64,000 bases of DNA from Halostagnicola sp. A-GB9-2 (GTDB taxonomy: Archaea; Halobacteriota; Halobacteria; Halobacteriales; Natrialbaceae). Shown here piece by piece: positions 1-64,000 of this stretch (positions are counted from its first letter, which is position 1; the number at the start of each line of letters is the position of its first letter). The notes under the pieces were generated by a model. The model did no database searches, had not been told where the DNA came from, and saw only the letters and a list, made by a program, of their open reading frames with translations. The position numbers were made by a program, and so were the translations under genes. Location: positions 186,001-250,000 of the forward strand of contig NZ_JASJOC010000006.1 in assembly GCF_030068615.1 (NCBI RefSeq). Direction: 5' to 3'.

Positions 1-30
1 AGAAGCCGAAAACCGAATAACGACAGTACG

Positions 31-510
31 ATGAAACACCTTCCGAAGCACCTCCGCCCGAGATGGCGTTACCTCGCGGCGGAACTCGAGTCCTGGCCCG
101 ACGCAGCGATCGATCGACGGGCGTTTCAGCGCGAGCTCTGGTACGCGGGCCAGAATTTACTCGGCGATCCGGGGAGCGCAGACGCCGATTTGTCCGTCGT
201 CAGGTTCGACTTCGGGGACGGAACTGGCAAAACGGTCATCAAAGTACGTCACGGAGAAACGGAATCTGCCAGAGCAGCGCTCGCGTGTATCGACCGTATT
301 GATGGGTCTCCCGTCGGTATTCGCGTCGCAGGGATCAGTGGTACGATCCGTGCCGCTGAAGAAAAGTTTTTAGGTAAACGCGGGCAAGTCCCGTCAGAGA
401 GAAACGTCGTGTTTGAGAACGCTGAGCGAGTCGCGGTCGGACGAAACGGATCCGCGGATATCCGACTCGATGACGCGTTCGTCGGCGCGACAGACCTCGA
501 TTTAGTGTGA
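31..510 (+). CDS. rnp2: Ribonuclease P protein component 2 (Pop5 family)
   Basis: This 159-residue protein matches the archaeal Pop5/Rpp14 family, a protein subunit of RNase P that helps the RNA subunit remove 5' leaders from pre-tRNA. Seen: the family-like opening MKHLPKHLRPRWRYLA, a central stretch with YAGQNLLGDPG and a later GISGTIRAAEEKF segment. It ends 4 bases before the proteasome alpha gene, which is followed by SBDS. That order (Pop5, psmA, SBDS) is part of a conserved archaeal RNA-processing/degradation gene string. It is close to the window edge, so upstream partners cannot be seen. Confidence 0.93.
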   Translation: MKHLPKHLRPRWRYLAAELESWPDAAIDRRAFQRELWYAGQNLLGDPGSADADLSVVRFDFGDGTGKTVIKVRHGETESARAALACIDRIDGSPVGIRVAGISGTIRAAEEKFLGKRGQVPSERNVVFENAERVAVGRNGSADIRLDDAFVGATDLDLV

Positions 511-514
511 TACT

Positions 515-1273
515 ATGCAGGGACAAGCCCAACAGCAGGCGTACGACCGAGGCATCACGATCTTCTCGCCCGACGGCCGACTCTACCAGGTCGAGTACGC
601 CCGCGAGGCGGTCAAACGTGGTACGGCGAGTATCGGCATTCGAACGGAAAACGGCGTCGTTCTCGCGGTTGACAAGCGGATCCCGTCCCCGCTCCTCGAG
701 GACTCAAGCGTCGAAAAGATCCACAAGGCGGACGATCACATCGGAATCGCAAGCGCCGGTCACGTTGCCGACGCGCGACAGCTGATCGATTTCGCCCGTC
801 GTCAGGCACAGGTCAATCACCTGCGCTACGGCGAGCCGGTCGGCGTCGAAACGCTGACCAAGAACGTCACCGACCACATCCAGCAGTATACGCAGGTCGG
901 CGGCGCGCGCCCGTTCGGCGTCGCGCTCATCGTCGGCGGTATCGAAAACGGCGAACCACGCCTTTTCGAGACGGACCCATCCGGCACGCCCTACGAGTGG
1001 AAGGCACTCGCGGTCGGCGCGGACCGGGGCGAACTCCAGAGCTACTTAGAGGAGAACTACGACGCCGAAGCGGATCTCGACGGCGGCATTTCCTTGGCCC
1101 TCGACGCGCTCGCATCGGTCAACGACGGCGGCCTCCTGCCCTCGGAAGTCGGGCTTGCGACCATCGACGCTGAATCCGAGTCCTTCGAGCAGTTCGGTCT
1201 CGACCAGATCGAATCGCACCTCGAGGAGAACGACCTCCTCGGCGAGGAAGGCGCGGACGAAGACGACGAGTAA
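515..1273 (+). CDS. psmA: Proteasome alpha subunit
   Basis: This 252-residue protein is the alpha subunit of the 20S proteasome, which forms the gated outer rings of the degradation barrel in the cytoplasm. Seen: the N-terminal alpha signature from about residue 9 (YDRGITIFSPDGRLYQVEYA), the core VLAVDKR segment, and an acidic tail (EENDLLGEEGADEDDE) typical of halophiles. No N-terminal catalytic threonine is expected in alpha subunits. It starts 4 bases after rnp2, so the two are probably co-transcribed and translationally linked. Confidence 0.97.
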   Translation: MQGQAQQQAYDRGITIFSPDGRLYQVEYAREAVKRGTASIGIRTENGVVLAVDKRIPSPLLEDSSVEKIHKADDHIGIASAGHVADARQLIDFARRQAQVNHLRYGEPVGVETLTKNVTDHIQQYTQVGGARPFGVALIVGGIENGEPRLFETDPSGTPYEWKALAVGADRGELQSYLEENYDAEADLDGGISLALDALASVNDGGLLPSEVGLATIDAESESFEQFGLDQIESHLEENDLLGEEGADEDDE

Positions 1274-1499
1274 CGCGACCCGTTTTTGCGTTTCGCACGT
1301 TCCGATTCGAGTCCCACAGCCGTTTGTGCAGTTAGGAGTCCGACGACAGTGTGCGAACGGGTAACGGCCGACGAACCAACGGCGGATCGCCCCGCACACG
1401 CATTCGAAGTGACTATCTCCGAAACCACCGGACACGGAGAACCCGAGGGCGTTGGCCGGCGGCAAAAGCTCTTTTACCCGGCCGGGGGTATGCTCCGGT

Positions 1500-2225
1500 A
1501 TGATATCACTCGACGAGGCGGTGACGGCGCGACTCGAGTCACACGGGGCGCGATTCGAAGTGTTAGTCGATCCCGACGCGGCACTCGAGATCAAGCGCGG
1601 GGAGTTCGACGAGGATCTCGAGGACTACATCGCCGCCGAAGACGTGTTCGAGGACGCCTCGAGTGGCGATCGACCGGCCGAGGATGACCTTGAGAAGGTA
1701 TTCGATACGACGGATCCACTCGAGATCATTCCCGAAGTCATCAAAGAGGGAGAGATTCAGATCACGGCCGATCAGCGCCGCGAGATGCAAGAGCAAAAAC
1801 GGAAACAGCTCATCACGACGATCGCGCGCAACGCCATCAATCCGCAGATGGACGACGCACCGCACCCACCGGAGCGGATCGAAAACGCACTCGAGGAGGC
1901 TGGGTTTACGGTCGATCCGATGGAGCCGGTGAGCGAACAGGTCGACGACGCGTTAGACGACCTGCGACCAGTGATCCCGATCCGGTTCGAAGAGGTCTCG
2001 ATCGCGGTCCAGATCCCGCCGGAGCACGCTGGCAGTGCACAGGCGAAGATCCGCCAGTACGGCGACCTCGAGAGCGAAGAGTGGCAGCCGGACGGGTCGT
2101 GGATCGGCGTCATCACCTTCCCCGCAGGCCTCCAGAACGACTTCTACGACGTCGTCAACGAGAACACGAGCGGCAAGGCAGAGACGCAGGTCGTCAAGGA
2201 CAAAGACGATCTCAAAACGAGATAA
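1500..2225 (+). CDS. SBDS-family ribosome assembly factor
   Basis: This 241-residue protein belongs to the archaeal SBDS (Shwachman-Bodian-Diamond) family, which acts in 60S/50S maturation by helping release an anti-association factor. Seen: the N-terminal FYSH-like domain (SHGARFEVLVDPDAALEIK) and the basic central stretch (ITADQRREMQEQKRKQ) followed by NAINPQMDDAPHPPERIENA, a strongly conserved motif of the second domain. The ATG at 1500 is chosen because the family starts with MISLDEAV. A longer in-frame start at 1452 would add 16 non-conserved residues. It follows psmA after a 226-base gap. Confidence 0.92.
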   Translation: MISLDEAVTARLESHGARFEVLVDPDAALEIKRGEFDEDLEDYIAAEDVFEDASSGDRPAEDDLEKVFDTTDPLEIIPEVIKEGEIQITADQRREMQEQKRKQLITTIARNAINPQMDDAPHPPERIENALEEAGFTVDPMEPVSEQVDDALDDLRPVIPIRFEEVSIAVQIPPEHAGSAQAKIRQYGDLESEEWQPDGSWIGVITFPAGLQNDFYDVVNENTSGKAETQVVKDKDDLKTR

Positions 2226-2262
2226 CGGATCCGTTGTTCGACCGAGACCGGTGTCGGGAATC

Positions 2263-2622
2263 TTACCCGCGATAGTAGCCCAGCAAAAACCCGCTGGTAA
2301 ACCCGACACCGACCGAGAGCGTCGAGACGACCGAAGTGAGCCAGTGTACTCCCTGATTTGCCTGTTCCTGAGTCTCGAGCAAGCCGGCGCTGAGCCGATC
2401 CCAGTCGACGATCACGATGCCGTTCGACTCGAGGTATCGAAAGACGACGAGTTGGACGCCGATAATGACTGCAACGATTTTTGCGACGTTTTTCACCGCA
2501 AAGCCGATCAGCCCACCGAGAATTGCACTCGCCGCAAACTCGAATCCCACCGATGTCGGGTCGATTTCCACCATAGCCGACCGAAGGGAACCGGTGACAA
2601 AATCAGTTGTGGTACGTGACAT
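2263..2622 (-). CDS. FUN14-domain small membrane protein
   Basis: This 119-residue protein has a FUN14-like pattern: two or three hydrophobic segments rich in glycine (ASAILGGLIGFAVKNVAKI, VAVIIGVQLVVF, STLSVGVGFTSGFLLGYY). In eukaryotes FUN14 proteins sit in the mitochondrial outer membrane. The archaeal role is unknown, so only a membrane location is claimed. It is transcribed toward the SBDS gene and ends 37 bases from it. Its start lies just upstream of the putative structured RNA, which runs the other way. Confidence 0.8.
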   Translation of the reverse strand: MSRTTTDFVTGSLRSAMVEIDPTSVGFEFAASAILGGLIGFAVKNVAKIVAVIIGVQLVVFRYLESNGIVIVDWDRLSAGLLETQEQANQGVHWLTSVVSTLSVGVGFTSGFLLGYYRG

Positions 2623-2667
2623 TCTCTGTTCAACGAATGCGAGTGCGTTCAGACCATATCTGTCGAG

Positions 2668-2673
2668 TATTTA
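2668..2673 (+). promoter_or_regulatory. TATA box for the putative RNA at 2692
   Basis: TATTTA lies in an AT-rich patch about 24-26 bases before the first base of the closing helix of the predicted RNA. That is the usual archaeal TATA-to-start distance. No reading frame of any length begins just downstream on this strand. Confidence 0.5.
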
Positions 2674-2691
2674 GGGTAATCATCAATGAAT

Positions 2692-2848
2692 GGGTCCGTC
2701 GGTAGACGACTATTACGAGCAGGAGGGCTTCGAACCGTGAGAGACGTCTGTCGGGACCGAACAGTCGGGGGCCGACAGCGAAGCGGGTAAGCGCCACGGT
2801 CTCCACCCAGGTTCGGAAAACGCCACGGGATTCAAGGTGGTCGGACCC
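2692..2848 (+). ncRNA. Putative structured non-coding RNA (class unknown)
   Basis: The 402-base gap before hflX holds a sequence that folds well by eye. GGGTCCG (2692-2698) can pair with CGGACCC (2842-2848) as a closing helix. CGGTAGACG (2700-2708) pairs over nine positions, two of them G-U, with CGTCTGTCG (2745-2753). GTCGG (2764-2768) pairs with CCGAC (2772-2776). CCACC (2803-2807) pairs with GGTGG (2836-2840). The first hairpin has a tip with GA and TGA on opposite strands, as in a kink-turn, and ACA occurs 3' of it (2761-2763). I do not see the conserved cores of RNase P RNA or SRP RNA. It could be an H/ACA-like guide, another RNA, or a leader of hflX. Confidence 0.45.
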
Positions 2849-3024
2849 CTACGTGAGAGTATGAGTTACACAGCACCAATCGGGGTGACTGCCCGGCATC
2901 TCTAGCGTGTCAGAGCACCGGACGGGCGTCGCGATAATCGATCGCCCGCCAAAATCGATGTTTCGGTCGGTAGTACGACGCATCCGTCGATCGACAACTG
3001 CTCAGACAATGCACAGCTAATCGT

Positions 3025-4317
3025 ATGAAGGCACTCATCGCAAAACGAATCGACTCCGGAACGCCCGACACAAGCGAGATTCGCGAGCTCGCACGGGCGG
3101 CAGGATACGATATCGTCGGCGAGATAACGCAGTCCCGAACGGCCGACGCCGCGTTGCAACTCGGCGAGGGGAAGGCGAACGAACTCGCAGAAAAGGCCGC
3201 GATGTCCGAGGCGACGACCGTCATTTTCGATAACCGTCTCGGACCGTATCAGATGTACAACCTCGGGCAGCTCCTTCCCGAGGGGGTCGAGATCATGGAC
3301 CGGTTCACGCTGATCCTCGAAATCTTTGGCCAGCGAGCCCAGACCCGGAAAGCGCAGCTGCAAGTAGAACTCGCTGAGCTTCGCTACGAACTCCCTCGAG
3401 CGGAAGCGAAGACGAGTCTGGCAAAACGGGACGAACACCCCGGTTTCATGGGTCTCGGCGAGTACGACGAAAGCCGAGAACATGATATCAAGTCCCAGAT
3501 CAGCCGGATCAGGGACGACCTCGAGCAGATCGAGCAGAACGAACAGCACCGTCGCGAGCGCCGTCGCGCTTCCGGCTTCGATCTCGTCGCGCTCGCGGGC
3601 TATACGAACGCGGGGAAATCGACGCTTCTCCGCCGTCTCGCCGACGATCTGGACGTCGACGAAAACGAAGAACTTCACCCGGATCTCGATTCGACGGCCG
3701 AATCGCAGGATCGGCTCTTTACCACGCTCGGAACGACGACGCGACGGGCCGACATCGAGCCTCGAGACGTGCTCGTGACCGATACGGTCGGTTTCATCAG
3801 CGACCTTCCACACTGGCTCGTCGAGTCGTTCAAATCCACACTCGACTCCGTCTACCGCGCGGACCTCGTCTTGCTCGTCGTCGACGTCAGCGAACCGATC
3901 GACGAGATTCACGAGAAGCTCGTCACCTGCCACGACACGCTCTATGAACGCAACGAAGCCCCGATCGTTACCGTCCTGAACAAGATCGACGCCGTAAGCG
4001 ATGAGGAGCTCGAGGAGAAAGCCGCCGCCATCTCAGCGCTGGCTCCGAACCCCGTCACCGTCAGCGCGCGCGAAGGGGCGAACATCGGCGAGTTACTCGA
4101 TCGGATCGATCAGGAACTCCCGGATTGGGAACAAGAGCGGCTCGTCCTTCCGATGACCGACGACACGATGAGTCTCGTCTCGTGGATCCACGACAACGCC
4201 CACGTCGAGGACGTTACCTACGGCGACGAGGACGTCCTCCTCTCGTTCGAAGCGCGTCCTACTGTTATCTCGCAGGCGCGTTCGCGCGCGAGCGACCTCG
4301 AGACGGCGTCTGCCTGA
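3025..4317 (+). CDS. hflX: HflX-type ribosome-associated GTPase
   Basis: This 430-residue protein has the full HflX plan. An N-terminal domain contains GLY-rich FDNRLGPYQMYNLGQLL and DRFTLILEIFGQRA. A helical linker follows, then a GTPase domain with G1 GYTNAGKST (about residue 192), G2 FTTLGTTTRR, G3 DTVGF (about 253) and G4 NKID (about 319). HflX binds the large ribosomal subunit and in bacteria rescues stalled ribosomes after stress; the archaeal role is inferred. It stands alone, with a possible structured RNA upstream. Confidence 0.95.
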   Translation: MKALIAKRIDSGTPDTSEIRELARAAGYDIVGEITQSRTADAALQLGEGKANELAEKAAMSEATTVIFDNRLGPYQMYNLGQLLPEGVEIMDRFTLILEIFGQRAQTRKAQLQVELAELRYELPRAEAKTSLAKRDEHPGFMGLGEYDESREHDIKSQISRIRDDLEQIEQNEQHRRERRRASGFDLVALAGYTNAGKSTLLRRLADDLDVDENEELHPDLDSTAESQDRLFTTLGTTTRRADIEPRDVLVTDTVGFISDLPHWLVESFKSTLDSVYRADLVLLVVDVSEPIDEIHEKLVTCHDTLYERNEAPIVTVLNKIDAVSDEELEEKAAAISALAPNPVTVSAREGANIGELLDRIDQELPDWEQERLVLPMTDDTMSLVSWIHDNAHVEDVTYGDEDVLLSFEARPTVISQARSRASDLETASA

Positions 4318-4401
4318 TCTGACGTTTCGACCGCCGCCGTTTTCTAGAGGCGATCGACTCGGACCCAATCATATAAACCGATATCCCGTGATTGTCAGGG
4401 T

Positions 4402-5556
4402 ATGGAACGAGTTGCAATCATCGGATCTTCGATGACCCAGTTCGGCCAGCGGGACGCCTGGATCCGCGAGTTGCTCGCAGAAGCCGGCGGCGAGTGCCTT
4501 GAGGATGCGGCCGTCGATCCGACGGACGTCGACCACCTGTACGTCTCGAACATGGCAAGCGGGGAGTTCGAAGGACAGACGGGAGTCGTAAACGCGTTAG
4601 CCCACGATCTGGGGGCGATTCCGGCTTACACCGAGCGAGTCGATCAGACGAGTTCGAGCGGCGGTGCCGGCATGTACGCCGCGTGGCGATCGGTCGCAAG
4701 CGGCGCGAGCGACATGACGTTGCTCGTCGGCGGCGAGAAGATGACCCACCGAACGACCGCAGAAGCGACGGACGTCATCGCGTCACTGACCCATCCCTGC
4801 GAGTACAAACACGGCATCACGCTGCCGTCGTTCGCCGGGCTGACCGCCAGACACTACCTCGAGCGCTTCGATGCGCCGCGAGAGAGTCTCGGCAAAGTGG
4901 CGGCCAAGAATCACAAAAACGGCGTCGATAATCCCCACGCGCAGTTCCAAAAGGAAGTCGACCTCGAGACGATCCTCGAGTCGCCCGTCGTCGCCGACCC
5001 GCTTCGGCTCTACGACTTCTGTCCGATCACCGACGGCAGCGCGGCGCTCATGTTCTGTCCGGAGTCGGTCGCGGCGGAGTACACCGACGACTACGTTGTG
5101 GTGTCGGGAATCGACGGCGCGACGGACACCCACGTCGTGCACGAACGCCCCGATCCGACGATTATGGGCGGCGTCGTCGAGAGCGGCGAGGGTGCCTTCG
5201 ATATGGCCGGCTACGAGCCCGAGGACATCGACGTTGCTGAGCTCCACGACATGTTTACGATCCTCGAATTCCTCCAGATGGAGGGGCTCGGGTTCGCAGA
5301 GCAGGGCGAGGCCTGGAAACTCGTCGAGGAGGGCTATACGGACCGCGACGGCGAGTTGCCGATCAATACCTCCGGCGGGCTGAAGTCGAAGGGACACCCC
5401 CTCGGTGCCAGCGGCGTCGCACAGGGCGTCGAAATTTACGAACAACTGCTCGGCGAAGCAGGGCCGCGACAGGTCGAGGCCGACGTCGGCCTCTGCTGTA
5501 ACGTCGGCGGGTTCGGAAACTGTGTCATCACGACGATTATGGAGGCAGGAGCATGA
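4402..5556 (+). CDS. Thiolase-fold protein lacking the nucleophilic cysteine
   Basis: This 384-residue protein has the thiolase fold: an N-terminal VAIIGSSMTQFGQR, the C-terminal GHPLGASG histidine loop and a C-terminal CCNVGGFG loop. At the position of the acylated cysteine (usual CASG-type motif) it reads QTSSSGGAG, so residue 84 is serine. It overlaps by 4 bases a DUF35 OB-fold gene. Such pairs are known from archaeal thiolase/HMG-CoA synthase complexes and from bacterial Ltp2-ChsH2 steroid side-chain aldolases, where the thiolase partner lacks the cysteine. I infer C-C bond chemistry on an acyl-CoA, with the substrate unknown. Annotators would often call it acetyl-CoA acetyltransferase. 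Confidence 0.85.
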   Translation: MERVAIIGSSMTQFGQRDAWIRELLAEAGGECLEDAAVDPTDVDHLYVSNMASGEFEGQTGVVNALAHDLGAIPAYTERVDQTSSSGGAGMYAAWRSVASGASDMTLLVGGEKMTHRTTAEATDVIASLTHPCEYKHGITLPSFAGLTARHYLERFDAPRESLGKVAAKNHKNGVDNPHAQFQKEVDLETILESPVVADPLRLYDFCPITDGSAALMFCPESVAAEYTDDYVVVSGIDGATDTHVVHERPDPTIMGGVVESGEGAFDMAGYEPEDIDVAELHDMFTILEFLQMEGLGFAEQGEAWKLVEEGYTDRDGELPINTSGGLKSKGHPLGASGVAQGVEIYEQLLGEAGPRQVEADVGLCCNVGGFGNCVITTIMEAGA

Positions 5557-5912
5557 CCATGGAAGCCTATCGCTACGAAGACGGATCGATCAGCTACCCC
5601 GGCCACCCGATCGGCCCCGACGGGAGCGAACCGGTCGATACGGTCGATTTGAGCGAGTACACCGCCGAGGTGATTACGTGGACGACGAGTACCGCGACGC
5701 CCCCCGGCGTCCGCGAGCCCAACACGCTCGCGATCGTCGAGTTCGATGTCGACGGCGAGCCGGTCCGCGCGATCGGTCAGGCGACGAGCGACGACATCGA
5801 AACGGGTGACGAAGTCGAGCCGGTCTACGTTGACGAACTTCGGACACCGGGCAAGGGGATCAGAGAGCCCGACAGTCAGGAGTGGGACGGCTACCGGTTC
5901 GAACCGGTTTGA
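5553..5912 (+). CDS. DUF35 OB-fold acyl-CoA-binding partner protein
   Basis: This 119-residue protein resembles the OB-fold half of DUF35 (ChsH2-like) proteins, which dock on thiolase-family enzymes and bridge acyl-CoA substrates. Seen: KPGR-like turn in the YTAEVITWTTSTATPPGVREP segment, then a beta-rich region ending ELRTPGKGIREPDSQEWDGYRFEPV. The zinc-ribbon cysteines of many DUF35 proteins are absent. It begins inside the last codons of the thiolase-like gene (ATGA overlap), a strong sign that the two products form one complex. Confidence 0.82.
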   Translation: MTMEAYRYEDGSISYPGHPIGPDGSEPVDTVDLSEYTAEVITWTTSTATPPGVREPNTLAIVEFDVDGEPVRAIGQATSDDIETGDEVEPVYVDELRTPGKGIREPDSQEWDGYRFEPV

Positions 5913-6019
5913 ACTGTCGAGCGATTCTCCTCGTCGATAATCGTCCTCAAAATCGTTTTCTGCGCGTCAATCAGCAAAGTCTGCGCGTCAATCAGCAAAA
6001 TCGATCGCCGTCCGAACCA

Positions 6020-6778
6020 TTAGTCGTCCGCGTCGTCGCCGTCGCCATTGTTGGGCGATTCGTCGCTGTCGTCACTCCCGGGAGGCTGGTCCCCGTCTTC
6101 CTCTCCGAGTCCGTCGGACTCGTCAGCGATTCGATCCCCTCGGTGGTCCGTCGACGGGTCGTCATCGTTGAACTGATCTTTGAGCGTCTCGAGTTCGGCG
6201 TCGACGTCGACGTTCGAATCGTCGTCGTCGTTCAGGACGGAACCGGTCTCGTTGGGCTCGCTCGAATCCGAGTCGTTCCCGTCGATCTCGATCGGTTGTG
6301 CGTCGGTCGAGCCGGTCTCCTCGACGGCGTCACGGAGGCGTCGGTCCACGTCGTCACGGAGTTCTCGAGCTTCACTCAGCAGGTCGGTTACGCGTTCGTC
6401 GGCCGGCACCGATCCCTCGGAAACGCCGCGCTGTAGCTCCTCGAGGACAGTATCGAGCTGTGAGACGGTCGTCCTTCGGAGTTTCTTCGCACGTTTTTCG
6501 GTCGACTTCGCGGCCGTTTTGGTTCGGTCTCGTGTTTCCTGTTCCGTCTGGACGAGCTTGATACCGCGTTGAAACGCCTCGAGCGCCCGAACGTTAGCCT
6601 TCAGCACCGCAAGCGCCGCCGGAATCGCAAACTCGTCTGCGACGCGAAGCATCTCGCCCGGCGTCGGCGGACGAAACGACGGCCGACGACGACGCGGCGC
6701 GAGTTCCTCGCGCAGTTCGTCGATCGTTGCGGAGAGTTCGCGGACTGCTTCCGCGAGGTCGTCGTCACGGTCGGTCAT
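6020..6778 (-). CDS. Haloarchaeal conserved protein, DUF7547-like
   Basis: This 252-residue protein has an N-terminal helical region (AEAVRELSATIDELREEL), a conserved block PSFRPPTPGEMLRVADEFAIPAALA (quoted here only in part by its ends PSFRPP and AIPAALA), helices rich in basic residues (EKRAKKLRRTT), and a long very acidic disordered tail. No catalytic motif is seen and the function is unknown. ATG at 6778 is preferred over a TTG at 6787. It converges with the DUF35 gene and diverges from the nuclease gene at 6950. Confidence 0.75.
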   Translation of the reverse strand: MTDRDDDLAEAVRELSATIDELREELAPRRRRPSFRPPTPGEMLRVADEFAIPAALAVLKANVRALEAFQRGIKLVQTEQETRDRTKTAAKSTEKRAKKLRRTTVSQLDTVLEELQRGVSEGSVPADERVTDLLSEARELRDDVDRRLRDAVEETGSTDAQPIEIDGNDSDSSEPNETGSVLNDDDDSNVDVDAELETLKDQFNDDDPSTDHRGDRIADESDGLGEEDGDQPPGSDDSDESPNNGDGDDADD

Positions 6779-6949
6779 ACCCCCCAATAGTATCTCCTGG
6801 GTGAAAAGAGAGCCGATTGAATCGATCCGAGGACAGGAAAGCGTCGAAGATCGATTTTCACGAAACTGAGACGAGCATGCGACTCACCGCCACGGCCTCG
6901 AGAAGCGCCGATCCAAGCGCTTTTGTCCCCGCAAAACACCTCCACAGGT

Positions 6950-7693
6950 GTGCAAATCGAGAACAGTTTCATTCCGGTCCGGGGGGTCGGCGAGGCGACC
7001 GAACGCCGGCTCTGGGCGAACGGCGTGACCCACTGGGACGAGTTCGAGGGTGAGGTCGTCGGAGAGACCATCGCCCGGCGGATCGAGACGTTTATCGACG
7101 AAGGCCAGTCCCATCTGTCGAGCGGAGATATGGCGTTTTTCGCCGATGCGTTTCCGGACTCGAGTCACTGGCGGCTGTACGAGAACGTCAAGAGCGAAGC
7201 GTGTTTTTTGGACATCGAAACGACGGGGTTGGATTCCGCACGCAACGACGTGACGACCGTCAGCGTCCATCGCGGTGGTGAAACGAAGACGTTCGTAAAC
7301 GGCGACGACCTCACCGCTTCCCGCTTGCAAGCGGAGTTCGACGACGCGTCGTTGCTCGTCACCTTTAACGGAAAACGATTCGATGTTCCGTTCCTCGAGA
7401 CGTGTTACGACGTGAACGTCTCGATGCCACACGTCGACCTCATGTACCCGTGTAAGAAAATCGGGCTCGACGGCGGACTCAAGCAAGTCGAGAAGGACCT
7501 CGGAATCGACCGGGACAAACCGGACCTCTCCGGGCGGGACGCCGTGCGTCTCTGGCACCAATACGAACGCGGCGACGACGAAGCGCTCGAGACGTTGATC
7601 GAGTACAACCGCGACGACACGGCGAATCTCGAGCCGTTAATGGAGACGGTCTCCACGCGGTTACATGAAACTGTTTTCGAAGCCAACTGTTGA
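6950..7693 (+). CDS. RNase H-fold exonuclease-like protein
   Basis: This protein of about 247 residues has a DnaQ/RNase H-like nuclease domain. Seen: CFLDIETTGLD (Exo I, with the D and E metal ligands), LVTFNGKRFDVPFL (Exo II-type NGxxFD) and YNRDDTANLEPL (Exo III-type YxxxD). The N-terminal part (FIPVRGVGEATERRLWANG) resembles a helix-hairpin-helix motif. The substrate is probably single-stranded nucleic acid. GTG at 6950 (VQIENSF) is preferred; a TTG at 6923 would add nine residues of low conservation. Confidence in the fold is high, in the exact activity low. Confidence 0.85.
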   Translation: MQIENSFIPVRGVGEATERRLWANGVTHWDEFEGEVVGETIARRIETFIDEGQSHLSSGDMAFFADAFPDSSHWRLYENVKSEACFLDIETTGLDSARNDVTTVSVHRGGETKTFVNGDDLTASRLQAEFDDASLLVTFNGKRFDVPFLETCYDVNVSMPHVDLMYPCKKIGLDGGLKQVEKDLGIDRDKPDLSGRDAVRLWHQYERGDDEALETLIEYNRDDTANLEPLMETVSTRLHETVFEANC

Positions 7694-7747
7694 TATCGGC
7701 GACAAATCGGTGGCTATAGCTTGCCGTAGAACGTACAAGTAACTGAA

Positions 7748-8146
7748 ATGAGCGAGTACGCCTACGAAGTGGCTATCGACATCCGTCTTCGAGACGTCGA
7801 CTTTATGGGCCACGTTAACAATGCTATTTACGCGACGTACCTCGAAGAAGCTCGTGAAGCGTACTTCAGCGATGTCGTCGGCCACTCACTCGTCGACCTA
7901 GATACGGTTCTGGCATCGCTCGAGATCGAGTACGAAACGCCGATCGAAGCGGAACAAGATGTGTCGGTCGGACTGGAAGTTACCGGTCTCGGCGATTCGA
8001 GTATTCCGATGGTTTATGAGGTCCGGGCCGACGGCGAACGGGCCGCGACGGCTCGATCCGTGCAGGTCTTCGTCGATCGCGAGAGCGGAACGGCCCGGTC
8101 GATCCCTCCGAAGTTACGGAATCAGCTCGAGTCTGACGGCCGCTAG
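7748..8146 (+). CDS. Acyl-CoA thioesterase, 4HBT hot-dog family
   Basis: This 132-residue protein is a single hot-dog-fold thioesterase of the YbgC/FadM type that hydrolyses an acyl-CoA. Seen: DIRLRDVDFMGHVNNAIYATYLEEAR, of which DVDFMGHVNNA is the family motif with the catalytic aspartate, followed by LASLEIEYETPI and a C-terminal SVQVFVDRES strand. Substrate chain length cannot be read. It stands alone 54 bases after the nuclease gene. Confidence 0.92.
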   Translation: MSEYAYEVAIDIRLRDVDFMGHVNNAIYATYLEEAREAYFSDVVGHSLVDLDTVLASLEIEYETPIEAEQDVSVGLEVTGLGDSSIPMVYEVRADGERAATARSVQVFVDRESGTARSIPPKLRNQLESDGR

Positions 8147-8162
8147 GGTGTTTCTGATGGGG

Positions 8163-8438
8163 TTATTCGCTCACGACAACTTTTCCGTTACTCGTCACGG
8201 TAACCTGATATCCACAGTACGCAAACTCGACTCGGCCGTTCGCTCGAGGCGCCCCGTCCTCTCGGGGAGCAAACAGGGCATCCAGCGCTTCTGGATTGAG
8301 AACTTCATAAAGCGGCTCGTACTCGGGCGGTTCGATCGCTGTCGTATCGACCCCTTCTTTCTCTGCGATGGCATTGATGACTTCGAAACTAAGCGATTGC
8401 TGAGAATTTCCGTCAGACCGGTCCACTGAGAGTAGCAT
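8163..8438 (-). CDS. HalOD1 output-domain protein
   Basis: This 91-residue protein is almost entirely one HalOD1 domain, a small haloarchaeal output module also found attached to response regulators. Seen: SLSFEVINAIAEKEGVD, PLYEVLNPEALDALF and VEFAYCGYQVTVTSNGKVVV. The role is presumed regulatory but unproven. ATG at 8438 is chosen; GTG codons at 8456 and 8447 are possible. It converges with the thioesterase gene, 16 bases apart. Confidence 0.8.
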   Translation of the reverse strand: MLLSVDRSDGNSQQSLSFEVINAIAEKEGVDTTAIEPPEYEPLYEVLNPEALDALFAPREDGAPRANGRVEFAYCGYQVTVTSNGKVVVSE

Positions 8439-8672
8439 TGAGCGCACACTTAACACGATCAGGTATAAATCCTGTGACCTATATCTGGTTAAATTGCAGA
8501 GATATGAACATCAGTGAACAAACTTGTTCAATATGGCCTATTTTGAGGCTATCGTCGAATCTAGGACAGAGATATTCCGTCCCCTTGACTAAAGATTATT
8601 TATATCTCTTGGGACGATGCAACCCGGTCCGGAACGATAGAAACTAGCGTATAGGATGCAAGTGCCGATATA

Positions 8673-8834
8673 ATGGATACGACCCGCCTCAAGCCGATTT
8701 ACCTGTTTGGTATTGTTCTCAACATTGGAGCACTCGTATATGCCCTTTCGACCGACGCATGGTTGTACGCCGGCGCGTTCGTCCTTATATTGGTCTATCT
8801 CTCCTTTCGGCTTCGAATGATTGCGGGAAACTAA
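8673..8834 (+). CDS. 53-residue two-helix membrane protein
   Basis: The reading frame runs ATG to TAA and encodes 53 residues: a short basic N-terminus (MDTTRLKP), a hydrophobic helix (IYLFGIVLNIGALVYAL), a short loop (STDAW) and a second helix (LYAGAFVLILVYLSF) with a basic end (RLRMIAGN). Charge placement fits two membrane spans. Function unknown. It sits alone in an AT-richer stretch between the HalOD1 gene and the tRNA-Thr region. Confidence 0.55.
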   Translation: MDTTRLKPIYLFGIVLNIGALVYALSTDAWLYAGAFVLILVYLSFRLRMIAGN

Positions 8835-9003
8835 GGTGAACTTACAGTGATGTCTCCGTCTTCATTGTCGTTTCACCCGAGAAAAATCGTTCACGGCGAT
8901 CGGAAAGTGGGGAAAGAGTGTAGGGGGAGTAGTGTCGCCTCCAGATTGGGGGAAACCTGGATGGGCAAGTAGTTATTATTGGTAATGCCTATTAACTATT
9001 TCC

Positions 9004-9180
9004 CTATCTTTCACGGACTGAGTTCGGAATGATAGTTGACTCGGTAGTACGGGTCAGGGTAATTTCATGGGTTTCACGGATGCAGATCTGAATTGTCGCC
9101 CCAATGAAAGAACAGAGCCGATGGAATAGCACCTGAACGGCATCATCGCTGATATTGTGGGGACGAATCCACGTATCAAA
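9004..9180 (-). pseudogene. Possible remnant of a coding region beside tRNA-Thr
   Basis: An open frame of 58 codons ends at TAG (9004-9006) and is preceded by an in-frame TGA. It has no ATG, GTG or TTG near its front. Its translation includes ISDDAVQVLFHRLCSFIGAT and ICIRETHEITLTRT, which look like protein rather than random frame. I cannot name a family. It lies between a small membrane gene and the repeats behind tRNA-Thr, so it may be a leftover of an element that used that site. The rest of 8835-9210 shows nothing else I can identify. Confidence 0.25.
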
Positions 9181-9210
9181 TCACTACTGGCTTTGAACCA
9201 ACGATAGGAA

Positions 9211-9231
9211 GCCAGAGCAGGGATTTGAACC
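9211..9231 (-). repeat. Direct partial copy of the tRNA-Thr 3' end (candidate att site)
   Basis: The plus-strand sequence GCCAGAGCAGGGATTTGAAC plus one further C at 9211-9231 is identical to the tRNA-Thr 3' end at 9304-9324, in the same orientation. It covers the 3' acceptor strand and most of the T arm. Integrases of archaeal elements use tRNA 3' ends and leave such copies. Between the two copies lies a broken inverted copy of the T arm, TTCAAATCC (9257-9265). Confidence 0.6.
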
Positions 9232-9302
9232 ACGGTCAGAGCAAGCGCTTCCCTGATTCAAATCCTGTTTTGAGTTCTCGCTCGCGAAAGTGCTCGCTCG
9301 AA

Positions 9303-9376
9303 AGCCAGAGCAGGGATTTGAACCCCGGGAGTCTCGATTACAAGTCGAGTGCATGAACCACCCATGCTCCCCTGGC
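9303..9376 (-). tRNA. tRNA-Thr (anticodon TGT)
   Basis: Read on the minus strand, the 74-base sequence folds as a standard cloverleaf. The acceptor stem GCCAGGG pairs with CTCTGGC, the D arm is GCAT/ATGC around GGGTGGTTC, and the anticodon stem CTCGA/TCGAG carries the loop CTTGTAA (anticodon TGT, threonine). The T arm has loop TTCAAAT. The discriminator base is T and CCA is not encoded. Partial copies of its 3' end lie downstream. Confidence 0.95.
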
Positions 9377-9388
9377 ACTATGAATTCG

Positions 9389-9898
9389 TTATTCCTCCCC
9401 CTTTGAGTGTGTATCGTTTTTCGTTCGATCCTCGAGCGAGCGTTCCATCGAGACCCGGAAGGGTTCATAGCCCGCGCGCCGATAGAACCGACGCGCTCGC
9501 TCGTTCTCGGCCATCGTCTCGAGAATCAGGTCGTCAGCGCCGCGTTCGACGAGCGCTTCCTCGACTGTTTCGAGCAACGCAGTTCCGATCCCCTGTCCTC
9601 GATACGCCGGTCGAACGTACAGGTTGGAGAGAAATCCGCGAGTCGACTCGAGGGCCAGCGAGCCCGCTTCGATCGAAAACGACGCAAACCCCGCAACGGT
9701 CCCGTCGACTCGAGCGACGAGGAGTCGGCCATCGAAACTGTGTGCTGCTAACACTTCGTGCATCAGCTCCCGGTTCTGTTCGGCCAGAACGTACGATCCG
9801 TACTCCCGCTGATCGTGAGCGAGTCGAACCCAGTGCGTAACGATTGCATCGAGATCGGCGGTCGTCGCGGGCTCAATGACTGGCTGATTCTGTCTCAT
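9389..9898 (-). CDS. GNAT-family N-acetyltransferase
   Basis: This 169-residue protein carries the acetyl-CoA-binding signature LYVRPAYRGQGIGTALLETV (motif A, RGQGIG) and a C-terminal NERARRFYRRAGYEPFR segment, both typical of GNAT enzymes. The acceptor substrate cannot be inferred. Its start overlaps the end of the phosphoglycerate kinase gene by 26 bases, so it is probably read from that transcript. It ends 13 bases from tRNA-Thr. Confidence 0.92.
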   Translation of the reverse strand: MRQNQPVIEPATTADLDAIVTHWVRLAHDQREYGSYVLAEQNRELMHEVLAAHSFDGRLLVARVDGTVAGFASFSIEAGSLALESTRGFLSNLYVRPAYRGQGIGTALLETVEEALVERGADDLILETMAENERARRFYRRAGYEPFRVSMERSLEDRTKNDTHSKGEE

Positions 9899-11090
9899 TC
9901 TCGAGTGCTGAGACGGCGGGGAGTGGTTCGGCGGTCAGCATCCGAAGCGCGGCCCCGCCGCCGGTGCTGACGTGTGAGAAGCCTTCGATGCCGAGCGATC
10001 GAAGGGCCGAGGCGGTGTCGCCACCGCCGACGATGCTGGTCGGAACGTCGGTCGCCGCCTCGTACAGTCCGCGCGTTCCGGTCTGGAACTGTTCGTCCTC
10101 GAACACGCCGGCAGGGCCGTTGAGAATAACGGTTCCCGCATCGTCGAGGAGCCGTTCGTAATAGGCAAGCGTCGAACTTCCGATGTCCTGAGCGGCCTCG
10201 TTATCCTGGGGCGGTAAGGCGTTGACCCCCAGTTCGTACCGCTCGCCGTCCCGAGAAATGGCGACGTCACGAGGGAGCGCGATCTGACTGCCGTAGGCGT
10301 CGAGGAGGTCCTGTGCGCGATCGATCTCGTCCCAGTAGCCCTGATCGTAGATAAAATCTGAACTCCGATCGCCGAGATCGACGCCGTCGGCGACCAAAAA
10401 GACGTTCCCGACGACGCCCGCCGTCAGCACGTGGTCGGCGAGTCCCTTCTCGAGGACGCTCCAGGCGACGTCGATCGAGTCGGAGACCTTCGCCCCGCCG
10501 AGCATATAGACCCGTGGTTCGGGCGTTTCCTCGATCGATCCCAGCACGTCGAGTTCGGCTTCCATTACGCGCCCCGCGTAACTCGGGAGGACCGTCGGGA
10601 AGCCGATCAGCGACGGTTGTGAGCGATGTGACGCGGCGAATGCATCATTGACGTACGCGTCGAGGACGGACGAGAGCCCCTCGACGAGGTGTGTCTGTGC
10701 GGCCTGGCTCGGTTCGAACTCCATGTATTCCTCGCTATAGAACCGCGTGTTCTCGAGGACGACGCATTCTCCGTTCTCGAGGGATTGGACTGTTTCTCGA
10801 GCGGCGTCGCTGAACGTCACGTCGGCGTACTCGACCGGTCGACCGAGCAGATCCGAAAGATGTCTTGCGTGTGCTTCGAGGCCGGTAAAATCGTCACTGC
10901 CAGGACGACCCTGATGAGCGAGGACCGCGACGCGGCCACCGCCGTCTAAGAGTTCCGAGAGGGTATCGACGTGGGCGCGAAGGCGTGCGTCATCAGCCAG
11001 CGATCCGTCGTCCGCGATCGGGCTATTGATGTCGACGCGAACGCCCACGGTCGTCCCTTCGACGTCGAGGTCGTCGAGGGTCTCGATCAT
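9873..11090 (-). CDS. pgk: Phosphoglycerate kinase
   Basis: This 405-residue enzyme interconverts 1,3-bisphosphoglycerate and 3-phosphoglycerate with ADP/ATP, in glycolysis and gluconeogenesis. Seen: VGVRVDINSPI (family N-terminal motif), LAHQGRPGSDDF, LGGAKVSDSI, LNGPAGVFED (ATP site) and VSTGGGAALRML. The start at 11090 (MIETLDDLDVEG) is chosen because an AT-rich TTTAAA promoter-like element near 11170 is too close for a start at 11159. The neighbouring GNAT gene overlaps its 3' end. Confidence 0.95.
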   Translation of the reverse strand: MIETLDDLDVEGTTVGVRVDINSPIADDGSLADDARLRAHVDTLSELLDGGGRVAVLAHQGRPGSDDFTGLEAHARHLSDLLGRPVEYADVTFSDAARETVQSLENGECVVLENTRFYSEEYMEFEPSQAAQTHLVEGLSSVLDAYVNDAFAASHRSQPSLIGFPTVLPSYAGRVMEAELDVLGSIEETPEPRVYMLGGAKVSDSIDVAWSVLEKGLADHVLTAGVVGNVFLVADGVDLGDRSSDFIYDQGYWDEIDRAQDLLDAYGSQIALPRDVAISRDGERYELGVNALPPQDNEAAQDIGSSTLAYYERLLDDAGTVILNGPAGVFEDEQFQTGTRGLYEAATDVPTSIVGGGDTASALRSLGIEGFSHVSTGGGAALRMLTAEPLPAVSALENETESASH

Positions 11091-11204
11091 TATCGACCCT
11101 CCATCGTCTCGCCCGAAAGGTCTTTCTATCGGTCTGATATCTGCGCTACTTGCTGACACGATGTATCTTTAAAATTCGTGATAGGCCGGTACTACCCGGG
11201 CTTT

Positions 11205-11825
11205 TCAGACAGTTCGACAGTCCGCACACACGAGCTGACCGTTAGCATCCCAGAGCGAATCCGCGAGCGAGCCACAGTCTTCACAGACGCCCTGCGTCGA
11301 GTACTCGTCGCCGCCGTTCGGGACGATCTCGGGGTCGGCGTTCCCGTCCGTTCGCGAATTCAGGGAATCATTGACGTTGACACCGTTCGAGAGCAAATCT
11401 TCGTCTCGCTGTGTCTCTGTTACCGAACGCGCCGCCGTCGCGTGAAACGACCCCGCCGCCGCGATGACGTCCCGTTGCGTGAGAACGCCGACAACGTCCG
11501 ACCCGTCCGTGACGACGAGGTTTCGGATGTTTTCTCGAGCCATCAGATCGGCCGCATCGGTGAGCGCTCGATCACCGTGGACGGAGATGACGGGTGCGGA
11601 CATTACGGCACCGATCGTTGTCTCGGCGGCGTCCGCTTCCTCGGCGACGAGCCCGAGGATGTCCCACTCTGTGACGATCCCGACTGGTTCCGATCCCCGG
11701 ACGACGAGGACGCAGCCGGCGCGTTCCTCGCGCATGAGCCGGACCGCACCGAGAACGGTGTCTGACTCGCTGACGCCGACGTACTCCGTTGTCAGGACGT
11801 CCCTGACCGACAGTTCCGGTTCCAT
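11205..11825 (-). CDS. Two-CBS-domain protein with C-terminal zinc ribbon
   Basis: This 206-residue protein has two CBS domains: residues about 1-65 (VRDVLTTEYVGVSESDTV, PVGIVTEWDIL) and about 70-125 (IGAVMSAPVISVHGDRAL, VVGVLTQRDVI). Then comes a low-complexity linker and a C-terminal CEDCGSL...CADCRTV zinc ribbon. CBS pairs usually sense adenosine nucleotides. The target is unknown. It lies upstream of pgk in the same direction, separated by 114 bases with a likely promoter. Confidence 0.88.
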   Translation of the reverse strand: MEPELSVRDVLTTEYVGVSESDTVLGAVRLMREERAGCVLVVRGSEPVGIVTEWDILGLVAEEADAAETTIGAVMSAPVISVHGDRALTDAADLMARENIRNLVVTDGSDVVGVLTQRDVIAAAGSFHATAARSVTETQRDEDLLSNGVNVNDSLNSRTDGNADPEIVPNGGDEYSTQGVCEDCGSLADSLWDANGQLVCADCRTV

Positions 11826-11972
11826 GTGTGAACAATACCCACAGACGTTCTAAAAGCTACCCCCGCCAGGTTTAATCCCGGTGCCGTCAAAGGATTCAGG
11901 TTGGAACTCGATCGCGGTCATCGTGCTGACGGTCTGTGCCCATCGAGCCGAAGATTCCGTTCCTCGAGTCGC

Positions 11973-12734
11973 CTACCACTCGAGTTCGACGCGCGTTCCG
12001 TCGGCTCGACACGTTTCGAGGGCGTGCTTTGCCGCCATTCCCGCGTTGTGGGCGTCCGCTCCGCGGCCAACGCCGACTTGTAGTTCGACATCGACCGCCT
12101 CTGCAACGTGTTCGATCGCCTCGCGATAGTCGGCCTCCTCGAGATTCGGACAGACGACGATGATGTTATCTCCGCCGACGAAAAAGGAGAGACTCTCGTG
12201 GGAGTGGCGCATGTGGCGCATGAGCGCCGCATAGCCCTGCTCGATCTCGATGAAGGTATCGTAGGCGTTGAGTTCGTCCGTGTACTCGCCCGTCGCGTCG
12301 ACGACGTCGAAGTGAGCGATCTGAACGTCGTTCGAGGCACCGTGATCCGCTTCGACGACCCGCCCGTCAAGGATTTCTCGCCGGTGCTTGTCCTGGGCGC
12401 TCCCGGCGTCCTGAACGAGTTCCGTCGCGTCCGCCAACGCCTGAACAGGACTCGTTCCGGTTGCCACGCCGAGACTCAGCGTGACGGGATACCGGTTGCC
12501 GACCGATTCTTGAAGGACCGCGTGATCCTCGAGGCTGAGCCCGTTGGTCACGGCGATCATGTTGTCAAAGCGGGTGAAGAAGGTGTAGCCGCCGTGGTTG
12601 CCGACGAACTGAGAGATATCCGCATACAGCCGCGACTGCATCGTTTGCAGGTCGGCTTCGCGGCGAGGTTCGGGCGTCACCGTCCACGGACCGTAATTGT
12701 CGATCTGGATGAGCGTAACCTGCGTGTTAGTCAC
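11973..12734 (-). CDS. gch3: GTP cyclohydrolase III (GTP cyclohydrolase IIa)
   Basis: This 253-residue protein matches archaeal GTP cyclohydrolase III, which opens GTP to a formylamino-pyrimidine nucleotide, the first step toward archaeal riboflavin and coenzyme F420. Seen: the opening VTLIQIDNYGPWTVTPEPRR, the middle GGYTFFTRFDNMIAVTNGLS and SLGVATG, and in the second half FFVGGDNIIVVCPNL and VGVGRGADAHNAGMAAKHAL. The two-half arrangement reflects a duplicated ferredoxin-like fold related to nucleotide cyclases. It is monocistronic. Confidence 0.93.
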   Translation of the reverse strand: MTNTQVTLIQIDNYGPWTVTPEPRREADLQTMQSRLYADISQFVGNHGGYTFFTRFDNMIAVTNGLSLEDHAVLQESVGNRYPVTLSLGVATGTSPVQALADATELVQDAGSAQDKHRREILDGRVVEADHGASNDVQIAHFDVVDATGEYTDELNAYDTFIEIEQGYAALMRHMRHSHESLSFFVGGDNIIVVCPNLEEADYREAIEHVAEAVDVELQVGVGRGADAHNAGMAAKHALETCRADGTRVELEW

Positions 12735-12809
12735 TGTGTCCGATCTTTCGAACGTGTTCGTATAAGTGATACGTAATCCAGATCCGTGATGCGTTCGGTG
12801 ATCGACCGA

Positions 12810-13130
12810 TCAAGCCCGCTTCTTCTCGGGGTCAGCCCCCTTCGGGTGGTACTCCCAGAAATTGCCTTCGCGCATCGCGTTACCGACTGCTTTGTGCATA
12901 TCCACGATGGTCTCGAACGAATCGGCCTCGACGTACTCGAAGATGTCGCTGAGAGCGACGACGCGCTGGTAATTGATTCGGATCGGATCGTCGCCGTACT
13001 CCGCGACGAACTCGTCGGCCTCGAGCGGGAAGTCCTCGTCCTCGTCGACTTTTCTGGCGATGATCGCCATGTCGTAGTTTCGCATCCCCTTGCTCCCTTC
13101 CTCGCCGTCCGGGTCGTGTGGCCAATCCAT
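12810..13130 (-). CDS. Conserved haloarchaeal protein, DUF5785-like
   Basis: This 106-residue acidic protein starts MDWPHDPDGEEGSKGMRNYD and contains DDPIRINYQRVVALSDIFEY and MREGNFWEYHPKG. The whole length appears conserved in haloarchaea as I remember the family, with no known activity. ATG at 13130 fits the family better than 13157. It lies between GTP cyclohydrolase III and the CoA-transferase, all on the minus strand. Confidence 0.75.
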   Translation of the reverse strand: MDWPHDPDGEEGSKGMRNYDMAIIARKVDEDEDFPLEADEFVAEYGDDPIRINYQRVVALSDIFEYVEADSFETIVDMHKAVGNAMREGNFWEYHPKGADPEKKRA

Positions 13131-13208
13131 ACCGTGACGTGTGCGCGGGGGTCGCAAAAACGTTACTTCTTCTCGTGGTCACGGAACGAAACGTACCGAC
13201 CTCGAGGA

Positions 13209-14393
13209 TTAGTCGTCGTCCGCAGTCGCTTCGGTTTCGCCGCGACGTTGGGCCAAAATTTCGTCGCGGTGTTCGTTCAACAATGGGGCGCGCCCTCGCG
13301 GCTCCGGCGGCGTCTCGGTCATCTTGATGGGACTGCCCGCGATTTCGACGTCCTCGTCCGAACCGGGTTGCTCGACGGAGACGATCATGTCGCGGTCGTG
13401 GACGTGCGGATCGTCGAAGATGTCGTCGGTGTTCTGGACGGGTGCGACCGGAACCCGCCCCTCGAGCGTCTCACAGACCGATTCCGTTGACAGTTCGCTC
13501 GTCCAGGTCGCGATCTCCTCCCGGAGTTGCTCGCGGTTCTCGAGGCGGCTCGCGGGCGTTGGGTATTCCTCTGCGAGGTCTTCCCGATCCATCGCGGCGC
13601 AGACTTCCGTCCAGTGGTTCGTGCTGAACGCGGCGATCACCGCGTGCCCGTCAGCCGTTTCGAAGGCGTCGTAGGGAAACAGCGTCGGGTGGGAGTTCCC
13701 CTGGCGCGTCGGCGCGGTTCCGGTGTAGGAGTGCTGGTAGATCGCGCGCTCGGTCATGCTGATCATCGAGTCGTACATGCTGGTGTCGACGTACTGACCC
13801 TCACCGGTCTGCTCGCGGTGGTTGACCGCCGCGAGGATGCCGATGCAGTTCAGCGTGGCCGTAAAGAGGTCGCCGATTCCGGGCCCGACTTTCGTGGGCG
13901 GGGCCTCGGCCTGTCCGGTGATCTCCATGACGCCCCCGAGCGCCTGCGCGATCAAATCGAACGAGGGCTGGCCCTGTCGGTGCGTCTCGCCAGTCCGGGG
14001 ATCTCCGAACCCGCGGATAGACGAGTAGATGAGGTCCGGATTGTGCTCGGAAAGCGTCTCGTAGCCGAGGTCGTACTTCTCCATCGTCCCCGCGCGGTAG
14101 TTCTCGACGACGATATCGGCTTCTTCTACGAGAGAGAGGAAGTCCTCCCGGTCTTCGTCGTCGCCGTAATCTAGTTCGATGCTTCGCTTGCCACGGTTGA
14201 CGCTCTGAAAGTAGCCGCCGTAGGCTTCCTCCTCCGCGTCCTCGGCGAACGGCGGGTTCGACCGGATCAGGTCGCCGCCCGGGCGTTCTATCTTGACGAC
14301 GTCGGCTCCCATATCAGCGAGCAACATCGTACAGTACGGGCCTGCGAGGACCTGCGTGAGATCCAACACGCGAAGATTTGACAGCGCTCCCAT
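13209..14393 (-). CDS. mct: CaiB/BaiF CoA-transferase, probably succinyl-CoA:mesaconate CoA-transferase
   Basis: This 394-residue class III CoA-transferase has the N-terminal VLDLTQVLAGPYCTMLLADM, GADVVKIERPGGD, NRGKRSIELD and GEGQYVDTSMYDS, which contains the candidate catalytic aspartate. It lies divergent to methylaspartate mutase, ammonia-lyase, hydratase and lyase genes. The position and family fit the transferase that moves CoA from succinyl-CoA to mesaconate in the haloarchaeal methylaspartate cycle. The exact substrate is inferred from that context. A near-palindrome covers its likely promoter. Confidence 0.88.
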   Translation of the reverse strand: MGALSNLRVLDLTQVLAGPYCTMLLADMGADVVKIERPGGDLIRSNPPFAEDAEEEAYGGYFQSVNRGKRSIELDYGDDEDREDFLSLVEEADIVVENYRAGTMEKYDLGYETLSEHNPDLIYSSIRGFGDPRTGETHRQGQPSFDLIAQALGGVMEITGQAEAPPTKVGPGIGDLFTATLNCIGILAAVNHREQTGEGQYVDTSMYDSMISMTERAIYQHSYTGTAPTRQGNSHPTLFPYDAFETADGHAVIAAFSTNHWTEVCAAMDREDLAEEYPTPASRLENREQLREEIATWTSELSTESVCETLEGRVPVAPVQNTDDIFDDPHVHDRDMIVSVEQPGSDEDVEIAGSPIKMTETPPEPRGRAPLLNEHRDEILAQRRGETEATADDD

Positions 14394-14422
14394 GAGGCGA
14401 TGTTTCTGGTACCAATCAAAAA

Positions 14423-14446
14423 ACCTTCGCTATTAATAATGAAGGT
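14423..14446. promoter_or_regulatory. 24-bp near-palindrome in the mct/glmS divergent promoter
   Basis: ACCTTC-GC-TATT/AATA-AT-GAAGGT matches its own reverse complement at all but the two central-flank positions of each arm (10 of 12 pairs). The AT core TATTAATA lies about 40 bases before the mct start and can be its TATA box. A bound regulator would therefore block mct. A separate TATA-like ACTTTATA (14509-14516) sits about 30 bases before glmS. The regulator is unknown. Confidence 0.5.
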
Positions 14447-14544
14447 GAGATTGTGTCACAAAGGCACGATGAAAGGATGTTTAAAGAATATTATCATGGA
14501 AGATCATTAACTTTATACTGCACTGTCCCGAGCGTTCGAGTACG

Positions 14545-14985
14545 ATGTCCCAAACGGTCGTCCTCGGCGTGATTGGCTCCGACGCCCACGTCGTCGGCAT
14601 TACGATCCTCGAGCAGGCATTCAACGCAGCAGGATTCGATGTCATCAACCTCGGCGTACAGACCTCCCAGGAGGAGTTCGCCGAGGCCGCACTCGAGCAC
14701 GACGCGGAGGCCGTACTCGTCTCCTCGCTCTACGGTCACGCCGAACAGGACTGCCAGGGCTTTCACGAGACGCTCGAGGCGACTGGCGTCGACGCCACCA
14801 CCTACATCGGCGGCAACCTCGCCGTCGGGCAGGACGACTTCGAGGAGACGCGAGCGACCTTCGAGGAGCTCGGCTTCGATCGGGTCTTCGACTCCGAAAC
14901 CGATACTGAGGAGGCGGTCGCCGCCCTGAGGCAGGATCTCCAACTACGGACGCCAGAAACGGAACGACCGACCATCAGTTCCTAA
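14545..14985 (+). CDS. glmS: Methylaspartate mutase, B12-binding small subunit (S)
   Basis: This 146-residue protein is the cobalamin-binding subunit of glutamate mutase, which rearranges L-glutamate to L-threo-3-methylaspartate with adenosylcobalamin. Seen: GSDAHVVG (D13-x-H15-x-x-G18, the B12 lower-ligand motif), VLVSSLYGHA and TYIGGNLAVG. It opens the methylaspartate-cycle operon and is followed 15 bases later by the large subunit. A TATA-like ACTTTATA lies about 30 bases before the ATG, so the mRNA is probably nearly leaderless. Confidence 0.95.
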   Translation: MSQTVVLGVIGSDAHVVGITILEQAFNAAGFDVINLGVQTSQEEFAEAALEHDAEAVLVSSLYGHAEQDCQGFHETLEATGVDATTYIGGNLAVGQDDFEETRATFEELGFDRVFDSETDTEEAVAALRQDLQLRTPETERPTISS

Positions 14986-15000
14986 ATGATTCATTTCTAA

Positions 15001-16434
15001 ATGATACGAGACGAACGCATACCGTCCGAGGAGCTACAGCGTATCGACGAACAGATCCGATCCAACTGGTCGACGGGAGAGGCCGTCGACTTCGAGGATG
15101 CGATCGAGTACCACGAATCCTTGCCCGAGCGCAAGCGGTTCGCAGACGTCCTCGAATCGGCCGACAGCCCACTTCTCCAGCCGCGGGCGGGTGTCCCTCA
15201 GCTCGACGATCAGGTCGAACTGCTCGAGTACCTTCACAGCGAGGGGAAAGCGGATCTCCTCCCGACAACCATCGACTCGTACACGCGGGACAACGAGTAC
15301 GGGAAGGCCCAAGAAGGTCTCGAGAAGGCCAGAGAAACGGGCGAGGACACGCTCAACGGCTTCCCCGCGGTTAACCACGGCGTCGAGGGCTGTCGGGAGC
15401 TGATCGACGCGATCGACGCGCCGATCGAGGTCCGACACGGCACGCCCGACGCCCGGCTACTCGCCGCGATCACGTTCGCGGGTGGGTTCCAGAGTTTCGA
15501 AGGCGGACCGATCTCCTACAACATCCCCTACACGAAACGCCACGGCCTCGAGGAGACGATCGAAAAGTGGCAGTTCGTCGACCGACTCGCGGGTGCCTAC
15601 ACCGAACGCGGCGTTCGGATCAACCGCGAGCCGTTTGGCCCGTTGACGGGAACCCTCGTTCCGCCCTCGATCGCGATCGCGATCATGCTGGTCGAAGGGA
15701 AGCTCGCGGCCACGCAGGGCGTGCGCTCGGTGACTCTCGGCTACGGGCAGGTCGGCAACATCGTCCAGGACGTCGCGGCGCTGAACGCCCTGAAGAAGCT
15801 GGGCAACGAGTACCTTCCCGACGAGGTCGTCGTCACCACCGTCTTTCACGAGTGGATGGGCGGGTTCCCGCCGGACGAGGCTCGAGCGAACGGCGTCATC
15901 AGCCTCGGCGGGATGACGGCATCGATCGCACAGCCGGACAAGGTTATTACCAAGTCCCCACAGGAGTTCCAGGGAGTCCCGACGAAGGAGGCAAACTCCG
16001 CGGGACTTCGCACGACGCGACAGGTCATCGATATGGCTATCGAACAACAGATCGATATCGACGGCATCGAGGAGGAACAGGATCTCATCGAGCGAGAGAC
16101 GCGGTGTCTGATGGATACCATCTTCGACCACGGCGACGGCGACGTCGTCCAGGGAACAATCAAGGCGTTCGATTCGGGCGCGCTCGACGTGCCCTTCGCA
16201 CCCAGCGACAGCGCGGCGGGTGCCGTGTTGCCCGCACGAGATGACGACGGCCGCGTGCGAATTTTCGAGTGGGCAGACCTCGAGATGGACGACGACATCA
16301 AGGAGATCCACAAGGCTCGGCTCACACAGCGGGCCGACACCGAGGGCCGCGATCAGTCGTTCCGCATGGTCGCCGACGACGTGGACGCGATCAGCGACGG
16401 CAAGCTCATCGGTCGGCCCCAGGGGGGTGTCTGA
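15001..16434 (+). CDS. glmE: Methylaspartate mutase, catalytic large subunit (E)
   Basis: This 477-residue protein is the barrel subunit of glutamate mutase, which with the S subunit and B12 makes 3-methylaspartate. Seen: PRAGVPQLDDQVELLEYL, ITFAGGFQSFEGGPISYN (substrate-binding region), PFGPLTGTLVPPSIAIAI and GYGQVGNIVQDVAALNAL. Length is normal for the family. It is separated by one base from the ammonia-lyase start and is thus co-translated with the next enzyme of the cycle. Confidence 0.95.
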   Translation: MIRDERIPSEELQRIDEQIRSNWSTGEAVDFEDAIEYHESLPERKRFADVLESADSPLLQPRAGVPQLDDQVELLEYLHSEGKADLLPTTIDSYTRDNEYGKAQEGLEKARETGEDTLNGFPAVNHGVEGCRELIDAIDAPIEVRHGTPDARLLAAITFAGGFQSFEGGPISYNIPYTKRHGLEETIEKWQFVDRLAGAYTERGVRINREPFGPLTGTLVPPSIAIAIMLVEGKLAATQGVRSVTLGYGQVGNIVQDVAALNALKKLGNEYLPDEVVVTTVFHEWMGGFPPDEARANGVISLGGMTASIAQPDKVITKSPQEFQGVPTKEANSAGLRTTRQVIDMAIEQQIDIDGIEEEQDLIERETRCLMDTIFDHGDGDVVQGTIKAFDSGALDVPFAPSDSAAGAVLPARDDDGRVRIFEWADLEMDDDIKEIHKARLTQRADTEGRDQSFRMVADDVDAISDGKLIGRPQGGV

Positions 16435-16435
16435 G

Positions 16436-17743
16436 ATGGATATCGAAGCTATCCACGCCACGCCCGGCTACTCCGGGTTCTTTTTCGACGATCAGCAGGC
16501 GATCAAAGACGGTGCCGAACACGACGGGTTCACCTACGACGGCGATCCCGTCACCGACGGGTTCGACGAGATTCGACAGGCCGGCGAGTCGATCATCGTC
16601 GATCTCGAGCTCGCGGACGGCCTTGAGGTTCGGGGCGACTGTGCGGCGGTGCAGTACTCCGGTGCCGGCGGGCGTGATCCGCTCTTTCAGGCCGACGCGT
16701 ACGCCGAGGTTATCGAAGGCCCCGTCAATGATATCCTCGAGGGACGGGATGCGAGAGCGTTCCTCGAGAACGCCGAACTGCTCGAGGAACTCGAGATCGG
16801 CGGCGACCAGCTACACACGGCGATCCGTTACGGCGTCTCGCAGGCGTTGCTGGCCGCGGCCGCACGGGCCGAAGGGGCTACGCGGGCGTCCACGACGACC
16901 CGAACCGACGTGCTGGCCGACGCGCTGGGTACGGAACCCGCAACTGAACCCGTCCCCGTGTTCGGCCAGTCAGGAGACGACCGGTACAACAATACAGAGA
17001 AGATGTTCATCAAGGGCGTCCCCGTTCTCCCCCACGCGCTGATAAACAGCGTCGAGAAGATCGGCGAGAACGGCGAAACGCTGTTGGAGTACGTCGAGTG
17101 GCTCGTCGAGCGGTCTCAGGAGCTGGGTCCCACGGAGTACGACCCACGTTTCCACATCGACGTCTACGGCATGATCGGCGAGGTCTTCGGCGCGCCCTAC
17201 GACCGCCCCGAGGTGATCGAGTACTTCGCGGCGCTCGAGGACGCGGCGGACCCCTACCCGATCCAGATCGAGGGACCGATGGACGTCGGCGACCGCACGA
17301 GCCAGATCGAGGCCATGGTCGAACTCCGCGACGGACTCCAGGAAGCCGGCGTCGGCGTCGACATCGTCGCCGACGAGTGGTGTAACACGTTCGAGGACGT
17401 GCAGGCGTTCGTCGACGCCGGGGCCGCCGATGTCGTCCAGATCAAGACGCCAGATCTTGGCGGGATCCATCGGAGCGGCCAGGCCGTTCGCTACTGTGAG
17501 GGAACCGAGACTCGAGCGTACCTCGGCGGGACCTGCAACGAGACGGAAACCTCCGCCCGAGCCTGTGCACACGTTGCGCTCGCGACGAACGCCGCGCAGG
17601 TGCTCGCAAAGCCAGGCATGGGCTTCGACGAGGGGTACATGATCGTCGAAAACGAGATGCGACGGACGATCGCTCGACGGGAGCGAGCGGAGAGACGAAC
17701 GAACTACGAGACGGGCCCAGAGGAGGTGACTGCGAATGACTGA
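16436..17743 (+). CDS. mal: Methylaspartate ammonia-lyase
   Basis: This 435-residue enolase-superfamily enzyme removes ammonia from 3-methylaspartate to give mesaconate. Seen: YSGFFFDDQQAI near the start, FHIDVYGMIGEVF, IQIEGPMDVG and IVADEWCNTFEDV (the three acidic metal-ligand segments of the barrel), then VVQIKTPDLGGIH with the catalytic lysine. ATG at 16436 is chosen because it follows the glmE stop by one base and gives the family N-terminus. It overlaps the hydratase gene by 8 bases. Confidence 0.95.
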   Translation: MDIEAIHATPGYSGFFFDDQQAIKDGAEHDGFTYDGDPVTDGFDEIRQAGESIIVDLELADGLEVRGDCAAVQYSGAGGRDPLFQADAYAEVIEGPVNDILEGRDARAFLENAELLEELEIGGDQLHTAIRYGVSQALLAAAARAEGATRASTTTRTDVLADALGTEPATEPVPVFGQSGDDRYNNTEKMFIKGVPVLPHALINSVEKIGENGETLLEYVEWLVERSQELGPTEYDPRFHIDVYGMIGEVFGAPYDRPEVIEYFAALEDAADPYPIQIEGPMDVGDRTSQIEAMVELRDGLQEAGVGVDIVADEWCNTFEDVQAFVDAGAADVVQIKTPDLGGIHRSGQAVRYCEGTETRAYLGGTCNETETSARACAHVALATNAAQVLAKPGMGFDEGYMIVENEMRRTIARRERAERRTNYETGPEEVTAND

Positions 17744-18809
17744 CTGGACTGACACCGAGACGTTCACGCGCGCGCTCGAACGCGCCGAGATCAGAGAGAA
17801 GGGAAACTGCTTCGAGGACTTCGCGGAGGGCGACCTCATCGAACACTACCCCGGCCTCACGCTGACGAGGTGGGGCAACGAGTCCTGGATGAGCCAGACG
17901 CTGAACCACGATCCGGCCTACTGGCGGACCGACGCGGCGGCCGCTCGAGGATTCGACGAGCCGCCGATCCACCCCGACTACCTCACCGCCGCGACGCTCG
18001 GGATCACCGTCGAGGACCTGAGCGAGAAGGGCGGGTACTTCCTCGGGCGGACCGACGTCCGGTTCCCGGGGACGCCGGTGTACGCGGGCACCGAACTCCG
18101 CGTCGAGAGCGAGGTCGTGAACACGGCCACCTCGAGTTCTCGGCCCCAGTACGGGATCGTCTCCTGGCGAACGCGCGGACTGGACGCCGAGACCGGTAAC
18201 GTGCTGTGTTCGTACGAGCGGACGAACATGATTCCGCGTCGCCAGTCCGTCGAAACCGACGGCGGGGCGGAGACCGCACCGGAGGACGACGAACGCGAAG
18301 ACGACAAGGATCTCCCCGCGGAGTTTCTCACCCCGGAGGGCGGCTACTTCGAGGATTTCGTCGCGGCACTCGAGGAGAGCGACGGTCGCGACGCCGCGGT
18401 CGCCTATCGCCACGAGCGCGGTCGCACCCAAGACGACGTGACCGTCGCCTCGTTGCCGCTGGCGACGCTCAACACGGCCAAGCAACACCACAACGCGGAC
18501 GTGATGGGCGACTCGCCCTCGGGTGGCATCGTCACTTACGGCGACGTCACGCGCTCGACCGCGCTCGGCCACGCCCGGTCCGACGAACAAACGTGGCGCG
18601 AAGTCGGCTTCGACGACGAGACGTTCCACACGTTCGTCGCCAGCGGCGATACCGTCTACGCGTTCACGCGCGTGCTCGAGGCCACAGAGGACGCGTCGTC
18701 CGACGAAGCGGGAATCGTTCGGTTCGAACACATTGCGTTCAATCAGGACGACGAACCCGTCTACTCGGGAATTCGCACCGCAGAGATCGAGAAACGATCG
18801 AGCGACTAA
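17736..18809 (+). CDS. mch: Mesaconyl-CoA hydratase (double MaoC domain)
   Basis: This 357-residue protein has two MaoC-like hot-dog domains. The first contains FEDFAEGDLIEHYPGLTLT and NHDPAYW, followed by FDEPPIHPDYL. The second contains NTAKQHHNADVMG and GGIVTYGDVTRS. In the methylaspartate cycle it hydrates mesaconyl-CoA to beta-methylmalyl-CoA. It starts within the end of the ammonia-lyase gene and precedes the lyase gene. The identification rests on domain plan plus operon position. Confidence 0.92.
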   Translation: MTDWTDTETFTRALERAEIREKGNCFEDFAEGDLIEHYPGLTLTRWGNESWMSQTLNHDPAYWRTDAAAARGFDEPPIHPDYLTAATLGITVEDLSEKGGYFLGRTDVRFPGTPVYAGTELRVESEVVNTATSSSRPQYGIVSWRTRGLDAETGNVLCSYERTNMIPRRQSVETDGGAETAPEDDEREDDKDLPAEFLTPEGGYFEDFVAALEESDGRDAAVAYRHERGRTQDDVTVASLPLATLNTAKQHHNADVMGDSPSGGIVTYGDVTRSTALGHARSDEQTWREVGFDDETFHTFVASGDTVYAFTRVLEATEDASSDEAGIVRFEHIAFNQDDEPVYSGIRTAEIEKRSSD

Positions 18810-18885
18810 CGCTCCAGCGACAAGCGATCCAACGACTAACGAAACGCATCGCGTTCAACCACATTTCACAGACACAACCACGACA

Positions 18886-19929
18886 ATGACCGACGATATC
18901 CGACTCTGTCGCACGTTCCAGACTGCACCGGCCGCCGTTCCGAAAGACGACTCGGCGAAGTACCTCGTTTCGGCCCTCGAGTCCGAGGGATTCCAGGCAC
19001 CCGACTGGCTGGTCCCCGACATGGAGGACGGAACCGCCCCGGACATGAAAGCGGAGGGGCTCGAGAACACGATTGAATTGGTGCCCGAGTACGAGTTCCC
19101 GGGCGAGATCTGGCCCCGCGTCGAGTGGAGCTACGAGGACGAAGAGTACCGCAAAAAGGGGCGCGAGCAGATCAACCGGCTTGTCGCCGAAATCGGCGAC
19201 GAAATCAACGGCGTCGTGGTTCCGAAGGTCGGCCGCATAGCGGACGTCCGACGAGCCGCGAAGGTCGTCGCGGAAGCCGAAGCCGAACACGGCTACGCCG
19301 ACGGCTCGATCGGCCTCTCGATCATCGTCGAGACCGGCCGCGCGCGATCGGATCTGCGCGAAATCTCGAAGTTCGGTGCCGAATCACGGCTCACCGCGCT
19401 GGTCTTCGGCCCCGTCGACTACGCGGCCGAGCTCGGCGGCCGCGACCTCGGCGACGGCATGCCCCGCTGGGACGGGCTCCTCGAGGCGCTCTCGAACGAA
19501 GCCAGCGCCGGCGACCTGCTCTCGATCGGCGGTCCCTTCGACGACCTGTTCAAAGAGCGTGCAGGCTTGACCTACTACAACGCCGACGAGTATGCGGACC
19601 AGGTCGAACACGAAGCCTCGCTCGGCCTCGACGGCTCCTGGTCGCTCTATCCGAAACAGACCATTCAGGCCAACACGGTCCACATGCCGACGCCCGAGGA
19701 ACTCGAGCGCGACGTGCACAATATCGAGCGGTTCAACGAAGCCAAACGCGAGGGCACCGGCGCGGTCACCATCGACGGCCAGATGGTCGACGAAGCGACG
19801 TTCAAGAACTTCCGCAACACCGTCCAGCAGGTGCGCGCGATCGATAGCACCCGGCCCGCCCAGACCGGTGACTACTACGAGGCGGAGCTACTCGAGCGGG
19901 CACGCGAACTCGAACTCTCGTATCGGTAG
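18886..19929 (+). CDS. HpcH/HpaI-family beta-methylmalyl-CoA lyase (CitE-like)
   Basis: This 347-residue protein belongs to the CitE/malyl-CoA lyase family. Seen: WLVPDMEDGTAPDMKAEGL, GVVVPKVGRIADVRRAAKVV (magnesium/CoA region), LSIIVETGRARSDLREI and LVFGPVDYAAELGG. In this cluster it should split beta-methylmalyl-CoA into glyoxylate and propionyl-CoA. It sits 76 bases after the hydratase gene, last in the set. ATG at 18886 is chosen; longer in-frame sequence upstream lies within the hydratase gene. A related activity on malyl-CoA is possible. Confidence 0.92.
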   Translation: MTDDIRLCRTFQTAPAAVPKDDSAKYLVSALESEGFQAPDWLVPDMEDGTAPDMKAEGLENTIELVPEYEFPGEIWPRVEWSYEDEEYRKKGREQINRLVAEIGDEINGVVVPKVGRIADVRRAAKVVAEAEAEHGYADGSIGLSIIVETGRARSDLREISKFGAESRLTALVFGPVDYAAELGGRDLGDGMPRWDGLLEALSNEASAGDLLSIGGPFDDLFKERAGLTYYNADEYADQVEHEASLGLDGSWSLYPKQTIQANTVHMPTPEELERDVHNIERFNEAKREGTGAVTIDGQMVDEATFKNFRNTVQQVRAIDSTRPAQTGDYYEAELLERARELELSYR

Positions 19930-19985
19930 ATCGCTATCTCGTGGCGATAGGAATCGGTATTCGCCGCCAACTGTACTGCTATTTT

Positions 19986-20411
19986 CTACGTGTCCGTTGG
20001 TAACCGGGTCTGTACCGTATTCTGCTGAGGAGCCTCGAGCTCGAGCAATCGCCGTTTCGTTTCCACGCCGTCTGCCGCCGAGTAGCCGTTGAGCGAGCCG
20101 TCGCTTCCGACGACTCGGTGGCAGGGCACGATCACCGGCACGGGATTCCGTCCGCACGCCTGCCCAACGGCGATAGGACTCGTCTCGAGGTCCACCGCAA
20201 GGTCGCCGTACGAGCGCGTTTCGCCGGAGGGTATCTCGCTCATCGCGTCCATCACGTCGCCCAGGAGTCCGTCTGGTGTGGTGATCTCGAGGTCGAACGC
20301 CTGTCGGTCGCCGCGTTCGTACTCGCGAACTTGGGTTCGGATTTCGACGGGCGATTCCTCGACGAGCGATTCGTCGATTTCGACTGTGGATTGGAGGATG
20401 GAGACGTTCAT
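19986..20411 (-). CDS. ogt: Methylated-DNA--protein-cysteine methyltransferase
   Basis: This 141-residue protein repairs O6-alkylguanine by moving the alkyl group to its own cysteine. Seen: EIPSGETRSYGDLA (helix-turn-helix DNA-binding part), AVGQACGRNPVPVIVPCHRVVG with the PCHRV active-site cysteine (motif given in part), and GYSAADGVETKRRLLELE. The N-terminal domain is short. ATG at 20411 is chosen because upstream in-frame sequence to 20762 looks non-coding. It converges with the methylaspartate cluster. Confidence 0.94.
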   Translation of the reverse strand: MNVSILQSTVEIDESLVEESPVEIRTQVREYERGDRQAFDLEITTPDGLLGDVMDAMSEIPSGETRSYGDLAVDLETSPIAVGQACGRNPVPVIVPCHRVVGSDGSLNGYSAADGVETKRRLLELEAPQQNTVQTRLPTDT

Positions 20412-20781
20412 GGCTGAATACGTTCGCTGTCGATGTGTGGTTCTTGGGTGGGAGACGGATATAGTTCCGCCGGACACTGAGAGTGATCGATTCTCAATTC
20501 GCTCGATGAACGGTACATACAGGACGAGCAGTGTGCACCCATCGCGAGCGAACGGAGTAAGCGAGCGGGCTAAGAGGTCCCTCGCTGTCGTCGGGCGATA
20601 TGTCGCCCGATTGTAAGCCATTCCAAAGGAATCACCCAATCCGAGAGAACGCGCCGCGCTCTTTCGAGGATTTTGCCGAGTGCGGTCACAAAGCGACCGT
20701 ACGTAGAGCAAAAGGTTGGTTCGTGGAGCGTAAGTTTGGTTCCTGAATGGATGATGATCCACCGTGGGATGTCGAAGCAGT
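20412..20781. other. Intergenic region with one strong hairpin
   Basis: I see no supported gene in these 370 bases. A perfect hairpin TCGGGCGA-TATG-TCGCCCGA lies at 20591-20610. Open frames on both strands here have arginine/cysteine-rich translations unlike haloarchaeal proteins and are treated as chance. Confidence 0.5.
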
Positions 20782-21255
20782 CTATGTGTCTTCGGTGGGC
20801 CCTCGATCGACCTCGATCAGAACCTCGAAGGCCCGGTCTTGGAGGTTCTCGGGTGGTTCCAGGAGACCGATGGCGTACGCGGAGTAGATAGTTCCCTGCT
20901 CGATGGTCACCTCTTGGTCGAAAACGACCGTCTCTGGATCGCCCGCGGCCGTGATCTCGACGGGATAGGTCCCAGCATCGACTGCGAGGTAACCTGATAC
21001 TGTCCGGTAGGGAACATCTTCTAACACTGCGTCGCCCGCGAGGTAGACGTCGACGTTCGGCGCGTCCGGCGAGAAATGTGCGACGCGTATCCCCGTCTCG
21101 GGAAGACCGGCAGGTTCGTCCGCTGGGTCCTCTTCGTCCTCCGTTTCTCCGAAGCCGTCATTTTGTTCGCCGGCTGCGATGGCGGTTCCCGAGATCGCCG
21201 CTAGTCCACTGGCGGCACCGATACCTTTGATAGCCGATCGTCTTGTTGGCGTCAT
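20782..21255 (-). CDS. Exported DUF4397-domain protein (Tat substrate)
   Basis: This 157-residue protein has a twin-arginine signal (TRRSAIKGIGAASGLAAISG), an acidic linker, then a beta-rich DUF4397 domain with IRVAHFSPDAPNVDVYLAGD, VSGYLAVDAGTYPVEITAAG and YSAYAIGLLE. It is secreted or surface-bound. The function of the domain is unknown. ATG at 21255 is preferred over TTG at 21270. It is monocistronic. Confidence 0.88.
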   Translation of the reverse strand: MTPTRRSAIKGIGAASGLAAISGTAIAAGEQNDGFGETEDEEDPADEPAGLPETGIRVAHFSPDAPNVDVYLAGDAVLEDVPYRTVSGYLAVDAGTYPVEITAAGDPETVVFDQEVTIEQGTIYSAYAIGLLEPPENLQDRAFEVLIEVDRGPTEDT

Positions 21256-21753
21256 TGCATTAGTTTCCAAGATTTAATCCCCAATATATCCGCAGATTCG
21301 TATGGCAGATATGCACGTATTTAGTACATGATCTCGTGAGTTTAGCGGCGTAACAGATTGGGTAACATCTCATTACCTGGAACCGAGGAACGATCCAATA
21401 AACCTATTCAGTTAATTCCCACGGGTGACTAACGAGATACCATTTTCCGCCCAGTGATCGTCTGTGGAGAGGAAAAACTGGTACCGAAATAACGACTACG
21501 ATTGACAAACGTAGGCGATTGAACCGCCTAATGTCCAACCCTCGACCGCAATCATCGCTATCAAATAGCTCGGTTATGATTTTGCTACACCCGCACCGTT
21601 TGCGTTTTTGATTTCGCATACCTTTGACGGGTACTCGCGTTCCGTTGGGCAATTTGATACCGCTTCACGATCGGTTCGGTCGTTCGGGACAACTAGCTGA
21701 TCCAGAGTATCTCGTCGGTCGTATCACTCGCGTCCGGGCTGCGACTTCTCTCA
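21256..21753. other. Intergenic region, nothing identified
   Basis: About 500 bases between the DUF4397 gene and the tRNA-Ser tail. It is AT-richer near the DUF4397 start, where its promoter must lie. An 82-codon frame on the minus strand is basic and cysteine-containing, unlike the local proteome, and is not supported. Confidence 0.5.
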
Positions 21754-21824
21754 TTCAAATCCCAACATGACGATTTCTCACTCGAGGACTCCTCGCTACG
21801 CTCGTCGTCTTGTCTCGTGAGAAA
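21754..21824. repeat. Inverted copy of the tRNA-Ser T arm with nested inverted repeat
   Basis: TTCAAATCCCAAC at 21754-21766 is the exact reverse complement of 21833-21845, the T arm of the adjacent tRNA-Ser. Inside this lies a second inverted repeat, TTTCTCAC (21774-21781) against GTGAGAAA (21817-21824). In a tRNA precursor read through the 3' end, the trailer could pair with the T arm and fold into a long nested hairpin. Confidence 0.65.
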
Positions 21825-21825
21825 A

Positions 21826-21907
21826 CGGTGGGGTTGGGATTTGAACCCAAGAGGCTGACGCCACCTGCTTTCAAGGCAGGCGCAATAGGCCGCTCTGCCA
21901 CCCCACC
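21826..21907 (-). tRNA. tRNA-Ser (anticodon TGA)
   Basis: On the minus strand an 82-base class II tRNA can be folded. Acceptor GGTGGGG pairs with CCCCACC, TG follows at positions 8-9, and the anticodon stem CCTGC/GCAGG carries loop CTTGAAA (anticodon TGA, serine). A long variable arm contains GGCGTCAGCCTC, and the T arm is TTGGG-TTCAAAT-CCCAA. The discriminator is G and CCA is not encoded. Confidence 0.95.
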
Positions 21908-21948
21908 TCATCCCTCTTTTCCGCATCCGATTAAAAAGCGTTGTCGGT

Positions 21949-22695
21949 CTATCGGCGCTCGAGTCGTTCGTCCGCCCCGACCTCGAGTCCAAGTTCGCCC
22001 ACGACGTCCGCGGTATCGAGCGCATTAACTCTGTTCGCAGCAGTTTGGGCCTCGAGCATCGCGACCGTCGCACAGAGCCCTTGCTCGGTATCGACGGTCG
22101 GAAACATCGGCGCGAAGCCGCTCTGGAGCCCGGCGTCGGAGGCTCGAGTCGCGAGCGTCGAAAGTTCCGGAACTGCGTAGGCGTCTTCGAAGTCGATCGA
22201 TTCCGAGAACGCCGAGAGGTACGTCCGCCCGCTCGAAGAGGGGCCGAGGACGACATCGTGGCGTCGAATCGACATTGCCGCGCCGTCGATTTCGGTTCGC
22301 CCGACGAGCGGGACCGTCGGCTCGAGGACGCCGACACTCGCGGTCTCCTCGCGCTCGAGCAGGTGGGTGACCGTGTTACCGACTCGAGCCGACCGCGTGG
22401 AGCCGACCTGCCGTTCGAACCGCACGTCGCTCAGCGTCTCCTCTGTGAGCGCGTCCTCGGCAATGGCGCGAACCTCGGCTTCGGGATCGCCGCCGTCGAA
22501 TCCCGCCGGAAGCGTTTCCTCGTCCCGATAGTTCACGAGCAATTCGCCGCCGCTGGCCGCGATGGCGCGGAGCACGTCCGCGGTCGTCGCTTCGTAGAGC
22601 CGTCTCGCCTCCCGTTCCGAGAGGGGCGTTTGTTCGGCGAGCGACGCTAGTACCAGCCCGTCTCGAGGAGGAGCCACCGGAACGACGACGATCAT
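21949..22695 (-). CDS. DUF2064/glycosyltransferase-A-like conserved protein
   Basis: This 248-residue protein opens with a beta strand MIVVVPVAPPRDGLVL and has TVPLVGRTEIDGAAMSIRRHDVVLGP in the middle, quoted by its ends TVPLVGRTE and RRHDVVLGP. It ends in an acidic helix. The pattern recalls DUF2064 proteins, which resemble nucleotide-sugar transferases of fold A. No DxD metal motif is clear. It is an inference at fold level only. It lies beside tRNA-Ser. Confidence 0.6.
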   Translation of the reverse strand: MIVVVPVAPPRDGLVLASLAEQTPLSEREARRLYEATTADVLRAIAASGGELLVNYRDEETLPAGFDGGDPEAEVRAIAEDALTEETLSDVRFERQVGSTRSARVGNTVTHLLEREETASVGVLEPTVPLVGRTEIDGAAMSIRRHDVVLGPSSSGRTYLSAFSESIDFEDAYAVPELSTLATRASDAGLQSGFAPMFPTVDTEQGLCATVAMLEAQTAANRVNALDTADVVGELGLEVGADERLERR

Positions 22696-22822
22696 AGTCG
22701 CCCGTCGGCTCCGACGAGCCTTGAAGGCAGTGCTTCGAGGGCTCTCGAGATCCCTTGATCAGAACCGATCCGGTAGCCGAACGGTCGGATGAACTATAAT
22801 CGACGATCCCGTTGCTTGTCAT

Positions 22823-23050
22823 ATGAACTATCGGACATCGACCGCGGTACTTGGGATGCTCGTGATCGCGTCGCTCGTCATCGTTGCCGTCGGCAGCTTC
22901 GTCGATAGCTTCGCGCTCGAGGCGACCGGAGCGACCGAACATCTGCTCGCCCCGGTACTCGGAACGCTCGCCGTCGCCGCACTCGTCGTTCTCGGGCTCG
23001 CGGCACTCGGCTCACGCTCGAGGCGGTGGCTGGCCAATCCATACTGGTAG
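22823..23050 (+). CDS. Small two-helix membrane protein
   Basis: This 75-residue protein has two hydrophobic spans (STAVLGMLVIASLVIVAVGS and LLAPVLGTLAVAALVVLGLA) and a basic C-terminus (GSRSRRWLANPYW). Positive charge at the end suggests both ends in the cytoplasm. No family is recognised. It is divergent from the DUF2064-like gene and converges with the glycosylase gene. Confidence 0.7.
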   Translation: MNYRTSTAVLGMLVIASLVIVAVGSFVDSFALEATGATEHLLAPVLGTLAVAALVVLGLAALGSRSRRWLANPYW

Positions 23051-23080
23051 GACCGAGATTCTCGAAAAACCCCGTTATCG

Positions 23081-23737
23081 TTAGCGACCCTGCCGCCCCT
23101 TTGTCTGTCGATAATCAGTCGCCAACAGTTCGGCGAACGCTTCGACCCACGCCTGGGTCTGCTCGTCAGTTTGTTCGCTCGGGGCGATCATCGGCACGAG
23201 TTCGAACCCGCGCCCGCGGATCCGCTCGCCGTGTGACTCCTTGAGGTCGAGTTCTTCGGCGGGCGTGCGCGTGTACTCGGCCGCAATTTCGGCCAGTGCC
23301 CGTTTGCCAACCGGGACAATGATCTCGGGGTTGATCATCCGAATTTCGGCCTCGAGGTACGGCTCGCAGTTCGTAATCTCCTGGTCGGCCGGCGGTCGCT
23401 CGGGATCCCGACACCGCGTGAGGTTCGTCAAGTAGACGTTGATCAGCGACGGCTCCGATGGCGGGGAGGTTGCGTCACAGAGCCCCAACCGCTCGAGGAT
23501 TCGTCGGACGCCACCACTCACTGATTCAGTTTCCCCCTTATTAGCTTCGAGACCGACGAACGGCACGCCTGCCTCGTCCGATTCGGCGCTCGGTCGCTCG
23601 CCGACGAACAAAAAGTCCGCGCCGACATCGCCGTAGCCGTGGACGACCTGCGTCCGCGTCTCACAGAGTGCCGGACAGTTTTGACACTCCTCGTCCATAC
23701 CGTAGGGGTTCGCTCGAGACTGTTGGTTCGCGTCCAC
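23081..23737 (-). CDS. Uracil-DNA glycosylase family protein (4Fe-4S type)
   Basis: This protein of about 218 residues removes uracil from DNA or is close to that family. Seen: CQNCPALCETRTQVVHGYGD, FLFVGERPSAESDEAGVPFVG (motif A region), NVYLTNLTRCRDPERPP and ITNCEPYLEAEI, giving four cysteines spaced as in family IV iron-sulfur glycosylases. PEIIVPVGKRAL follows, then APSEQ where motif B (HPS-like) is expected. The altered motifs make the exact substrate uncertain. GTG at 23737 is preferred; ATG at 23698 is possible. Confidence 0.85.
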   Translation of the reverse strand: MDANQQSRANPYGMDEECQNCPALCETRTQVVHGYGDVGADFLFVGERPSAESDEAGVPFVGLEANKGETESVSGGVRRILERLGLCDATSPPSEPSLINVYLTNLTRCRDPERPPADQEITNCEPYLEAEIRMINPEIIVPVGKRALAEIAAEYTRTPAEELDLKESHGERIRGRGFELVPMIAPSEQTDEQTQAWVEAFAELLATDYRQTKGRQGR

Positions 23738-23826
23738 AGCGTGTGTCTCGCGCCGCGGGGACAAAAGCGCCGCGTCTGTGCTCGATGGGACACTCGGCGT
23801 TCCGACCCGGGCCGCGGACCCGAGTG

Positions 23827-24096
23827 CTATCGGCCGAGTCCGCCGCGTTCGGTGACCTCGAGAATGAACTTCACGTTCCGGACGATCTCCTCGGGACTCG
23901 TCTCCTCGTCGGCGTCGTAGAGATCGCTGGTCCGATACAGGATGTTTGCGAGTTGTTTGCTCTCGCTGGTCTCGCCTCGAATTTCGTCGGCGATGGTCCG
24001 CAACTGTTCGACTCGTTCGGGATCGGGATCGAACGCGGTCTCCGTATCGAAGTCGTCCGCTCTTCCATCCGAGTCCCCGTCACCGTCGGCCGTCAT
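23827..24096 (-). CDS. Conserved haloarchaeal small acidic protein
   Basis: This 89-residue protein has an acidic N-terminus (MTADGDGDSDGRADDFD) and a helical body with VEQLRTIADEIRGETSESK and SPEEIVRNVKFILEV. The family is unknown to me. It overlaps the end of the Mrp-type ATPase gene by 4 bases (ATGA), so it is translated from the same message and may work with that protein. Confidence 0.7.
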   Translation of the reverse strand: MTADGDGDSDGRADDFDTETAFDPDPERVEQLRTIADEIRGETSESKQLANILYRTSDLYDADEETSPEEIVRNVKFILEVTERGGLGR

Positions 24097-25166
24097 TCCT
24101 CTTCGGGTGGTCGCGTCGCGGCGGAGCCGGTTATCGAGCGCCGGTGGACGATTCCGGTGTTGTTCGAGACGTTCTCAGTGATTTCGCGGAAGGCGTCGCC
24201 GGTCTCGTTGTCCTCGTCGAGGACGACCGGCGCGCCCTCGTCCCCGCCTTCGCGGACGGAGGGATCGAGCGGCACCGAACCCAGGAACGGCATGTCGTGG
24301 GCCGCCGCGAACTCCGAGCCGCCGTCCGAACCGAAGATGTCGTGTTCGCCGCCACAGTCCGGACACGCGAACGTCGCCATGTTCTCCGCGATGCCGAGGA
24401 CGACGGTGTCGTGTTTGGCGAACATCTCGAGGCCCTTGCGAGCGTCGTCGAGCGCGACGCCCTGTGGCGTCGTGACGATGACGGCACCAGTTACGGGCAT
24501 CGTCTGAAGCATCGTCAGCTGAGTGTCACCGGTTCCCGGCGGCAGGTCGATGACGAGGTAGTCGAGGTGGCCCCACTCGACGTCCTCGGTCAGTTGGGTG
24601 ATGACCTTGTGGACCATTGGGCCGCGCCAGATGACCGGGTCGTCCTCGCCGGTGAGAAATGCCATGCTCATCAGTTTCACGCCGAACTTTTCGGGCGGGA
24701 CGAGCGTCTCGTCTTCCGTCGCCATCGGCGGCTCGTCGGCGTCGACCATCCGGGGAACGTTCGGCCCGTAGACGTCGGCGTCGAAGAGGCCGACTCGAGC
24801 GCCCTGCTGGGAGAGGCCGGCGGCGAGATTGACGGCCATCGTCGACTTCCCGACGCCACCCTTGCCCGAGGCGACGGCGATCACGTTCTTGACGTTCGGG
24901 AGCACCTGATCCTCGCTCGCGAGGTCGTCTCGATCCGGAATACTCGCGGAGAGATCGACTTCGAGCCCTTCCTCCTCAAGCACGGACCGAACCGCTCCGG
25001 CGAGTTCCGTCTCCGAGGGAGAGTACGGTGCACCGAGAGCGAGATCGATAGTCACCTCGCCGTCGTCGACGGTGAGGTCGTTGATGAGCCCGAGCGAGAC
25101 GATATCGTCCCCGAGATCGGGATCCTCGACCGATTGTAGGCGATCGCGAACGGCGGCTTCATCCAT
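24093..25166 (-). CDS. Mrp/NBP35-family iron-sulfur cluster carrier ATPase
   Basis: This 357-residue protein carries iron-sulfur clusters to target proteins. Seen: an N-terminal MIP18/DUF59 domain (VEDPDLGDDIVSLGLINDL), a deviant Walker A GKGGVGKST (near residue 100), DADVYGPNVPRM (switch I), IDLPPGTGDTQLTM (Walker B/switch II) and CPDCGG near the C-terminus, whose cysteines bind the cluster at the dimer interface. A small acidic gene overlaps its 3' end. Confidence 0.95.
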   Translation of the reverse strand: MDEAAVRDRLQSVEDPDLGDDIVSLGLINDLTVDDGEVTIDLALGAPYSPSETELAGAVRSVLEEEGLEVDLSASIPDRDDLASEDQVLPNVKNVIAVASGKGGVGKSTMAVNLAAGLSQQGARVGLFDADVYGPNVPRMVDADEPPMATEDETLVPPEKFGVKLMSMAFLTGEDDPVIWRGPMVHKVITQLTEDVEWGHLDYLVIDLPPGTGDTQLTMLQTMPVTGAVIVTTPQGVALDDARKGLEMFAKHDTVVLGIAENMATFACPDCGGEHDIFGSDGGSEFAAAHDMPFLGSVPLDPSVREGGDEGAPVVLDEDNETGDAFREITENVSNNTGIVHRRSITGSAATRPPEEE

Positions 25167-25224
25167 ACCGGTAGTCTGCTCTGCCGTCGAAAAAGCGTTG
25201 TGTTACCGGCCGAGGAGAACCGTC

Positions 25225-25548
25225 TCAGGCATTGAAATCGAATCGTGGGCCGCCGTAGGACGGTGGATCCGGCTCGAGTTCGACGCCTCGTTCGTATCTG
25301 ACGAAGTTAAGATAAAACGGCCGACCGCAGCCCTCGATGGTGTCTCCTTCGAGATCGGTTACCCGTCCGTCCTCGCCGCAGAGAAAGGCGATTCCGTCGG
25401 CGGACTCGAGTTCGTCCTCATCCGATGTGGTGTACTTCCAGCCGGGCCGGGGTTGTTTCGTCACTGACCTGTCGGCCATCTCCGGTCGTCGCTCGACGCT
25501 AACGACGGCATCACAGTGCGGACAGGTGTATCGAACAGTGACAGTCAT
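25225..25548 (-). CDS. Conserved haloarchaeal zinc-binding protein
   Basis: This 107-residue protein has YTCPHCDAVVSVERRPEMAD, then FLCGEDGRVTDLEG and EGCGRPFYLNFVRYERG. The CPHC pair with later C-G and C-G residues could hold one zinc ion. It ends in a conserved-looking PDPPSYGGPRFDFNA. Function unknown. ATG at 25548 is chosen because the frame upstream to 26043 runs antisense to the eIF2B-like gene. Confidence 0.75.
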   Translation of the reverse strand: MTVTVRYTCPHCDAVVSVERRPEMADRSVTKQPRPGWKYTTSDEDELESADGIAFLCGEDGRVTDLEGDTIEGCGRPFYLNFVRYERGVELEPDPPSYGGPRFDFNA

Positions 25549-25684
25549 CGAGCAGTCTATGGCTTTGATGAACGTAAGCCTGCGGTTGGTGAGCACATTG
25601 GCGAGCGTGCCTAGGTCCGAAGCGACCGCGCCCGTGCATCGAGTTCCCGGAACACCTTTTGCGCTAACGGCTGTGGTCACGGAT

Positions 25685-26536
25685 ATGATCGACGAGACGG
25701 CCGAGGAAATCAGGGAGATGCAGACGCACAGCTCCTCGGTGGTAGCCGTAAACGCGACGCGCGCGCTCAGAGACCTGCTCGATCGCGAATACGCGACCGT
25801 CGAGGAGTATCTGCGCGCCCTCGAACAGAACGGAAAGGTACTCAGACGGGCGAACCCGTCCCACGCGTCGTTGCAAAACGCGATTCGGACGGTGAACCGA
25901 GAAGTGACCGACGAGAACCCCGAGACCGTCGACCAAGCGAAGACGGCGACGGAGACGCACATCCAGGCGGTCATCTCTCGAATCGAATCGGCAAAGCGCC
26001 GAGCCGCGGAAAACGCCGTCGACGTGCTCCATAACGGAGACACACTGTTGACTCACGATTACTCCTCGACGGTTCTCGAGGCGCTCGAGATGGCCTCGGC
26101 CGACGGCAAGCAAATCGATGTATACGTGACGGAGGCCCGCCCGCGATATATCGGCCGAAAGACCGTCAGAAAACTTGCAACGCTCGAGAACGTCGAGCCG
26201 ACGTTGATCACCGATAGTGCGAACGGCCTCTATCTCGAAGAGTGCGATCGCGTCGTCGTCGGAATGGACTGTATCGTCGACGAAACGCTTTACAACCGAG
26301 TCGGGACGTTCCCGATCGCTGCCGCCGCCGACCAGCTTGACGTTCCCGTAACTGTGCTGGGCTCGGCCGCGAAACTCATCACTGACGGGTTCGTTTTCGA
26401 AAACGAGTTTCGGTCAGGGAGTGAGGTGTTACTCGAACCCGCGGAGGGCTTTGCCGTCGAAAACCCGGCGTACGATGCGACGCCGGTCTCGCTACTCGAG
26501 AGCGTCATCACCGACGACGGTCGAAAGACGTTTTGA
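25685..26536 (+). CDS. eIF2B-like (alpha/beta/delta family) sugar-phosphate isomerase or initiation-factor homolog
   Basis: This 283-residue protein has the eIF2B/MtnA fold: an N-terminal helical half (MIDETAEEIREMQTHSSSVV) and a C-terminal half with LLTHDYSSTVLEAL, VYVTEARPRYIGRKTVRKL, VVVGMDCIVDET (metal/phosphate site region) and NRVGTFPIAAAADQLDVPV. Archaeal relatives include ribose-1,5-bisphosphate isomerase of AMP salvage, but this protein is shorter than most of those. Its true activity cannot be set from sequence. It diverges from the zinc protein gene. Confidence 0.82.
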   Translation: MIDETAEEIREMQTHSSSVVAVNATRALRDLLDREYATVEEYLRALEQNGKVLRRANPSHASLQNAIRTVNREVTDENPETVDQAKTATETHIQAVISRIESAKRRAAENAVDVLHNGDTLLTHDYSSTVLEALEMASADGKQIDVYVTEARPRYIGRKTVRKLATLENVEPTLITDSANGLYLEECDRVVVGMDCIVDETLYNRVGTFPIAAAADQLDVPVTVLGSAAKLITDGFVFENEFRSGSEVLLEPAEGFAVENPAYDATPVSLLESVITDDGRKTF

Positions 26537-26649
26537 ATCGGCGAGGCACTTCCTAACGCCGGTAACTTCTCCTTCCGTCGTCCCCGTTTGAAAGGAATCA
26601 GTGCGAGTTCCGTGAGGTGGCTAATTGACGATCTTCAGACACAGAGTGA

Positions 26650-27321
26650 TTACCGTTTTTCAGAATCGTCCAGCGCCTGTGAGTTACTGGCGTCGGTCGA
26701 GAATTTCGACTCAGACCGACCAGCAGTTGTTGTCCAAAAAACCGTTCCCGTAACAACAAACGCTCCGATTATTGCGATCAGAAACGGTGCAATGTTCGTG
26801 GTACTAATTGCAGCATAACCGCCGACAACGGATGCGAAAAGAATATTCACGACGGTAGGGATGAGGAGTAATATCGTATTATGTTGCTCCGCTTGTGTGT
26901 CGTTCTTTTCTGATGACTCCGTGATGGATTGTGATCCGCTTCGAATCTCGAGGTACGGCCGAAACAGTTCGAGCTGGTCCGTCGGGCGGATGATTCCGCG
27001 GGTTTTGTTATAGTCAATGATGCCCTCTTCGTCGAGCGTTGGAAGATGAGATTGATACAACGGAATGTACACCCGTTGACGCTGGGTCGAATCGAGTTTC
27101 GCTACGGTCGTCTCGTGTTCTAACGCAGCAACGTGCTCAGCGACATCACGCATTTTGACGGGGCCGGTGGTGTCTAAGAGATATCTAATCGTCTCTCTCC
27201 GGCGGCTAGTCTGAAGAATGTGGAAGACGGTATCGCTCGAGAGCGCGTTCGACTGTTTGGTTTGCAAGTCATCGGATGGGTCGTCCGGAGCGTGGGATGG
27301 ATCGCCAGTTGTAATTGACAT
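26650..27321 (-). CDS. DUF7344 winged-helix protein with two membrane helices
   Basis: This 223-residue protein starts with a disordered segment, then a winged-helix-like domain (VFHILQTSRRRETIRYLLD, RVYIPLYQSHLPTLDEEGII) of the DUF7344 type, and ends with two membrane spans (NTILLLIPTVVNILFASVVG and APFLIAIIGAFVVTGTVFW). It may be a membrane-tethered transcription regulator, by inference. A second DUF7344 protein, without membrane spans, is in the integrated element at 63534-63953. Confidence 0.8.
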   Translation of the reverse strand: MSITTGDPSHAPDDPSDDLQTKQSNALSSDTVFHILQTSRRRETIRYLLDTTGPVKMRDVAEHVAALEHETTVAKLDSTQRQRVYIPLYQSHLPTLDEEGIIDYNKTRGIIRPTDQLELFRPYLEIRSGSQSITESSEKNDTQAEQHNTILLLIPTVVNILFASVVGGYAAISTTNIAPFLIAIIGAFVVTGTVFWTTTAGRSESKFSTDASNSQALDDSEKR

Positions 27322-27719
27322 GCCCTCTACGCAATTGAATAAATGGGCTTAATATAGTCTTTTTCCTCTAGTTTTCCGTGAAAACATGCTATTTTAATTT
27401 CCAAATAAAGTATGACTGTCGGGTAATATTGAAAAAATAAATATATGATATATTCGATCCTACCGCGATATTCAAGCGAGTAAACCGTTTATGCCATCAT
27501 ATACTGTTGGAGTACTCGAAAGGGGGTTCGCGGTGAGAATATTCTTCCCCACCCCCGCTAACATGTTATTTTGTGCGATCGATTAGGTCGTGACCTATTT
27601 AATAACGTATATTTTAGTCCGTTGGCTCGAGAATTATTGCTATTACTGTGCTTTCTCTGCGTAACTTGTTGTACTATTCATAACCATTTCTGTGATAGAA
27701 TTGCGTGGGTATTACCCAA
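27322..27719. other. AT-rich intergenic region upstream of the lysine-rich protein gene
   Basis: About 400 bases of unusually low G+C with several TATA-like stretches (for example TATATGATATATTCG near 27442). It must hold the promoters of the two flanking divergent genes. I see no open frame or repeat here. The base composition contrasts with the rest of the window. Confidence 0.5.
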
Positions 27720-28235
27720 ATGAAACGCCAAGACGACACAACTCGTAATAGCCGTCGTAGTGTTCTCCGAACCGCTGCAGTAATCACCACAGGAGCGGTC
27801 GGATTCACGGGAGTAGCGTCTGCAGGCGAACAGAAGGAATCCGACAAGAGAGACGATAGGAAACGCGACGGGAAACAAAAACGAGACCACAAGAGAGACG
27901 GGAAAAAACGAGACGATAAGAAAAAAGGCGGGAAGAAACGGGACGGCAAAAAGCACGGTGGCAAAAAACGGGACGGCAAGAAGAAAGGTCGCAAAAAGCA
28001 CGGTCGGAGGAAGAAAGGCGGGAAGAAACGGGACGGCAAGAAGAAAGGTCGCAAAAAGCACGGTCGGAGGAAGAAAGGCGGGAAGAAACGGGACGGCAAG
28101 AAGAAAGGTCGTAAAAAGCACGGTCGGAAGAAACGTGACCGCAATCCCAACAACCAGCATCCCAACCCGGTCAACGACCCCGAGGGATTCGCGGAATCTG
28201 TTCGACAGACGGTCATGCAAGACTTCGAACAGTAG
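27720..28235 (+). CDS. Polycationic Tat-exported repeat protein
   Basis: This 171-residue protein has a twin-arginine signal (NSRRSVLRTAAVITTG) and then about 105 residues made almost only of Lys, Arg, Gly, Asp and His, in units such as KKRDGKKKGRKKHGRR. It ends with a normal segment (NPVNDPEGFAESVRQTVMQD). Such a positive charge is the reverse of the usual acidic halophile protein. Export suggests binding to acidic surface glycans, extracellular DNA or S-layer. No family is recognised. Expansion by a 60-base tandem repeat is visible. ATG at 27720 is preferred over GTG at 27705. Confidence 0.75.
   Translation: MKRQDDTTRNSRRSVLRTAAVITTGAVGFTGVASAGEQKESDKRDDRKRDGKQKRDHKRDGKKRDDKKKGGKKRDGKKHGGKKRDGKKKGRKKHGRRKKGGKKRDGKKKGRKKHGRRKKGGKKRDGKKKGRKKHGRKKRDRNPNNQHPNPVNDPEGFAESVRQTVMQDFEQ
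27961..28131 (+). repeat. 60-bp tandem repeat inside the lysine-rich gene
   Basis: Three successive 60-base units starting at about 27961, 28021 and 28081 are nearly identical, the third with few changes. Each encodes 20 residues, so copy changes keep the frame. Looser copies of the same KKRDGKK theme precede them. Confidence 0.9.
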
Positions 28236-28581
28236 TCTCACCCTCATCACCCACAGAGGGTGTCTTCCTCTCGTCGGAACGAATAGCGATCATTTGGCAC
28301 GCAATTCGGGTCTCCGCAATCCTCGAGTGCAGAGTCGACGACGCCCGGTCGAGTCGCATTGCTCTTTGTTTCGTTTCACTGTGGGAGATACTGTGCGGGG
28401 GCGGTCTCGAAGCTTTTCGAGGTCGATTTGACTCAACGACTGTGTTCCCGACCGTGGTTCCTGTCTACCGCCGTTCACCAATAGGTGATGGAACCTCAGC
28501 CCTCGAGGCAGAATCACGGTTCAGGTGATAGTCACGTCTGTCGGCACTGACAGTTATCCCGGTATTTCGCATACGTACAGC
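28236..28581. other. Intergenic region, nothing identified
   Basis: These 346 bases separate the lysine-rich gene from the DUF389 gene. A 75-codon minus-strand frame at 28290-28517 is arginine-rich and unlike haloarchaeal proteins. I do not support a gene here. Confidence 0.5.
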
Positions 28582-29865
28582 ATGCGTCTCCTGCAAATTT
28601 TCGTTCCCCACGGCGATCGAGACCTCGTTATCGAGACGCTCGAGGTGGAGGGGATCGATTACGCGATCACCGAAGAGGTCGGACCGGGCGATTTCGAAGC
28701 ACTTGTGTCGATACCGATCACGCCAGCAGGAGTTGAACCGATACTCGAGAGGCTACACGAAGCCGGCCTCACAGAGGAGTCCTATTCTGTTGTCGTTGCG
28801 GCTGAAACGATTGTTTCTGCGCGGGAAGAAGAGTTGACCGATCAGTTCGGTGGCACGCGAATCTCTCGCGAAGAACTCCGATCGCGAGCGGTGGACCTCG
28901 CCCCGGACTCCTCGACGTACTTCGCGTTACTCGTGTTGAGTACGATAATCGCGACTGCAGGACTGTTGCTCGATTCGTCGGCCACCATCATCGGTGCGAT
29001 GGTCGTCGCACCGCTGATGGGACCGGCGCTCGCCGCCAGCGTCGGGGTTATCGTCGACGACGACGATCTCGCTTCTCGAGGCGTCCGGTTGCAAGTGTTT
29101 GGACTCCTCGCGTCGGTTCTGACCGCGGCGATACTGGGCTATCTACTCCGTGGAACGGTTCTGTTGCCCCCTGCGTTCGATATAACGACCGTTCCAGCGG
29201 TTAAAGAGCGTATCACGCCGGGCTTTCTCGCCCTTTTTCTCGCACTTGGTTCCGGGGCGGCCGGCGTGATCAGTCTCGCCCGAAACGTCGGCTCGGTGCT
29301 CGTCGGCGTGGCAATCGCGGTTGCGCTGATCCCACCCGCGGCCACCGCCGGACTCGGGATCGCCTGGGGACATCCGGAGGTCGTCCTCACCGCGGGAACG
29401 TTAGTGCTGATCAACATGTTCTCGATTAACCTGACCGCCTTGTTGCTACTGTGGATCTCGGGATACCGCCCGGACCGTGCCGGAAACATCGAACGGGTCT
29501 ACGGCCGACTCCGATCGCGTGTCCTGGTCATCCTGCTCGTCATCGCTTTACTTTCGGTCGTTCTCGTCGGGGTCACCTACGGAACTCACCAGACTGCAGC
29601 CGTCGAACACGACGTGACCGTCGAACTCGAGGCGATGAGCGAGGATCCCGCTTACGAGACTCTCGAGTTCGAAGAGGTGTCCGTCGAGTACGAACTGTAC
29701 GACTTCTACACCGGCGAGCGTCCGGCGGTAACCGTTCTCGTTGAGCGGCCGCCCGGAACCGAGGAGTCGCCAGACTTCGCAGAAACTGTCCGAGAACGTC
29801 TCGAGACGGCAACCAGCGAGGAACTCGAAGTCGTCGTCGAACTCGTCGACACGCAACGGGCGTAG
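28582..29865 (+). CDS. TIGR00341/DUF389 family membrane protein
   Basis: This 427-residue protein has an N-terminal cytosolic ferredoxin-like part (MRLLQIFVPHGDRDLVIETL), then about six to eight membrane spans holding the family core SATIIGAMVVAPLMGPALA (near residue 140), and LIPPAATAGLGIAWG. A soluble C-terminal domain follows. Transport function is suspected for the family but not shown. ATG at 28582 is chosen over 28525 because the family begins at MRLLQI. Confidence 0.9.
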   Translation: MRLLQIFVPHGDRDLVIETLEVEGIDYAITEEVGPGDFEALVSIPITPAGVEPILERLHEAGLTEESYSVVVAAETIVSAREEELTDQFGGTRISREELRSRAVDLAPDSSTYFALLVLSTIIATAGLLLDSSATIIGAMVVAPLMGPALAASVGVIVDDDDLASRGVRLQVFGLLASVLTAAILGYLLRGTVLLPPAFDITTVPAVKERITPGFLALFLALGSGAAGVISLARNVGSVLVGVAIAVALIPPAATAGLGIAWGHPEVVLTAGTLVLINMFSINLTALLLLWISGYRPDRAGNIERVYGRLRSRVLVILLVIALLSVVLVGVTYGTHQTAAVEHDVTVELEAMSEDPAYETLEFEEVSVEYELYDFYTGERPAVTVLVERPPGTEESPDFAETVRERLETATSEELEVVVELVDTQRA

Positions 29866-30157
29866 TCCGATACGGGGGCCTTCCGCTCTCCCGTTCTTTA
29901 TTGCCGAGAGAGTGGAAATACACTGTTACCCAAAATAGTAATATGGTATTACTCATATCGAGTAGCCAATATGTGGGAAAAACATTAAATATTTACTGAA
30001 TATCTGGATGGTTGTATAGATTATTAGGACACAATACTTATTTCGTTCGCACGCCCCCTACCTCTATGGACAGTTGGCATCGCATACAAACGACGCCGAA
30101 ACAACTCGTTAGTATTCGCTCGTCGAGTTGTTCCGGGGAGAAATCGGGGGTTTCTAA

Positions 30158-31264
30158 ATGAGTTCGATCGGCATCGGTATCGTCGGTCTCGGTGGAATGG
30201 GCCAATTACACGCACGAAACTTTCTCGACCAGGGTGCAGATATCCGTGCCGGTGCTGATCTGGTCGAAGCAAAGCGGGCTCAATTCGCCGAGGAATTCGA
30301 CGCGGGCACGTACGAGTCCCACGAGGGACTCATCGAAGACGGTGCGGTCGACGCCGTCATCGTGACAACCCCGAATCGATTCCACGAATCTATCGCCACC
30401 GCAGCGCTCGAGGCCGGGCTCGACGTCCTCGTCGAGAAGCCACTTGCCCACACGCTCGAGAGCGCGGAACGAATCGCAGACGTCGAAGCCGAATCCGACG
30501 GGATCTGTATGGTCGGTTTTCACAACCGTCACGCGGCTTCGACCGCAATGTTCAACGAATACAACAACCGCGGCCGATTCGGCGACTTGACTCACGTCGA
30601 AGCGAACTACGTTCGTCGTCGCGGTGTTCCCGGTCCGGGGTCGTGGTTTACGGATCCGGGCCTCGCGGGCGGCGGGGCGTTGCTCGACATCGGCGTCCAC
30701 GCCATCGACCTCGCGCTCTACACGCTCGGATTTCCCGAGGTCACCGAAGTGTCCGGCGTGACGAGAACGACGTTCGGCACGCGCGAGGAATACGCTGACC
30801 CGGACGGGTTCGGCGACAACTGGGAAAGCTCGGCCGAGCCGTACGAGGTCGACGATTCGGTCAGCGCGTTCATCCGGTGTGGAGACGGAACGACGGTGTC
30901 CCTCGAGGCGGCCTGGGCGACGAACCGGGAGCCCTCGACCGACTTCGTCGTGCGCGGAACGGAAGCCGGTGCCTCGTTCGATATCGGCGACAACGATCTC
31001 ACGATTCTCGAGGCCGGAACGACCGGCTGTGACCACTACGCGGACATCGACCTGACCGGTGATCCGTCGATAACTGGCCATCAGGAACAGGATCGGCGAT
31101 TCCTCGAGGCCGTCGCGACCGGGATCGAGCCCCAGACGAACACGATCGACGAAGCGTTGACCGTCCAGCGCGTGATCGATGCCATCTACCGCTCGAGCGA
31201 GACCGGTCGTTCCCAGCAGATCGCCGAAGCTCCCGAGCCGGAAGTTCAGGCGCAACTCGAGTAA
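30158..31264 (+). CDS. Gfo/Idh/MocA-family NAD(P)-dependent oxidoreductase
   Basis: This 368-residue protein has an N-terminal Rossmann domain (GIVGLGGMGQLHARNF, dinucleotide motif), VIVTTPNRFHESIATAAL, and the family motif VEKPLAHTLE with the catalytic-region lysine. A C-terminal alpha/beta domain includes GGGALLDIGVHAIDLALY, with D and H at the usual substrate site. The substrate is probably a sugar or polyol. It stands alone; an AT-rich gap with TATA-like TACTTATTT lies about 120 bases upstream. Confidence 0.93.
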   Translation: MSSIGIGIVGLGGMGQLHARNFLDQGADIRAGADLVEAKRAQFAEEFDAGTYESHEGLIEDGAVDAVIVTTPNRFHESIATAALEAGLDVLVEKPLAHTLESAERIADVEAESDGICMVGFHNRHAASTAMFNEYNNRGRFGDLTHVEANYVRRRGVPGPGSWFTDPGLAGGGALLDIGVHAIDLALYTLGFPEVTEVSGVTRTTFGTREEYADPDGFGDNWESSAEPYEVDDSVSAFIRCGDGTTVSLEAAWATNREPSTDFVVRGTEAGASFDIGDNDLTILEAGTTGCDHYADIDLTGDPSITGHQEQDRRFLEAVATGIEPQTNTIDEALTVQRVIDAIYRSSETGRSQQIAEAPEPEVQAQLE

Positions 31265-31371
31265 TACCAGTTAACTCCACTGAACCGTTCTAACTCGACT
31301 CTACCTGTTTTCGAGTGACTCCCTCGCCGTTGTCGATCCGACTTCTCAGCGTCACTGTTCTCGCTTGTCTG

Positions 31372-31758
31372 TCAGTCGACAGTCGTCACGGTCACCGTTC
31401 GCGTTCTCGGGCCGTCGAATTCGGCTAACAACACCGACTGCCACCGACCGGTCGAGAGCGAGCCGCTTTCTATCGGAATCGTCACGGACGGTCCGACGAT
31501 CGACGCCCTGAGATGAGCATCCGCGTTTCCGTCGAGTTGATCGTGAGCGTGTCCCTCGTCGGGAACGAGGTCCGCGAAAAATGCCTCCAGGTCCCGCCGA
31601 AGTCGAGTTTCGTTCTCCTGTAAGAGAACGCCCGCTGTCGTGTGCCGGACGAAAACCGTACACAACCCCTGTTCGACGTCGTCCGGAACCGCATTTGCGA
31701 CGCGATCTGTCAGATCGACGGTTGTCAATCGCCGATCGGTTTCGAGGGAAAACTGCAT
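31372..31758 (-). CDS. YjbQ/UPF0047 family protein
   Basis: This 128-residue protein has the full family plan: VFVRHTTAGVLLQENE (HTTA motif), then HAHDQLDGNADAHLRASIVG (histidines placed at a metal site), and SGSLSTGRWQSVLLAEFDGP with the conserved GxWQ. Some members have weak thiamine-phosphate synthase activity, so the annotation is often secondary thiamine-phosphate synthase. The real role is unclear. It is 38 bases downstream of the HEAT gene. Confidence 0.92.
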   Translation of the reverse strand: MQFSLETDRRLTTVDLTDRVANAVPDDVEQGLCTVFVRHTTAGVLLQENETRLRRDLEAFFADLVPDEGHAHDQLDGNADAHLRASIVGPSVTIPIESGSLSTGRWQSVLLAEFDGPRTRTVTVTTVD

Positions 31759-31795
31759 ACTGGTTCTGTGTGGCCGACGGACAAGAACGAACGGG

Positions 31796-32806
31796 TCACA
31801 GCTGAGCGGACGCCCACGCGGCTCGTTCGCGGACGGCCGCGTTCGGATCTTCGGCCGCGAGTACTTCGAGTGTGTCTCGAGCGTCCTCGACCTCGCCGTA
31901 GCCGATCGCCGTGCAGGCGTTCGCGCGAACGTGGGCGTGATCGTCGGAAAGCAACTCGAGTAACCGCTGTTGGGCCTGTCCGGCGTCGTTGGTTTCCGCC
32001 GCGACGCGTCCGATCGTCACGGCCGCGTTCGCTCGCGTGTTCGGATCCTCGCTCTCGAGTGCTCCAGCGATCGTCGGACACGATGCTTCGACTGTCGACG
32101 GCGATGTTCGTGCGATATCGCCGAGACAGGCGATCGCGTTGTTTCGAAGCGCACGGTCGTCGTGATCAACCAGCGAAACGACATCGTCGACGAACTCGAG
32201 TTCGACGGTTGTCTCCGCTCTGACCACCCGTCCGAGCGTCGATAGTGCCGAAACACCGCCTTTTTGGGGCGTTCTCGCCAGCGTCTCCCGTAGTATGGGG
32301 ATCGCCGGTGTGAGTTCCGTCGGATACTCCCTGGAGAGTTCCGCCAGTATCTCGACCCCCCACCGATCGACAGTCTCTCGACCCTCGAGGACGGCGAGGA
32401 GTTCGTCGACGTGATCAATGACGGTGTCCGGCCGTTCCTCTGCGATCGCGTGGAGACTTCGGAAGAGGTCTCGAGCCGCTGATTCGGGTTCGTTTGTGAT
32501 CAGAAACGAGAGAATTCCAGAGGTGGACGGCGCCACGTCATCGGGGGATTCGTACGCGAGTTCCGCCAGACAGTACGCGATGGCGTCGCTCGATTCGGCT
32601 GAGTGCTCCGAGAGGAGTTTCCGAAGTTTCGGAACGGTCGGAAGACACGCTTCGGGGTGCGTATCGACGGCCGATCGAACCGTCTCGAGGGCCTGTTCCC
32701 GGCTCGAGGGATCGTCGCTATCGAGCTGTGCGAGGACGGTCGGAAGCTCGAAATCCAGGGCCGAGTCACTATAGCGTTCGACCGACGCTTCCCCATCGCT
32801 ATCCAT
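31796..32806 (-). CDS. HEAT-repeat scaffold protein
   Basis: This 336-residue acidic protein is built of helical pairs of HEAT/armadillo type. Examples are LAQLDSDDPSSREQALETV, LVDHDDRALRNNAIACLGDI, ALESEDPNTRANAAVTIGRV and LLSDDHAHVRANACTAIG. Such solenoids bind partner proteins; no partner is evident. ATG at 32806 is chosen because upstream frame to 32920 is basic and unlike the rest. It lies upstream of the yjbQ-like gene on the same strand. Confidence 0.85.
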   Translation of the reverse strand: MDSDGEASVERYSDSALDFELPTVLAQLDSDDPSSREQALETVRSAVDTHPEACLPTVPKLRKLLSEHSAESSDAIAYCLAELAYESPDDVAPSTSGILSFLITNEPESAARDLFRSLHAIAEERPDTVIDHVDELLAVLEGRETVDRWGVEILAELSREYPTELTPAIPILRETLARTPQKGGVSALSTLGRVVRAETTVELEFVDDVVSLVDHDDRALRNNAIACLGDIARTSPSTVEASCPTIAGALESEDPNTRANAAVTIGRVAAETNDAGQAQQRLLELLSDDHAHVRANACTAIGYGEVEDARDTLEVLAAEDPNAAVRERAAWASAQL

Positions 32807-32882
32807 GCTACTGTTCCGATACGGGATAAGCGGTAAAAGTCTTCCGATGGTTTTTCCGCTAAGTGTCAGGAGAAAAAGACGG

Positions 32883-34961
32883 TCACGCGAGCCAATCGTC
32901 CGGCTTCGTGTCGTAATCAACGTCCTCGGCGGCGAGGTGTTCGACCTCTTCCCACGGCACGTCTTCAGTCGTGATGGATTCGCCGTCGTAGCGGATGCAC
33001 TTTCCTCGCTCCTCCGGTTCGGGCTCTCGGTTCCTGCGTTTTGCTACCTCGATATCGTGTTCGTCGACTTCCTTGACTACCGTCAGCAAGTTCACCGGGC
33101 GGCCCCACAGTTCGAAGACCCGTTTGAGGGTCTCTTTGGCCTGTTTGAGATCGAGCATGACGCCGTTGTACTGGTGACCCAGCAGTAACTCGTTGGCGTT
33201 GTTGTAGTTGCCGTCGTAGACCGCGATCGTCGGTTTTCCGAAGTTGGTGAACTGCAGGAGCAGTTTTTTCTTGACGTCTTCGGCTTCGTCGCTCGAGACG
33301 TGGAACTGTCCCGTCGCCTGGGAGTGTTCGTACGTGAAGTAGTCGTTTTCCGTGATGAACTCCTGGGTCAGGAACTGATCGAGGAAGGTCACGTCGTTGT
33401 GGCTCTCGCGGATGTCGAACATCCGGTCCCAGCCGGCGGTGAACTCGACGTCGGCGAGCGCCTCCTCGACGCTTTCGTACCGGGCGTCATCGAACAGGTA
33501 ACGGCCGATCCGTTCGAGGTCGTTCTGGCTGACCCGCGTCAGGAACCCGCGATGCTGGCGCTTGACCAGCGAGTAGTGTCGCCGGGCGAGTCCGTCGTAG
33601 GTGAGAACTTTCCACGGATACCGTTCGACATCCACGGGCCGATCGGCCCGTTCTGAACTGGCGGCGTCAGCCGCCCCGTCGATCTCCCCGTCACGAGCGG
33701 CTTCGAGCGCGTCGTCGTCGACGTACTCCGGCGGAACGTCCTCGAGGCCCTCGAGCGTCTCGGGTGTGATTCGCGCGAGCGCCTCCGGCGGCTCGAGCGT
33801 CTCGAGTACAGCATCGAAGTCCACGACGTCGGTGAGGTTACGCCACGAAACGCCCTCGACTCTGAGCAAGCGCTCGAGTACCTCCCGTCTGTTCGTCTTG
33901 TTCTCGATGTACTCCCACAGTTCCATCCCGAGGCTGTAGGGGTTGAGCCCGGGCGAGGCGAGCACTCGTGCCATGTGGTCGGCGTAGTTTACGAACTCGT
34001 TGTCGCCGGCGAATCCCTCGTCGCTCATCATTCTGGACTCGTGGTAGGCGGCCCACCCCTCGTTCATCACCTTGGTCATCTTCTGGGCGGCGAAGTAGTA
34101 CGACTCCGCGCGCATCATGTCGAGGATGTCCCGCTGCCAGGGCTCCATCTCGACGGCTCGGCCCGACTCCTCGTCGAACTGTTTACCGTACTCGCGGACG
34201 AACGCGAGTACGTCCTTCTGTGGATGTTCGGGGAACTCGACCGAGACATCCTCGTTTTCGACCGTCTCAAGCCACTCCTCGTCGAACACTTCGCCCTTGA
34301 CCTCCTCGGAGAGGCCGAGTTCGTCGAGCTTTTCGGCGAGGTCCTCGTCGATTTCGTCGGGCACGTCGCCCTCGATATCGAGCCGACGCGTGAAGATCTG
34401 GTGCTGGTCGATGTTGTCCTCTAAGGTGAGACAGTGATCAATCCACTTCTCGACTTCCGCTCGCTCGATGTCCGGATCGGACATGTAGTCGTCGATGGCC
34501 TGAGCGTGGCGCTCTAACATGGCCGCGGCGTTGACCGCGCCCTCGTCGGCCTGCCCGCCCGTAAAGAGCCCGAACCACTCGTTGTTCGCGAAGAAATCCG
34601 AGTGGGCCTCGACGTGGGTGATAACTGCCTTCTGGTCGGAGATCGTATTCGACTCCTGTAAGAACGCGTGGGCCGGATTGTCGTTGTTGACGATCTCGAA
34701 GGCCTTTCCGCCGCCGTACTGGCCTTGCTTTTGCTGTTTGTCGTACTGCATTCCCCACCGCCAGTGAGGGTACCGCGACTGGAACCCGCCGTAGGCGATG
34801 AGTTCGTTCATCTCGTCGTAATCGATGATCCAGTACTTGACCGGATACGGCTCGAGGCCGAGTTTTTCGGCCAGGTTTCGAGCCTCCTCGACCGGCTCCA
34901 CTAATTCCTCGGCAATCGCCTGCTTTCGGAACCTGTCGGCGTTGGAATTTGTTTTACTCAT
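32883..34961 (-). CDS. spoVR: SpoVR family protein
   Basis: This 692-residue protein belongs to the SpoVR/YcgB family. Seen: YPVKYWIIDYDEMNELIAYGGFQSRYPHW (quoted by YPVKYWI and FQSRYPHW), HAFLQESNTISDQKAVITHVEAHSDFF and MTKVMNEGWAAYHESRM, with histidines that could bind metal. It is longer than E. coli YcgB (about 510 residues). It is last in a set with DUF444 and two PrkA-type kinases, an arrangement shared with bacteria and linked to stress or starvation; the biochemical role is unknown. Confidence 0.93.
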   Translation of the reverse strand: MSKTNSNADRFRKQAIAEELVEPVEEARNLAEKLGLEPYPVKYWIIDYDEMNELIAYGGFQSRYPHWRWGMQYDKQQKQGQYGGGKAFEIVNNDNPAHAFLQESNTISDQKAVITHVEAHSDFFANNEWFGLFTGGQADEGAVNAAAMLERHAQAIDDYMSDPDIERAEVEKWIDHCLTLEDNIDQHQIFTRRLDIEGDVPDEIDEDLAEKLDELGLSEEVKGEVFDEEWLETVENEDVSVEFPEHPQKDVLAFVREYGKQFDEESGRAVEMEPWQRDILDMMRAESYYFAAQKMTKVMNEGWAAYHESRMMSDEGFAGDNEFVNYADHMARVLASPGLNPYSLGMELWEYIENKTNRREVLERLLRVEGVSWRNLTDVVDFDAVLETLEPPEALARITPETLEGLEDVPPEYVDDDALEAARDGEIDGAADAASSERADRPVDVERYPWKVLTYDGLARRHYSLVKRQHRGFLTRVSQNDLERIGRYLFDDARYESVEEALADVEFTAGWDRMFDIRESHNDVTFLDQFLTQEFITENDYFTYEHSQATGQFHVSSDEAEDVKKKLLLQFTNFGKPTIAVYDGNYNNANELLLGHQYNGVMLDLKQAKETLKRVFELWGRPVNLLTVVKEVDEHDIEVAKRRNREPEPEERGKCIRYDGESITTEDVPWEEVEHLAAEDVDYDTKPDDWLA

Positions 34962-34985
34962 TTGTCTGTGTCTCGCTGTTCGAAA

Positions 34986-36311
34986 TTATTCGTCCGCCTC
35001 GCTCTCCGTCGAGAGGATCTCGTAGATCGCGTCGGTCACGTCGTCCTCGCCGTTGACGTACGCCACCGCGACGTCCTCTGCGTCTCGGCCGAAGTGTTTC
35101 TCGAGTTCCTCGGCGTGAGTGGCGTTGATCGCGTTGCCGCTCGGTTGCGTTTCGACGTACGCGTGGAGGTTCGCGGGGATTTTCTCCATTTTCGGAATAA
35201 CCCGTTCGCTCGTGTCGTTCGAGGAGTTCTCGGAGTCACCCGCGGCGAAGACGTACCGGTTCCAGTCGGTCCAGGGGTACTCCTCTAACAGTTCGGCGGC
35301 GAGTTCGTACGCGCTCGAGATCTTCGTGCCGCCGCCGCTGCGGATGCCGAAGAACTCGTCGCGGTCGACTTCCCACGCCTCGGCGTCGTGGGCGATGTAG
35401 ACGAACTCCGCGTTATCGTACTTGCCCTGGAGGTACCAATCGAGCGGCGTGAAGGTCCGCTCGACCAGTTCGCGTTTCTTCTCGCGCATCGAGCCCGACA
35501 CGTCGCGGATGTTGACCACGACGACGTTCTTCTCTTTTTCCTCGATGATCTCGGGATAGCGGTACCGCTCGTCCTCCCGGCGGAAGGGGACGTGTTTGAT
35601 CCCTTCTCGGCGAATCTTCTGCTGGACGGTCTCGCGTTCTACGTTGGCCTCAACCTCCTCGATCGAGGACCACTTCCCGCGCTCGTCGGCCACGTCGGCG
35701 TGGGCCTCTTCGACCCAGGCCATCGAGACCGGGAGGCTCTCGCCGCGAGCCCACTCGAAGACCTCGCGCGGCGAAATCCCCTCGACCTTGCACAGTTCCC
35801 GGAGGAACTCCTCGTCGAAGTCCATCGTCAGCTTGCGCTTGAGGCCCTCCTTGAACATACGCTCGAAGTCGAGCGTGCTGTCGGGACCCGATCGTGTGAG
35901 GTCCGTGAACGGTCCTTCTTTCTCCTCGATGACCTGCTTTCCTTTGGGCTCGAGATCTAGCCCGAGTTCCTCGTCGAGTTCCTGTGCGAACTCCTCGGGA
36001 TCCATCTCGTAGTACTCGTGCTCGCCGCCTTCCTCGCCGGGTTCGTCGCCCTCGTCGCCGTCCTCGCCCGGTTGGGGCTGTGGCTGACCCACCGGCTGGC
36101 CCACGTCGGGCGTGTCGCCGTCTCCCTGTCCGACGCCGCCTTGATCGCGCTGATCGTAGGCAAACTCGGGTAAGGAGACGATCTTTACCGGAATGTTGAT
36201 CGAGCCCGGCCGGCTCTGGCCGAGATCTCCATACTGGATGAAATCGGCGAGATCCTCGCGGCGGTTCTCGCCCACTTCGCGGAACCGCTCGAGGTCGTCT
36301 CTCAGTCCCAT
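34986..36311 (-). CDS. DUF444/YeaH-YhbH family von Willebrand-like protein
   Basis: This 441-residue protein is the YeaH homolog that travels with PrkA kinases. Seen: [20 protein letters not shown] (start of family), a Gly/Pro/Glu-rich low-complexity stretch about residues 55-110, and a C-terminal VWA-like domain with [20 protein letters not shown] (DxSxS metal motif). ATG at 36311 is chosen over 36413, since upstream sequence is basic and overlaps a small ORF. It lies 24 bases before spoVR. Confidence 0.92.
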
Positions 36312-36454
36312 CTGTGCACCTCCGTTCGCTCGAGTCGGACGGATCGTTCGCCCAGCTCGAGCACCGTTTTCGGGTCCGGGGCGGACGACGTGCTGTTCGA
36401 TACCGCCCCCCAATCCAGCTCTCGTTTCCCGTGATCGTTCGTATTCAGTTCCAT
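36302..36454 (-). CDS. 50-residue ORF between prkA and the DUF444 gene
   Basis: The frame [20 protein letters not shown]... encodes 50 acidic residues and ends RTEVHRWD. It overlaps the end of the upstream kinase gene by 10 bases and the start of the DUF444 gene by 10 bases, filling an otherwise unexplained 133-base gap. Tight overlaps at both ends suggest translational coupling and thus a real product. No family is recognised. Confidence 0.5.
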
Positions 36455-38727
36455 CGGTAGCTCACCTGTCCCATAATGTGTCTGCTGGTCAGTTCGGCGG
36501 AGGCCTCGCTGTACTCGAAGAGATCGACCATCGTCTCGATCGTTCGGTCTTTGACGGCCTCCGTCTCGGTGCCGCTCGGCGGGTCGTCCCACTGGCGCGG
36601 GTCGAAGTCCTCGAAGGTCCGCTCGACGTCGTCCCAGTCGTGGCTCTCGAGGACCGTGTTGATGACCGGGATCGCCGTGAGATCGACGTTCTCGACGGCG
36701 AAGTCCTCGTCGCGGTGTTCCCAGGCGTGGCGATTGAGCGCGGTAATTACCTTCTCGCGGCGGAACTGGACGACGCTCTCTCGAGGCTGGTTACCCTGGT
36801 AGGCCTCCTCGGAGAAGCGCCCGAGATGTTCGACCTCGAAGAGTTTCATCTTCAGCGCGTCGGGTTCGACCTCCTCGCCGCGGTCGTTGTACAGCGGTTG
36901 ATCCGTTTCCCAGGCGTAGACGTGTTCGACGTATTCGGCGACGGTCTCTTCGTCGACCCGCTTGTCGTGCATGATCGCCTCGATGACGTCCGACTCCTGC
37001 TGGTCGTAGATGTAGTTTTTGACCGGGACGATGCGGTTCTCGAACTCGGACCGTTCGCCGGTCGAAAAGACCGGGGCGTCTCCGAGCCCGTCGGCCATCG
37101 CGTTCAACACGTCTCGAGGCATGATCACGTCCTCGACAGGAAGCTCCGCGTGGTGACGATCCCGGTCTGTCTGGAGGAGTTCCGCGAGTCGGTCGCGGGT
37201 GTAGGTCACCGGTACGCCGTGTTCGCCATCGTGACCGTCGCCGTTGAACTCGAAATCGTCTTTCGTTCGCCGACTGTCGCCTTCCTGCAGATAGCCTTGA
37301 TCGAAGAGCATCGCCTTCTCGACGAGGTCCAGCCCGGCGGGTAGGTTCTCCTCGTCGAGACGCGTGACGACGGCGTATAGCGCCGCGGCCTCGACCGCGT
37401 GGGGTGCGAACTCTCGCACCGTCGTCTCCCCCTCGCTATCTCTGACTGTCACCGACACCGGCTGACGGATCCGCCCTTCGAGTTCGTCGTACGTGTCCGC
37501 CTCCCAGATGGACGTCTCGTTCGTCAACTCTCGACGAATCAGTTCGGTCTCGAGGCTCAGGTTCGTCAGGTAGCCAAACTGGTGTTTGTCGAGCCGTCGC
37601 TTCAACGCCTTCAGCGGATCCATCCCGTTTCGATCCGAGTGTTGATTGAGCTGGGCCTCGAGGTCCGGGTTCGAGATGATGAGCATCTGCGTGTCGACGT
37701 CCATCCCGATCCCCTTGTCCAGTTTCACGGATTGCTCGTCGGGAACGTTCAGCAGTTTCTGAAGCAAGTCGGCGTGCTGGGCGGCGTCTTCGACGATGGT
37801 GAGGACGCCGTTGCCCTGCGAGATGACGCCGTCGTAACTGAACGCCTGCGGATTCTTTCGACCGCGCGAATCGAGTTCCTGTAACATGCCGTGCATCCAG
37901 GAGCCAACTAGGCGCTCCTTGGGCGGCCCGTCGTCCTCCGAATGGAGCACGCCGACCCCCTGGCCGACGTCGACGACGTAGTTTTTCACCCGGAGGTGAT
38001 TCTCGTCGGTGATCGCCGAGAACAGCGACTCCTCGCCCTGGCGGCGATACCGCTCCTCGAGGAACTCGTAGGCCTCCCGCGAGAACGGATCGAGCTCCGA
38101 GTCGATGTGAATCGGGACGTGATCCTCGAGCTGTCCGTTCAGTTCCGCGAGTAGGTCCTCACGGATTTTTTCCGGGAACACCGTGAGCGGATGGGCTTGG
38201 ACGGGGCTCTCGTACCAGTGCTCGTCGTCGCCAGCAGTCGGGTCGCCGCCGTAGCTCAGCCCCCTCGAGTCGGACGCGGTCGTCACGTTCCACTCGACGG
38301 TGTAGCGCCGTCCCTCGGGGGTCTTCGAGTACTCTCGAAGCCCGTTGACGAGACACCGTTTGAGCTCGGATTTCCCGGTCGCGGTCGGCCCCTCGAACCA
38401 GATGATCTTCTCGTCTTTCGCCCGACCCGCGGCGATCGATCGCAGGTCGTCGACGAAACTGTTGAGGACTTCGGTGTTTCCGAGGATGGCGTGTTCGCCG
38501 TCGTTGTGCGGATCGTCGAAGAATCGGTAGCGCTGTTTCTCCTCGCCCTCTTCGACGACGGTCCGCGTACCGGCGGCTTCGATCGCCTCGAGGAGGTACT
38601 TCGAGGCGTGGGAGGCGATCGTCGGATTCTCGAAGATCCGATCGACGTACGCCCCGAGGCTCATCGGCTCCTCGTAGGTCTCCTCTAAGGTCCGGTCGGC
38701 CTCGCGAACGTAGTCGTTCCCTCTCAT
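36445..38727 (-). CDS. prkA: PrkA-type serine protein kinase (second in operon)
   Basis: This 760-residue protein has the PrkA plan: an AAA+-like N-terminal half with Walker [17 protein letters not shown] (near residue 110) and a C-terminal kinase-like half. It follows another PrkA-type gene by 18 bases. In E. coli the PrkA homolog YeaG works with YeaH in nitrogen starvation; recent work questions kinase versus protease/ATPase activity for the family. Here two paralogs in tandem suggest a hetero-oligomer. Confidence 0.93.
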
Positions 38728-38745
38728 GGTGGATCCTCGCTCATG

Positions 38746-40818
38746 TTAGTCCTCGATTTCAGCTTTCGCCACCTCCGCGCCGGCGAACTCGAGGACCTCC
38801 TTGGCGCCGCCTTCGGAGTAGCCCTGTTCGATCAGGGCGTCGATCCACGAGGATCGTTCGTCGTCGTCGACGTCGCTTGCGCTGACAAGCGCGGAGAAGT
38901 TGATGTTGTGTTTCTTGTCCTCCCAGAGCTTGCGCTCGAGTGCGCGGCGCAGGCGCTCGTTGTCCTGCGGATTGAACGCCTCGCCCTCACGTGCGCGCCT
39001 TGAAACCCAGTTAGAGACTTCCTGTCGGAAGTCGTTCTTGCGGTCCTCGGGCACGTCGAGTTTCTCCTCGACCGACCGCAGGAACGTTTCGTCGGGTTCC
39101 TGCTCGCGGCCAGTCAGCGAGTCCTCGATCGTGTCGTCGTCGATGTAGGCCATCACGTGATCCATGTACTTCTCGCCCTGGCGCTGGATCTCGTCGATAT
39201 CGTAGGCCAGCGCGTGACGGACGTCTTCGATAGCTCGCTCGCGGTACTCCTCGCGTACGGTCTCTAAGTAGCGGTAGTACTTCTCGAAGTTATCCTCGGG
39301 AATCGAGCCGTGGTGCTCTAGGTTCTCCTCGAAGAAGTTAAACACCGTTAGCGGGGAAAGGAACCCTCGAGAGCGGTGTTTGGAGTCCATGATCGCCTCG
39401 GCGATCTCGTCGCCGATGAACCGGGGAGAGATGCCCACCATCCCTTCGCCGATCTCGGCTTTCGCCGCGGCCTCCTCGCGGAGCTTCTTTACGTCGATGT
39501 CGTCGCCCTCGTCGATCTCGCCGTTGTAGGCTTTGGCCTTGGAGAGCAGATCGACCGTTTCGGTATCGGGCTCTTCGATCCGCGTGAGGACGCCGAACAG
39601 CCCCGCCATCTCGAGCGTGTGGGGCTCGACGTTGATATCCGGAACGTCGGCGTTGGAAAGCATCTTGTTGTAGATCTGGGACTCCTGTTCGTAGGAGAGG
39701 ACGTACGGGAAGTCGATCCGCTTCGTGCGGTCGTTGAACGCCTCCATCTTCTCGTCGCCTTTCTTGTCCTTGTACTCGGGCATGTTCGTCCGCCCGACGA
39801 TCACCTGGTCGATGTCGATCCGCGGATTGTTCTTGGGCTTGATCGTCATCTCCTGAGTCGCGTGCAGGAAGTCATAGAGGAACTCTCGCTGAAGCTTCAG
39901 GAGCTCTTCCCCGCTGAAGATCCCCCTGTTCGCGTTACAGAACGCACCCGAGTAATCGAACGCGCGCGGGTCGCTCTCGCCGTAGACGGCGATCTTGGAG
40001 TAGTTAACGTCGCCCGTCAGTTCCGTCTCGTCCTGGTTTTTCTTGTCCTTGGGCTCGAACGTCTCGAGGCTCTGGCGCTTGTTCTCGTCGGCGATCAGCC
40101 GGACGATCTCGATGTGGTTCTCGAGGACGGCCTGCAGGTCGTCCTCGTAGTACGCCAGCAGCTTGTCCATGTAGAACTCGCTTTCGGGATCCAGACTCTG
40201 CTCGTTCTGGATCGTGTAGGGTGCATCGAGACGCTCGTTTAAGTCCTCGAGTACCGAGAGTCGCTGCTCGAGTGGGAGCAAGACCAGCGGATCCTGATTC
40301 ATCGGCGATCTGACTTGGTCGTCCGTCGGATCCTGATCTTTGATGACGTCACAGAGGTTGGTCCACCGGAACGTGTACATCCGCCCCTCCTCCTGGAGGG
40401 TGTAGTCCTCGAAGTACTTTCGAACCTGTTTGTCGAAGTGGGACTTCCCCGAACCGACGGGGCCGAGCAGGAGTTTGATTCGACGCTCCGGGCCGAGCCG
40501 GCGAGCGCCCGATTTGACCTTGTTGACGAACTCGTGGATCGATTGGTGGATCACCTTCCCGTAGAAGGTGTTCTCGCCGTCGCCGAGCGGATCTTCACTG
40601 GCGAGTTGGTACTCCACGACCCCTTCCGTCTCGTCGTAGACCGTGCCGTAGTAATCGAACATGTCCGCGACCCGCTGGTGAGCGTTGCGGGTGATCTTCG
40701 GGTCCCTGTAGGCCGCCTCGAGATACCAGTCGAACGACTTGGTCTCGCGGAGGTCTTCGGGCATCGACTGCTTGTAATCGGTACTGAGCTTCTCGAGTGT
40801 CTCAATGTCACCAGTCAT
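38746..40818 (-). CDS. prkA: PrkA-type serine protein kinase (first in operon)
   Basis: This 690-residue PrkA family protein has Walker A LLGPVGSGKSHFDKQV (near residue 115), a helical lid region with NRGIFSGEELLKLQREFLYD, the sensor-like VIVGRTNMPEYKDKKGDEKM, and a C-terminal domain with SSWIDALIEQGYSEGGAKEV. It leads the operon prkA-prkA-small ORF-DUF444-spoVR, about 8 kb of one-direction genes with gaps under 25 bases. Its promoter is probably the TATA-like element near 41185. Confidence 0.94.
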   Translation of the reverse strand: MTGDIETLEKLSTDYKQSMPEDLRETKSFDWYLEAAYRDPKITRNAHQRVADMFDYYGTVYDETEGVVEYQLASEDPLGDGENTFYGKVIHQSIHEFVNKVKSGARRLGPERRIKLLLGPVGSGKSHFDKQVRKYFEDYTLQEEGRMYTFRWTNLCDVIKDQDPTDDQVRSPMNQDPLVLLPLEQRLSVLEDLNERLDAPYTIQNEQSLDPESEFYMDKLLAYYEDDLQAVLENHIEIVRLIADENKRQSLETFEPKDKKNQDETELTGDVNYSKIAVYGESDPRAFDYSGAFCNANRGIFSGEELLKLQREFLYDFLHATQEMTIKPKNNPRIDIDQVIVGRTNMPEYKDKKGDEKMEAFNDRTKRIDFPYVLSYEQESQIYNKMLSNADVPDINVEPHTLEMAGLFGVLTRIEEPDTETVDLLSKAKAYNGEIDEGDDIDVKKLREEAAAKAEIGEGMVGISPRFIGDEIAEAIMDSKHRSRGFLSPLTVFNFFEENLEHHGSIPEDNFEKYYRYLETVREEYRERAIEDVRHALAYDIDEIQRQGEKYMDHVMAYIDDDTIEDSLTGREQEPDETFLRSVEEKLDVPEDRKNDFRQEVSNWVSRRAREGEAFNPQDNERLRRALERKLWEDKKHNINFSALVSASDVDDDERSSWIDALIEQGYSEGGAKEVLEFAGAEVAKAEIED

Positions 40819-41463
40819 GGTATCAGTTGTTGGGGTGTCTCTCTGTTCGCCGGTCCGTGTCCGCGCACAGAATGATTGTGAACGAACGGTGGTTCGCCGG
40901 GTGGCTCGCGTATTGCTGGGCGGGACACGGTGACGTTCTCGTCACAGCCGCCGATTCTCGCCGAAGAACATCGAATCGAGAGACGATTGCGTTGCTCCTC
41001 GAGGTAGCAGGCCTCTGAGAGCGGGTGTCCGCGGGCGGCGTCGGGTGTGGTGTCATGGTTGTCATCACCGCGCGAGCGTGCAACGATCGACACCTCGTCG
41101 CGTTACGACAGCACCTGGAGGTTCTCACGGTACGACTGCACCTGAGAGCAGGCACGATCCGGCACACGGATACCGGAAGTATTTAATATGTAGTAATACA
41201 GCAACTTAAGCTTGGCCCCAAAGGGTATTTATGAGGACCCGATTCGAGGCCAGTATTGACAGAATCTCTGATTGTCAACGGACATCACACCGATTATTGG
41301 AGGATCGAGCGTATAAACAAACGGCCTGCATGGACACGGAGCACTCGCACGCGATCTCGTCGCGACTCGAGAACGAGCGATCCGGGCGGTTTTCGAGGGG
41401 CCCGCGACTGTCGTCCTGGCCGACGACGACGATACTTTACGTTCGCTACCCCTACCGATCGCT
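40819..41463. other. Intergenic promoter region of the PrkA operon
   Basis: About 640 bases without a supported gene. An AT island at 41178-41205 contains ATATTAAATAC when read on the minus strand, a good archaeal TATA box for the kinase operon. That would give a leader of more than 300 bases, unusually long for a haloarchaeon. Basic frames on both strands (for example 40815-41093) are not supported. Confidence 0.45.
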
Positions 41464-41868
41464 ATGGCAGATCTGGCGGGCCTTCCCGATAGCTGGACCG
41501 TCTGGAACGAGGGCGAAGACGGTCGTGTCGTCCTCGCGTACCGACCCGACGTCTTCAACGGCGACGCGTTTCCCGCTCCGTGTTTGCCCACGCTCTATCT
41601 TACGCACGGACGCCGCACTCGTCGACCCGGAGCCAACCCGGGGACCGTCGACGACGATTGGCACGTTACGCTCTATCTCGAGCCCGAGGTTTACCTCCGC
41701 GAGACCAATCGATTCCCCTCGCGCCCCGAGGCGCTCGAGAGACTCGTCGAACTCGCTCAAGCGTTCGCCGACGGCGAGATCGATTACCGCGACATCTATC
41801 AGGTCCCTCGCGAGGAGTACTTCGACCGACTCGACGAACTCACCGGCGGAACCAGCGTGAAAGACTGA
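41464..41868 (+). CDS. Conserved haloarchaeal protein, DUF5820-like
   Basis: This 134-residue protein opens MADLAGLPDSWTVWNEGEDG and contains RVVLAYRPDVFNGDAFPAPC, WHVTLYLEP and the acidic C-terminal YRDIYQVPREEYFDRLDEL. The pattern matches a family found only in haloarchaea as I remember it (DUF5820). No activity known. It is followed 129 bases later by the UPF0179 gene. Confidence 0.75.
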   Translation: MADLAGLPDSWTVWNEGEDGRVVLAYRPDVFNGDAFPAPCLPTLYLTHGRRTRRPGANPGTVDDDWHVTLYLEPEVYLRETNRFPSRPEALERLVELAQAFADGEIDYRDIYQVPREEYFDRLDELTGGTSVKD

Positions 41869-41997
41869 CGGGCGTGAGTGGCTGAGAAACGCGTATAGTG
41901 ACGAAACGCGTAGAACTGCAGAGAGTGAAACGCACACCGCTTACCCGCTTCGATCCGGGACGTGAGGCTTAACCGCGAGTGGCGACTACATTCCGAT

Positions 41998-42444
41998 ATG
42001 TCGACCGTCACCCTCCTCGGAACCCGGCTAGCCGAACCGGGGACCGAATTCGTCTATCAGGGCGAAGCCGACGCCTGTGCTGGCTGTCCGTACCGAAGTC
42101 AGTGTCTCAACCTCTCCACGGACACCAAATACCGCGTCACGTCAATCCGCGAAAACGCCCAGACCCTCGAGTGCGCCATGCACGACGAGGGTGTTCGAGC
42201 CGTCGAAGTCGAGCCGGTCTCGGTGAAAGCAAACGTCAGGAAGAAAGGCGCGTACGCGGGAAGTAAGAACAGTCTTCCGGGCTCCTGTCCGTACGTCGAG
42301 TGCCCGAGCCACCAGTACTGCGAACCCGACGGGGTCGACCTCGACGAGGAGTACCGCATCAAAGAGATCGTCGGCGATCCGCCACACGACGTCTGTCACC
42401 TGAACCGATCGTTGCAGTTGGTCGAACTCGAAGTCGACGAATAG
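41998..42444 (+). CDS. UPF0179 family cysteine-rich protein
   Basis: This 148-residue archaeal protein has eight or nine cysteines in pairs: CAGCPYRSQC near residue 24, LECAMHDEG, SCPYVECPSHQYC and a late DVCHL. The spacing suggests an iron-sulfur cluster or zinc sites. The family is archaeal and uncharacterised. ATG at 41998 (MSTVTLLGTRLAEPG) is preferred over 41962, which would add a basic leader of 12 residues. Confidence 0.9.
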   Translation: MSTVTLLGTRLAEPGTEFVYQGEADACAGCPYRSQCLNLSTDTKYRVTSIRENAQTLECAMHDEGVRAVEVEPVSVKANVRKKGAYAGSKNSLPGSCPYVECPSHQYCEPDGVDLDEEYRIKEIVGDPPHDVCHLNRSLQLVELEVDE

Positions 42445-42473
42445 CGCGCCCGCCGGTCGGAACGAACGATTCC

Positions 42474-43253
42474 TTAGGAAGATCGAGATTTGCGGTGGGG
42501 TGGTTCACACACCCAGTACGTCTCTCGCTCGTCGATCGTGTATCCGTGATCGGCGAGGATCTCTCGACACTCTGCGGGCGCGTTCCCCTCGATCCCCTCC
42601 TCGTGGCACTCGAGAAAGACGAGCGGGTGCTGGGTCTCGAGGGTGCTCCGGCCCCCCTTCAACACCGCGGGTGCGGTTCCCTCCACGTCGATTTTGAGAA
42701 CATCGGGAGCAGGTCCCGCCTCGACCATCGCGTCGAGGCGCTCGACCGGAACCTGCAGGACTTCCGCGACCGACGCCTCCCAGCGCTCGGCGCTCTCGCG
42801 GTCGAACCCGGAGAGTTCCGTGTACGTGGAGACGTAGAACGGCTCCGACCCCCTCTCTTCGCCGAGTCCGACGGGACTGAATTCGAGGCGGTCTTCAAGT
42901 CCGTTTAGCTCTGCGTTCGAGAGGAGGTGTTCCGCGGCCGAGGGTGCGGGTTCGAACGCGACGACGTGTCGGTTCGGTTCCGCCGCCAAAAGCGCGAGCG
43001 AGTAGGTTCCGACGTTCGCGCCGATATCGTAGATGACGTCGTCCGGACCGCACCGGCTGTCGAGTTCGGCGAGCATCTCGTCGTTGCCGTGGCGGTTGTA
43101 GAGTTCGTAGCTCCGGATCGTCCCGGCCGCCGTCCGTTTTTGCGGCGCGATCGCCTCTCGAGCGTAGTTCGCTCTGACGAGCCGATAGTAACCGCCGAGA
43201 ACCAGTCGTCGAAGTTGCTGGTAACCGCGGCGGCGGATTGACCCTTCGGACAT
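42474..43253 (-). CDS. FkbM-family SAM-dependent methyltransferase
   Basis: This 259-residue protein has the methyltransferase glycine motif VIYDIGANVGTYSLALLA, an acidic strand end VVAFEPAPSAAEHLL, then APDVLKIDVEGTAPAVLKGG, which is the FkbM signature (KIDVEG). Members methylate hydroxyls on sugars or natural products. It may modify glycans, but no glycan genes are adjacent. It ends 29 bases from the convergent UPF0179 gene. Confidence 0.92.
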   Translation of the reverse strand: MSEGSIRRRGYQQLRRLVLGGYYRLVRANYAREAIAPQKRTAAGTIRSYELYNRHGNDEMLAELDSRCGPDDVIYDIGANVGTYSLALLAAEPNRHVVAFEPAPSAAEHLLSNAELNGLEDRLEFSPVGLGEERGSEPFYVSTYTELSGFDRESAERWEASVAEVLQVPVERLDAMVEAGPAPDVLKIDVEGTAPAVLKGGRSTLETQHPLVFLECHEEGIEGNAPAECREILADHGYTIDERETYWVCEPPHRKSRSS

Positions 43254-43379
43254 ACTCGCCTTCTCGGGCTCTTCGCTGTTGGGTGTTTTGTTGCTCGCTC
43301 GGGAGCCGACCCCGATTTCGGCCAGTTCGCGAGAGTCAACAGGGAAACCCTGATACCATCACCCACCCAACCGATTCCC

Positions 43380-43859
43380 ATGAGCGACAACGCCTGGACC
43401 GACCGGATCGTCAGCGAGCGGATGACCGTCGACCAGGAGTTCTCCCCGCGAGTGGAGAGCTCCCGGTTCTCGAGTCAGGAGTGGAGCCTGATCATGACCG
43501 CGACGGAGTTCGAAATCGAACAGCCCGAAACCCCCGAGGAGGCTCGAATCGTCGCGAACACCGAAAACGTCGATAGTATCCTTCCGGAACTCGAGAACGT
43601 CCGATCGCAGATGGGGGCGATGGGCGCTGGCGGCGGCGCTGGTGGCGGCTCGGGATCCGGCGGCGGCGTGGTCGATTCGATCAAGAGCGCGCTCGGAATG
43701 GGCGGGGGGTCCTCGGGCGGGTCCCACGATGCCGAACGCGAAGCCGCGGAGACGCTCACCCAGGAGTACGCCGAGGAGTTACAGGCGCAACTCGAGTCGA
43801 ACCACCGCTGGGAGTCCGTTTGCGAGGCCGCGGTCGACGCCGGAGCGGAGACCGAGTAG
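43380..43859 (+). CDS. Conserved haloarchaeal protein, DUF5799-like
   Basis: This 159-residue protein has a conserved N-terminal part (WTDRIVSERMTVDQEFSPRV and SSQEWSLIMTATEFEIE), a very Gly/Ser-rich linker (about residues 78-118), and an acidic helical C-terminus (LTQEYAEELQAQLESN). No known activity. It is divergent from the FkbM gene, whose start lies 127 bases upstream. Confidence 0.75.
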   Translation: MSDNAWTDRIVSERMTVDQEFSPRVESSRFSSQEWSLIMTATEFEIEQPETPEEARIVANTENVDSILPELENVRSQMGAMGAGGGAGGGSGSGGGVVDSIKSALGMGGGSSGGSHDAEREAAETLTQEYAEELQAQLESNHRWESVCEAAVDAGAETE

Positions 43860-44039
43860 TCGAGGTTGTCCCTCCCGGGCGAATCAGAAGGAGCGCCAAT
43901 CGCCGAATCACGCGTAGCTATAGTCACTGATGATGAAGGATTCTCCGAGACGAACCGTCGGGAAACGCGTCAAGAATCGGGTGTTGCTGCTGGCTGTCCT
44001 TACCTAATCCTCGCTCTCGTTGGTGTGAACGACCCCTGC

Positions 44040-44100
44040 CTACTCGCTCACGTTGACGCCCTCGCTCCTTGAGGAAGGGATCTTGCCCGCCTGCATTTCA
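44040..44100 (-). pseudogene. Possible 3' remnant of a TnpB-type transposase
   Basis: On the minus strand a short frame ends MQAGKIPSSRSEGVNVSE then TAG. The wording resembles the tails of haloarchaeal IS1341-type TnpB proteins as I remember them, and it is followed by GCAGGGGTCGTTCAC, like a right-end sequence. Only about 20 codons are left, so this is weak. The rest of 43860-44152 holds nothing I can identify. Confidence 0.25.
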
Positions 44101-44152
44101 GATAAAATCGCCAAACTTCGCAGTAGTTGCCCGACGAGACGGCTCTGTTTCG

Positions 44153-44296
44153 CTAACCACCCGAGTGAAACATCGTCAACTCGCTCGCTTCGTAGATGTT
44201 CATGAGTTCGGTAATCAGTTCGTCGTACGATTCGTCCTCGACTCGCAGTTGATCCAGGCGCTCTACCGTCTCTTCGTCGAGTTCGACTGATGGCAT
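44153..44296 (-). CDS. Orphan VapB-like antitoxin (DUF7557-like)
   Basis: The 47-residue product begins MPSVELDEETVERLDQLRVE and continues with DESYDELITELMNIYEAS, the pattern of small archaeal ribbon-helix-helix/VapB-like antitoxins. Such genes normally overlap a PIN-domain VapC toxin gene just downstream. Here none is present; the space holds non-coding sequence and a possible transposase tail. It may be a leftover antitoxin or act alone as a small regulator. Confidence 0.7.
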   Translation of the reverse strand: MPSVELDEETVERLDQLRVEDESYDELITELMNIYEASELTMFHSGG

Positions 44297-44437
44297 ACTC
44301 AAGGCTACGTCATCGACAGCTAAAAACACCGAGCCGACACTGAAAGGGGTTGAACCGTCCGGGATTCTAGCCCGTATCCGCCGGGCTGGGAGTCACAAGC
44401 CACAGCACATTTAGGTAGCCTCCGCCAGCATAGAAGT

Positions 44438-44728
44438 ATGACAGACGAAGTAGAGACGATAACCTTCTCGATAGAAGCTGACGACGGCGACACGGAGACC
44501 GTAACCGTTCCGGCGGGACTCGTCGACATGGTCGCCGAAGGCGGACAGACCCCCACGGAAACGCTCGGCGACGTCGCACTGCTTTCGTTCGCGAGCCGAG
44601 CCCACCACGTCGTCCACCACGGCGAGGGCACTGACGAGGAACTCGAGGCCCAGGAAGCTCGCGTGATGGACCTGTTCGAGGAGCGCTTCGGCGTCACCTT
44701 CGGCGAAGCGACCGGTCACCAGCACTGA
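44438..44728 (+). CDS. Conserved haloarchaeal protein, DUF7545-like
   Basis: This 96-residue acidic protein starts MTDEVETITFSIEADDGDTE and contains VTVPAGLVDMVAEGGQTPTE and LLSFASRAHHVVHHGEGTDE, with a histidine-rich patch and an HQH end. The family looks restricted to haloarchaea; function unknown. It is divergent from the antitoxin gene. The 273 bases after it hold an AT-rich promoter patch (around 44882) for the S14 gene. Confidence 0.75.
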   Translation: MTDEVETITFSIEADDGDTETVTVPAGLVDMVAEGGQTPTETLGDVALLSFASRAHHVVHHGEGTDEELEAQEARVMDLFEERFGVTFGEATGHQH

Positions 44729-45001
44729 GTTCCGACGGACGACTCGTTCGCTGATCCGTTTCTTCGAGGTCGCACTTCGAGAGTGGAATCGTTCTCTCGG
44801 TTCAGCACTCGAGTCACTGTTTCATCTCGAGAACGTCGGTTCAGTTCGACTCGATGACAATCGCTCGGCGGCTGGCTAACTTAATAATATCTCGGGTGTC
44901 TTTAGCAAAATACTTGGCACTGAAGCGATTTGACGTAGATTGATGCTCCATCGCTTCGATCCGAGCGACAGATACCGAGGCTCAACGAGTGCTCACAGCC
45001 G

Positions 45002-45172
45002 ATGACCGAACAGATCGAAACCGAACGAACTGACGATGCACAGACCGGACAAACGCAAGTTTGTCGAGCAACCGGTCGAGAGGATGGATTGGTCGGCAAG
45101 TACGATATCTGGCTGTGTCGCCAGTCCTTCCGAGAGATGGCTCGAGACATCGGCTTTCGAAAGTACGACTGA
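45002..45172 (+). CDS. Ribosomal protein S14 (uS14)-like, missing two zinc cysteines
   Basis: The 56-residue product has an unordered N-terminus ([20 protein letters not shown]) then the S14 core [20 protein letters not shown] and [16 protein letters not shown]. Archaeal/type-Z S14 usually has two CxxC pairs; here the second residue of each pair is Thr and Ser (CRAT, CRQS), so zinc binding is not expected. S14 normally sits in the large ribosomal-protein cluster, which is not here, so this is a paralog or a relocated gene. It sits 61 bases before a membrane-protein gene. Confidence 0.8.
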
Positions 45173-45233
45173 TCCGTGCGGCCGACGAACCCGTTTCCAC
45201 AATAGTTAGGTGATCTTGCCGGAATTGTGACGT

Positions 45234-45584
45234 ATGGGTGCGTTCGTCGGTCTCGCTCGAGAGCGCTTTAGCCTCCGCTCTGCCGCGGAACTCGCCGTGA
45301 TTCTCGGCATTGTCGCGCTCATTTTCGACATCTCGATCGGAAGCTACCTCTCGATTCTCGGCGTGATCGCGGCGATCCGTCTGGGTTACGTCTTCGCCGA
45401 CTCGCGCGGATTCAACCGCGACATCGTCTCGCTCGGATACATGCTACTCGGGACGGTCGTCATGGCCGTCATCATCGCCTTCGAGTCCGCGGGAATCGCG
45501 TATTACGCTCTGCTCTGTATTGGGGGCGTCAGTTCGGTCCTTCTCGCTCGAGCCGTCTTCGGTGGCGCCGGAGCAGACTCCTAA
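45234..45584 (+). CDS. Four-helix membrane protein
   Basis: This 116-residue protein has about four hydrophobic spans (AAELAVILGIVALIFDI, LSILGVIAAIRLGYVFA, LGYMLLGTVVMAVIIAF and YYALLCIGGVSSVLLARAVF). No transporter or enzyme motif is seen. It is the last plus-strand gene before the giant repeat protein, which is read toward it and ends 26 bases away. Confidence 0.75.
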   Translation: MGAFVGLARERFSLRSAAELAVILGIVALIFDISIGSYLSILGVIAAIRLGYVFADSRGFNRDIVSLGYMLLGTVVMAVIIAFESAGIAYYALLCIGGVSSVLLARAVFGGAGADS

Positions 45585-45610
45585 TCGTCGGTGTCGCGCT
45601 ATCCGCGATC

Positions 45611-48600
45611 TTACCGGACCGTTGAAAGTATCGGATTCTCCTCGGGTGGTTCGCCTTCGGTACCGTCGTCCCCATCGGCACCGTCGTCGCCGTCAACTTC
45701 GACGCCGTCGCCGTTCTCCGGTGACGCTCCGGGTTCCTCAGGTTCGGCTTCATCCTCCGCCGGTGGTTCCTCTGGAGACTCGGCATCCGACGGACCGTCC
45801 GCTTCGTCGGGTTCGTCGTCGAACTCGTCCTCGACGACCCCGTCGTCCTCGGGCACCGGATCCTCCTCGTCCGCGGCTTCCTCGATCGTCACCGTCGCCG
45901 TATCGCTGTCGTCCTCGCTCGAGACGGTCGCGTCGTACTCGCTAGGCTCGAGATCAGACGTATCGACGGCGAACGCGACGATCTCACTGTCGCCCTCCCC
46001 GAGCGTCAGTTCGATCGAATCAGAGACGCCATCGATTTCGAGATCTATCGACTGCGCCCCCGTTTCCCCACCGACGTTTGCGATTTCGACCTCGAGAGTT
46101 AGCTCGTCGCCCTGCTCGACCGGTTCGATCGGCTCGAGGATGTCGACTGAGAACTCGGCGGGTTCGTCCGGATCGATCTCGCCCGCAGGCTCGGTCTCGA
46201 CGACAACGGGCTCGTCGTAGTCGTAGAATCCCATATCGACCACCCAGGCGAGTTGTTCGTCGTCGTTTTCGGGCGTCCAGTCGACGGTGAACGAGTTCGA
46301 ACCGGGCGCGAGTTCGTTCGGCGGTTCGTCCTCGGTCGTCCCCTCGAGTTCGCTCTCGACGATCAGGTCGGCGCCGTTGGGATTGTCGTAGCCGAAGGTG
46401 ACGTCGATCCCGTCGTCGGTCGGCGTCGTCTCCTCGACGTCGAGTTCGGGAAGCTCTGGCCGGACTTCTTCGACGCACTCGCCGGCTTCCGGATTCGAGT
46501 AGTCGATGCTCCCGGGAATCGCGTCGGGCGAACTGAAGCCGACAATCGTCGCACCGAAGTTCCCGCTCGGAACTTCGACGAGCGCCCCCTCCTCGGTCTC
46601 GGTGACGGCGAACTCCTCGCCGACTTCGAAGACGATCGTTCCTTCGAGCGGTGCCTCGATGTCTTCACCGACCGTGACGGAGTACTCGCCCAGCGTGTTT
46701 CCGATACCGCCGCTCTCGTAGAACGTCGTCGCGACGATAATCCGGTCGCCGTCCTCGAACGAGCCGGTCATCTCGGCTTGATAGCAGGTCGGGAACTCCG
46801 CCTCGAACTCGTCGGGAACGTCGTCGGGTTCGACCGTGTACTCGATGGTTTCGGTCTCGAGCACGTCGCCGTCGAATTCGGCGGTCTCGTCGTCCGGCTC
46901 CGCACCGTTCGCCTCACCATCGTCCGTCTGCGCATCGTCCGCTTCCGCCCCGTTTTCAACCCCATCGACTTCCGCCGCCGAAACGACGTTGACGTCGAGG
47001 GTGGCGTTCTCCTCGAGGGGTGGCTCGAGCACGAGCGTCTCGTCGGTGGCCGTTTCGTTCGCCTCGTACGGTCCGCTTGCGGCTAGCTCGGCCCCTTCCT
47101 CGTCGGTTACGGTCAGCCCGTACTCGACGGTCGCGCTCGCCTGGTCGACCGCGAGGGTCGAGCCGTTCCCCGTCTGATCGACGACCGAGAGCGTCGCTTC
47201 GGGCTCGGCAGGCGGGTCGGGCTCCTCGTCTTCGAGCGCGTACTCGATCGACTCACTCGCGAGTTCGGTTTCGTTCTCGGCGTCGAGAACCGAGACATCG
47301 ACGGTCGTGTTCTCCTCAATCGGCGGCTCGAGGGAAATCGTCTCGTTCGTCACCGGTTCGTTCGCTTCGAACGGGCCGATTTCTGCCGTCTCGCCGTCGT
47401 ACTCGGCGGCGATCGCGTACTCGACGGACGCGTTCGCTTCGTCGACCGTGAGTGTCTCGCCGTCGCCCTCCTGATCGGTCACCGAGAGCGTCGCCTCGGG
47501 CTCAGCGGGTGGGTCCGGCTCGTCCTCTACGGTGACGAACGCGCTGTCGAGCACCGGTGTGCCACCCTGGGTGACGTAGGGCTCGTCGTCCTCGCCGCCG
47601 CTGTCGACGTACTGGAAGGTTTGGTCGTCGGTCGTATCGTGGTGGACGGCCGCAACGATGGGGCCGCTCTCCTCGAGCGGTTCGTCGAGGTCGATCTGGA
47701 TGTCCTCGTAGTTGCCCGACTCGAGGTACTCGGAGTGGCCGATGACGCCCGCCGGATCGACGCCGACATCGACTCCGTCGTAGACCGCGACGAAGCCGCC
47801 CTCCGAGAGCGAGACGCTGTCGACGGTGACGTTCTCACCGGCACTTTCCTGATCGGCGAGGCTAATCGACGCCTCGCCCTCGAGTTCGTCGATCTCCTCG
47901 ACGATCTGGACGACCTCCACCTCGACGTACTGGACGATCTGGGCTTCGTCGTCGATTCCCTCCGCGACTGCGTACGCAACCGCGTCACCGGCCGCCGCTT
48001 GGGTCAGGGACTGCACCTGCGAGACGCTGATCTGCTGGTACTGGATCACGCTCGCGGCCTCCTGGCAGGCGCTCGAGGCGGCGGTCTGGATCTGCTCGAT
48101 GGACGCTTCCTGATGTTGGGAGAGCGCGCCGCTCGAGGCGCCTTCGGCCAGCGCCTGTACTTGCGTCACCTCGACGGCTTGCTGCTGGAGGACCGCGCCC
48201 TCTCCGGCGCCGAACGCCGCCGCTTGGATCTGTTCGACCTGGACGATCTGTTGCTGGATTGCCGTCTCGACGGCACCCTTCGCCGCGCCCGTCGCCGCAG
48301 CCTGAATCTGCGTGACCGAAATCTCCTGTTGCTGGACGAGCACGCCCTGTCCCGCGCCGTCCGCGGCGGACTGGATCTGTTCGATTGAGGCCTCCTGGCT
48401 CTGGGCGATCGCACCCTTTGCCGAGCCGAAGGAGGCTTCCTGTACCTGCGTGATCGAAATCCGCTGTACCTGCTCGACGCTGACCGTCTGGAGCTGTTTC
48501 AGCGGACCCATGCCCGCACCGTGGGCCGCGGCCTGCGTCTGCTCGACGCTCACTGCTTGCTGTTGGACGAGCGCCCCTTTCGCGGCCCCCGTGGCGGCTT

Positions 48601-49531
48601 TCTGGATCTGTTTGACCGTTACCTCCTGTTGCTGTTCGACCTCAAGTCGCTGATCCTGTTCGAGCGCCTCGGCGGTGCTCCCCTCTATCGCGCCGCTCGC
48701 CGCACCCGCCGCCGCGTACTGGACGTGCTCGAGGGTGACCTGCTGGCGCTGTTCGGCCGTGATCTTCTGGTACTGCTCGAGAACGCCGTAGGCCGATCCC
48801 TGTGCGGCCTCCTGGATCTTCGGCGCTCGATCGACGCCTTTCTCGCCGGCTTCCGCGGCCGCCCCGGCGGCCGCGCCGACGGTTGCGACCTGTATCTGTT
48901 CGACCGTCACCCGCTGGTGCTGTGCCATCGCGCCGTGGGTCGCCCCCCAGGTCGCACTCTGCATTTGACTCGCGTTGACCGTCTGGTACTGCGCTAACGC
49001 GCCGCTGGTCGCTCCGCCTACGGCGGCCTGGACCTGCTCAGCCTCGACAGCCTGCGATTGCATCAGCGAGCCGTGGACCGCACCTTTGGTCGCCTCCTGG
49101 ATCTGTTCGGCTTGTGCCTCCTGATACTGGGCCGCGGACTGGCTCGCTCCCTCGAGGGCCGCCGTCTGCTGTTCCTGCGTGATCTCGACGCCCTGGGCCT
49201 GTGCGAGTTCGATACCCTCTTCGACGCCCGCTTCGACGGCATTTTCGTCCTCTTGTGCGAGCGCTCCCGCATCGACCGCCGCGGTTTCCGGTTCGACGGC
49301 GGCCATCGAGACGCCCTCGAGGTCAGCCGCCCCCGTCACGACGGATTCGCTTTCGTCGAGTTGCCCGACCTCGGCGTCGTCGATGGTGCCGCCCATTTCG
49401 ACGCCGTCATCCGCTTCGTCATCGGGAGTCTGCTCGAACAAACCCCCGCCCCCGAGAAACGGCAAGGCGACGACACTGACAACCATCGAGACAGCGACGA
49501 GTGCTGTGAGAAGAAGCGTCGCTCGCTTCAT
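45611..49531 (-). CDS. Giant exported Gln/Ala-repeat protein with DUF7282-like and CARDB-like domains
   Basis: This 1306-residue protein starts with a Sec signal (MKRATLLLTALVAVSMVVSV). Residues about 112-525 are sixteen units of 23 residues (some 31), consensus roughly xVxVEQIQxAAxGAAxGAxxQxQ, likely helical and amphipathic. Residues about 555-660 look like DUF7282. Two near-copies starting EPDPPAEPEATLSV follow, then a cysteine-containing region and a CARDB-like domain (VEQGDELTLEVEIANVGGET). The tail is very acidic and no C-terminal anchor is seen. Probably extracellular or wall-associated, perhaps fibrous. No enzyme motif was found. Confidence 0.82.
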   Translation of the reverse strand: MKRATLLLTALVAVSMVVSVVALPFLGGGGLFEQTPDDEADDGVEMGGTIDDAEVGQLDESESVVTGAADLEGVSMAAVEPETAAVDAGALAQEDENAVEAGVEEGIELAQAQGVEITQEQQTAALEGASQSAAQYQEAQAEQIQEATKGAVHGSLMQSQAVEAEQVQAAVGGATSGALAQYQTVNASQMQSATWGATHGAMAQHQRVTVEQIQVATVGAAAGAAAEAGEKGVDRAPKIQEAAQGSAYGVLEQYQKITAEQRQQVTLEHVQYAAAGAASGAIEGSTAEALEQDQRLEVEQQQEVTVKQIQKAATGAAKGALVQQQAVSVEQTQAAAHGAGMGPLKQLQTVSVEQVQRISITQVQEASFGSAKGAIAQSQEASIEQIQSAADGAGQGVLVQQQEISVTQIQAAATGAAKGAVETAIQQQIVQVEQIQAAAFGAGEGAVLQQQAVEVTQVQALAEGASSGALSQHQEASIEQIQTAASSACQEAASVIQYQQISVSQVQSLTQAAAGDAVAYAVAEGIDDEAQIVQYVEVEVVQIVEEIDELEGEASISLADQESAGENVTVDSVSLSEGGFVAVYDGVDVGVDPAGVIGHSEYLESGNYEDIQIDLDEPLEESGPIVAAVHHDTTDDQTFQYVDSGGEDDEPYVTQGGTPVLDSAFVTVEDEPDPPAEPEATLSVTDQEGDGETLTVDEANASVEYAIAAEYDGETAEIGPFEANEPVTNETISLEPPIEENTTVDVSVLDAENETELASESIEYALEDEEPDPPAEPEATLSVVDQTGNGSTLAVDQASATVEYGLTVTDEEGAELAASGPYEANETATDETLVLEPPLEENATLDVNVVSAAEVDGVENGAEADDAQTDDGEANGAEPDDETAEFDGDVLETETIEYTVEPDDVPDEFEAEFPTCYQAEMTGSFEDGDRIIVATTFYESGGIGNTLGEYSVTVGEDIEAPLEGTIVFEVGEEFAVTETEEGALVEVPSGNFGATIVGFSSPDAIPGSIDYSNPEAGECVEEVRPELPELDVEETTPTDDGIDVTFGYDNPNGADLIVESELEGTTEDEPPNELAPGSNSFTVDWTPENDDEQLAWVVDMGFYDYDEPVVVETEPAGEIDPDEPAEFSVDILEPIEPVEQGDELTLEVEIANVGGETGAQSIDLEIDGVSDSIELTLGEGDSEIVAFAVDTSDLEPSEYDATVSSEDDSDTATVTIEEAADEEDPVPEDDGVVEDEFDDEPDEADGPSDAESPEEPPAEDEAEPEEPGASPENGDGVEVDGDDGADGDDGTEGEPPEENPILSTVR
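47957..49198 (-). repeat. Sixteen-unit 69/93-base coding repeat in the giant protein
   Basis: The DNA encodes sixteen diverged 23-residue units. Three of them (units 7, 8 and 10) carry an extra 8-residue half-unit such as RISITQVQ. The bases have drifted while the Q-x-Q and GAxxGA positions are kept, so selection acts on the protein and the array is old. Confidence 0.85.
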
Positions 49532-50075
49532 CGTATCCCTCGAATCCCGAAATCCGTCGCGTCCCGACTAGCCGCCCCCGTTCGGTCGATTTCTGCTGAT
49601 CCGTGACTTTTTGCCGGTCCGCATTTCGCCGATCCAAAGTTCCGATGACCTCCCGCCGGTCCGCGATCTGCGTTCCCCCGCGCTTGAGCCGTCGTGCTAT
49701 CGGTCCCCATACGACCCGAAGCGGGACTAATCGACGCTTAAGCACCCCGTTCGTTCCAGTTAGGAGGGCGATACAATGTCATGTTGGAAACCGACGTTAT
49801 TTTTTGAAAACTCTGTATACGGCCGGTTGAGTCCATTTTCTCGCCGTTTGGAGAATCTTCGAGGGGCCTTCGAACGGTGGACGAATCTGACAGGTAGTGA
49901 TTGGTTGGAGTCGTTCATGTGAATCGGGCTCCGCTGGTGCTCGAGTTGATCGCCCCCGTCCGATTAATCTTAGATAGTTGATGTGTGGGCTTGTTTGTGA
50001 TGTGTTCGATACCGATGAGCCGATGAGGCATTCGATCGACTCGATCGGACCCGTGACGCAGCCACTCGAGACGCG
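49532..50075. other. Intergenic region, nothing identified
   Basis: About 540 bases between the divergent giant-protein gene and bioY. Both genes' promoters must lie here. Small basic frames on both strands (for example 49797-50096) are not supported. No RNA gene or repeat was seen. Confidence 0.5.
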
Positions 50076-50103
50076 GTAAACCGAAGTTTTCATCACGGTT
50101 TAC
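50076..50103. promoter_or_regulatory. BirA-type biotin operator
   Basis: GTAAACC (50076-50082) and GGTTTAC (50097-50103) form a perfect inverted repeat with a 14-base spacer. This matches the known BirA operator core, TTGTAAACC-N14/16-GGTTTACAA. It ends 14 bases before the bioY ATG, and the spacer is where a TATA box of a leaderless transcript should be. BirA bound with biotinyl-AMP would block transcription. Confidence 0.85.
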
Positions 50104-50117
50104 AGAAGAGGGTGGGT

Positions 50118-50693
50118 ATGGAAACCGAACAGGGGTCGGTCGACCTCGTCGAGGGGGACGTGGTCCGGTCGTTTGCTCGAGCGGCGTTACTCGCGGCGCT
50201 CATGGGGGCGACCGCTTTCATCGCGATACCGATTTCGGGGGTCCCGGGAACGCTCCAGATGCTCGTCGTCTTCCTCGCTGGGCTGTATCTGGGTCCAGGG
50301 TGGGGAGCGTTCGCGATAATTCTCTACCTTCTTGCGGGCGGACTCGGTGCGCCGGTCTTCTCCGGGTTTTCCGCGGGCCCTGGCGTTCTACTCGGGCCGC
50401 ACGGTGGATTTCTCCTGACGTTTCCCGTCGGTGCCCTACTCGTCGGGTCGATCGTTCATCGCGGACGCGAACTCCGGGATCCGGCCGCCGTTGCCCTTCC
50501 GATCGTGATACTCGGTCTCGTTGCCGCGACCATCGTCGTTTATCTGGCCGGTTTCACCTGGTACGCGTGGGTGACGGAAACCTCACTACCAGAAGCGTTC
50601 ACTATCGTCGCACTCCCGTTGATACCGGGTGATCTGCTCAAGATGGCCGCCGCAATCGCCATCGTTCGCTCCGGCGTTATCGACACGGTGTGA
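50118..50693 (+). CDS. bioY: Biotin ECF transporter substrate-binding protein BioY
   Basis: This 191-residue protein is the S component of the biotin uptake system, with about six membrane spans. Seen: ALMGATAFIAIPISGVPGTL, LQMLVVFLAGLYLGPGWGAF, LLAGGLGAPVFSGFSAGPGV and LLGPHGGFLLTFPVGALLVG; the last two contain the BioY binding-pocket pattern. ATG at 50118 is preferred over GTG at 50112. bioM and bioN follow, and a BirA operator precedes it. Confidence 0.95.
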   Translation: METEQGSVDLVEGDVVRSFARAALLAALMGATAFIAIPISGVPGTLQMLVVFLAGLYLGPGWGAFAIILYLLAGGLGAPVFSGFSAGPGVLLGPHGGFLLTFPVGALLVGSIVHRGRELRDPAAVALPIVILGLVAATIVVYLAGFTWYAWVTETSLPEAFTIVALPLIPGDLLKMAAAIAIVRSGVIDTV

Positions 50694-50733
50694 CCGAGAC
50701 CACGCAACGAATTCGCCCGTACAAACTGTATCC

Positions 50734-51435
50734 ATGATCGAACTCCGATCCGTCACGTACGGCTTCGACGATCACGCCGTCCTCGAGGAGTGCACTCTCG
50801 AGATCGAAGACGGCGAGTTCGTCCTCCTCGCGGGAGCGAATGGGAGCGGAAAGACGACCTTGCTCCGGCACTGCAACGGGTTGCTAACGCCTGACGACGG
50901 CGAAGTGCTCGTCGACGGCGTTTCGGTCGCCGAAAACCCCGTCGCCGCCCGAACCGCCGTCGGGATGGTGTTCCAACACCCGCGAGATCAGTTTGTCTCG
51001 TCGACCGTCGGCAATGATATCGCGTTCGGCCCCGAAAACCTCGGTCTCGAGCGAGAGGAGATCAACCGCCGCGTCGAGACCGCACTCGAAGCGGTACATC
51101 TCGAGGGTCGGGGGGATGACCGCATCGATACGCTTTCGGGCGGCGAGCAATCACGGGTCGCCATCGCCGGCGCGCTGGCGATGGAACCGACGCATCTCCT
51201 GCTGGACGAACCGTTTACCGGTCTCGACGCACCGTCGCGTGACTCCGTTCTCGACCGGCTCGAGTCACTCTCGTTGGCTGGAACGGGGATCGTCCTCGCG
51301 ACGCACGACCTCCGAGATGTCGCCACTCTCGCGGACCGAATCATCGTGATGCAAGACGGGCACATTCTCGTCGACGAACCGCCAGCAGTGGCCCTCGAGT
51401 TGCTGGCCGACCTCGAGATTCGAGTGCCGGCATGA
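50734..51435 (+). CDS. bioM: ECF transporter ATPase, biotin system (BioM/CbiO-like)
   Basis: This 233-residue ABC ATPase powers the biotin transporter. Seen: Walker A AGANGSGKTTLLRH (near residue 33), Q-loop VFQHPRDQFVSS, signature LSGGEQSRVAIAGALA, Walker B HLLLDEPFTGLD and the H-switch LATHDLRDV. The Q-loop sequence is typical of ECF-type ATPases. It lies 40 bases after bioY and 133 bases before bioN. Confidence 0.94.
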   Translation: MIELRSVTYGFDDHAVLEECTLEIEDGEFVLLAGANGSGKTTLLRHCNGLLTPDDGEVLVDGVSVAENPVAARTAVGMVFQHPRDQFVSSTVGNDIAFGPENLGLEREEINRRVETALEAVHLEGRGDDRIDTLSGGEQSRVAIAGALAMEPTHLLLDEPFTGLDAPSRDSVLDRLESLSLAGTGIVLATHDLRDVATLADRIIVMQDGHILVDEPPAVALELLADLEIRVPA

Positions 51436-51568
51436 TCGGTGGCACGAATCGCTGCCTGACGACCGGCCCGCGTACTCACTCGAGTACTGAACGCAGTATT
51501 TTCCTGGATACCGAGGGAATGGTGGAGACTCGACTTTCACTCAGCAATTCTCGAGGTGATTGGGGCGG

Positions 51569-52273
51569 ATGCTGACCTACGAACCCGACGACACGTTCGC
51601 CCATCGGCTCGACCCGCGCTCGAAGCTCGCCGTCCAGATCGGGTTCGCCGTCACGGCGCTGGCTCACACCACGCCGCGGGCGCTGGTCGTCTTCACCGCC
51701 TTCACGATTCTCGGGCTCGCGGCCGCGGGCGTCCCGCTTTGGCGAGCGTTGTACGGCTATCGGTTCGCGTTGCCGATACTGGCGGCTGCGCCGGTCATTT
51801 CGATGCTGACCATCGGCACACCCTGGCTCGTCCCGGCCGACGGCGTCGATCCCGCGCTGGCGAGTTACCGGGTGCTGTTGATCCTCCTGTTCAGTGCGGC
51901 ATACGTCAGGTCGACGCCCGCACGCGACTCTCGAGCGGCTATTCAACGAACGGTTCCCGGAAAACCCGGCCAACTGCTCGGCATGGGTGTCGGGTTGGTG
52001 TTCCGGTTCGTTCCGCTTCTTTTGGCGGATCTCCGTCGCATTCGTCAGGCGATGACCGCCCGTCTTGGCTCCGAACGAAGCGTACTCGACCGTGTCAATC
52101 GGATCGGCGTTCTCGGACTCTCGAGGGCGTTCACTCGAGCTGACCGGCTATCGGTCGCATTGCAGGCACGATGTTTCTCGTGGAATCCGACGCTTCCCGC
52201 GCTTTCGTTCTCGAAACTCGATTGGGCCGTGTGCGCGTTCGGAGCCGTCCTCGGACTTACGGCGGTGCTTTGA
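51569..52273 (+). CDS. bioN: ECF transporter transmembrane protein BioN (EcfT)
   Basis: This 234-residue protein is the T component that couples ATPase to S component. Seen: early PRSKLAVQ (typical EcfT entrance), four to five hydrophobic spans, and two Ala-Arg-type coupling motifs, TARLGSERSV and the later helix RADRLSVALQARCFSW, in the place expected for EcfT. ATG at 51569 is preferred over TTG at 51560. It completes bioYMN. Confidence 0.92.
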   Translation: MLTYEPDDTFAHRLDPRSKLAVQIGFAVTALAHTTPRALVVFTAFTILGLAAAGVPLWRALYGYRFALPILAAAPVISMLTIGTPWLVPADGVDPALASYRVLLILLFSAAYVRSTPARDSRAAIQRTVPGKPGQLLGMGVGLVFRFVPLLLADLRRIRQAMTARLGSERSVLDRVNRIGVLGLSRAFTRADRLSVALQARCFSWNPTLPALSFSKLDWAVCAFGAVLGLTAVL

Positions 52274-52333
52274 CCGTTCGCTCTCGGGAGCGCTCGAGGA
52301 TTCGATACCCAAAGACGACGCCGCGATGAGAGA

Positions 52334-53080
52334 TCAACGGATCGAAAGCCGACCCGTTTCGGCCGTCCCGTCCTCCGTCTCAGAATCCGGAGCGAAAACG
52401 GGAATATCTGAACCGTCCTGTAACTCCCGTTCGAAAAACTCCCGATTGTCTCGAATCGTCGCTTCGTCCCAGGTCCACCACTCGATCTCGAGGAGCTTCT
52501 CCCGAACCTCCTCGGGGAATCGCCACTTGATGTGCTCTGCGGGAACGCCGCCGACGATCGAGTATGGTTTTACGTCGTTGGTGACGACCGAGCCGGCACC
52601 GATGACTGCGCCGTTACCGACGGTCACCCCTGACAGCACCGTCGAACCGATACCGATCCAGACGTCGTTGCCGATCGTTATCGGGCCGTTCGATGCGGGC
52701 GGTAGCTCGCTGTCGAGCACTTCGTCGTACAACCGAATCTGCATCGACGGCTTCGTCATTTCGTGGTTGATCTGCTGGAAGGTACTCCGCTTTGCGATCG
52801 CGCAGTACTTCCCGAACTCGACGTTCCCGATCACGTCACAGTTCGGCTCGAAATTCGTCTGTTTGTCAACGGTGATATCCCCATTGAGTATACACCCACG
52901 GCTCACTCTCGTCATCGGTCCGAGGCCGATCTCCCCCCGGAACAGACAGCCGCTAGAGACCCGAGCCGACTGTGCAATCTCGAGTTCGAGCCCCTCCGCG
53001 TATCGGTTGATCAAGCCGTGTGTGACGGTCGGATATCCGAGGGTGGAGAGAACCCGATCGAGAGTGGTAGTGAGGTTCAC
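52334..53080 (-). CDS. Hexapeptide-repeat acyltransferase (CatB-type)
   Basis: This 248-residue protein has a left-handed beta-helix with hexad repeats, including ITIGNDVWIGIGSTVLSGVT and VGNGAVIGAGSVVTNDVKPY, and the C-terminal YSIVGGVPAEHIKWRFPEEV that marks xenobiotic/CatB-like acetyltransferases. It probably acetylates a sugar or small molecule using acetyl-CoA. GTG at 53080 is preferred; TTG at 53098 would add six residues. It converges with bioN. Confidence 0.9.
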   Translation of the reverse strand: MNLTTTLDRVLSTLGYPTVTHGLINRYAEGLELEIAQSARVSSGCLFRGEIGLGPMTRVSRGCILNGDITVDKQTNFEPNCDVIGNVEFGKYCAIAKRSTFQQINHEMTKPSMQIRLYDEVLDSELPPASNGPITIGNDVWIGIGSTVLSGVTVGNGAVIGAGSVVTNDVKPYSIVGGVPAEHIKWRFPEEVREKLLEIEWWTWDEATIRDNREFFERELQDGSDIPVFAPDSETEDGTAETGRLSIR

Positions 53081-53289
53081 ATGTAATAATCGTCCCAACG
53101 CCGTTTCTGATATAGTTCACTAAACGTACGTGAATAGTCTCTCTCGATATAATAAATACCGAGATGGTACGTTCTCTAGGCGATGAATTATCCCGTTGAG
53201 TGGGGTTGTGGATTTCGAACAGACGGCTGTCTCATCCCGGTCGACAGTCAAGCAACAGAGCGCACGCGAACGAAGATGCTATCAACCGC

Positions 53290-53445
53290 CTACAGATTTG
53301 TTTCGGGGCTAGCCGATGGGGTTGAGGGAAGTTCCGCGAGACAGTCCCGACAGTAGGTGAAAACGAAGTCGTTTGCGGTGCCACAGTGCGGACAACTAGC
53401 CGGTTGTTCGGGGTCTCGCATCGTGCCGGTTGGTTCTGCGGTCAT
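53290..53445 (-). CDS. 51-residue zinc-ribbon protein (DUF7577-like)
   Basis: The 51-residue product has CPHCGTANDFVFTYCRDC, a compact four-cysteine zinc ribbon, flanked by flexible ends (MTAEPTGTMRDPEQPAS and PSTPSASPETNL). ATG at 53445 is chosen because the frame above it to 53952 is antisense to the next gene. Role unknown; such ribbons often mediate protein or nucleic-acid contact. Confidence 0.65.
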   Translation of the reverse strand: MTAEPTGTMRDPEQPASCPHCGTANDFVFTYCRDCLAELPSTPSASPETNL

Positions 53446-53637
53446 ACTTCGCCGTGTGTGGCTCAAACGTATAGCGACTACCCGTACGTATGCAAGCTTT
53501 CGTAGCCCTCCAATAAATCTCGGTCGAGCCGTCCCGGCTCCGTCGCACACGAGCCTCCGAAACCGAAACGGATCTCCGATCTTCGCCTCGGATTCTGCCT
53601 GCCGTTGCCTTTTGCTCGCCGGTACCCTTCCTCGAGT

Positions 53638-53982
53638 ATGAGCGCGAACCACGAACGGGAACTCGAGGAATCGCTGATCGAGGCGATCGACGACGTTCGG
53701 TACAACAGCGACGACCTCGACGTCGACGAGGTGAGTGAGTACATACTCGGTGAGGACCAAATAAACCGCTACCTGATCGGCCTGCAGGACGACTGTACGC
53801 GGGCGTCGTTTTACTGTACGGCGACCAGATCCATCGCCTACAAACCGGTAACTGGCGAGTCGCCGTCGAAACTCGTCGACACGGTAACTGGGGTGTCTAA
53901 CCGACAACAGCTCCGGGATTGGATCGTCGATCAGGAGTGGTCGTGGATCCACCCACGATTTCGGTGGCTACTCACCGATTGA
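53638..53982 (+). CDS. Conserved hypothetical protein
   Basis: This 114-residue acidic protein has LEESLIEAIDDVRYNSDDLD, SEYILGEDQINRYLIGLQDD, two cysteines (DDCTRASFYCTATRS) and WIVDQEWSWIHPRFRWLLTD at the C-terminus. The body looks like a small alpha/beta domain. I do not recognise a family. ATG at 53638 follows a purine-rich CTCGAGT and is preferred over 53605. Confidence 0.65.
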   Translation: MSANHERELEESLIEAIDDVRYNSDDLDVDEVSEYILGEDQINRYLIGLQDDCTRASFYCTATRSIAYKPVTGESPSKLVDTVTGVSNRQQLRDWIVDQEWSWIHPRFRWLLTD

Positions 53983-54066
53983 ACGCGGACGAGGTTGCCG
54001 AATTTCTCTCTCCAGGTATTATACCACGCTCGTGGATGAAGAATCGCCGCGGTTTTCGTGGCAGTT

Positions 54067-54774
54067 TCAGCGCCGAAACCGAACCGGCGATAAGATTGAT
54101 ATGTTCGTACTTGCAATAGCAAGTTGCGAAGGAGGAGGATGGGGGGAATCTGTTGTTGCCAACAGTCCGATCATCGCCAACACACCATTCCTTCCCCAAC
54201 GCATACCCAACACTAGGGTACCCAACGTCAGGCCGTAACAGGCCTTTTGCAGCCGGGAATCAGGGAACGCCACACTCACCAGACCCGTAGTGTGACCAAT
54301 TGGCTGCTGGTTCGTTGGTCGATGATCTTCGCACGATACTATCTTCGTTTCTCCGAAACTGGCTGTCCGATAACATGTTCCCCGGAACTGACTGGTCAGA
54401 AGCATGGTGGTTGAAATCGCCAGCAATAGACGTATCCGCTCGAGTAATGTGACCACAGTATGGCGACGAAACCACCACTCGAATGTCCGCTCTGTCACGA
54501 TCCAATCAGACACGGTCAAAAACTCGAGCACCACCTCGTTCACAATCACCAAAAACGCCAGCTCGCGAAGTTCGTCGCCACGGAAACGGTTGCCATGGAA
54601 AGCAACGAAATCTCGGAGTAACAGCGACTGAACGGTCTCTCCCCGGACATAATTGCTGAGACGATTGTTGCAATTGACACCATTGATCAGTGATAAGAGC
54701 CGCCTGTCCGCCGTCAAACCACAATATTCTACGACGTTATCGATACTGCCCATTAGTTTGTGAACCATGTTCAC
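54067..54774 (-). CDS. Doubtful ORF with hydrophobic segments
   Basis: This 235-codon frame translates to a protein with three hydrophobic stretches (ELAFLVIVNEVVLEFL, VTLLERIRLLLAISTTMLL and LTLGTLVLGMRWGRNGVLAM). It is neutral to basic and cysteine-containing, unlike most proteins here, and the region has lower G+C. It could be a foreign or decaying membrane protein gene, or chance. Its first codons lie inside the 54758-54776 palindrome. Confidence 0.35.
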   Translation of the reverse strand: MNMVHKLMGSIDNVVEYCGLTADRRLLSLINGVNCNNRLSNYVRGETVQSLLLRDFVAFHGNRFRGDELRELAFLVIVNEVVLEFLTVSDWIVTERTFEWWFRRHTVVTLLERIRLLLAISTTMLLTSQFRGTCYRTASFGETKIVSCEDHRPTNQQPIGHTTGLVSVAFPDSRLQKACYGLTLGTLVLGMRWGRNGVLAMIGLLATTDSPHPPPSQLAIASTNISILSPVRFRR

Positions 54775-54776
54775 AA
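54758..54776. promoter_or_regulatory. Perfect 8-3-8 palindrome upstream of the lipoprotein gene
   Basis: TTGTGAAC-CAT-GTTCACAA is a perfect 19-base palindrome. It lies just before a TATA-like TTATTACGATATAG (54780-54793) and 34 bases before the lipoprotein ATG. This is where an archaeal repressor or activator would bind. No regulator gene is adjacent. Confidence 0.5.
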
Positions 54777-54809
54777 CCTTATTACGATATAGCGCCGATT
54801 TTTACTCGG

Positions 54810-55538
54810 ATGCAACGACGTGACGTTCTTATGGGAAGTGGTGCAGCGTTCTCACTGATACTGGCTGGCTGTGCTGGCGACGACGCGGAGGATGTCGAAG
54901 GTGGGACGCGCGATGATGACAACGGGACTGGCGACGACAACGGTTCGTCGGGTTCCGCGGATCTCGAAATCGTTGATCACGATCTCGTCGTCGAGGAGGG
55001 AGCGTTCTCAACGGATATTTACGTGGCGGCGACTGTCGAGAACAGCGGCGACGAACCCAGCGGAGATATCGAACTGCAGGCCGATTGGTACGATAGCGAC
55101 GGAAACTATCTCGACAATGACGCCGGTCGACTCACGTCGCTCGAGGCCGGTGAGACATGGTCAGCGCGCGTCTATCACCACGGATCGGGCACAGAGGATG
55201 TCGAGGACTACGAACTTGAAGGCGAGTTCGACGAAGATGCCCACGAGCCCGCAGATGGGTTGACACTGGCCGATAGTACGATGGAGGTCAGAGACGACGA
55301 GTTGGTCGTCGAAGGCGAAATCGAAAACGAGACTGGCGAGGAGCAGAGTTACGTGGAGATTGTGGCGAAAGTCTACGACGAGGACGGGGTCGCGCTGGGC
55401 GACGAATGGACCAACGTCACCGACCTTCGAGCCGACGAGACGTGGGCGTTCGACGTCGAGTACTTCTCTGCGGACATCCGAAACCGCATAGACGAAGCCG
55501 AGGATCACGACATTCTGATCAAGGACTCGAGCTGGTAG
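54810..55538 (+). CDS. Exported lipoprotein with FxLYD-like domains
   Basis: This 242-residue protein has a Tat-like start (MQRRDVLMGSGAAFSLILAG), with the lipobox cysteine in LAGCAGDD, an acidic Asp/Gly linker, and then two similar beta-rich domains of the FxLYD type. The first runs about residues 50-135 (IVDHDLVVEEGAFSTDIYVA) and the second about 145-240 (MEVRDDELVVEGEIENETGE). It is probably anchored outside the membrane. Function unknown. Confidence 0.85.
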   Translation: MQRRDVLMGSGAAFSLILAGCAGDDAEDVEGGTRDDDNGTGDDNGSSGSADLEIVDHDLVVEEGAFSTDIYVAATVENSGDEPSGDIELQADWYDSDGNYLDNDAGRLTSLEAGETWSARVYHHGSGTEDVEDYELEGEFDEDAHEPADGLTLADSTMEVRDDELVVEGEIENETGEEQSYVEIVAKVYDEDGVALGDEWTNVTDLRADETWAFDVEYFSADIRNRIDEAEDHDILIKDSSW

Positions 55539-55648
55539 CGCGCCGAATCCCGTCTGTTTGGATACCCCACTCATCGGTTGCTACGAGCAAGGGTATCCAC
55601 GGGCCATCAACCGCAGAGTACTGGAATCGAATGGACCGTCTGCACACC

Positions 55649-55693
55649 GTCAGACACTCGTCTGACCGGTTTTTCACCTACTGAGTGTCTGAC
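55649..55693. repeat. 11-base perfect inverted repeat
   Basis: GTCAGACACTC (55649-55659) and GAGTGTCTGAC (55683-55693) pair perfectly around a 23-base loop. The loop itself holds GGT-TTTTC-ACC. It may be a terminator-like hairpin or the edge of a decayed mobile element. Nothing else is identified in 55539-55807. Confidence 0.6.
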
Positions 55694-55807
55694 TGAGGTA
55701 CAAGTGAAACGGCCCCCCGTCGTCGGTATGGTGATCGACCCGTCCACTCGTACACGAAACCGACAGTTCCACCGACAGCGTGTGCCAAACACGCGGAGAA
55801 CAACACG

Positions 55808-56005
55808 ATGACGACGGTGACGATGGCGATTCCGATGGTGGTGACAGCTATCCGATTGGTCTGGGCGACGCGAGACCGACGACGCGTGACGCTCCGCGAG
55901 CGGGTTCGAACGATCGTTCCATTCGTGCTCGTCCTGTTCGTCATCTCCGTCGCGACGCTCGGCTATCTCGAACTCGTCGCCGCGCTACTTGAGATTCTGG
56001 AATAA
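55808..56005 (+). CDS. Small membrane protein candidate
   Basis: This 65-residue frame has two hydrophobic segments (TMAIPMVVTAIRLVWA and VPFVLVLFVISVATLGYLEL) split by a basic loop (TRDRRRVTLRERVRT). GGAG sits about 10 bases before the ATG. Its last 21 bases overlap the decayed transposase on the other strand. It is plausible but unsupported by a recognised family. Confidence 0.4.
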   Translation: MTTVTMAIPMVVTAIRLVWATRDRRRVTLRERVRTIVPFVLVLFVISVATLGYLELVAALLEILE

Positions 56006-56284
56006 GTGAGCCGAAAGCTGGTCTGTGACCGTGGCCGCGGATTCGTCCGTTCCGAACCACGGCTGGAGCAACGGCCAGAGACACTCTGTTTGGTTCGTAT
56101 GGACGCCGTCTTCCAAAACGTATTCCTCGTCGTGAAGGACGGGTCGATGCTCATTCTCCATGGCTTGGTAGGCCGGTAACTCATCGGTCCAGACCTCTCC
56201 CAGCGGCTTGGAGAGGCCGTCTATCTCCTCAATCATCGGGCCAAGTTCGTCGTCATAGTTCGTTCCCTCCTCAGCAGACACCAC
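55985..56284 (-). pseudogene. Transposase fragment (IS1595/ISXO2-like)
   Basis: The translation contains GEVWTDELPAYQAMENEHRP and EDGVHTNQTECLWPLLQPWF, which match the C-terminal catalytic part of DDE transposases of the IS1595 group (W-DE-Y, then HTN-E-W). The N-terminal half, the first catalytic aspartate and the usual end are missing. No inverted repeats were found. It is a remnant. Confidence 0.65.
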
Positions 56285-56316
56285 TCAAAGCACGTCGCGG
56301 CAGGCCGCGACGAGCG

Positions 56317-56440
56317 TCAGTTCATCTCCCTGTTCTCCCGTCCATCGTGTTCATCCTGCGTTAGCAGATCGTTCAAGATCAAGTTGACCCGAGTGACGCC
56401 CCGGCCGTAGCGAGCCGCTTTCTCGCCGTCGTGTGCGGCT
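56317..56440 (-). other. Coding-like remnant behind the LolA-like lipoprotein
   Basis: In a frame different from the lipoprotein gene and partly overlapping its end, the minus strand reads IEVAAHDGEKAARYGRGVTR then VNLILNDLLTQDEHDGRENR and stops at 56317. There is no start codon, so it is not a clear gene. It could be the tail of a lost ORF next to the transposase debris. Confidence 0.3.
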
Positions 56441-57218
56441 ACCTCGATTCGACCGTGGCGTTCTCCGGCGGCTCGAACTCGAACGTCTCGTCGTCGAGTT
56501 CTTCGTTGAACGAGACCGTCTCGAACCGTTCGATCATCTCGTACCGTTCGCCGTCGGCGTTCTCGAAGATCATCCGCTCTTTCAGCGGGTAGTCGTACTC
56601 GTCGTCGACCCAGACCGTCTGCTCGACGACGTTGAGTTCGTCGGGGACGTCGACCGCCTCGAGCGCGTAGACGTATTCGGTGCTACCGATGAGAACGGAA
56701 ATACCGTCTTCGACCCCTTCATCCTTCAGATCGATGTCGAGGACGTTGGTCTCGCGGTCAGCAATCACTTCGGTTCCTTGGTAGTCGAGGTCGTACCACT
56801 GGAGTTGTTCGGCAGCCATCTCGGCTCGATCCGACCGCACGTTTTCGCTCTCGAACGGTTCGTCAGTCTCGTGGTGTTCCGCGAGCGACAACTCCGGATA
56901 GTACCACCACGCCCCCGACGCGTTCGAGGCGAAGACGGCCCCGTCCTGATCGGGTTCCGTCGTCTCGAGAACCTCCTCGCGGTAGTCGACGTAGGGTCGT
57001 TCGTGGACGAGAACCGTTTCAGAAATCGTCTGGTTGCCGCCGGTTATGTCGATCGTCATCTCGCCGGTGACGTCCTCGAGATCGTCGTCGTAGACGAACG
57101 TGCTCTCGAATATCGCCTCCGAATCGGGTTCCTCGCCCGCCGGGAGCGTGAGACAGCCGCCGAGGAGAACGAGCAGCGCGAGCGCGCCGAGGAGCGCCAC
57201 GAATCGACGAGAGGCCAT
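56439..57218 (-). CDS. LolA-like exported lipoprotein
   Basis: This 259-residue protein has a signal peptide with lipobox (FVALLGALALLVLLGGCLTL) and a body of beta strands: MTIDITGGNQTISETVLV, WWYYPELSLAEH and IGSTEYVYALEAVDVPDELN. The pattern is that of outer-membrane lipoprotein carrier-like (LolA/DUF2092-like) proteins common at the archaeal surface. The function in archaea is unknown. ATG at 57218 is preferred over 57239. It ends next to a coding-like remnant. Confidence 0.82.
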   Translation of the reverse strand: MASRRFVALLGALALLVLLGGCLTLPAGEEPDSEAIFESTFVYDDDLEDVTGEMTIDITGGNQTISETVLVHERPYVDYREEVLETTEPDQDGAVFASNASGAWWYYPELSLAEHHETDEPFESENVRSDRAEMAAEQLQWYDLDYQGTEVIADRETNVLDIDLKDEGVEDGISVLIGSTEYVYALEAVDVPDELNVVEQTVWVDDEYDYPLKERMIFENADGERYEMIERFETVSFNEELDDETFEFEPPENATVESR

Positions 57219-57609
57219 GGCATAACGACAAAAATGCATCGGCCTAAACGTTTCTATCTCCGTGTCTGTTTAGCGTGGTTCCCCATAGATGTCTCTGCTT
57301 GCGAATTTTCTCCTTTTCCTCCCAGCACGGATGTCAGTTATCAGGTGGACCGAGTCCCCGCCGTTCCCACGTTGCTACCATCGTCGTGAGCGTTTCGTGT
57401 ATCCAGATCCCCTCCTCTGAACAGAGTCCACAGAAGATTTTTCGCATCACCACTTGCTCGCTCAGAGCGTAATGAGTACGAAAAATTTTGGTCGTGTCGC
57501 AAAGTCCTTTAGAACTATCTCGGTGCGGAGTGAGACTGCTCTCGGTGAATATCTATATCGGGTTTTGGACTGTTATACCCGCCAATTTCGAAGGTTATGT
57601 TCTCAGTGA

Positions 57610-57768
57610 CTGGCCGGGAACGACGAGTCGCCTGGAACGTCTAAACGGTTCGAAGATGCCAATCCCGAACTAAGCGAGCACGCCTGGCAGTTAGCTGCTG
57701 ATCGACTGCTTGAGTACGACGTCGGACTCGCGGAGGCTGTGGAGGTGCTCAAGAATACAAGCATTTGA
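57610..57768 (+). pseudogene. Broken acidic ORF fragment
   Basis: After an in-frame TGA (57607-57609) the frame reads SKRFEDANPELSEHAWQLAA then DRLLEYDVGLAEAVEVL and stops at 57768. It looks like a real acidic haloarchaeal C-terminal part but has no start codon. The frame continues upstream through the TGA to an ATG at 57472, with a basic translation. A nonsense-disrupted gene is possible. Confidence 0.3.
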
Positions 57769-57968
57769 CAAGAGGGGCGCCACGAGACTTTCACATTCAA
57801 ATTATATTATCTCACATAGGACTTTCATTCACCCCAAACAGTACACTTGGATTTGGTATTTCGATCACCCTCGTTGCCTACTTAGGTGGTGTTTATCTCG
57901 AAATGCCAGAACTGACCGAGGCTTCGCGGCCACTCTTATACCTATTTTTGGCTGTTTGGACATATTCG

Positions 57969-58190
57969 TCACAGGTCTGTTATTAGAAATATTTCGTTGT
58001 ACGATGGATGCAATAGATCGGAATATCTCACTGTTTTTCCGGTTTCGAGTGAATCGATCTTGACCGAGACGCCGAGATCCTCGAGGAGTCCCGCCTGCTT
58101 GTTCGTCAGCGAGGCTAAGCGAAGAGAGCCCAGTCCGGAGAGCGGTGGCCGCTTCCGAGCCCGAGTACCCGACGTCTCCGAGCATCCCGA
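57969..58190 (-). pseudogene. C-terminal gene fragment
   Basis: The minus strand between an in-frame TGA (58191-58193) and a stop at 57969 reads SLRLASLTNKQAGLLEDLGV then KIDSLETGKTVRYSDLLHPS and EIFLITDL. No start codon is present. It looks coding and may be the tail of a chromosomal gene cut by the element's insertion. Confidence 0.35.
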
Positions 58191-58258
58191 TCACGCGGCG
58201 CCGAAGTCGGGAACGGTCCGAACTGAACGGACATCGTTGCTCTCGTCTAGGACAACGC

Positions 58259-58645
58259 TCACCCATCACGGTTCCACTCGTCGTCATCACGAACGCCGGC
58301 CTCGGGGTGATCGCGGTCGGCCCAGGGGGCGAACAGCTTCTTGTCGACGTGGCCCATCCACTGCTCGCGCTCGAGCAGTTCGTCGGGCCAGATGTTCGAC
58401 GCCGGCGTGGCGAAGTCGGCGTCTGCCCAGTTGCTCCAGCACGCTTCTGGATCGGTGGAGACCGAGGGGTTGCGTCTGTGACCAGGCTCTTGGTCAATGT
58501 TGTCGACCGACTCGCCGGCGACAATCGCCTCGGCGGCCTCGAGGTAGCTGGGATCGGCGTCGGCTAGCCAGAGCAGTCGTTTCGCGCCGGCGTTCGGGTT
58601 GTTATCGTGAGCGAACCGAAGCCGTTCGAGGGCGCTGTCGCTCAC
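58259..58645 (-). pseudogene. Truncated primase/polymerase-like gene, N-terminal part only
   Basis: This 128-codon frame contains ANIWPDELLEREQWMGHVDK-type wording (seen: SNIWPDELLEREQWMGHVDK and FAPWADRDHPEAGVRDDDEW). This matches the start of primase/polymerase-type replication proteins of haloarchaeal plasmids and viruses. The families go on for several hundred residues; here it stops right after the first block. It overlaps the start of the next small gene by 4 bases (58642-58645). The element seems unable to make its replication protein. Confidence 0.55.
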
Positions 58646-58869
58646 GCCATCTCACCTCGTACAGCACCGCGAACTCGGTGACTGTTTGCCTTCGAGCAGT
58701 CGAAGCAGAGGGAGTTGTGCGGGTGGTCGCTGTTGCGATCAACCACGTACACCTCGCGCTCGTGGTTCTCGGGATCGAACGTACGCCCGCAGTACGTGAC
58801 GCCGATGAGACTCTCGACACAGAATCCATTGTGGCCAATGTCGAGGTTGACGACGTGGCCGGTCGTCAC
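58642..58869 (-). CDS. Small Cys/His element protein
   Basis: This 75-residue product begins MTTGHVVNLDIGHNGFCVES (GTG start) and has YCGRTFDPENHEREVYVVDR and SLCFDCSKANSHRV. Cysteines and histidines could bind one zinc ion. It overlaps the gene below by 4 bases and starts at the TGA of the broken gene above. It is typical of small unnamed haloviral proteins. Confidence 0.55.
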   Translation of the reverse strand: MTTGHVVNLDIGHNGFCVESLIGVTYCGRTFDPENHEREVYVVDRNSDHPHNSLCFDCSKANSHRVRGAVRGEMA

Positions 58870-59102
58870 GCCTGATCACCTCGCCAGTCCGCCCATGTCG
58901 ACTGGCCGTCGACGTTGGGGCGCTCGACCGTCTGGTCGGGATCGATCTACGGGAAGCCCTCGGTTCGCTCCTCGCCTTGGGGTTCGGGCTCGCTCGCGTA
59001 CTCGACGCGATCGCCCTGCTCCTCGTACTCGGGGCGCTCAGTAATGTACTGAACAGTTCCGTCGAGTGCGCCGCCGTGCGCCTCGCGATGACCGACTACC
59101 AC
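58866..59102 (-). pseudogene. Small element gene split by an in-frame amber codon
   Basis: From a GTG at 59102, with GGAGGTG seven bases upstream, the frame reads ALDGTVQYITERPEYEEQGD and EERTEGFP, then TAG (58947-58949), then IDPDQTVERPNVDGQSTWAD and WRGDQA to a TGA that overlaps the next gene's start. The second half is clearly coding. One base change (for example GAG to TAG) explains the break. Without the stop it would be a 78-residue protein. Confidence 0.6.
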
Positions 59103-59284
59103 GTCGCGACACCTCCGTTGGTTATCGCGATATCCGATTCATTACCACTCTTAATAGTATTCGGAGTATAAGTAAACCCACAAGAGGCGTCGGGATACCC
59201 CGAACCTGAATCGTGGGGTTATAAGTAATTTGGTAGAAGCCGGTGGAGGGACGCAAACCTGAGGTTGAAAGCCGCACGTAAGAA

Positions 59285-59293
59285 TTATATAAA
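59285..59293 (+). promoter_or_regulatory. TATA box of the integrase gene
   Basis: TTATATAAA is centred 25 bases before the ATG at 59314, which fits a leaderless transcript. The promoter faces right, away from the minus-strand genes on the other side. Confidence 0.75.
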
Positions 59294-59313
59294 TACAGCA
59301 CTTCGTGAAGGTC

Positions 59314-60573
59314 ATGTCTGATCCGGCCGATCGAGTCGATACGTTGCGGGATCGAATCCGGTCGAGCGAGGACGTGAGTGACGCCGATCGCGACGTCTTG
59401 CTCGAGTTCTCCGACGAACTGTTCCTCCGTGGTGCTGAATACTCTGATCATCGTCACGAGAAGTTGCTCCGTCACTGTACGCGCATCGCCGAGGAGGTCG
59501 GCGGCCTCGCCGACGCCCTCGAAGATCGCGCCGCCGCGAAGTCGGCGGTCCGTTGGGTCAACCGCCAGTACGACAACGAGGAGACGAACCGGGACTACCG
59601 TGTCGCGATCCGCGTCTTCGGCAAGCACGTCACCGAGGGGAGTGAGCCGCCTGAGAGCCTCGAGTGGATCTCCGGCCAGACCTCGAGTAGCTACGACCCG
59701 AAGCCTGACCCCCGTGACATGCTCCACTGGGAGGAACACGCCCTCCCGATGATCGAAGCCTGTCACAACAACCGGGACAAGGCCATGATCGCAGTCGCGT
59801 GGGACTCTGGCGCTCGGTCCGGCGAATTCCGGTCTCTCCGAATCGCCGACGTCACCGATCACGAACACGGGTTGCAAGTCACCGTCGACGGAAAGACCGG
59901 CCAGCGAACGATCACGTTGATCCCGAGTGTACCGTACTTGAACCGTTGGCTCCAGGACCATCCGACCGGCGATCGCGATGACCCACTCTGGACGAAACTC
60001 CACAGTGGGGAGGGGCTCTCCTACCAGATGTTCAAAAAGGCGTTCGAGAGCGCGGCCGAACGCGCCGGCGTCGAACGCCCCGTGACGCTCACCAACTTTC
60101 GGAAGTCGTCGGCTTCGCACCTCGCGAGCCAGGGCATGAACCAGGCTCACATCGAGGAACATCACGGCTGGACGCGGGGGTCGAAGGTCGCCGCGAGATA
60201 CGTCTCGGTCTTCGGCGACGCCGCCGATAACGAGCTCGCGAAGATTCACGGAAAGGACGTCAGTGAAGACGAACCCGACCCGATCGCGCCGGTACCCTGT
60301 CCGCGTTGTAATCGGGAAACGCCTCGCGACGAGGAGTTTTGTGTCTGGTGTGGTCAGGCGATTGCACGTGGTGCCGTCGAGACGTTGAAAACCGACCAGC
60401 GAAAGGTCCAGCGCGTCATCCTGGGCCTCGCAAAGAACGACCCGGAGATTCTCGACGACGTCGAGGAACGTGAGCAAGTGATCTCGGTCCTTGAGGAGGA
60501 TGCCGAACTCCAGGAGCGCGCCCAGGCCTTCGTCGACGAGCTCGGAATCGACGTCGACGTCGGCGATCTCTGA
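59314..60573 (+). CDS. int: Site-specific tyrosine integrase (XerC/D-like) with zinc ribbon
   Basis: This 419-residue phage-type integrase inserts and excises the element. Seen: an N-terminal helical DNA-binding part, then the catalytic domain with DSGARSGEFRSLRI (first Arg), VTLTNFRKSSASHLASQG (box II Arg, with Asn in the usual His place), EEHHGWTRGSKVAARYVSVF (His and the tyrosine nucleophile in ARYVSVF), and a C-terminal CPRCNRET/CVWCGQAI zinc ribbon. The start at 59314 fits the TATA box; GTG at 59305 is possible. No att site could be fixed. Confidence 0.93.
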   Translation: MSDPADRVDTLRDRIRSSEDVSDADRDVLLEFSDELFLRGAEYSDHRHEKLLRHCTRIAEEVGGLADALEDRAAAKSAVRWVNRQYDNEETNRDYRVAIRVFGKHVTEGSEPPESLEWISGQTSSSYDPKPDPRDMLHWEEHALPMIEACHNNRDKAMIAVAWDSGARSGEFRSLRIADVTDHEHGLQVTVDGKTGQRTITLIPSVPYLNRWLQDHPTGDRDDPLWTKLHSGEGLSYQMFKKAFESAAERAGVERPVTLTNFRKSSASHLASQGMNQAHIEEHHGWTRGSKVAARYVSVFGDAADNELAKIHGKDVSEDEPDPIAPVPCPRCNRETPRDEEFCVWCGQAIARGAVETLKTDQRKVQRVILGLAKNDPEILDDVEEREQVISVLEEDAELQERAQAFVDELGIDVDVGDL

Positions 60574-60578
60574 CTGGC

Positions 60579-60788
60579 TCATGCGTTTGCCTCCCGCTGC
60601 TGGCGCAGCGCATCGAGTTCGTTCTCAATCTGCTCGAGCTCGGGATCGCTCGCACCACGATCGAGAAGCGCCCACGCACACGCTCGAGCGTATCCGTCGG
60701 TTCCGTGGCGGAGGATCCGAACGAGCATGTCGCGGTTCTCTTTTACCCACTCGCGCAGTTCGTCGTCGGTCTGAGGAAGGTCGTTCAT
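60579..60788 (-). CDS. Small helical element protein
   Basis: This 69-residue product has ELREWVKENRDMLVRILRHG and LEQIENELDALRQQREANA, a coiled-coil-like C-terminus. It is last in the minus-strand operon and ends 5 bases from the convergent integrase gene. It overlaps the gene upstream by 4 bases. Function unknown. Confidence 0.6.
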   Translation of the reverse strand: MNDLPQTDDELREWVKENRDMLVRILRHGTDGYARACAWALLDRGASDPELEQIENELDALRQQREANA

Positions 60789-61039
60789 TTGTTGATCACT
60801 TGATTGCGGACGTAGAGCCGCTCCTCGAGCGGCCGGTCCATCAGCTCAGGTGACCCGGCCTCGAGGTCGACATCGTCGGGAACAATCCCGTCGTTGAACA
60901 GCCCCTGGACCTCGCTGTAGTCTGCCGGTGGCCGGCCGACCATCTGCTCGAATTTGTTTTTATGTTTGCGCGCGTGAGCCGGTCCGGCAAGCGGGTTCTC
61001 GAGTTCTTGCTCGCAGACGGAGCACTCGCGTTGGCTCAT
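60785..61039 (-). CDS. Small zinc-finger element protein
   Basis: This 84-residue protein has CSVCEQELENPLAGPAHARK and HKNKFEQMVGRPPADYSEVQ: C-x2-C followed by H-x3-H spacing, a single C2H2-like finger. Such small fingers are common in haloviruses and may bind DNA. It is joined to both neighbours by 4-base overlaps, so one transcript is likely. Confidence 0.65.
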   Translation of the reverse strand: MSQRECSVCEQELENPLAGPAHARKHKNKFEQMVGRPPADYSEVQGLFNDGIVPDDVDLEAGSPELMDRPLEERLYVRNQVINK

Positions 61040-61752
61040 TGTCGCCCTCCTGGGATGTCTCGAACATCTCCATAGCAGTCGAGTGCAACCGTGATCGCCC
61101 GCGCACGCCCTCTCGTGATGCCGAGTTCGTTGGCGACATCGCCGAGTCCTTCGTGGTCCTCGGTCGCCGCCTGTACGTCGGCCTCGGTCACTCCGTCGGG
61201 AAGTGCGATATCCGGCTCATCTTTCTCGCCATCGACGCCGTCGACGGTGATCTCGTCGTTTGCTTGGACGTCGTCGCCGGTGCCCGCCGGCGCGTCGTCC
61301 GCGGCATCCTCCTCGAGGTCGACATCTGGTGCCTCTGACTCTGACTCCGACTCGTTTTCGTCCTCGGTGGAGGTGCCGTTTTCACCGTTAGTCTCGTGAA
61401 CGCCGCGGTTGGTCATCTGGCGGTAGACCGCGCCATAGCCAACCTCGAAGCGTTCGGCGGCGGTACTGATATTGCCGTCGGCCTCGTCGTATGCCCGCTC
61501 GAGATCCTCGGTGACGGTGTGGTCGAGAACATCCGTCTCGTCGGGATCGCCCGTGTCGCCAGTTCGATCGTCGGGTTCGGCGATCACACCGGAGCCGTCG
61601 AGATCGCCGTCGTGAACGGTCACGGTCAACTGTCCGCGGATCGTGTCGTCGGCGGCCTCGAGCAACTGAGCGCTGTCGATGTCGATCGTCGTCTCCTGGA
61701 GGGCGTCGACGACATCGGCGAAGCGACGAAGCCCGTCGGCGGCTTCACTCAT
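61036..61752 (-). CDS. Helix-turn-helix element protein with acidic linker
   Basis: This 238-residue product begins MSEAADGLRRFADVVDALQE. Its middle has AYDEADGNISTAAERFEVGY and GAVYRQMTNRG, a helix-turn-helix of Fis/HTH-psq type. An acidic low-complexity stretch follows (about 125-175). The C-terminus has VANELGITRGRARAITVALD, a second small helix-turn-helix. A regulator of the element is likely. It is coupled to its neighbours by 8- and 4-base overlaps. Confidence 0.7.
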   Translation of the reverse strand: MSEAADGLRRFADVVDALQETTIDIDSAQLLEAADDTIRGQLTVTVHDGDLDGSGVIAEPDDRTGDTGDPDETDVLDHTVTEDLERAYDEADGNISTAAERFEVGYGAVYRQMTNRGVHETNGENGTSTEDENESESESEAPDVDLEEDAADDAPAGTGDDVQANDEITVDGVDGEKDEPDIALPDGVTEADVQAATEDHEGLGDVANELGITRGRARAITVALDCYGDVRDIPGGRQ

Positions 61753-61963
61753 CGTAATCACCGTACACGGGCTCGTCGAACTCCGCACCACAGCGATTAC
61801 AGTAGTGCGATGGGCCATCCGGACTGCCGGACGGTTTCCCAGTCTTCTTCCGGACCGCAAGTTGTCGACACTCGGGACAGCGTGGTCGTTCCTTGTTTGG
61901 CGTCGTCGATGGTGCTTGACGGGCGTGTTTGAGGTCGAAATCCTCGGGAATGATCTCACTCAC
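61745..61963 (-). CDS. Small zinc-ribbon element protein
   Basis: This 72-residue protein has CPECRQLAVRKKTGKPSGSP followed by SHYCNRCGAEFDEPVYGDYD, a clean C-x2-C...C-x2-C zinc ribbon. The start overlaps the end of the large zinc-finger gene by 4 bases. It is the kind of small protein that fills haloarchaeal virus and plasmid operons. Confidence 0.7.
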   Translation of the reverse strand: MSEIIPEDFDLKHARQAPSTTPNKERPRCPECRQLAVRKKTGKPSGSPDGPSHYCNRCGAEFDEPVYGDYDE

Positions 61964-63534
61964 CGACGGTCACCCCCTTCGGTTCCGGTGGAGTTCTCAG
62001 ACTTTTCGACTGGGAGATCAGTTCCCGGCCCGTGTGTTCGATCTTCAGTCGCGATAACGACTCGAATGTCTTCCGGCCCTCCAGCACGTATATCGTTCAG
62101 AACACGGTTGACGGCACGAGTGAGGTCGTTTACATCCTCGATGGATTTGACATGCTGGCCGACCATCTTCTCGCACTCGTAGCTATTCGTGCGCTCAGTA
62201 CCGTCCACACACTGACCGCCATCGGTCGCGACCGCCCGCTCGAAGTCGACGTCGTGCATCTCCTTTCGCGCGTGGCGTTCCATCTCGTCAGAGACATCGA
62301 CGAGATCCGTATCCCGGTAGGACCAGGAACAGTCATCACAACGAGCCCGATGTTCGGACCGACCGCCATCGGCGACTAGCTGTTGGTCCTGGCAGTCGTG
62401 GCGGATCAACTCGCCAAGCGTATCGAACGGCGTTGAGCAGACGTCGCACCAGTGGGCGTCCCCGCTGAGGAACGCATCGCGACCACCGTCAGCGACGACC
62501 GCCCGCTGGATCGTTTGGCAGAACGGACAGCGTTCGTTCGCTTCGACGATAACATGATTCGCGGTTGTGCCCGAACAGTTGTGGGCCACTCGGCTGTTGT
62601 CGATCTCGAGGTCGCCCTTACAGTCGGGACAGCTCGTGATCGACATCGCCCCGCGAGCGACCACTGTTTGGTAGTCGCAGGGCTCGCACTCGAGAACGAC
62701 GAGATCGTCGGGGTTGTGGCCGCCGTCGGTGATGGGTTCAGTGTCCGTGTCTTGTGAACGGATCTCCCAACGAACCGATGCGCGCGGTGCGTAGGTGCAT
62801 GAATCGCAGGACAGGAGCCCGAACGTTCCACTTTCAGAGAACGTTGTATCATCCCCACAGCCCGGACACTCTGCGCGGTAAGTTCCGCTCGAGCGCTGAC
62901 CACCGTCGGTCAGAACGACCTGCTCGTGTCTATCCTGAACGCGTCCGTGAACATCGTCGCAGCGATGCTTGAGCTCGTACTCGTTGACGACGTAGTTGAT
63001 CGCAACGCGTTTCGAGTCGCCGGCGTCGATGAGCGTCGTGACCTCGCGAACAGCGCGGTCAACGAGGTCGGCTTCCGATGTGCCGCCATCGGCCCGGAGC
63101 TCGCTTGTGGCCTCGAAGCCTGCGTCGGCGGGGTCGTCCTTGAGGCCGTGGGCACGCTCGAGAACCCGCCGGAACTTGCCTTTCCGTCCCGTCGGAATCG
63201 TCGAATCCCTCGGTGGTCGTTTGCATATCGACGGGGGAATCTTGTCGCGATCGGCCAGCGTCCACTCGCCGTCCTCGAGGGTCGCTTGGAAACGACTTTC
63301 GTAGCCGTATTCGAGATCGCTCGTCACGCCAAGCACGCCGATCGACGCCACGCTGGAATCCGACGTCTTGCCGCGGCGAACGGCGATCGTGTAGAATCGG
63401 CGCTCATTCTCGGCGGATTGTGGGTGATCGGCGTCTGCAAACGTGCCTTCGTTGGCCCACTGAACCGGCCCCCACTCGAGGCCGGGGCCGTCCATCTCGA
63501 CGGGTTCGGGATAGAGACAGTTGTAGGAGGACAT
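61960..63534 (-). CDS. Large modular multi-zinc-finger element protein
   Basis: This 524-residue protein has an N-terminal domain (YNCLYPEPVEMDGPGLEWGP, about 1-125) and a helical part with RVAINYVVNEYELKHRCDDV. Then come at least four zinc modules: ECPGCGDDTTF/LLSCDSC, LECEPCDYQ/SCPDCKGD, CPFCQTIQ/HWCDVCSTPFD, and RARCDDCSW. Most are separated by a repeated xDGG spacer (TDGGQ, TDGGH, ADGGRD, ADGGRS, TDGGQ). Role unknown; nucleic-acid or protein binding is likely. ATG at 63534 follows the upstream gene's TGA. Confidence 0.7.
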   Translation of the reverse strand: MSSYNCLYPEPVEMDGPGLEWGPVQWANEGTFADADHPQSAENERRFYTIAVRRGKTSDSSVASIGVLGVTSDLEYGYESRFQATLEDGEWTLADRDKIPPSICKRPPRDSTIPTGRKGKFRRVLERAHGLKDDPADAGFEATSELRADGGTSEADLVDRAVREVTTLIDAGDSKRVAINYVVNEYELKHRCDDVHGRVQDRHEQVVLTDGGQRSSGTYRAECPGCGDDTTFSESGTFGLLSCDSCTYAPRASVRWEIRSQDTDTEPITDGGHNPDDLVVLECEPCDYQTVVARGAMSITSCPDCKGDLEIDNSRVAHNCSGTTANHVIVEANERCPFCQTIQRAVVADGGRDAFLSGDAHWCDVCSTPFDTLGELIRHDCQDQQLVADGGRSEHRARCDDCSWSYRDTDLVDVSDEMERHARKEMHDVDFERAVATDGGQCVDGTERTNSYECEKMVGQHVKSIEDVNDLTRAVNRVLNDIRAGGPEDIRVVIATEDRTHGPGTDLPVEKSENSTGTEGGDRR

Positions 63535-63953
63535 CACGCCTCACCTCCATCGATCTGTTTGGTGCCCTCGACCTCGGTGTAGACGGCCTCGAGGATTCGG
63601 TGAGCGTGCCCGAACGCGGAGCCTTTCTCGACGCCGTCGACCATCCGATCGTACGCGACGACATCGATGTCCTCGAGACGCGGAAGGTGCGTCTGGTAGA
63701 GTGCGATGTAGGTGGCTTTGCGTTCCTTCCCGCTGACCTGGGTGGGCGGCTTCTCGAGTTCGCCCATCGCGACGATTTCAGCGAGGTCCCCGAGTGGGAT
63801 CGGCTCGTCAGCACGTTCGAGTGCGTGCAGTGTGAGCCGCCGCCGCTCGTTGTCGACGATGAGCGATACATCGTCGATCTCGAGTGGCGTCTCGGGCGTG
63901 CGGTCGGTCTCGGTGCCGAGCAGGCCGTCGACGACCCTTCCAACGACGCTCAT
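63534..63953 (-). CDS. DUF7344 winged-helix element protein
   Basis: This 139-residue protein has SLIVDNERRRLTLHALERAD and ATYIALYQTHLPRLEDIDVV, a DUF7344-type winged helix like that of the chromosomal protein at 26650-27321, but without membrane spans. The N-terminus reads MSVVGRVVDGLLGTETDRTP. It is probably a DNA-binding regulator. It overlaps neighbours on both sides by 1-4 bases. Confidence 0.75.
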   Translation of the reverse strand: MSVVGRVVDGLLGTETDRTPETPLEIDDVSLIVDNERRRLTLHALERADEPIPLGDLAEIVAMGELEKPPTQVSGKERKATYIALYQTHLPRLEDIDVVAYDRMVDGVEKGSAFGHAHRILEAVYTEVEGTKQIDGGEA

Positions 63954-64000
63954 ACTCGTACCCCGTAGAAGAACACCGAATCGTGGCGGTCGGCGCGTTC
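63950..64000 (-). CDS. Partial gene at the window edge
   Basis: The last 16 codons of a minus-strand gene are visible, reading RADRHDSVFFYGVRV then TGA. The stop overlaps the ATG of the DUF7344 gene (ATGA), the same arrangement used all along this operon. The rest lies outside the window, so no function can be assigned. Confidence 0.6.
   Translation of the reverse strand, partial: ERADRHDSVFFYGVRV

Follow-up and report, generated by a model that had tools for sequence, protein, structure and literature searches.

A 16-unit Gln/Gly-Ala repeat domain in a giant protein of Halostagnicola with an export signal

What kind of protein is encoded by the minus-strand open reading frame at positions 45611–49531 of the 64,000-nucleotide stretch of Halostagnicola DNA (haloarchaea, family Natrialbaceae) analyzed here (the window), and what might a domain built of Gln-rich units do outside the cell? 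An earlier note, made from the sequence alone, had described it as a giant repeat surface protein. We examined its layout, conservation, distribution and predicted fold, and weighed a structural role against other readings of the repeat.

Layout of the giant protein and its repeat unit

The frame opens with ATG and encodes 1306 residues, which can be divided into a repeat domain, framed by two caps, and a long series of C-terminal modules (Table 1). The signal peptide proposed earlier is borne out by an N-terminal hydrophobic stretch, which in this copy carries neither a lipobox nor a twin Arg; as no lipobox Cys is found within the first 100 residues, the protein does not qualify as an archaeal lipoprotein. 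At the C terminus, where the earlier note had seen no anchor or sorting motif, our scan likewise shows no hydrophobic stretch or PGF motif, and the complete Natrialbaceae orthologues scanned also lack the PGF motif with its hydrophobic stretch. A substrate of archaeosortase A (PGF-CTERM) carries a C-terminal PGF motif, a hydrophobic stretch and basic residues (PMC7157517); with the first two missing, this assignment was rejected. Export of the giant protein to a location outside the cell is well supported; in this species, where the protein is devoid of an anchor, it may be displayed on the surface or released.

Table 1 Features of the giant protein and their coordinates in the window
Feature	Residues	Position	Strand	Remarks
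Whole gene	1–1306	45611–49531	−	1306 aa
Export signal	1–27	49451–49531	−	Hydrophobic core, then family motif ALPxLGGG
Variable acidic linker	28–95	49247–49450	−	Composition, dN/dS
N-terminal repeat-domain cap, GVEEGIELAQAQGV	96–115	49187–49246	−	Kept in distant relatives too
16 units of 23 residues	116–522	47966–49186	−	Autocorrelation, weight matrix
Extra 8-residue module KITAEQRQ	256–263	48743–48766	−	Like unit positions 1–8; unit spacing
Two extra 8-residue modules, AEALEQDQ and RLEVEQQQ	287–302	48626–48673	−	Sequence, unit spacing
Extra 8-residue module TVSVEQVQ	349–356	48464–48487	−	Sequence, unit spacing
C-terminal repeat-domain cap	523–552	47876–47965	−	Predicted helical
DUF7282 (PF23951)	554–667	47531–47872	−	Pfam E 2.2e-34; predicted β-sandwich
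Two tandem β-type modules, starting EPEATLSVxDQ	677–767 and 776–900	46832–47503	−	
Cys-bracketed module (C916, C1019) and next module	901–1125	46157–46831	−	
CARDB-like domain (likely)	1126–1222	45866–46156	−	Pfam E 0.0019, sub-threshold
Acidic tail	1223–1306	45614–45865	−	44% D/E; fast evolving; no anchor

The β-rich domains and acidic tail described earlier are both recovered. The first of these domains is a member of DUF7282, with a score of 118.5 bits against a Pfam gathering cut-off of 27 (residues 554–667); further proteins encoded in this genome and in its relatives contain the domain as well. The match to CARDB (PF07705, residues 1120–1225) reaches 18.8 bits against a gathering score of 22.7, below curated membership; this region is likely a divergent CARDB-like domain. 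The EPEATLSVxDQ modules vary in copy number among species.

The repeat domain, the only copy of the Gln/Gly-Ala repeat in this genome, is strongly periodic. BLOSUM autocorrelation of residues 96–550 has its top lag at 23 residues, with a value of 0.85 (best value at any lag in 300 shuffles, 0.117), and side peaks at lags 49, 54, 46, 8, 72 and 31. A weight matrix of 23 positions, derived from these same units and their orthologues, detects exactly 16 units with scores of 18 to 64, the number counted in the earlier note. On the shuffled domain the maximum averages 5.4, with a single highest value of 29.2; the three weakest units (24.7, 18.2 and 23.8) fall under this value, and their positions recur in some orthologues. 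The unit consensus is xVTVEQIQxAAxGAAxGALxQxQ, in which G13 (97%), G17 (94%), A10 (84%), Q8 (83%) and Q6 (80%) are the conserved positions, and positions 9, 12, 16 and 20 are variable. Successive units are spaced by 22, 23, 23, 23, 26, 31, 39, 23, 31, 23, 23, 26, 23, 23 and 25 residues, the spacings of 31 and 39 being 23 plus one or two copies of the first 8 residues of the unit. The four extra modules indeed resemble positions 1–8 (xVxVEQxQ), AEALEQDQ the least. The 8-residue sub-unit deduced earlier from an alternation of 23- and 31-residue units is thus real; the strict alternation is not, a spacing of 31 occurring twice and one of 39 once, at three insertion sites.

Tandem Repeats Finder reports no array in the DNA, which indicates an old repeat that exists at the protein level. 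Gln makes up 18.6% of the repeat domain (residues 96–547) against a median of 2.7% in the acidic open reading frames of the window, whereas acidic residues amount to 11.5%, versus 25–44% elsewhere in the protein.

Conservation and distribution of the repeat

Orthologues were found in most Natrialbaceae genomes searched, several genera or species lacking one; the nearest named relative among the loci compared is Halostagnicola sp. A56 (L074). Over 19 orthologues, the repeat domain spans 448–456 residues and is the best conserved part of the protein, with a mean majority identity of 0.76, compared with 0.68 for DUF7282 and 0.29–0.67 for other regions. The dN/dS ratios in same-genus pairs are 0.18–0.24 for this domain, against 0.45–0.70 for the acidic linker and 0.27–0.74 for the tail. 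The matrix counts 14–16 units in Natrialbaceae members, a range that probably stems from where the score cut-off falls for the weak terminal units. Between species, units that share a position have 71% identity, against 40% for those inside one protein, and most Natrialbaceae units match best the unit of the same index in the window protein, which points to an old and static array. Across Natrialbaceae, both the number of units and their register are kept, in contrast to repeats that grow and shrink.

In almost every locus read from Natrialbaceae, the giant gene is divergent from bioY-ecfA-ecfT and flanked on the other side by a small conserved DUF7545 gene and DUF5799, a conserved neighborhood that argues for vertical inheritance. 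It offers no hint as to function, since a transporter operon read in the opposite direction may have nothing to do with the giant gene; the neighbors are metabolic or of unknown type, and none is tied to adhesion or biofilm. In the window, bioY, ecfA and a probable ecfT occupy 50112–52273 (+), and the upstream region that they share with the giant gene is conserved. The DUF7545 gene (44438–44728, +; 96 residues) is crossed by two longer antisense frames that look spurious. Immediately downstream of the giant gene, and convergent with it, lies a hydrophobic frame of 116 residues (45234–45584, +), which matches no Pfam family above cut-off and was not found in related loci. An Rfam scan of 43–52 kb gave no match.

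The repeat matches no family in Pfam, NCBIfam or PHROGs, NCBIfam has none for the giant protein as a whole, and the literature searched contained neither a paper naming DUF7282 nor a description of the repeat. In the searches made here, the repeat was found only in haloarchaea, beyond Natrialbaceae in Halorussus, Haladaptatus, Haloarculaceae, Halobaculum and Halomicrococcus, and a survey of 197 genomes across the phylum gave matches confined to the same order; the genome contig scan used two peptide patterns only, so that divergent members can be missed. Viral contigs and phage records yielded no relative, which leaves an origin from phage fibers unsupported.

Relatives outside Natrialbaceae follow largely the same spacing blueprint (22/23, 23, 23, 26 ... 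26, 23, 23, 25), with no 8-residue insertion in L124 and one in L079. What follows the repeat is variable: three DUF7282 domains with Thr-rich linkers in L081, a right-handed β-helix (NosD-type) in L077 and L079, or Thr-rich sequence alone. Some of these relatives (L081, L082, L128 and L129) end in a C-terminal membrane segment, an arrangement that would put the repeat domain at the end farthest from the membrane. With the same repeat on such varied stalks, the domain behaves like a head module shuffled by recombination. The Cys-bracketed C-terminal modules, for their part, also occur in a second giant exported haloarchaeal family that has no Gln repeat, and the remainder of the protein would thus represent a standard haloarchaeal exterior architecture. 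Members of this second family (L115 to L119, e.g. L115:2568–5954, +) start with MRRRRYL, which is twin-arginine-like, and contain multiple CARDB-like Ig domains. The annotated plasmid-borne relatives of the giant protein are named "hypothetical protein"; in the plasmid-borne relative from Halobaculum marinum (L129:7806–11747, +), TSP3 repeats lie between the Gln repeat and the membrane segment. A paralogue of 556 residues (L123:4562–6229, +, in G008) begins with a twin-arginine signal and has a tail that is acidic and Gly-rich; true export by the Tat pathway would mean that its repeat folds beforehand.

Predicted fold of the repeat domain

From the period, the earlier note had suggested long amphipathic helices or a solenoid or fiber. 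We modeled residues 85–675 with AlphaFold2, using an alignment of 46 rows. The best model has a mean pLDDT of 83.5, often above 90 within residues 95–255, and is thus ordered; in each unit it places one helix of about 16 residues followed by an extended linker of about 7, giving an all-helical repeat domain next to a DUF7282 β-sandwich. A second run on residues 304–552 gave a best model with a mean pLDDT of 64, helical across the better-scored two thirds. The remaining four models scored 38–59 in the first run, and four of five fell below 40 in the second, for which reason the fold is provisional. DSSP assigns no strand to the repeat region in the models of either run. Together with the 23-residue period, the best model supports a solenoid- or helix-like repeat, and the helical arrangement that it predicts is the most likely one.

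Taken across the whole unit, conservation does not discriminate between a helix and a strand period. Tested by segment, it alternates over the linker with a period of two (p 0.024), while over positions 8–21 neither period is significant. An α/β solenoid would account for this pattern, about 16 residues of each unit forming a helix and about 7 an extended return, with parallel helices on one side and a single parallel β-sheet on the other, in the geometry of a leucine-rich repeat (LRR) and not its sequence, and with a protein or glycan as its ligand. The helix boundaries of the AlphaFold2 model agree with it, as does standard geometry, by which a 16-residue helix and a 7-residue extended stretch are similar in length, and significant period-two conservation is restricted to the linker. 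The lack of modeled strands, and of any match to LRR or other solenoid profiles, nevertheless makes this arrangement unlikely.

The same alternation could be read in terms of a curli-like functional amyloid, in which QxQxVxVxQxQ strands stack in register through Gln ladders, with GAxxGA as the turn, and seed matrix fibers. Curlin itself has Gln ladders, and the insertions, even-numbered at 8 residues, would preserve the alternation. Putative amyloid staining has been described in biofilms of Haloferax volcanii (PMC4180959). Against this, the best models of both runs are helical, and a Pfam search of 19 repeat domains, with matches accepted up to E 10, lists no curlin profile, although HMMER filters may lose very weak matches. 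In addition, the 26-residue intervals add three residues and break strand parity, and a fixed copy number with unit-by-unit divergence is less to be expected if the amyloid is a simple one stacked in register. We consider this form quite improbable, although it and the α/β solenoid are both live rivals to the helical model.

Most matches in the fold comparison were to TALE proteins or to designed helical repeats, with low TM-scores (0.1–0.4). The designed flat helical repeat 8ugc gave a Foldseek E of 7e-5 and VIA Z values of 7.8–8.9 (rmsd 8–9.6), values that may reflect no more than a layout shared by helical repeats in general. Among natural proteins, significant Foldseek E-values were confined to TALE chains, which align at TM-scores of just about 0.1, so that the fold points to no ligand class. 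No hit was obtained by Foldseek in BFVD at E ≤ 0.001, nor by a profile search of the repeat domain against PDB sequences at E up to 1; by sequence and by fold, the repeats thus have no clear match to a characterized natural fold. Neither such a match nor a model showing disorder only, the two outcomes that would have spoken against the earlier note, was obtained. The resemblance to TALE repeats and 8ugc, weak as it is, would suit a receptor whose helical repeat reads a linear polymer or glycan, one element per unit, its length being fixed for that reason; the constant length and unit identity speak for it too. As the similarity may be generic, and as the presumed exposed stripe is formed by the variable positions, with no conserved binding stripe besides the Gln pairs, there is but a slim chance that the domain is such a receptor.

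Proposed role and comparison with known systems

The best explanation, which we advance tentatively and at somewhat less than an even chance, is an adhesive or scaffold role at the cell exterior, in the envelope or biofilm matrix. The giant protein would be an exported, vertically inherited structural protein. After what its signal suggests to be Sec-type export, the N-terminal domain would fold into a rigid rod of fixed length, most likely with one short helix per unit, adjacent helices packing against each other by their GxxxG and Ala faces, which hardly vary, and the extended QxQxVxV linkers, with their Gln residues, running along the edges of the rod. Behind it, the β-sandwich domains (DUF7282, the two EPEATLSV modules, the Cys module and the CARDB-like domain) may act as a spacer, and the D/E-rich tail would keep the C terminus soluble in brine. 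Rich in Gln, the repeat domain is only weakly acidic within a protein that is otherwise strongly so, and its surfaces are therefore probably covered. The cover could be further copies of the protein, self-associated in a filament or sheet, other envelope proteins packed against it or a linear polymer, and we infer a binding role of the domain from this. The near-constant copy number and layout across Natrialbaceae point to a fixed-length scaffold or sticky rod, and such a role agrees with the export signal, with the fusion of the repeat to varied modules and with the membrane segments at the C termini of relatives.

A bolder proposal, which we hold to be doubtful, is that the QxQ/GAxxGA unit represents an undescribed haloarchaeal repeat fold, in which GxxxG-packed helical units of 23 residues build a rod with a constant 16 units; such rods would assemble outside the cell into a fiber or sheet that withstands near-saturated salt although its surface is not strongly acidic. 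Whereas the proteins that haloarchaea export normally have a very acidic composition, this conserved domain of about 450 residues relies on Gln, Ala and Gly, with its unit number kept across the family and its stalks varied. The repeat domain merits a family of its own and is a tractable structural target. Should it assemble, it would become a candidate for a component of the matrix or scaffold at haloarchaeal surfaces, and it might serve as a building block that is stable in salt.

When compared with designed helical repeats (8ugc FD15, DHR series) and TALE proteins, the modeled domain shares short repeated helices and a weak structural similarity; these have two helices per repeat unit, are designs or DNA-binding proteins, and show no sequence relation to the repeat. 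Curli and other functional amyloids are similar in export, in Gln at regular positions and in unit length, the CsgA unit having about 22–23 residues, and differ from the giant protein in its GxxxG and Ala-rich half unit, predicted helix, large β-domain tails and lack of a curlin profile match. Like the haloarchaeal S-layer glycoprotein and other PGF-CTERM surface proteins, the giant protein is large, acidic and exported, but it has no PGF motif, hydrophobic segment or basic C terminus. Finally, it shares with the haloarchaeal exported proteins of the DUF7282 family (PF23951) one such domain by curated score; the family name covers only 114 of its 1306 residues and leaves the 16-unit repeat domain outside.
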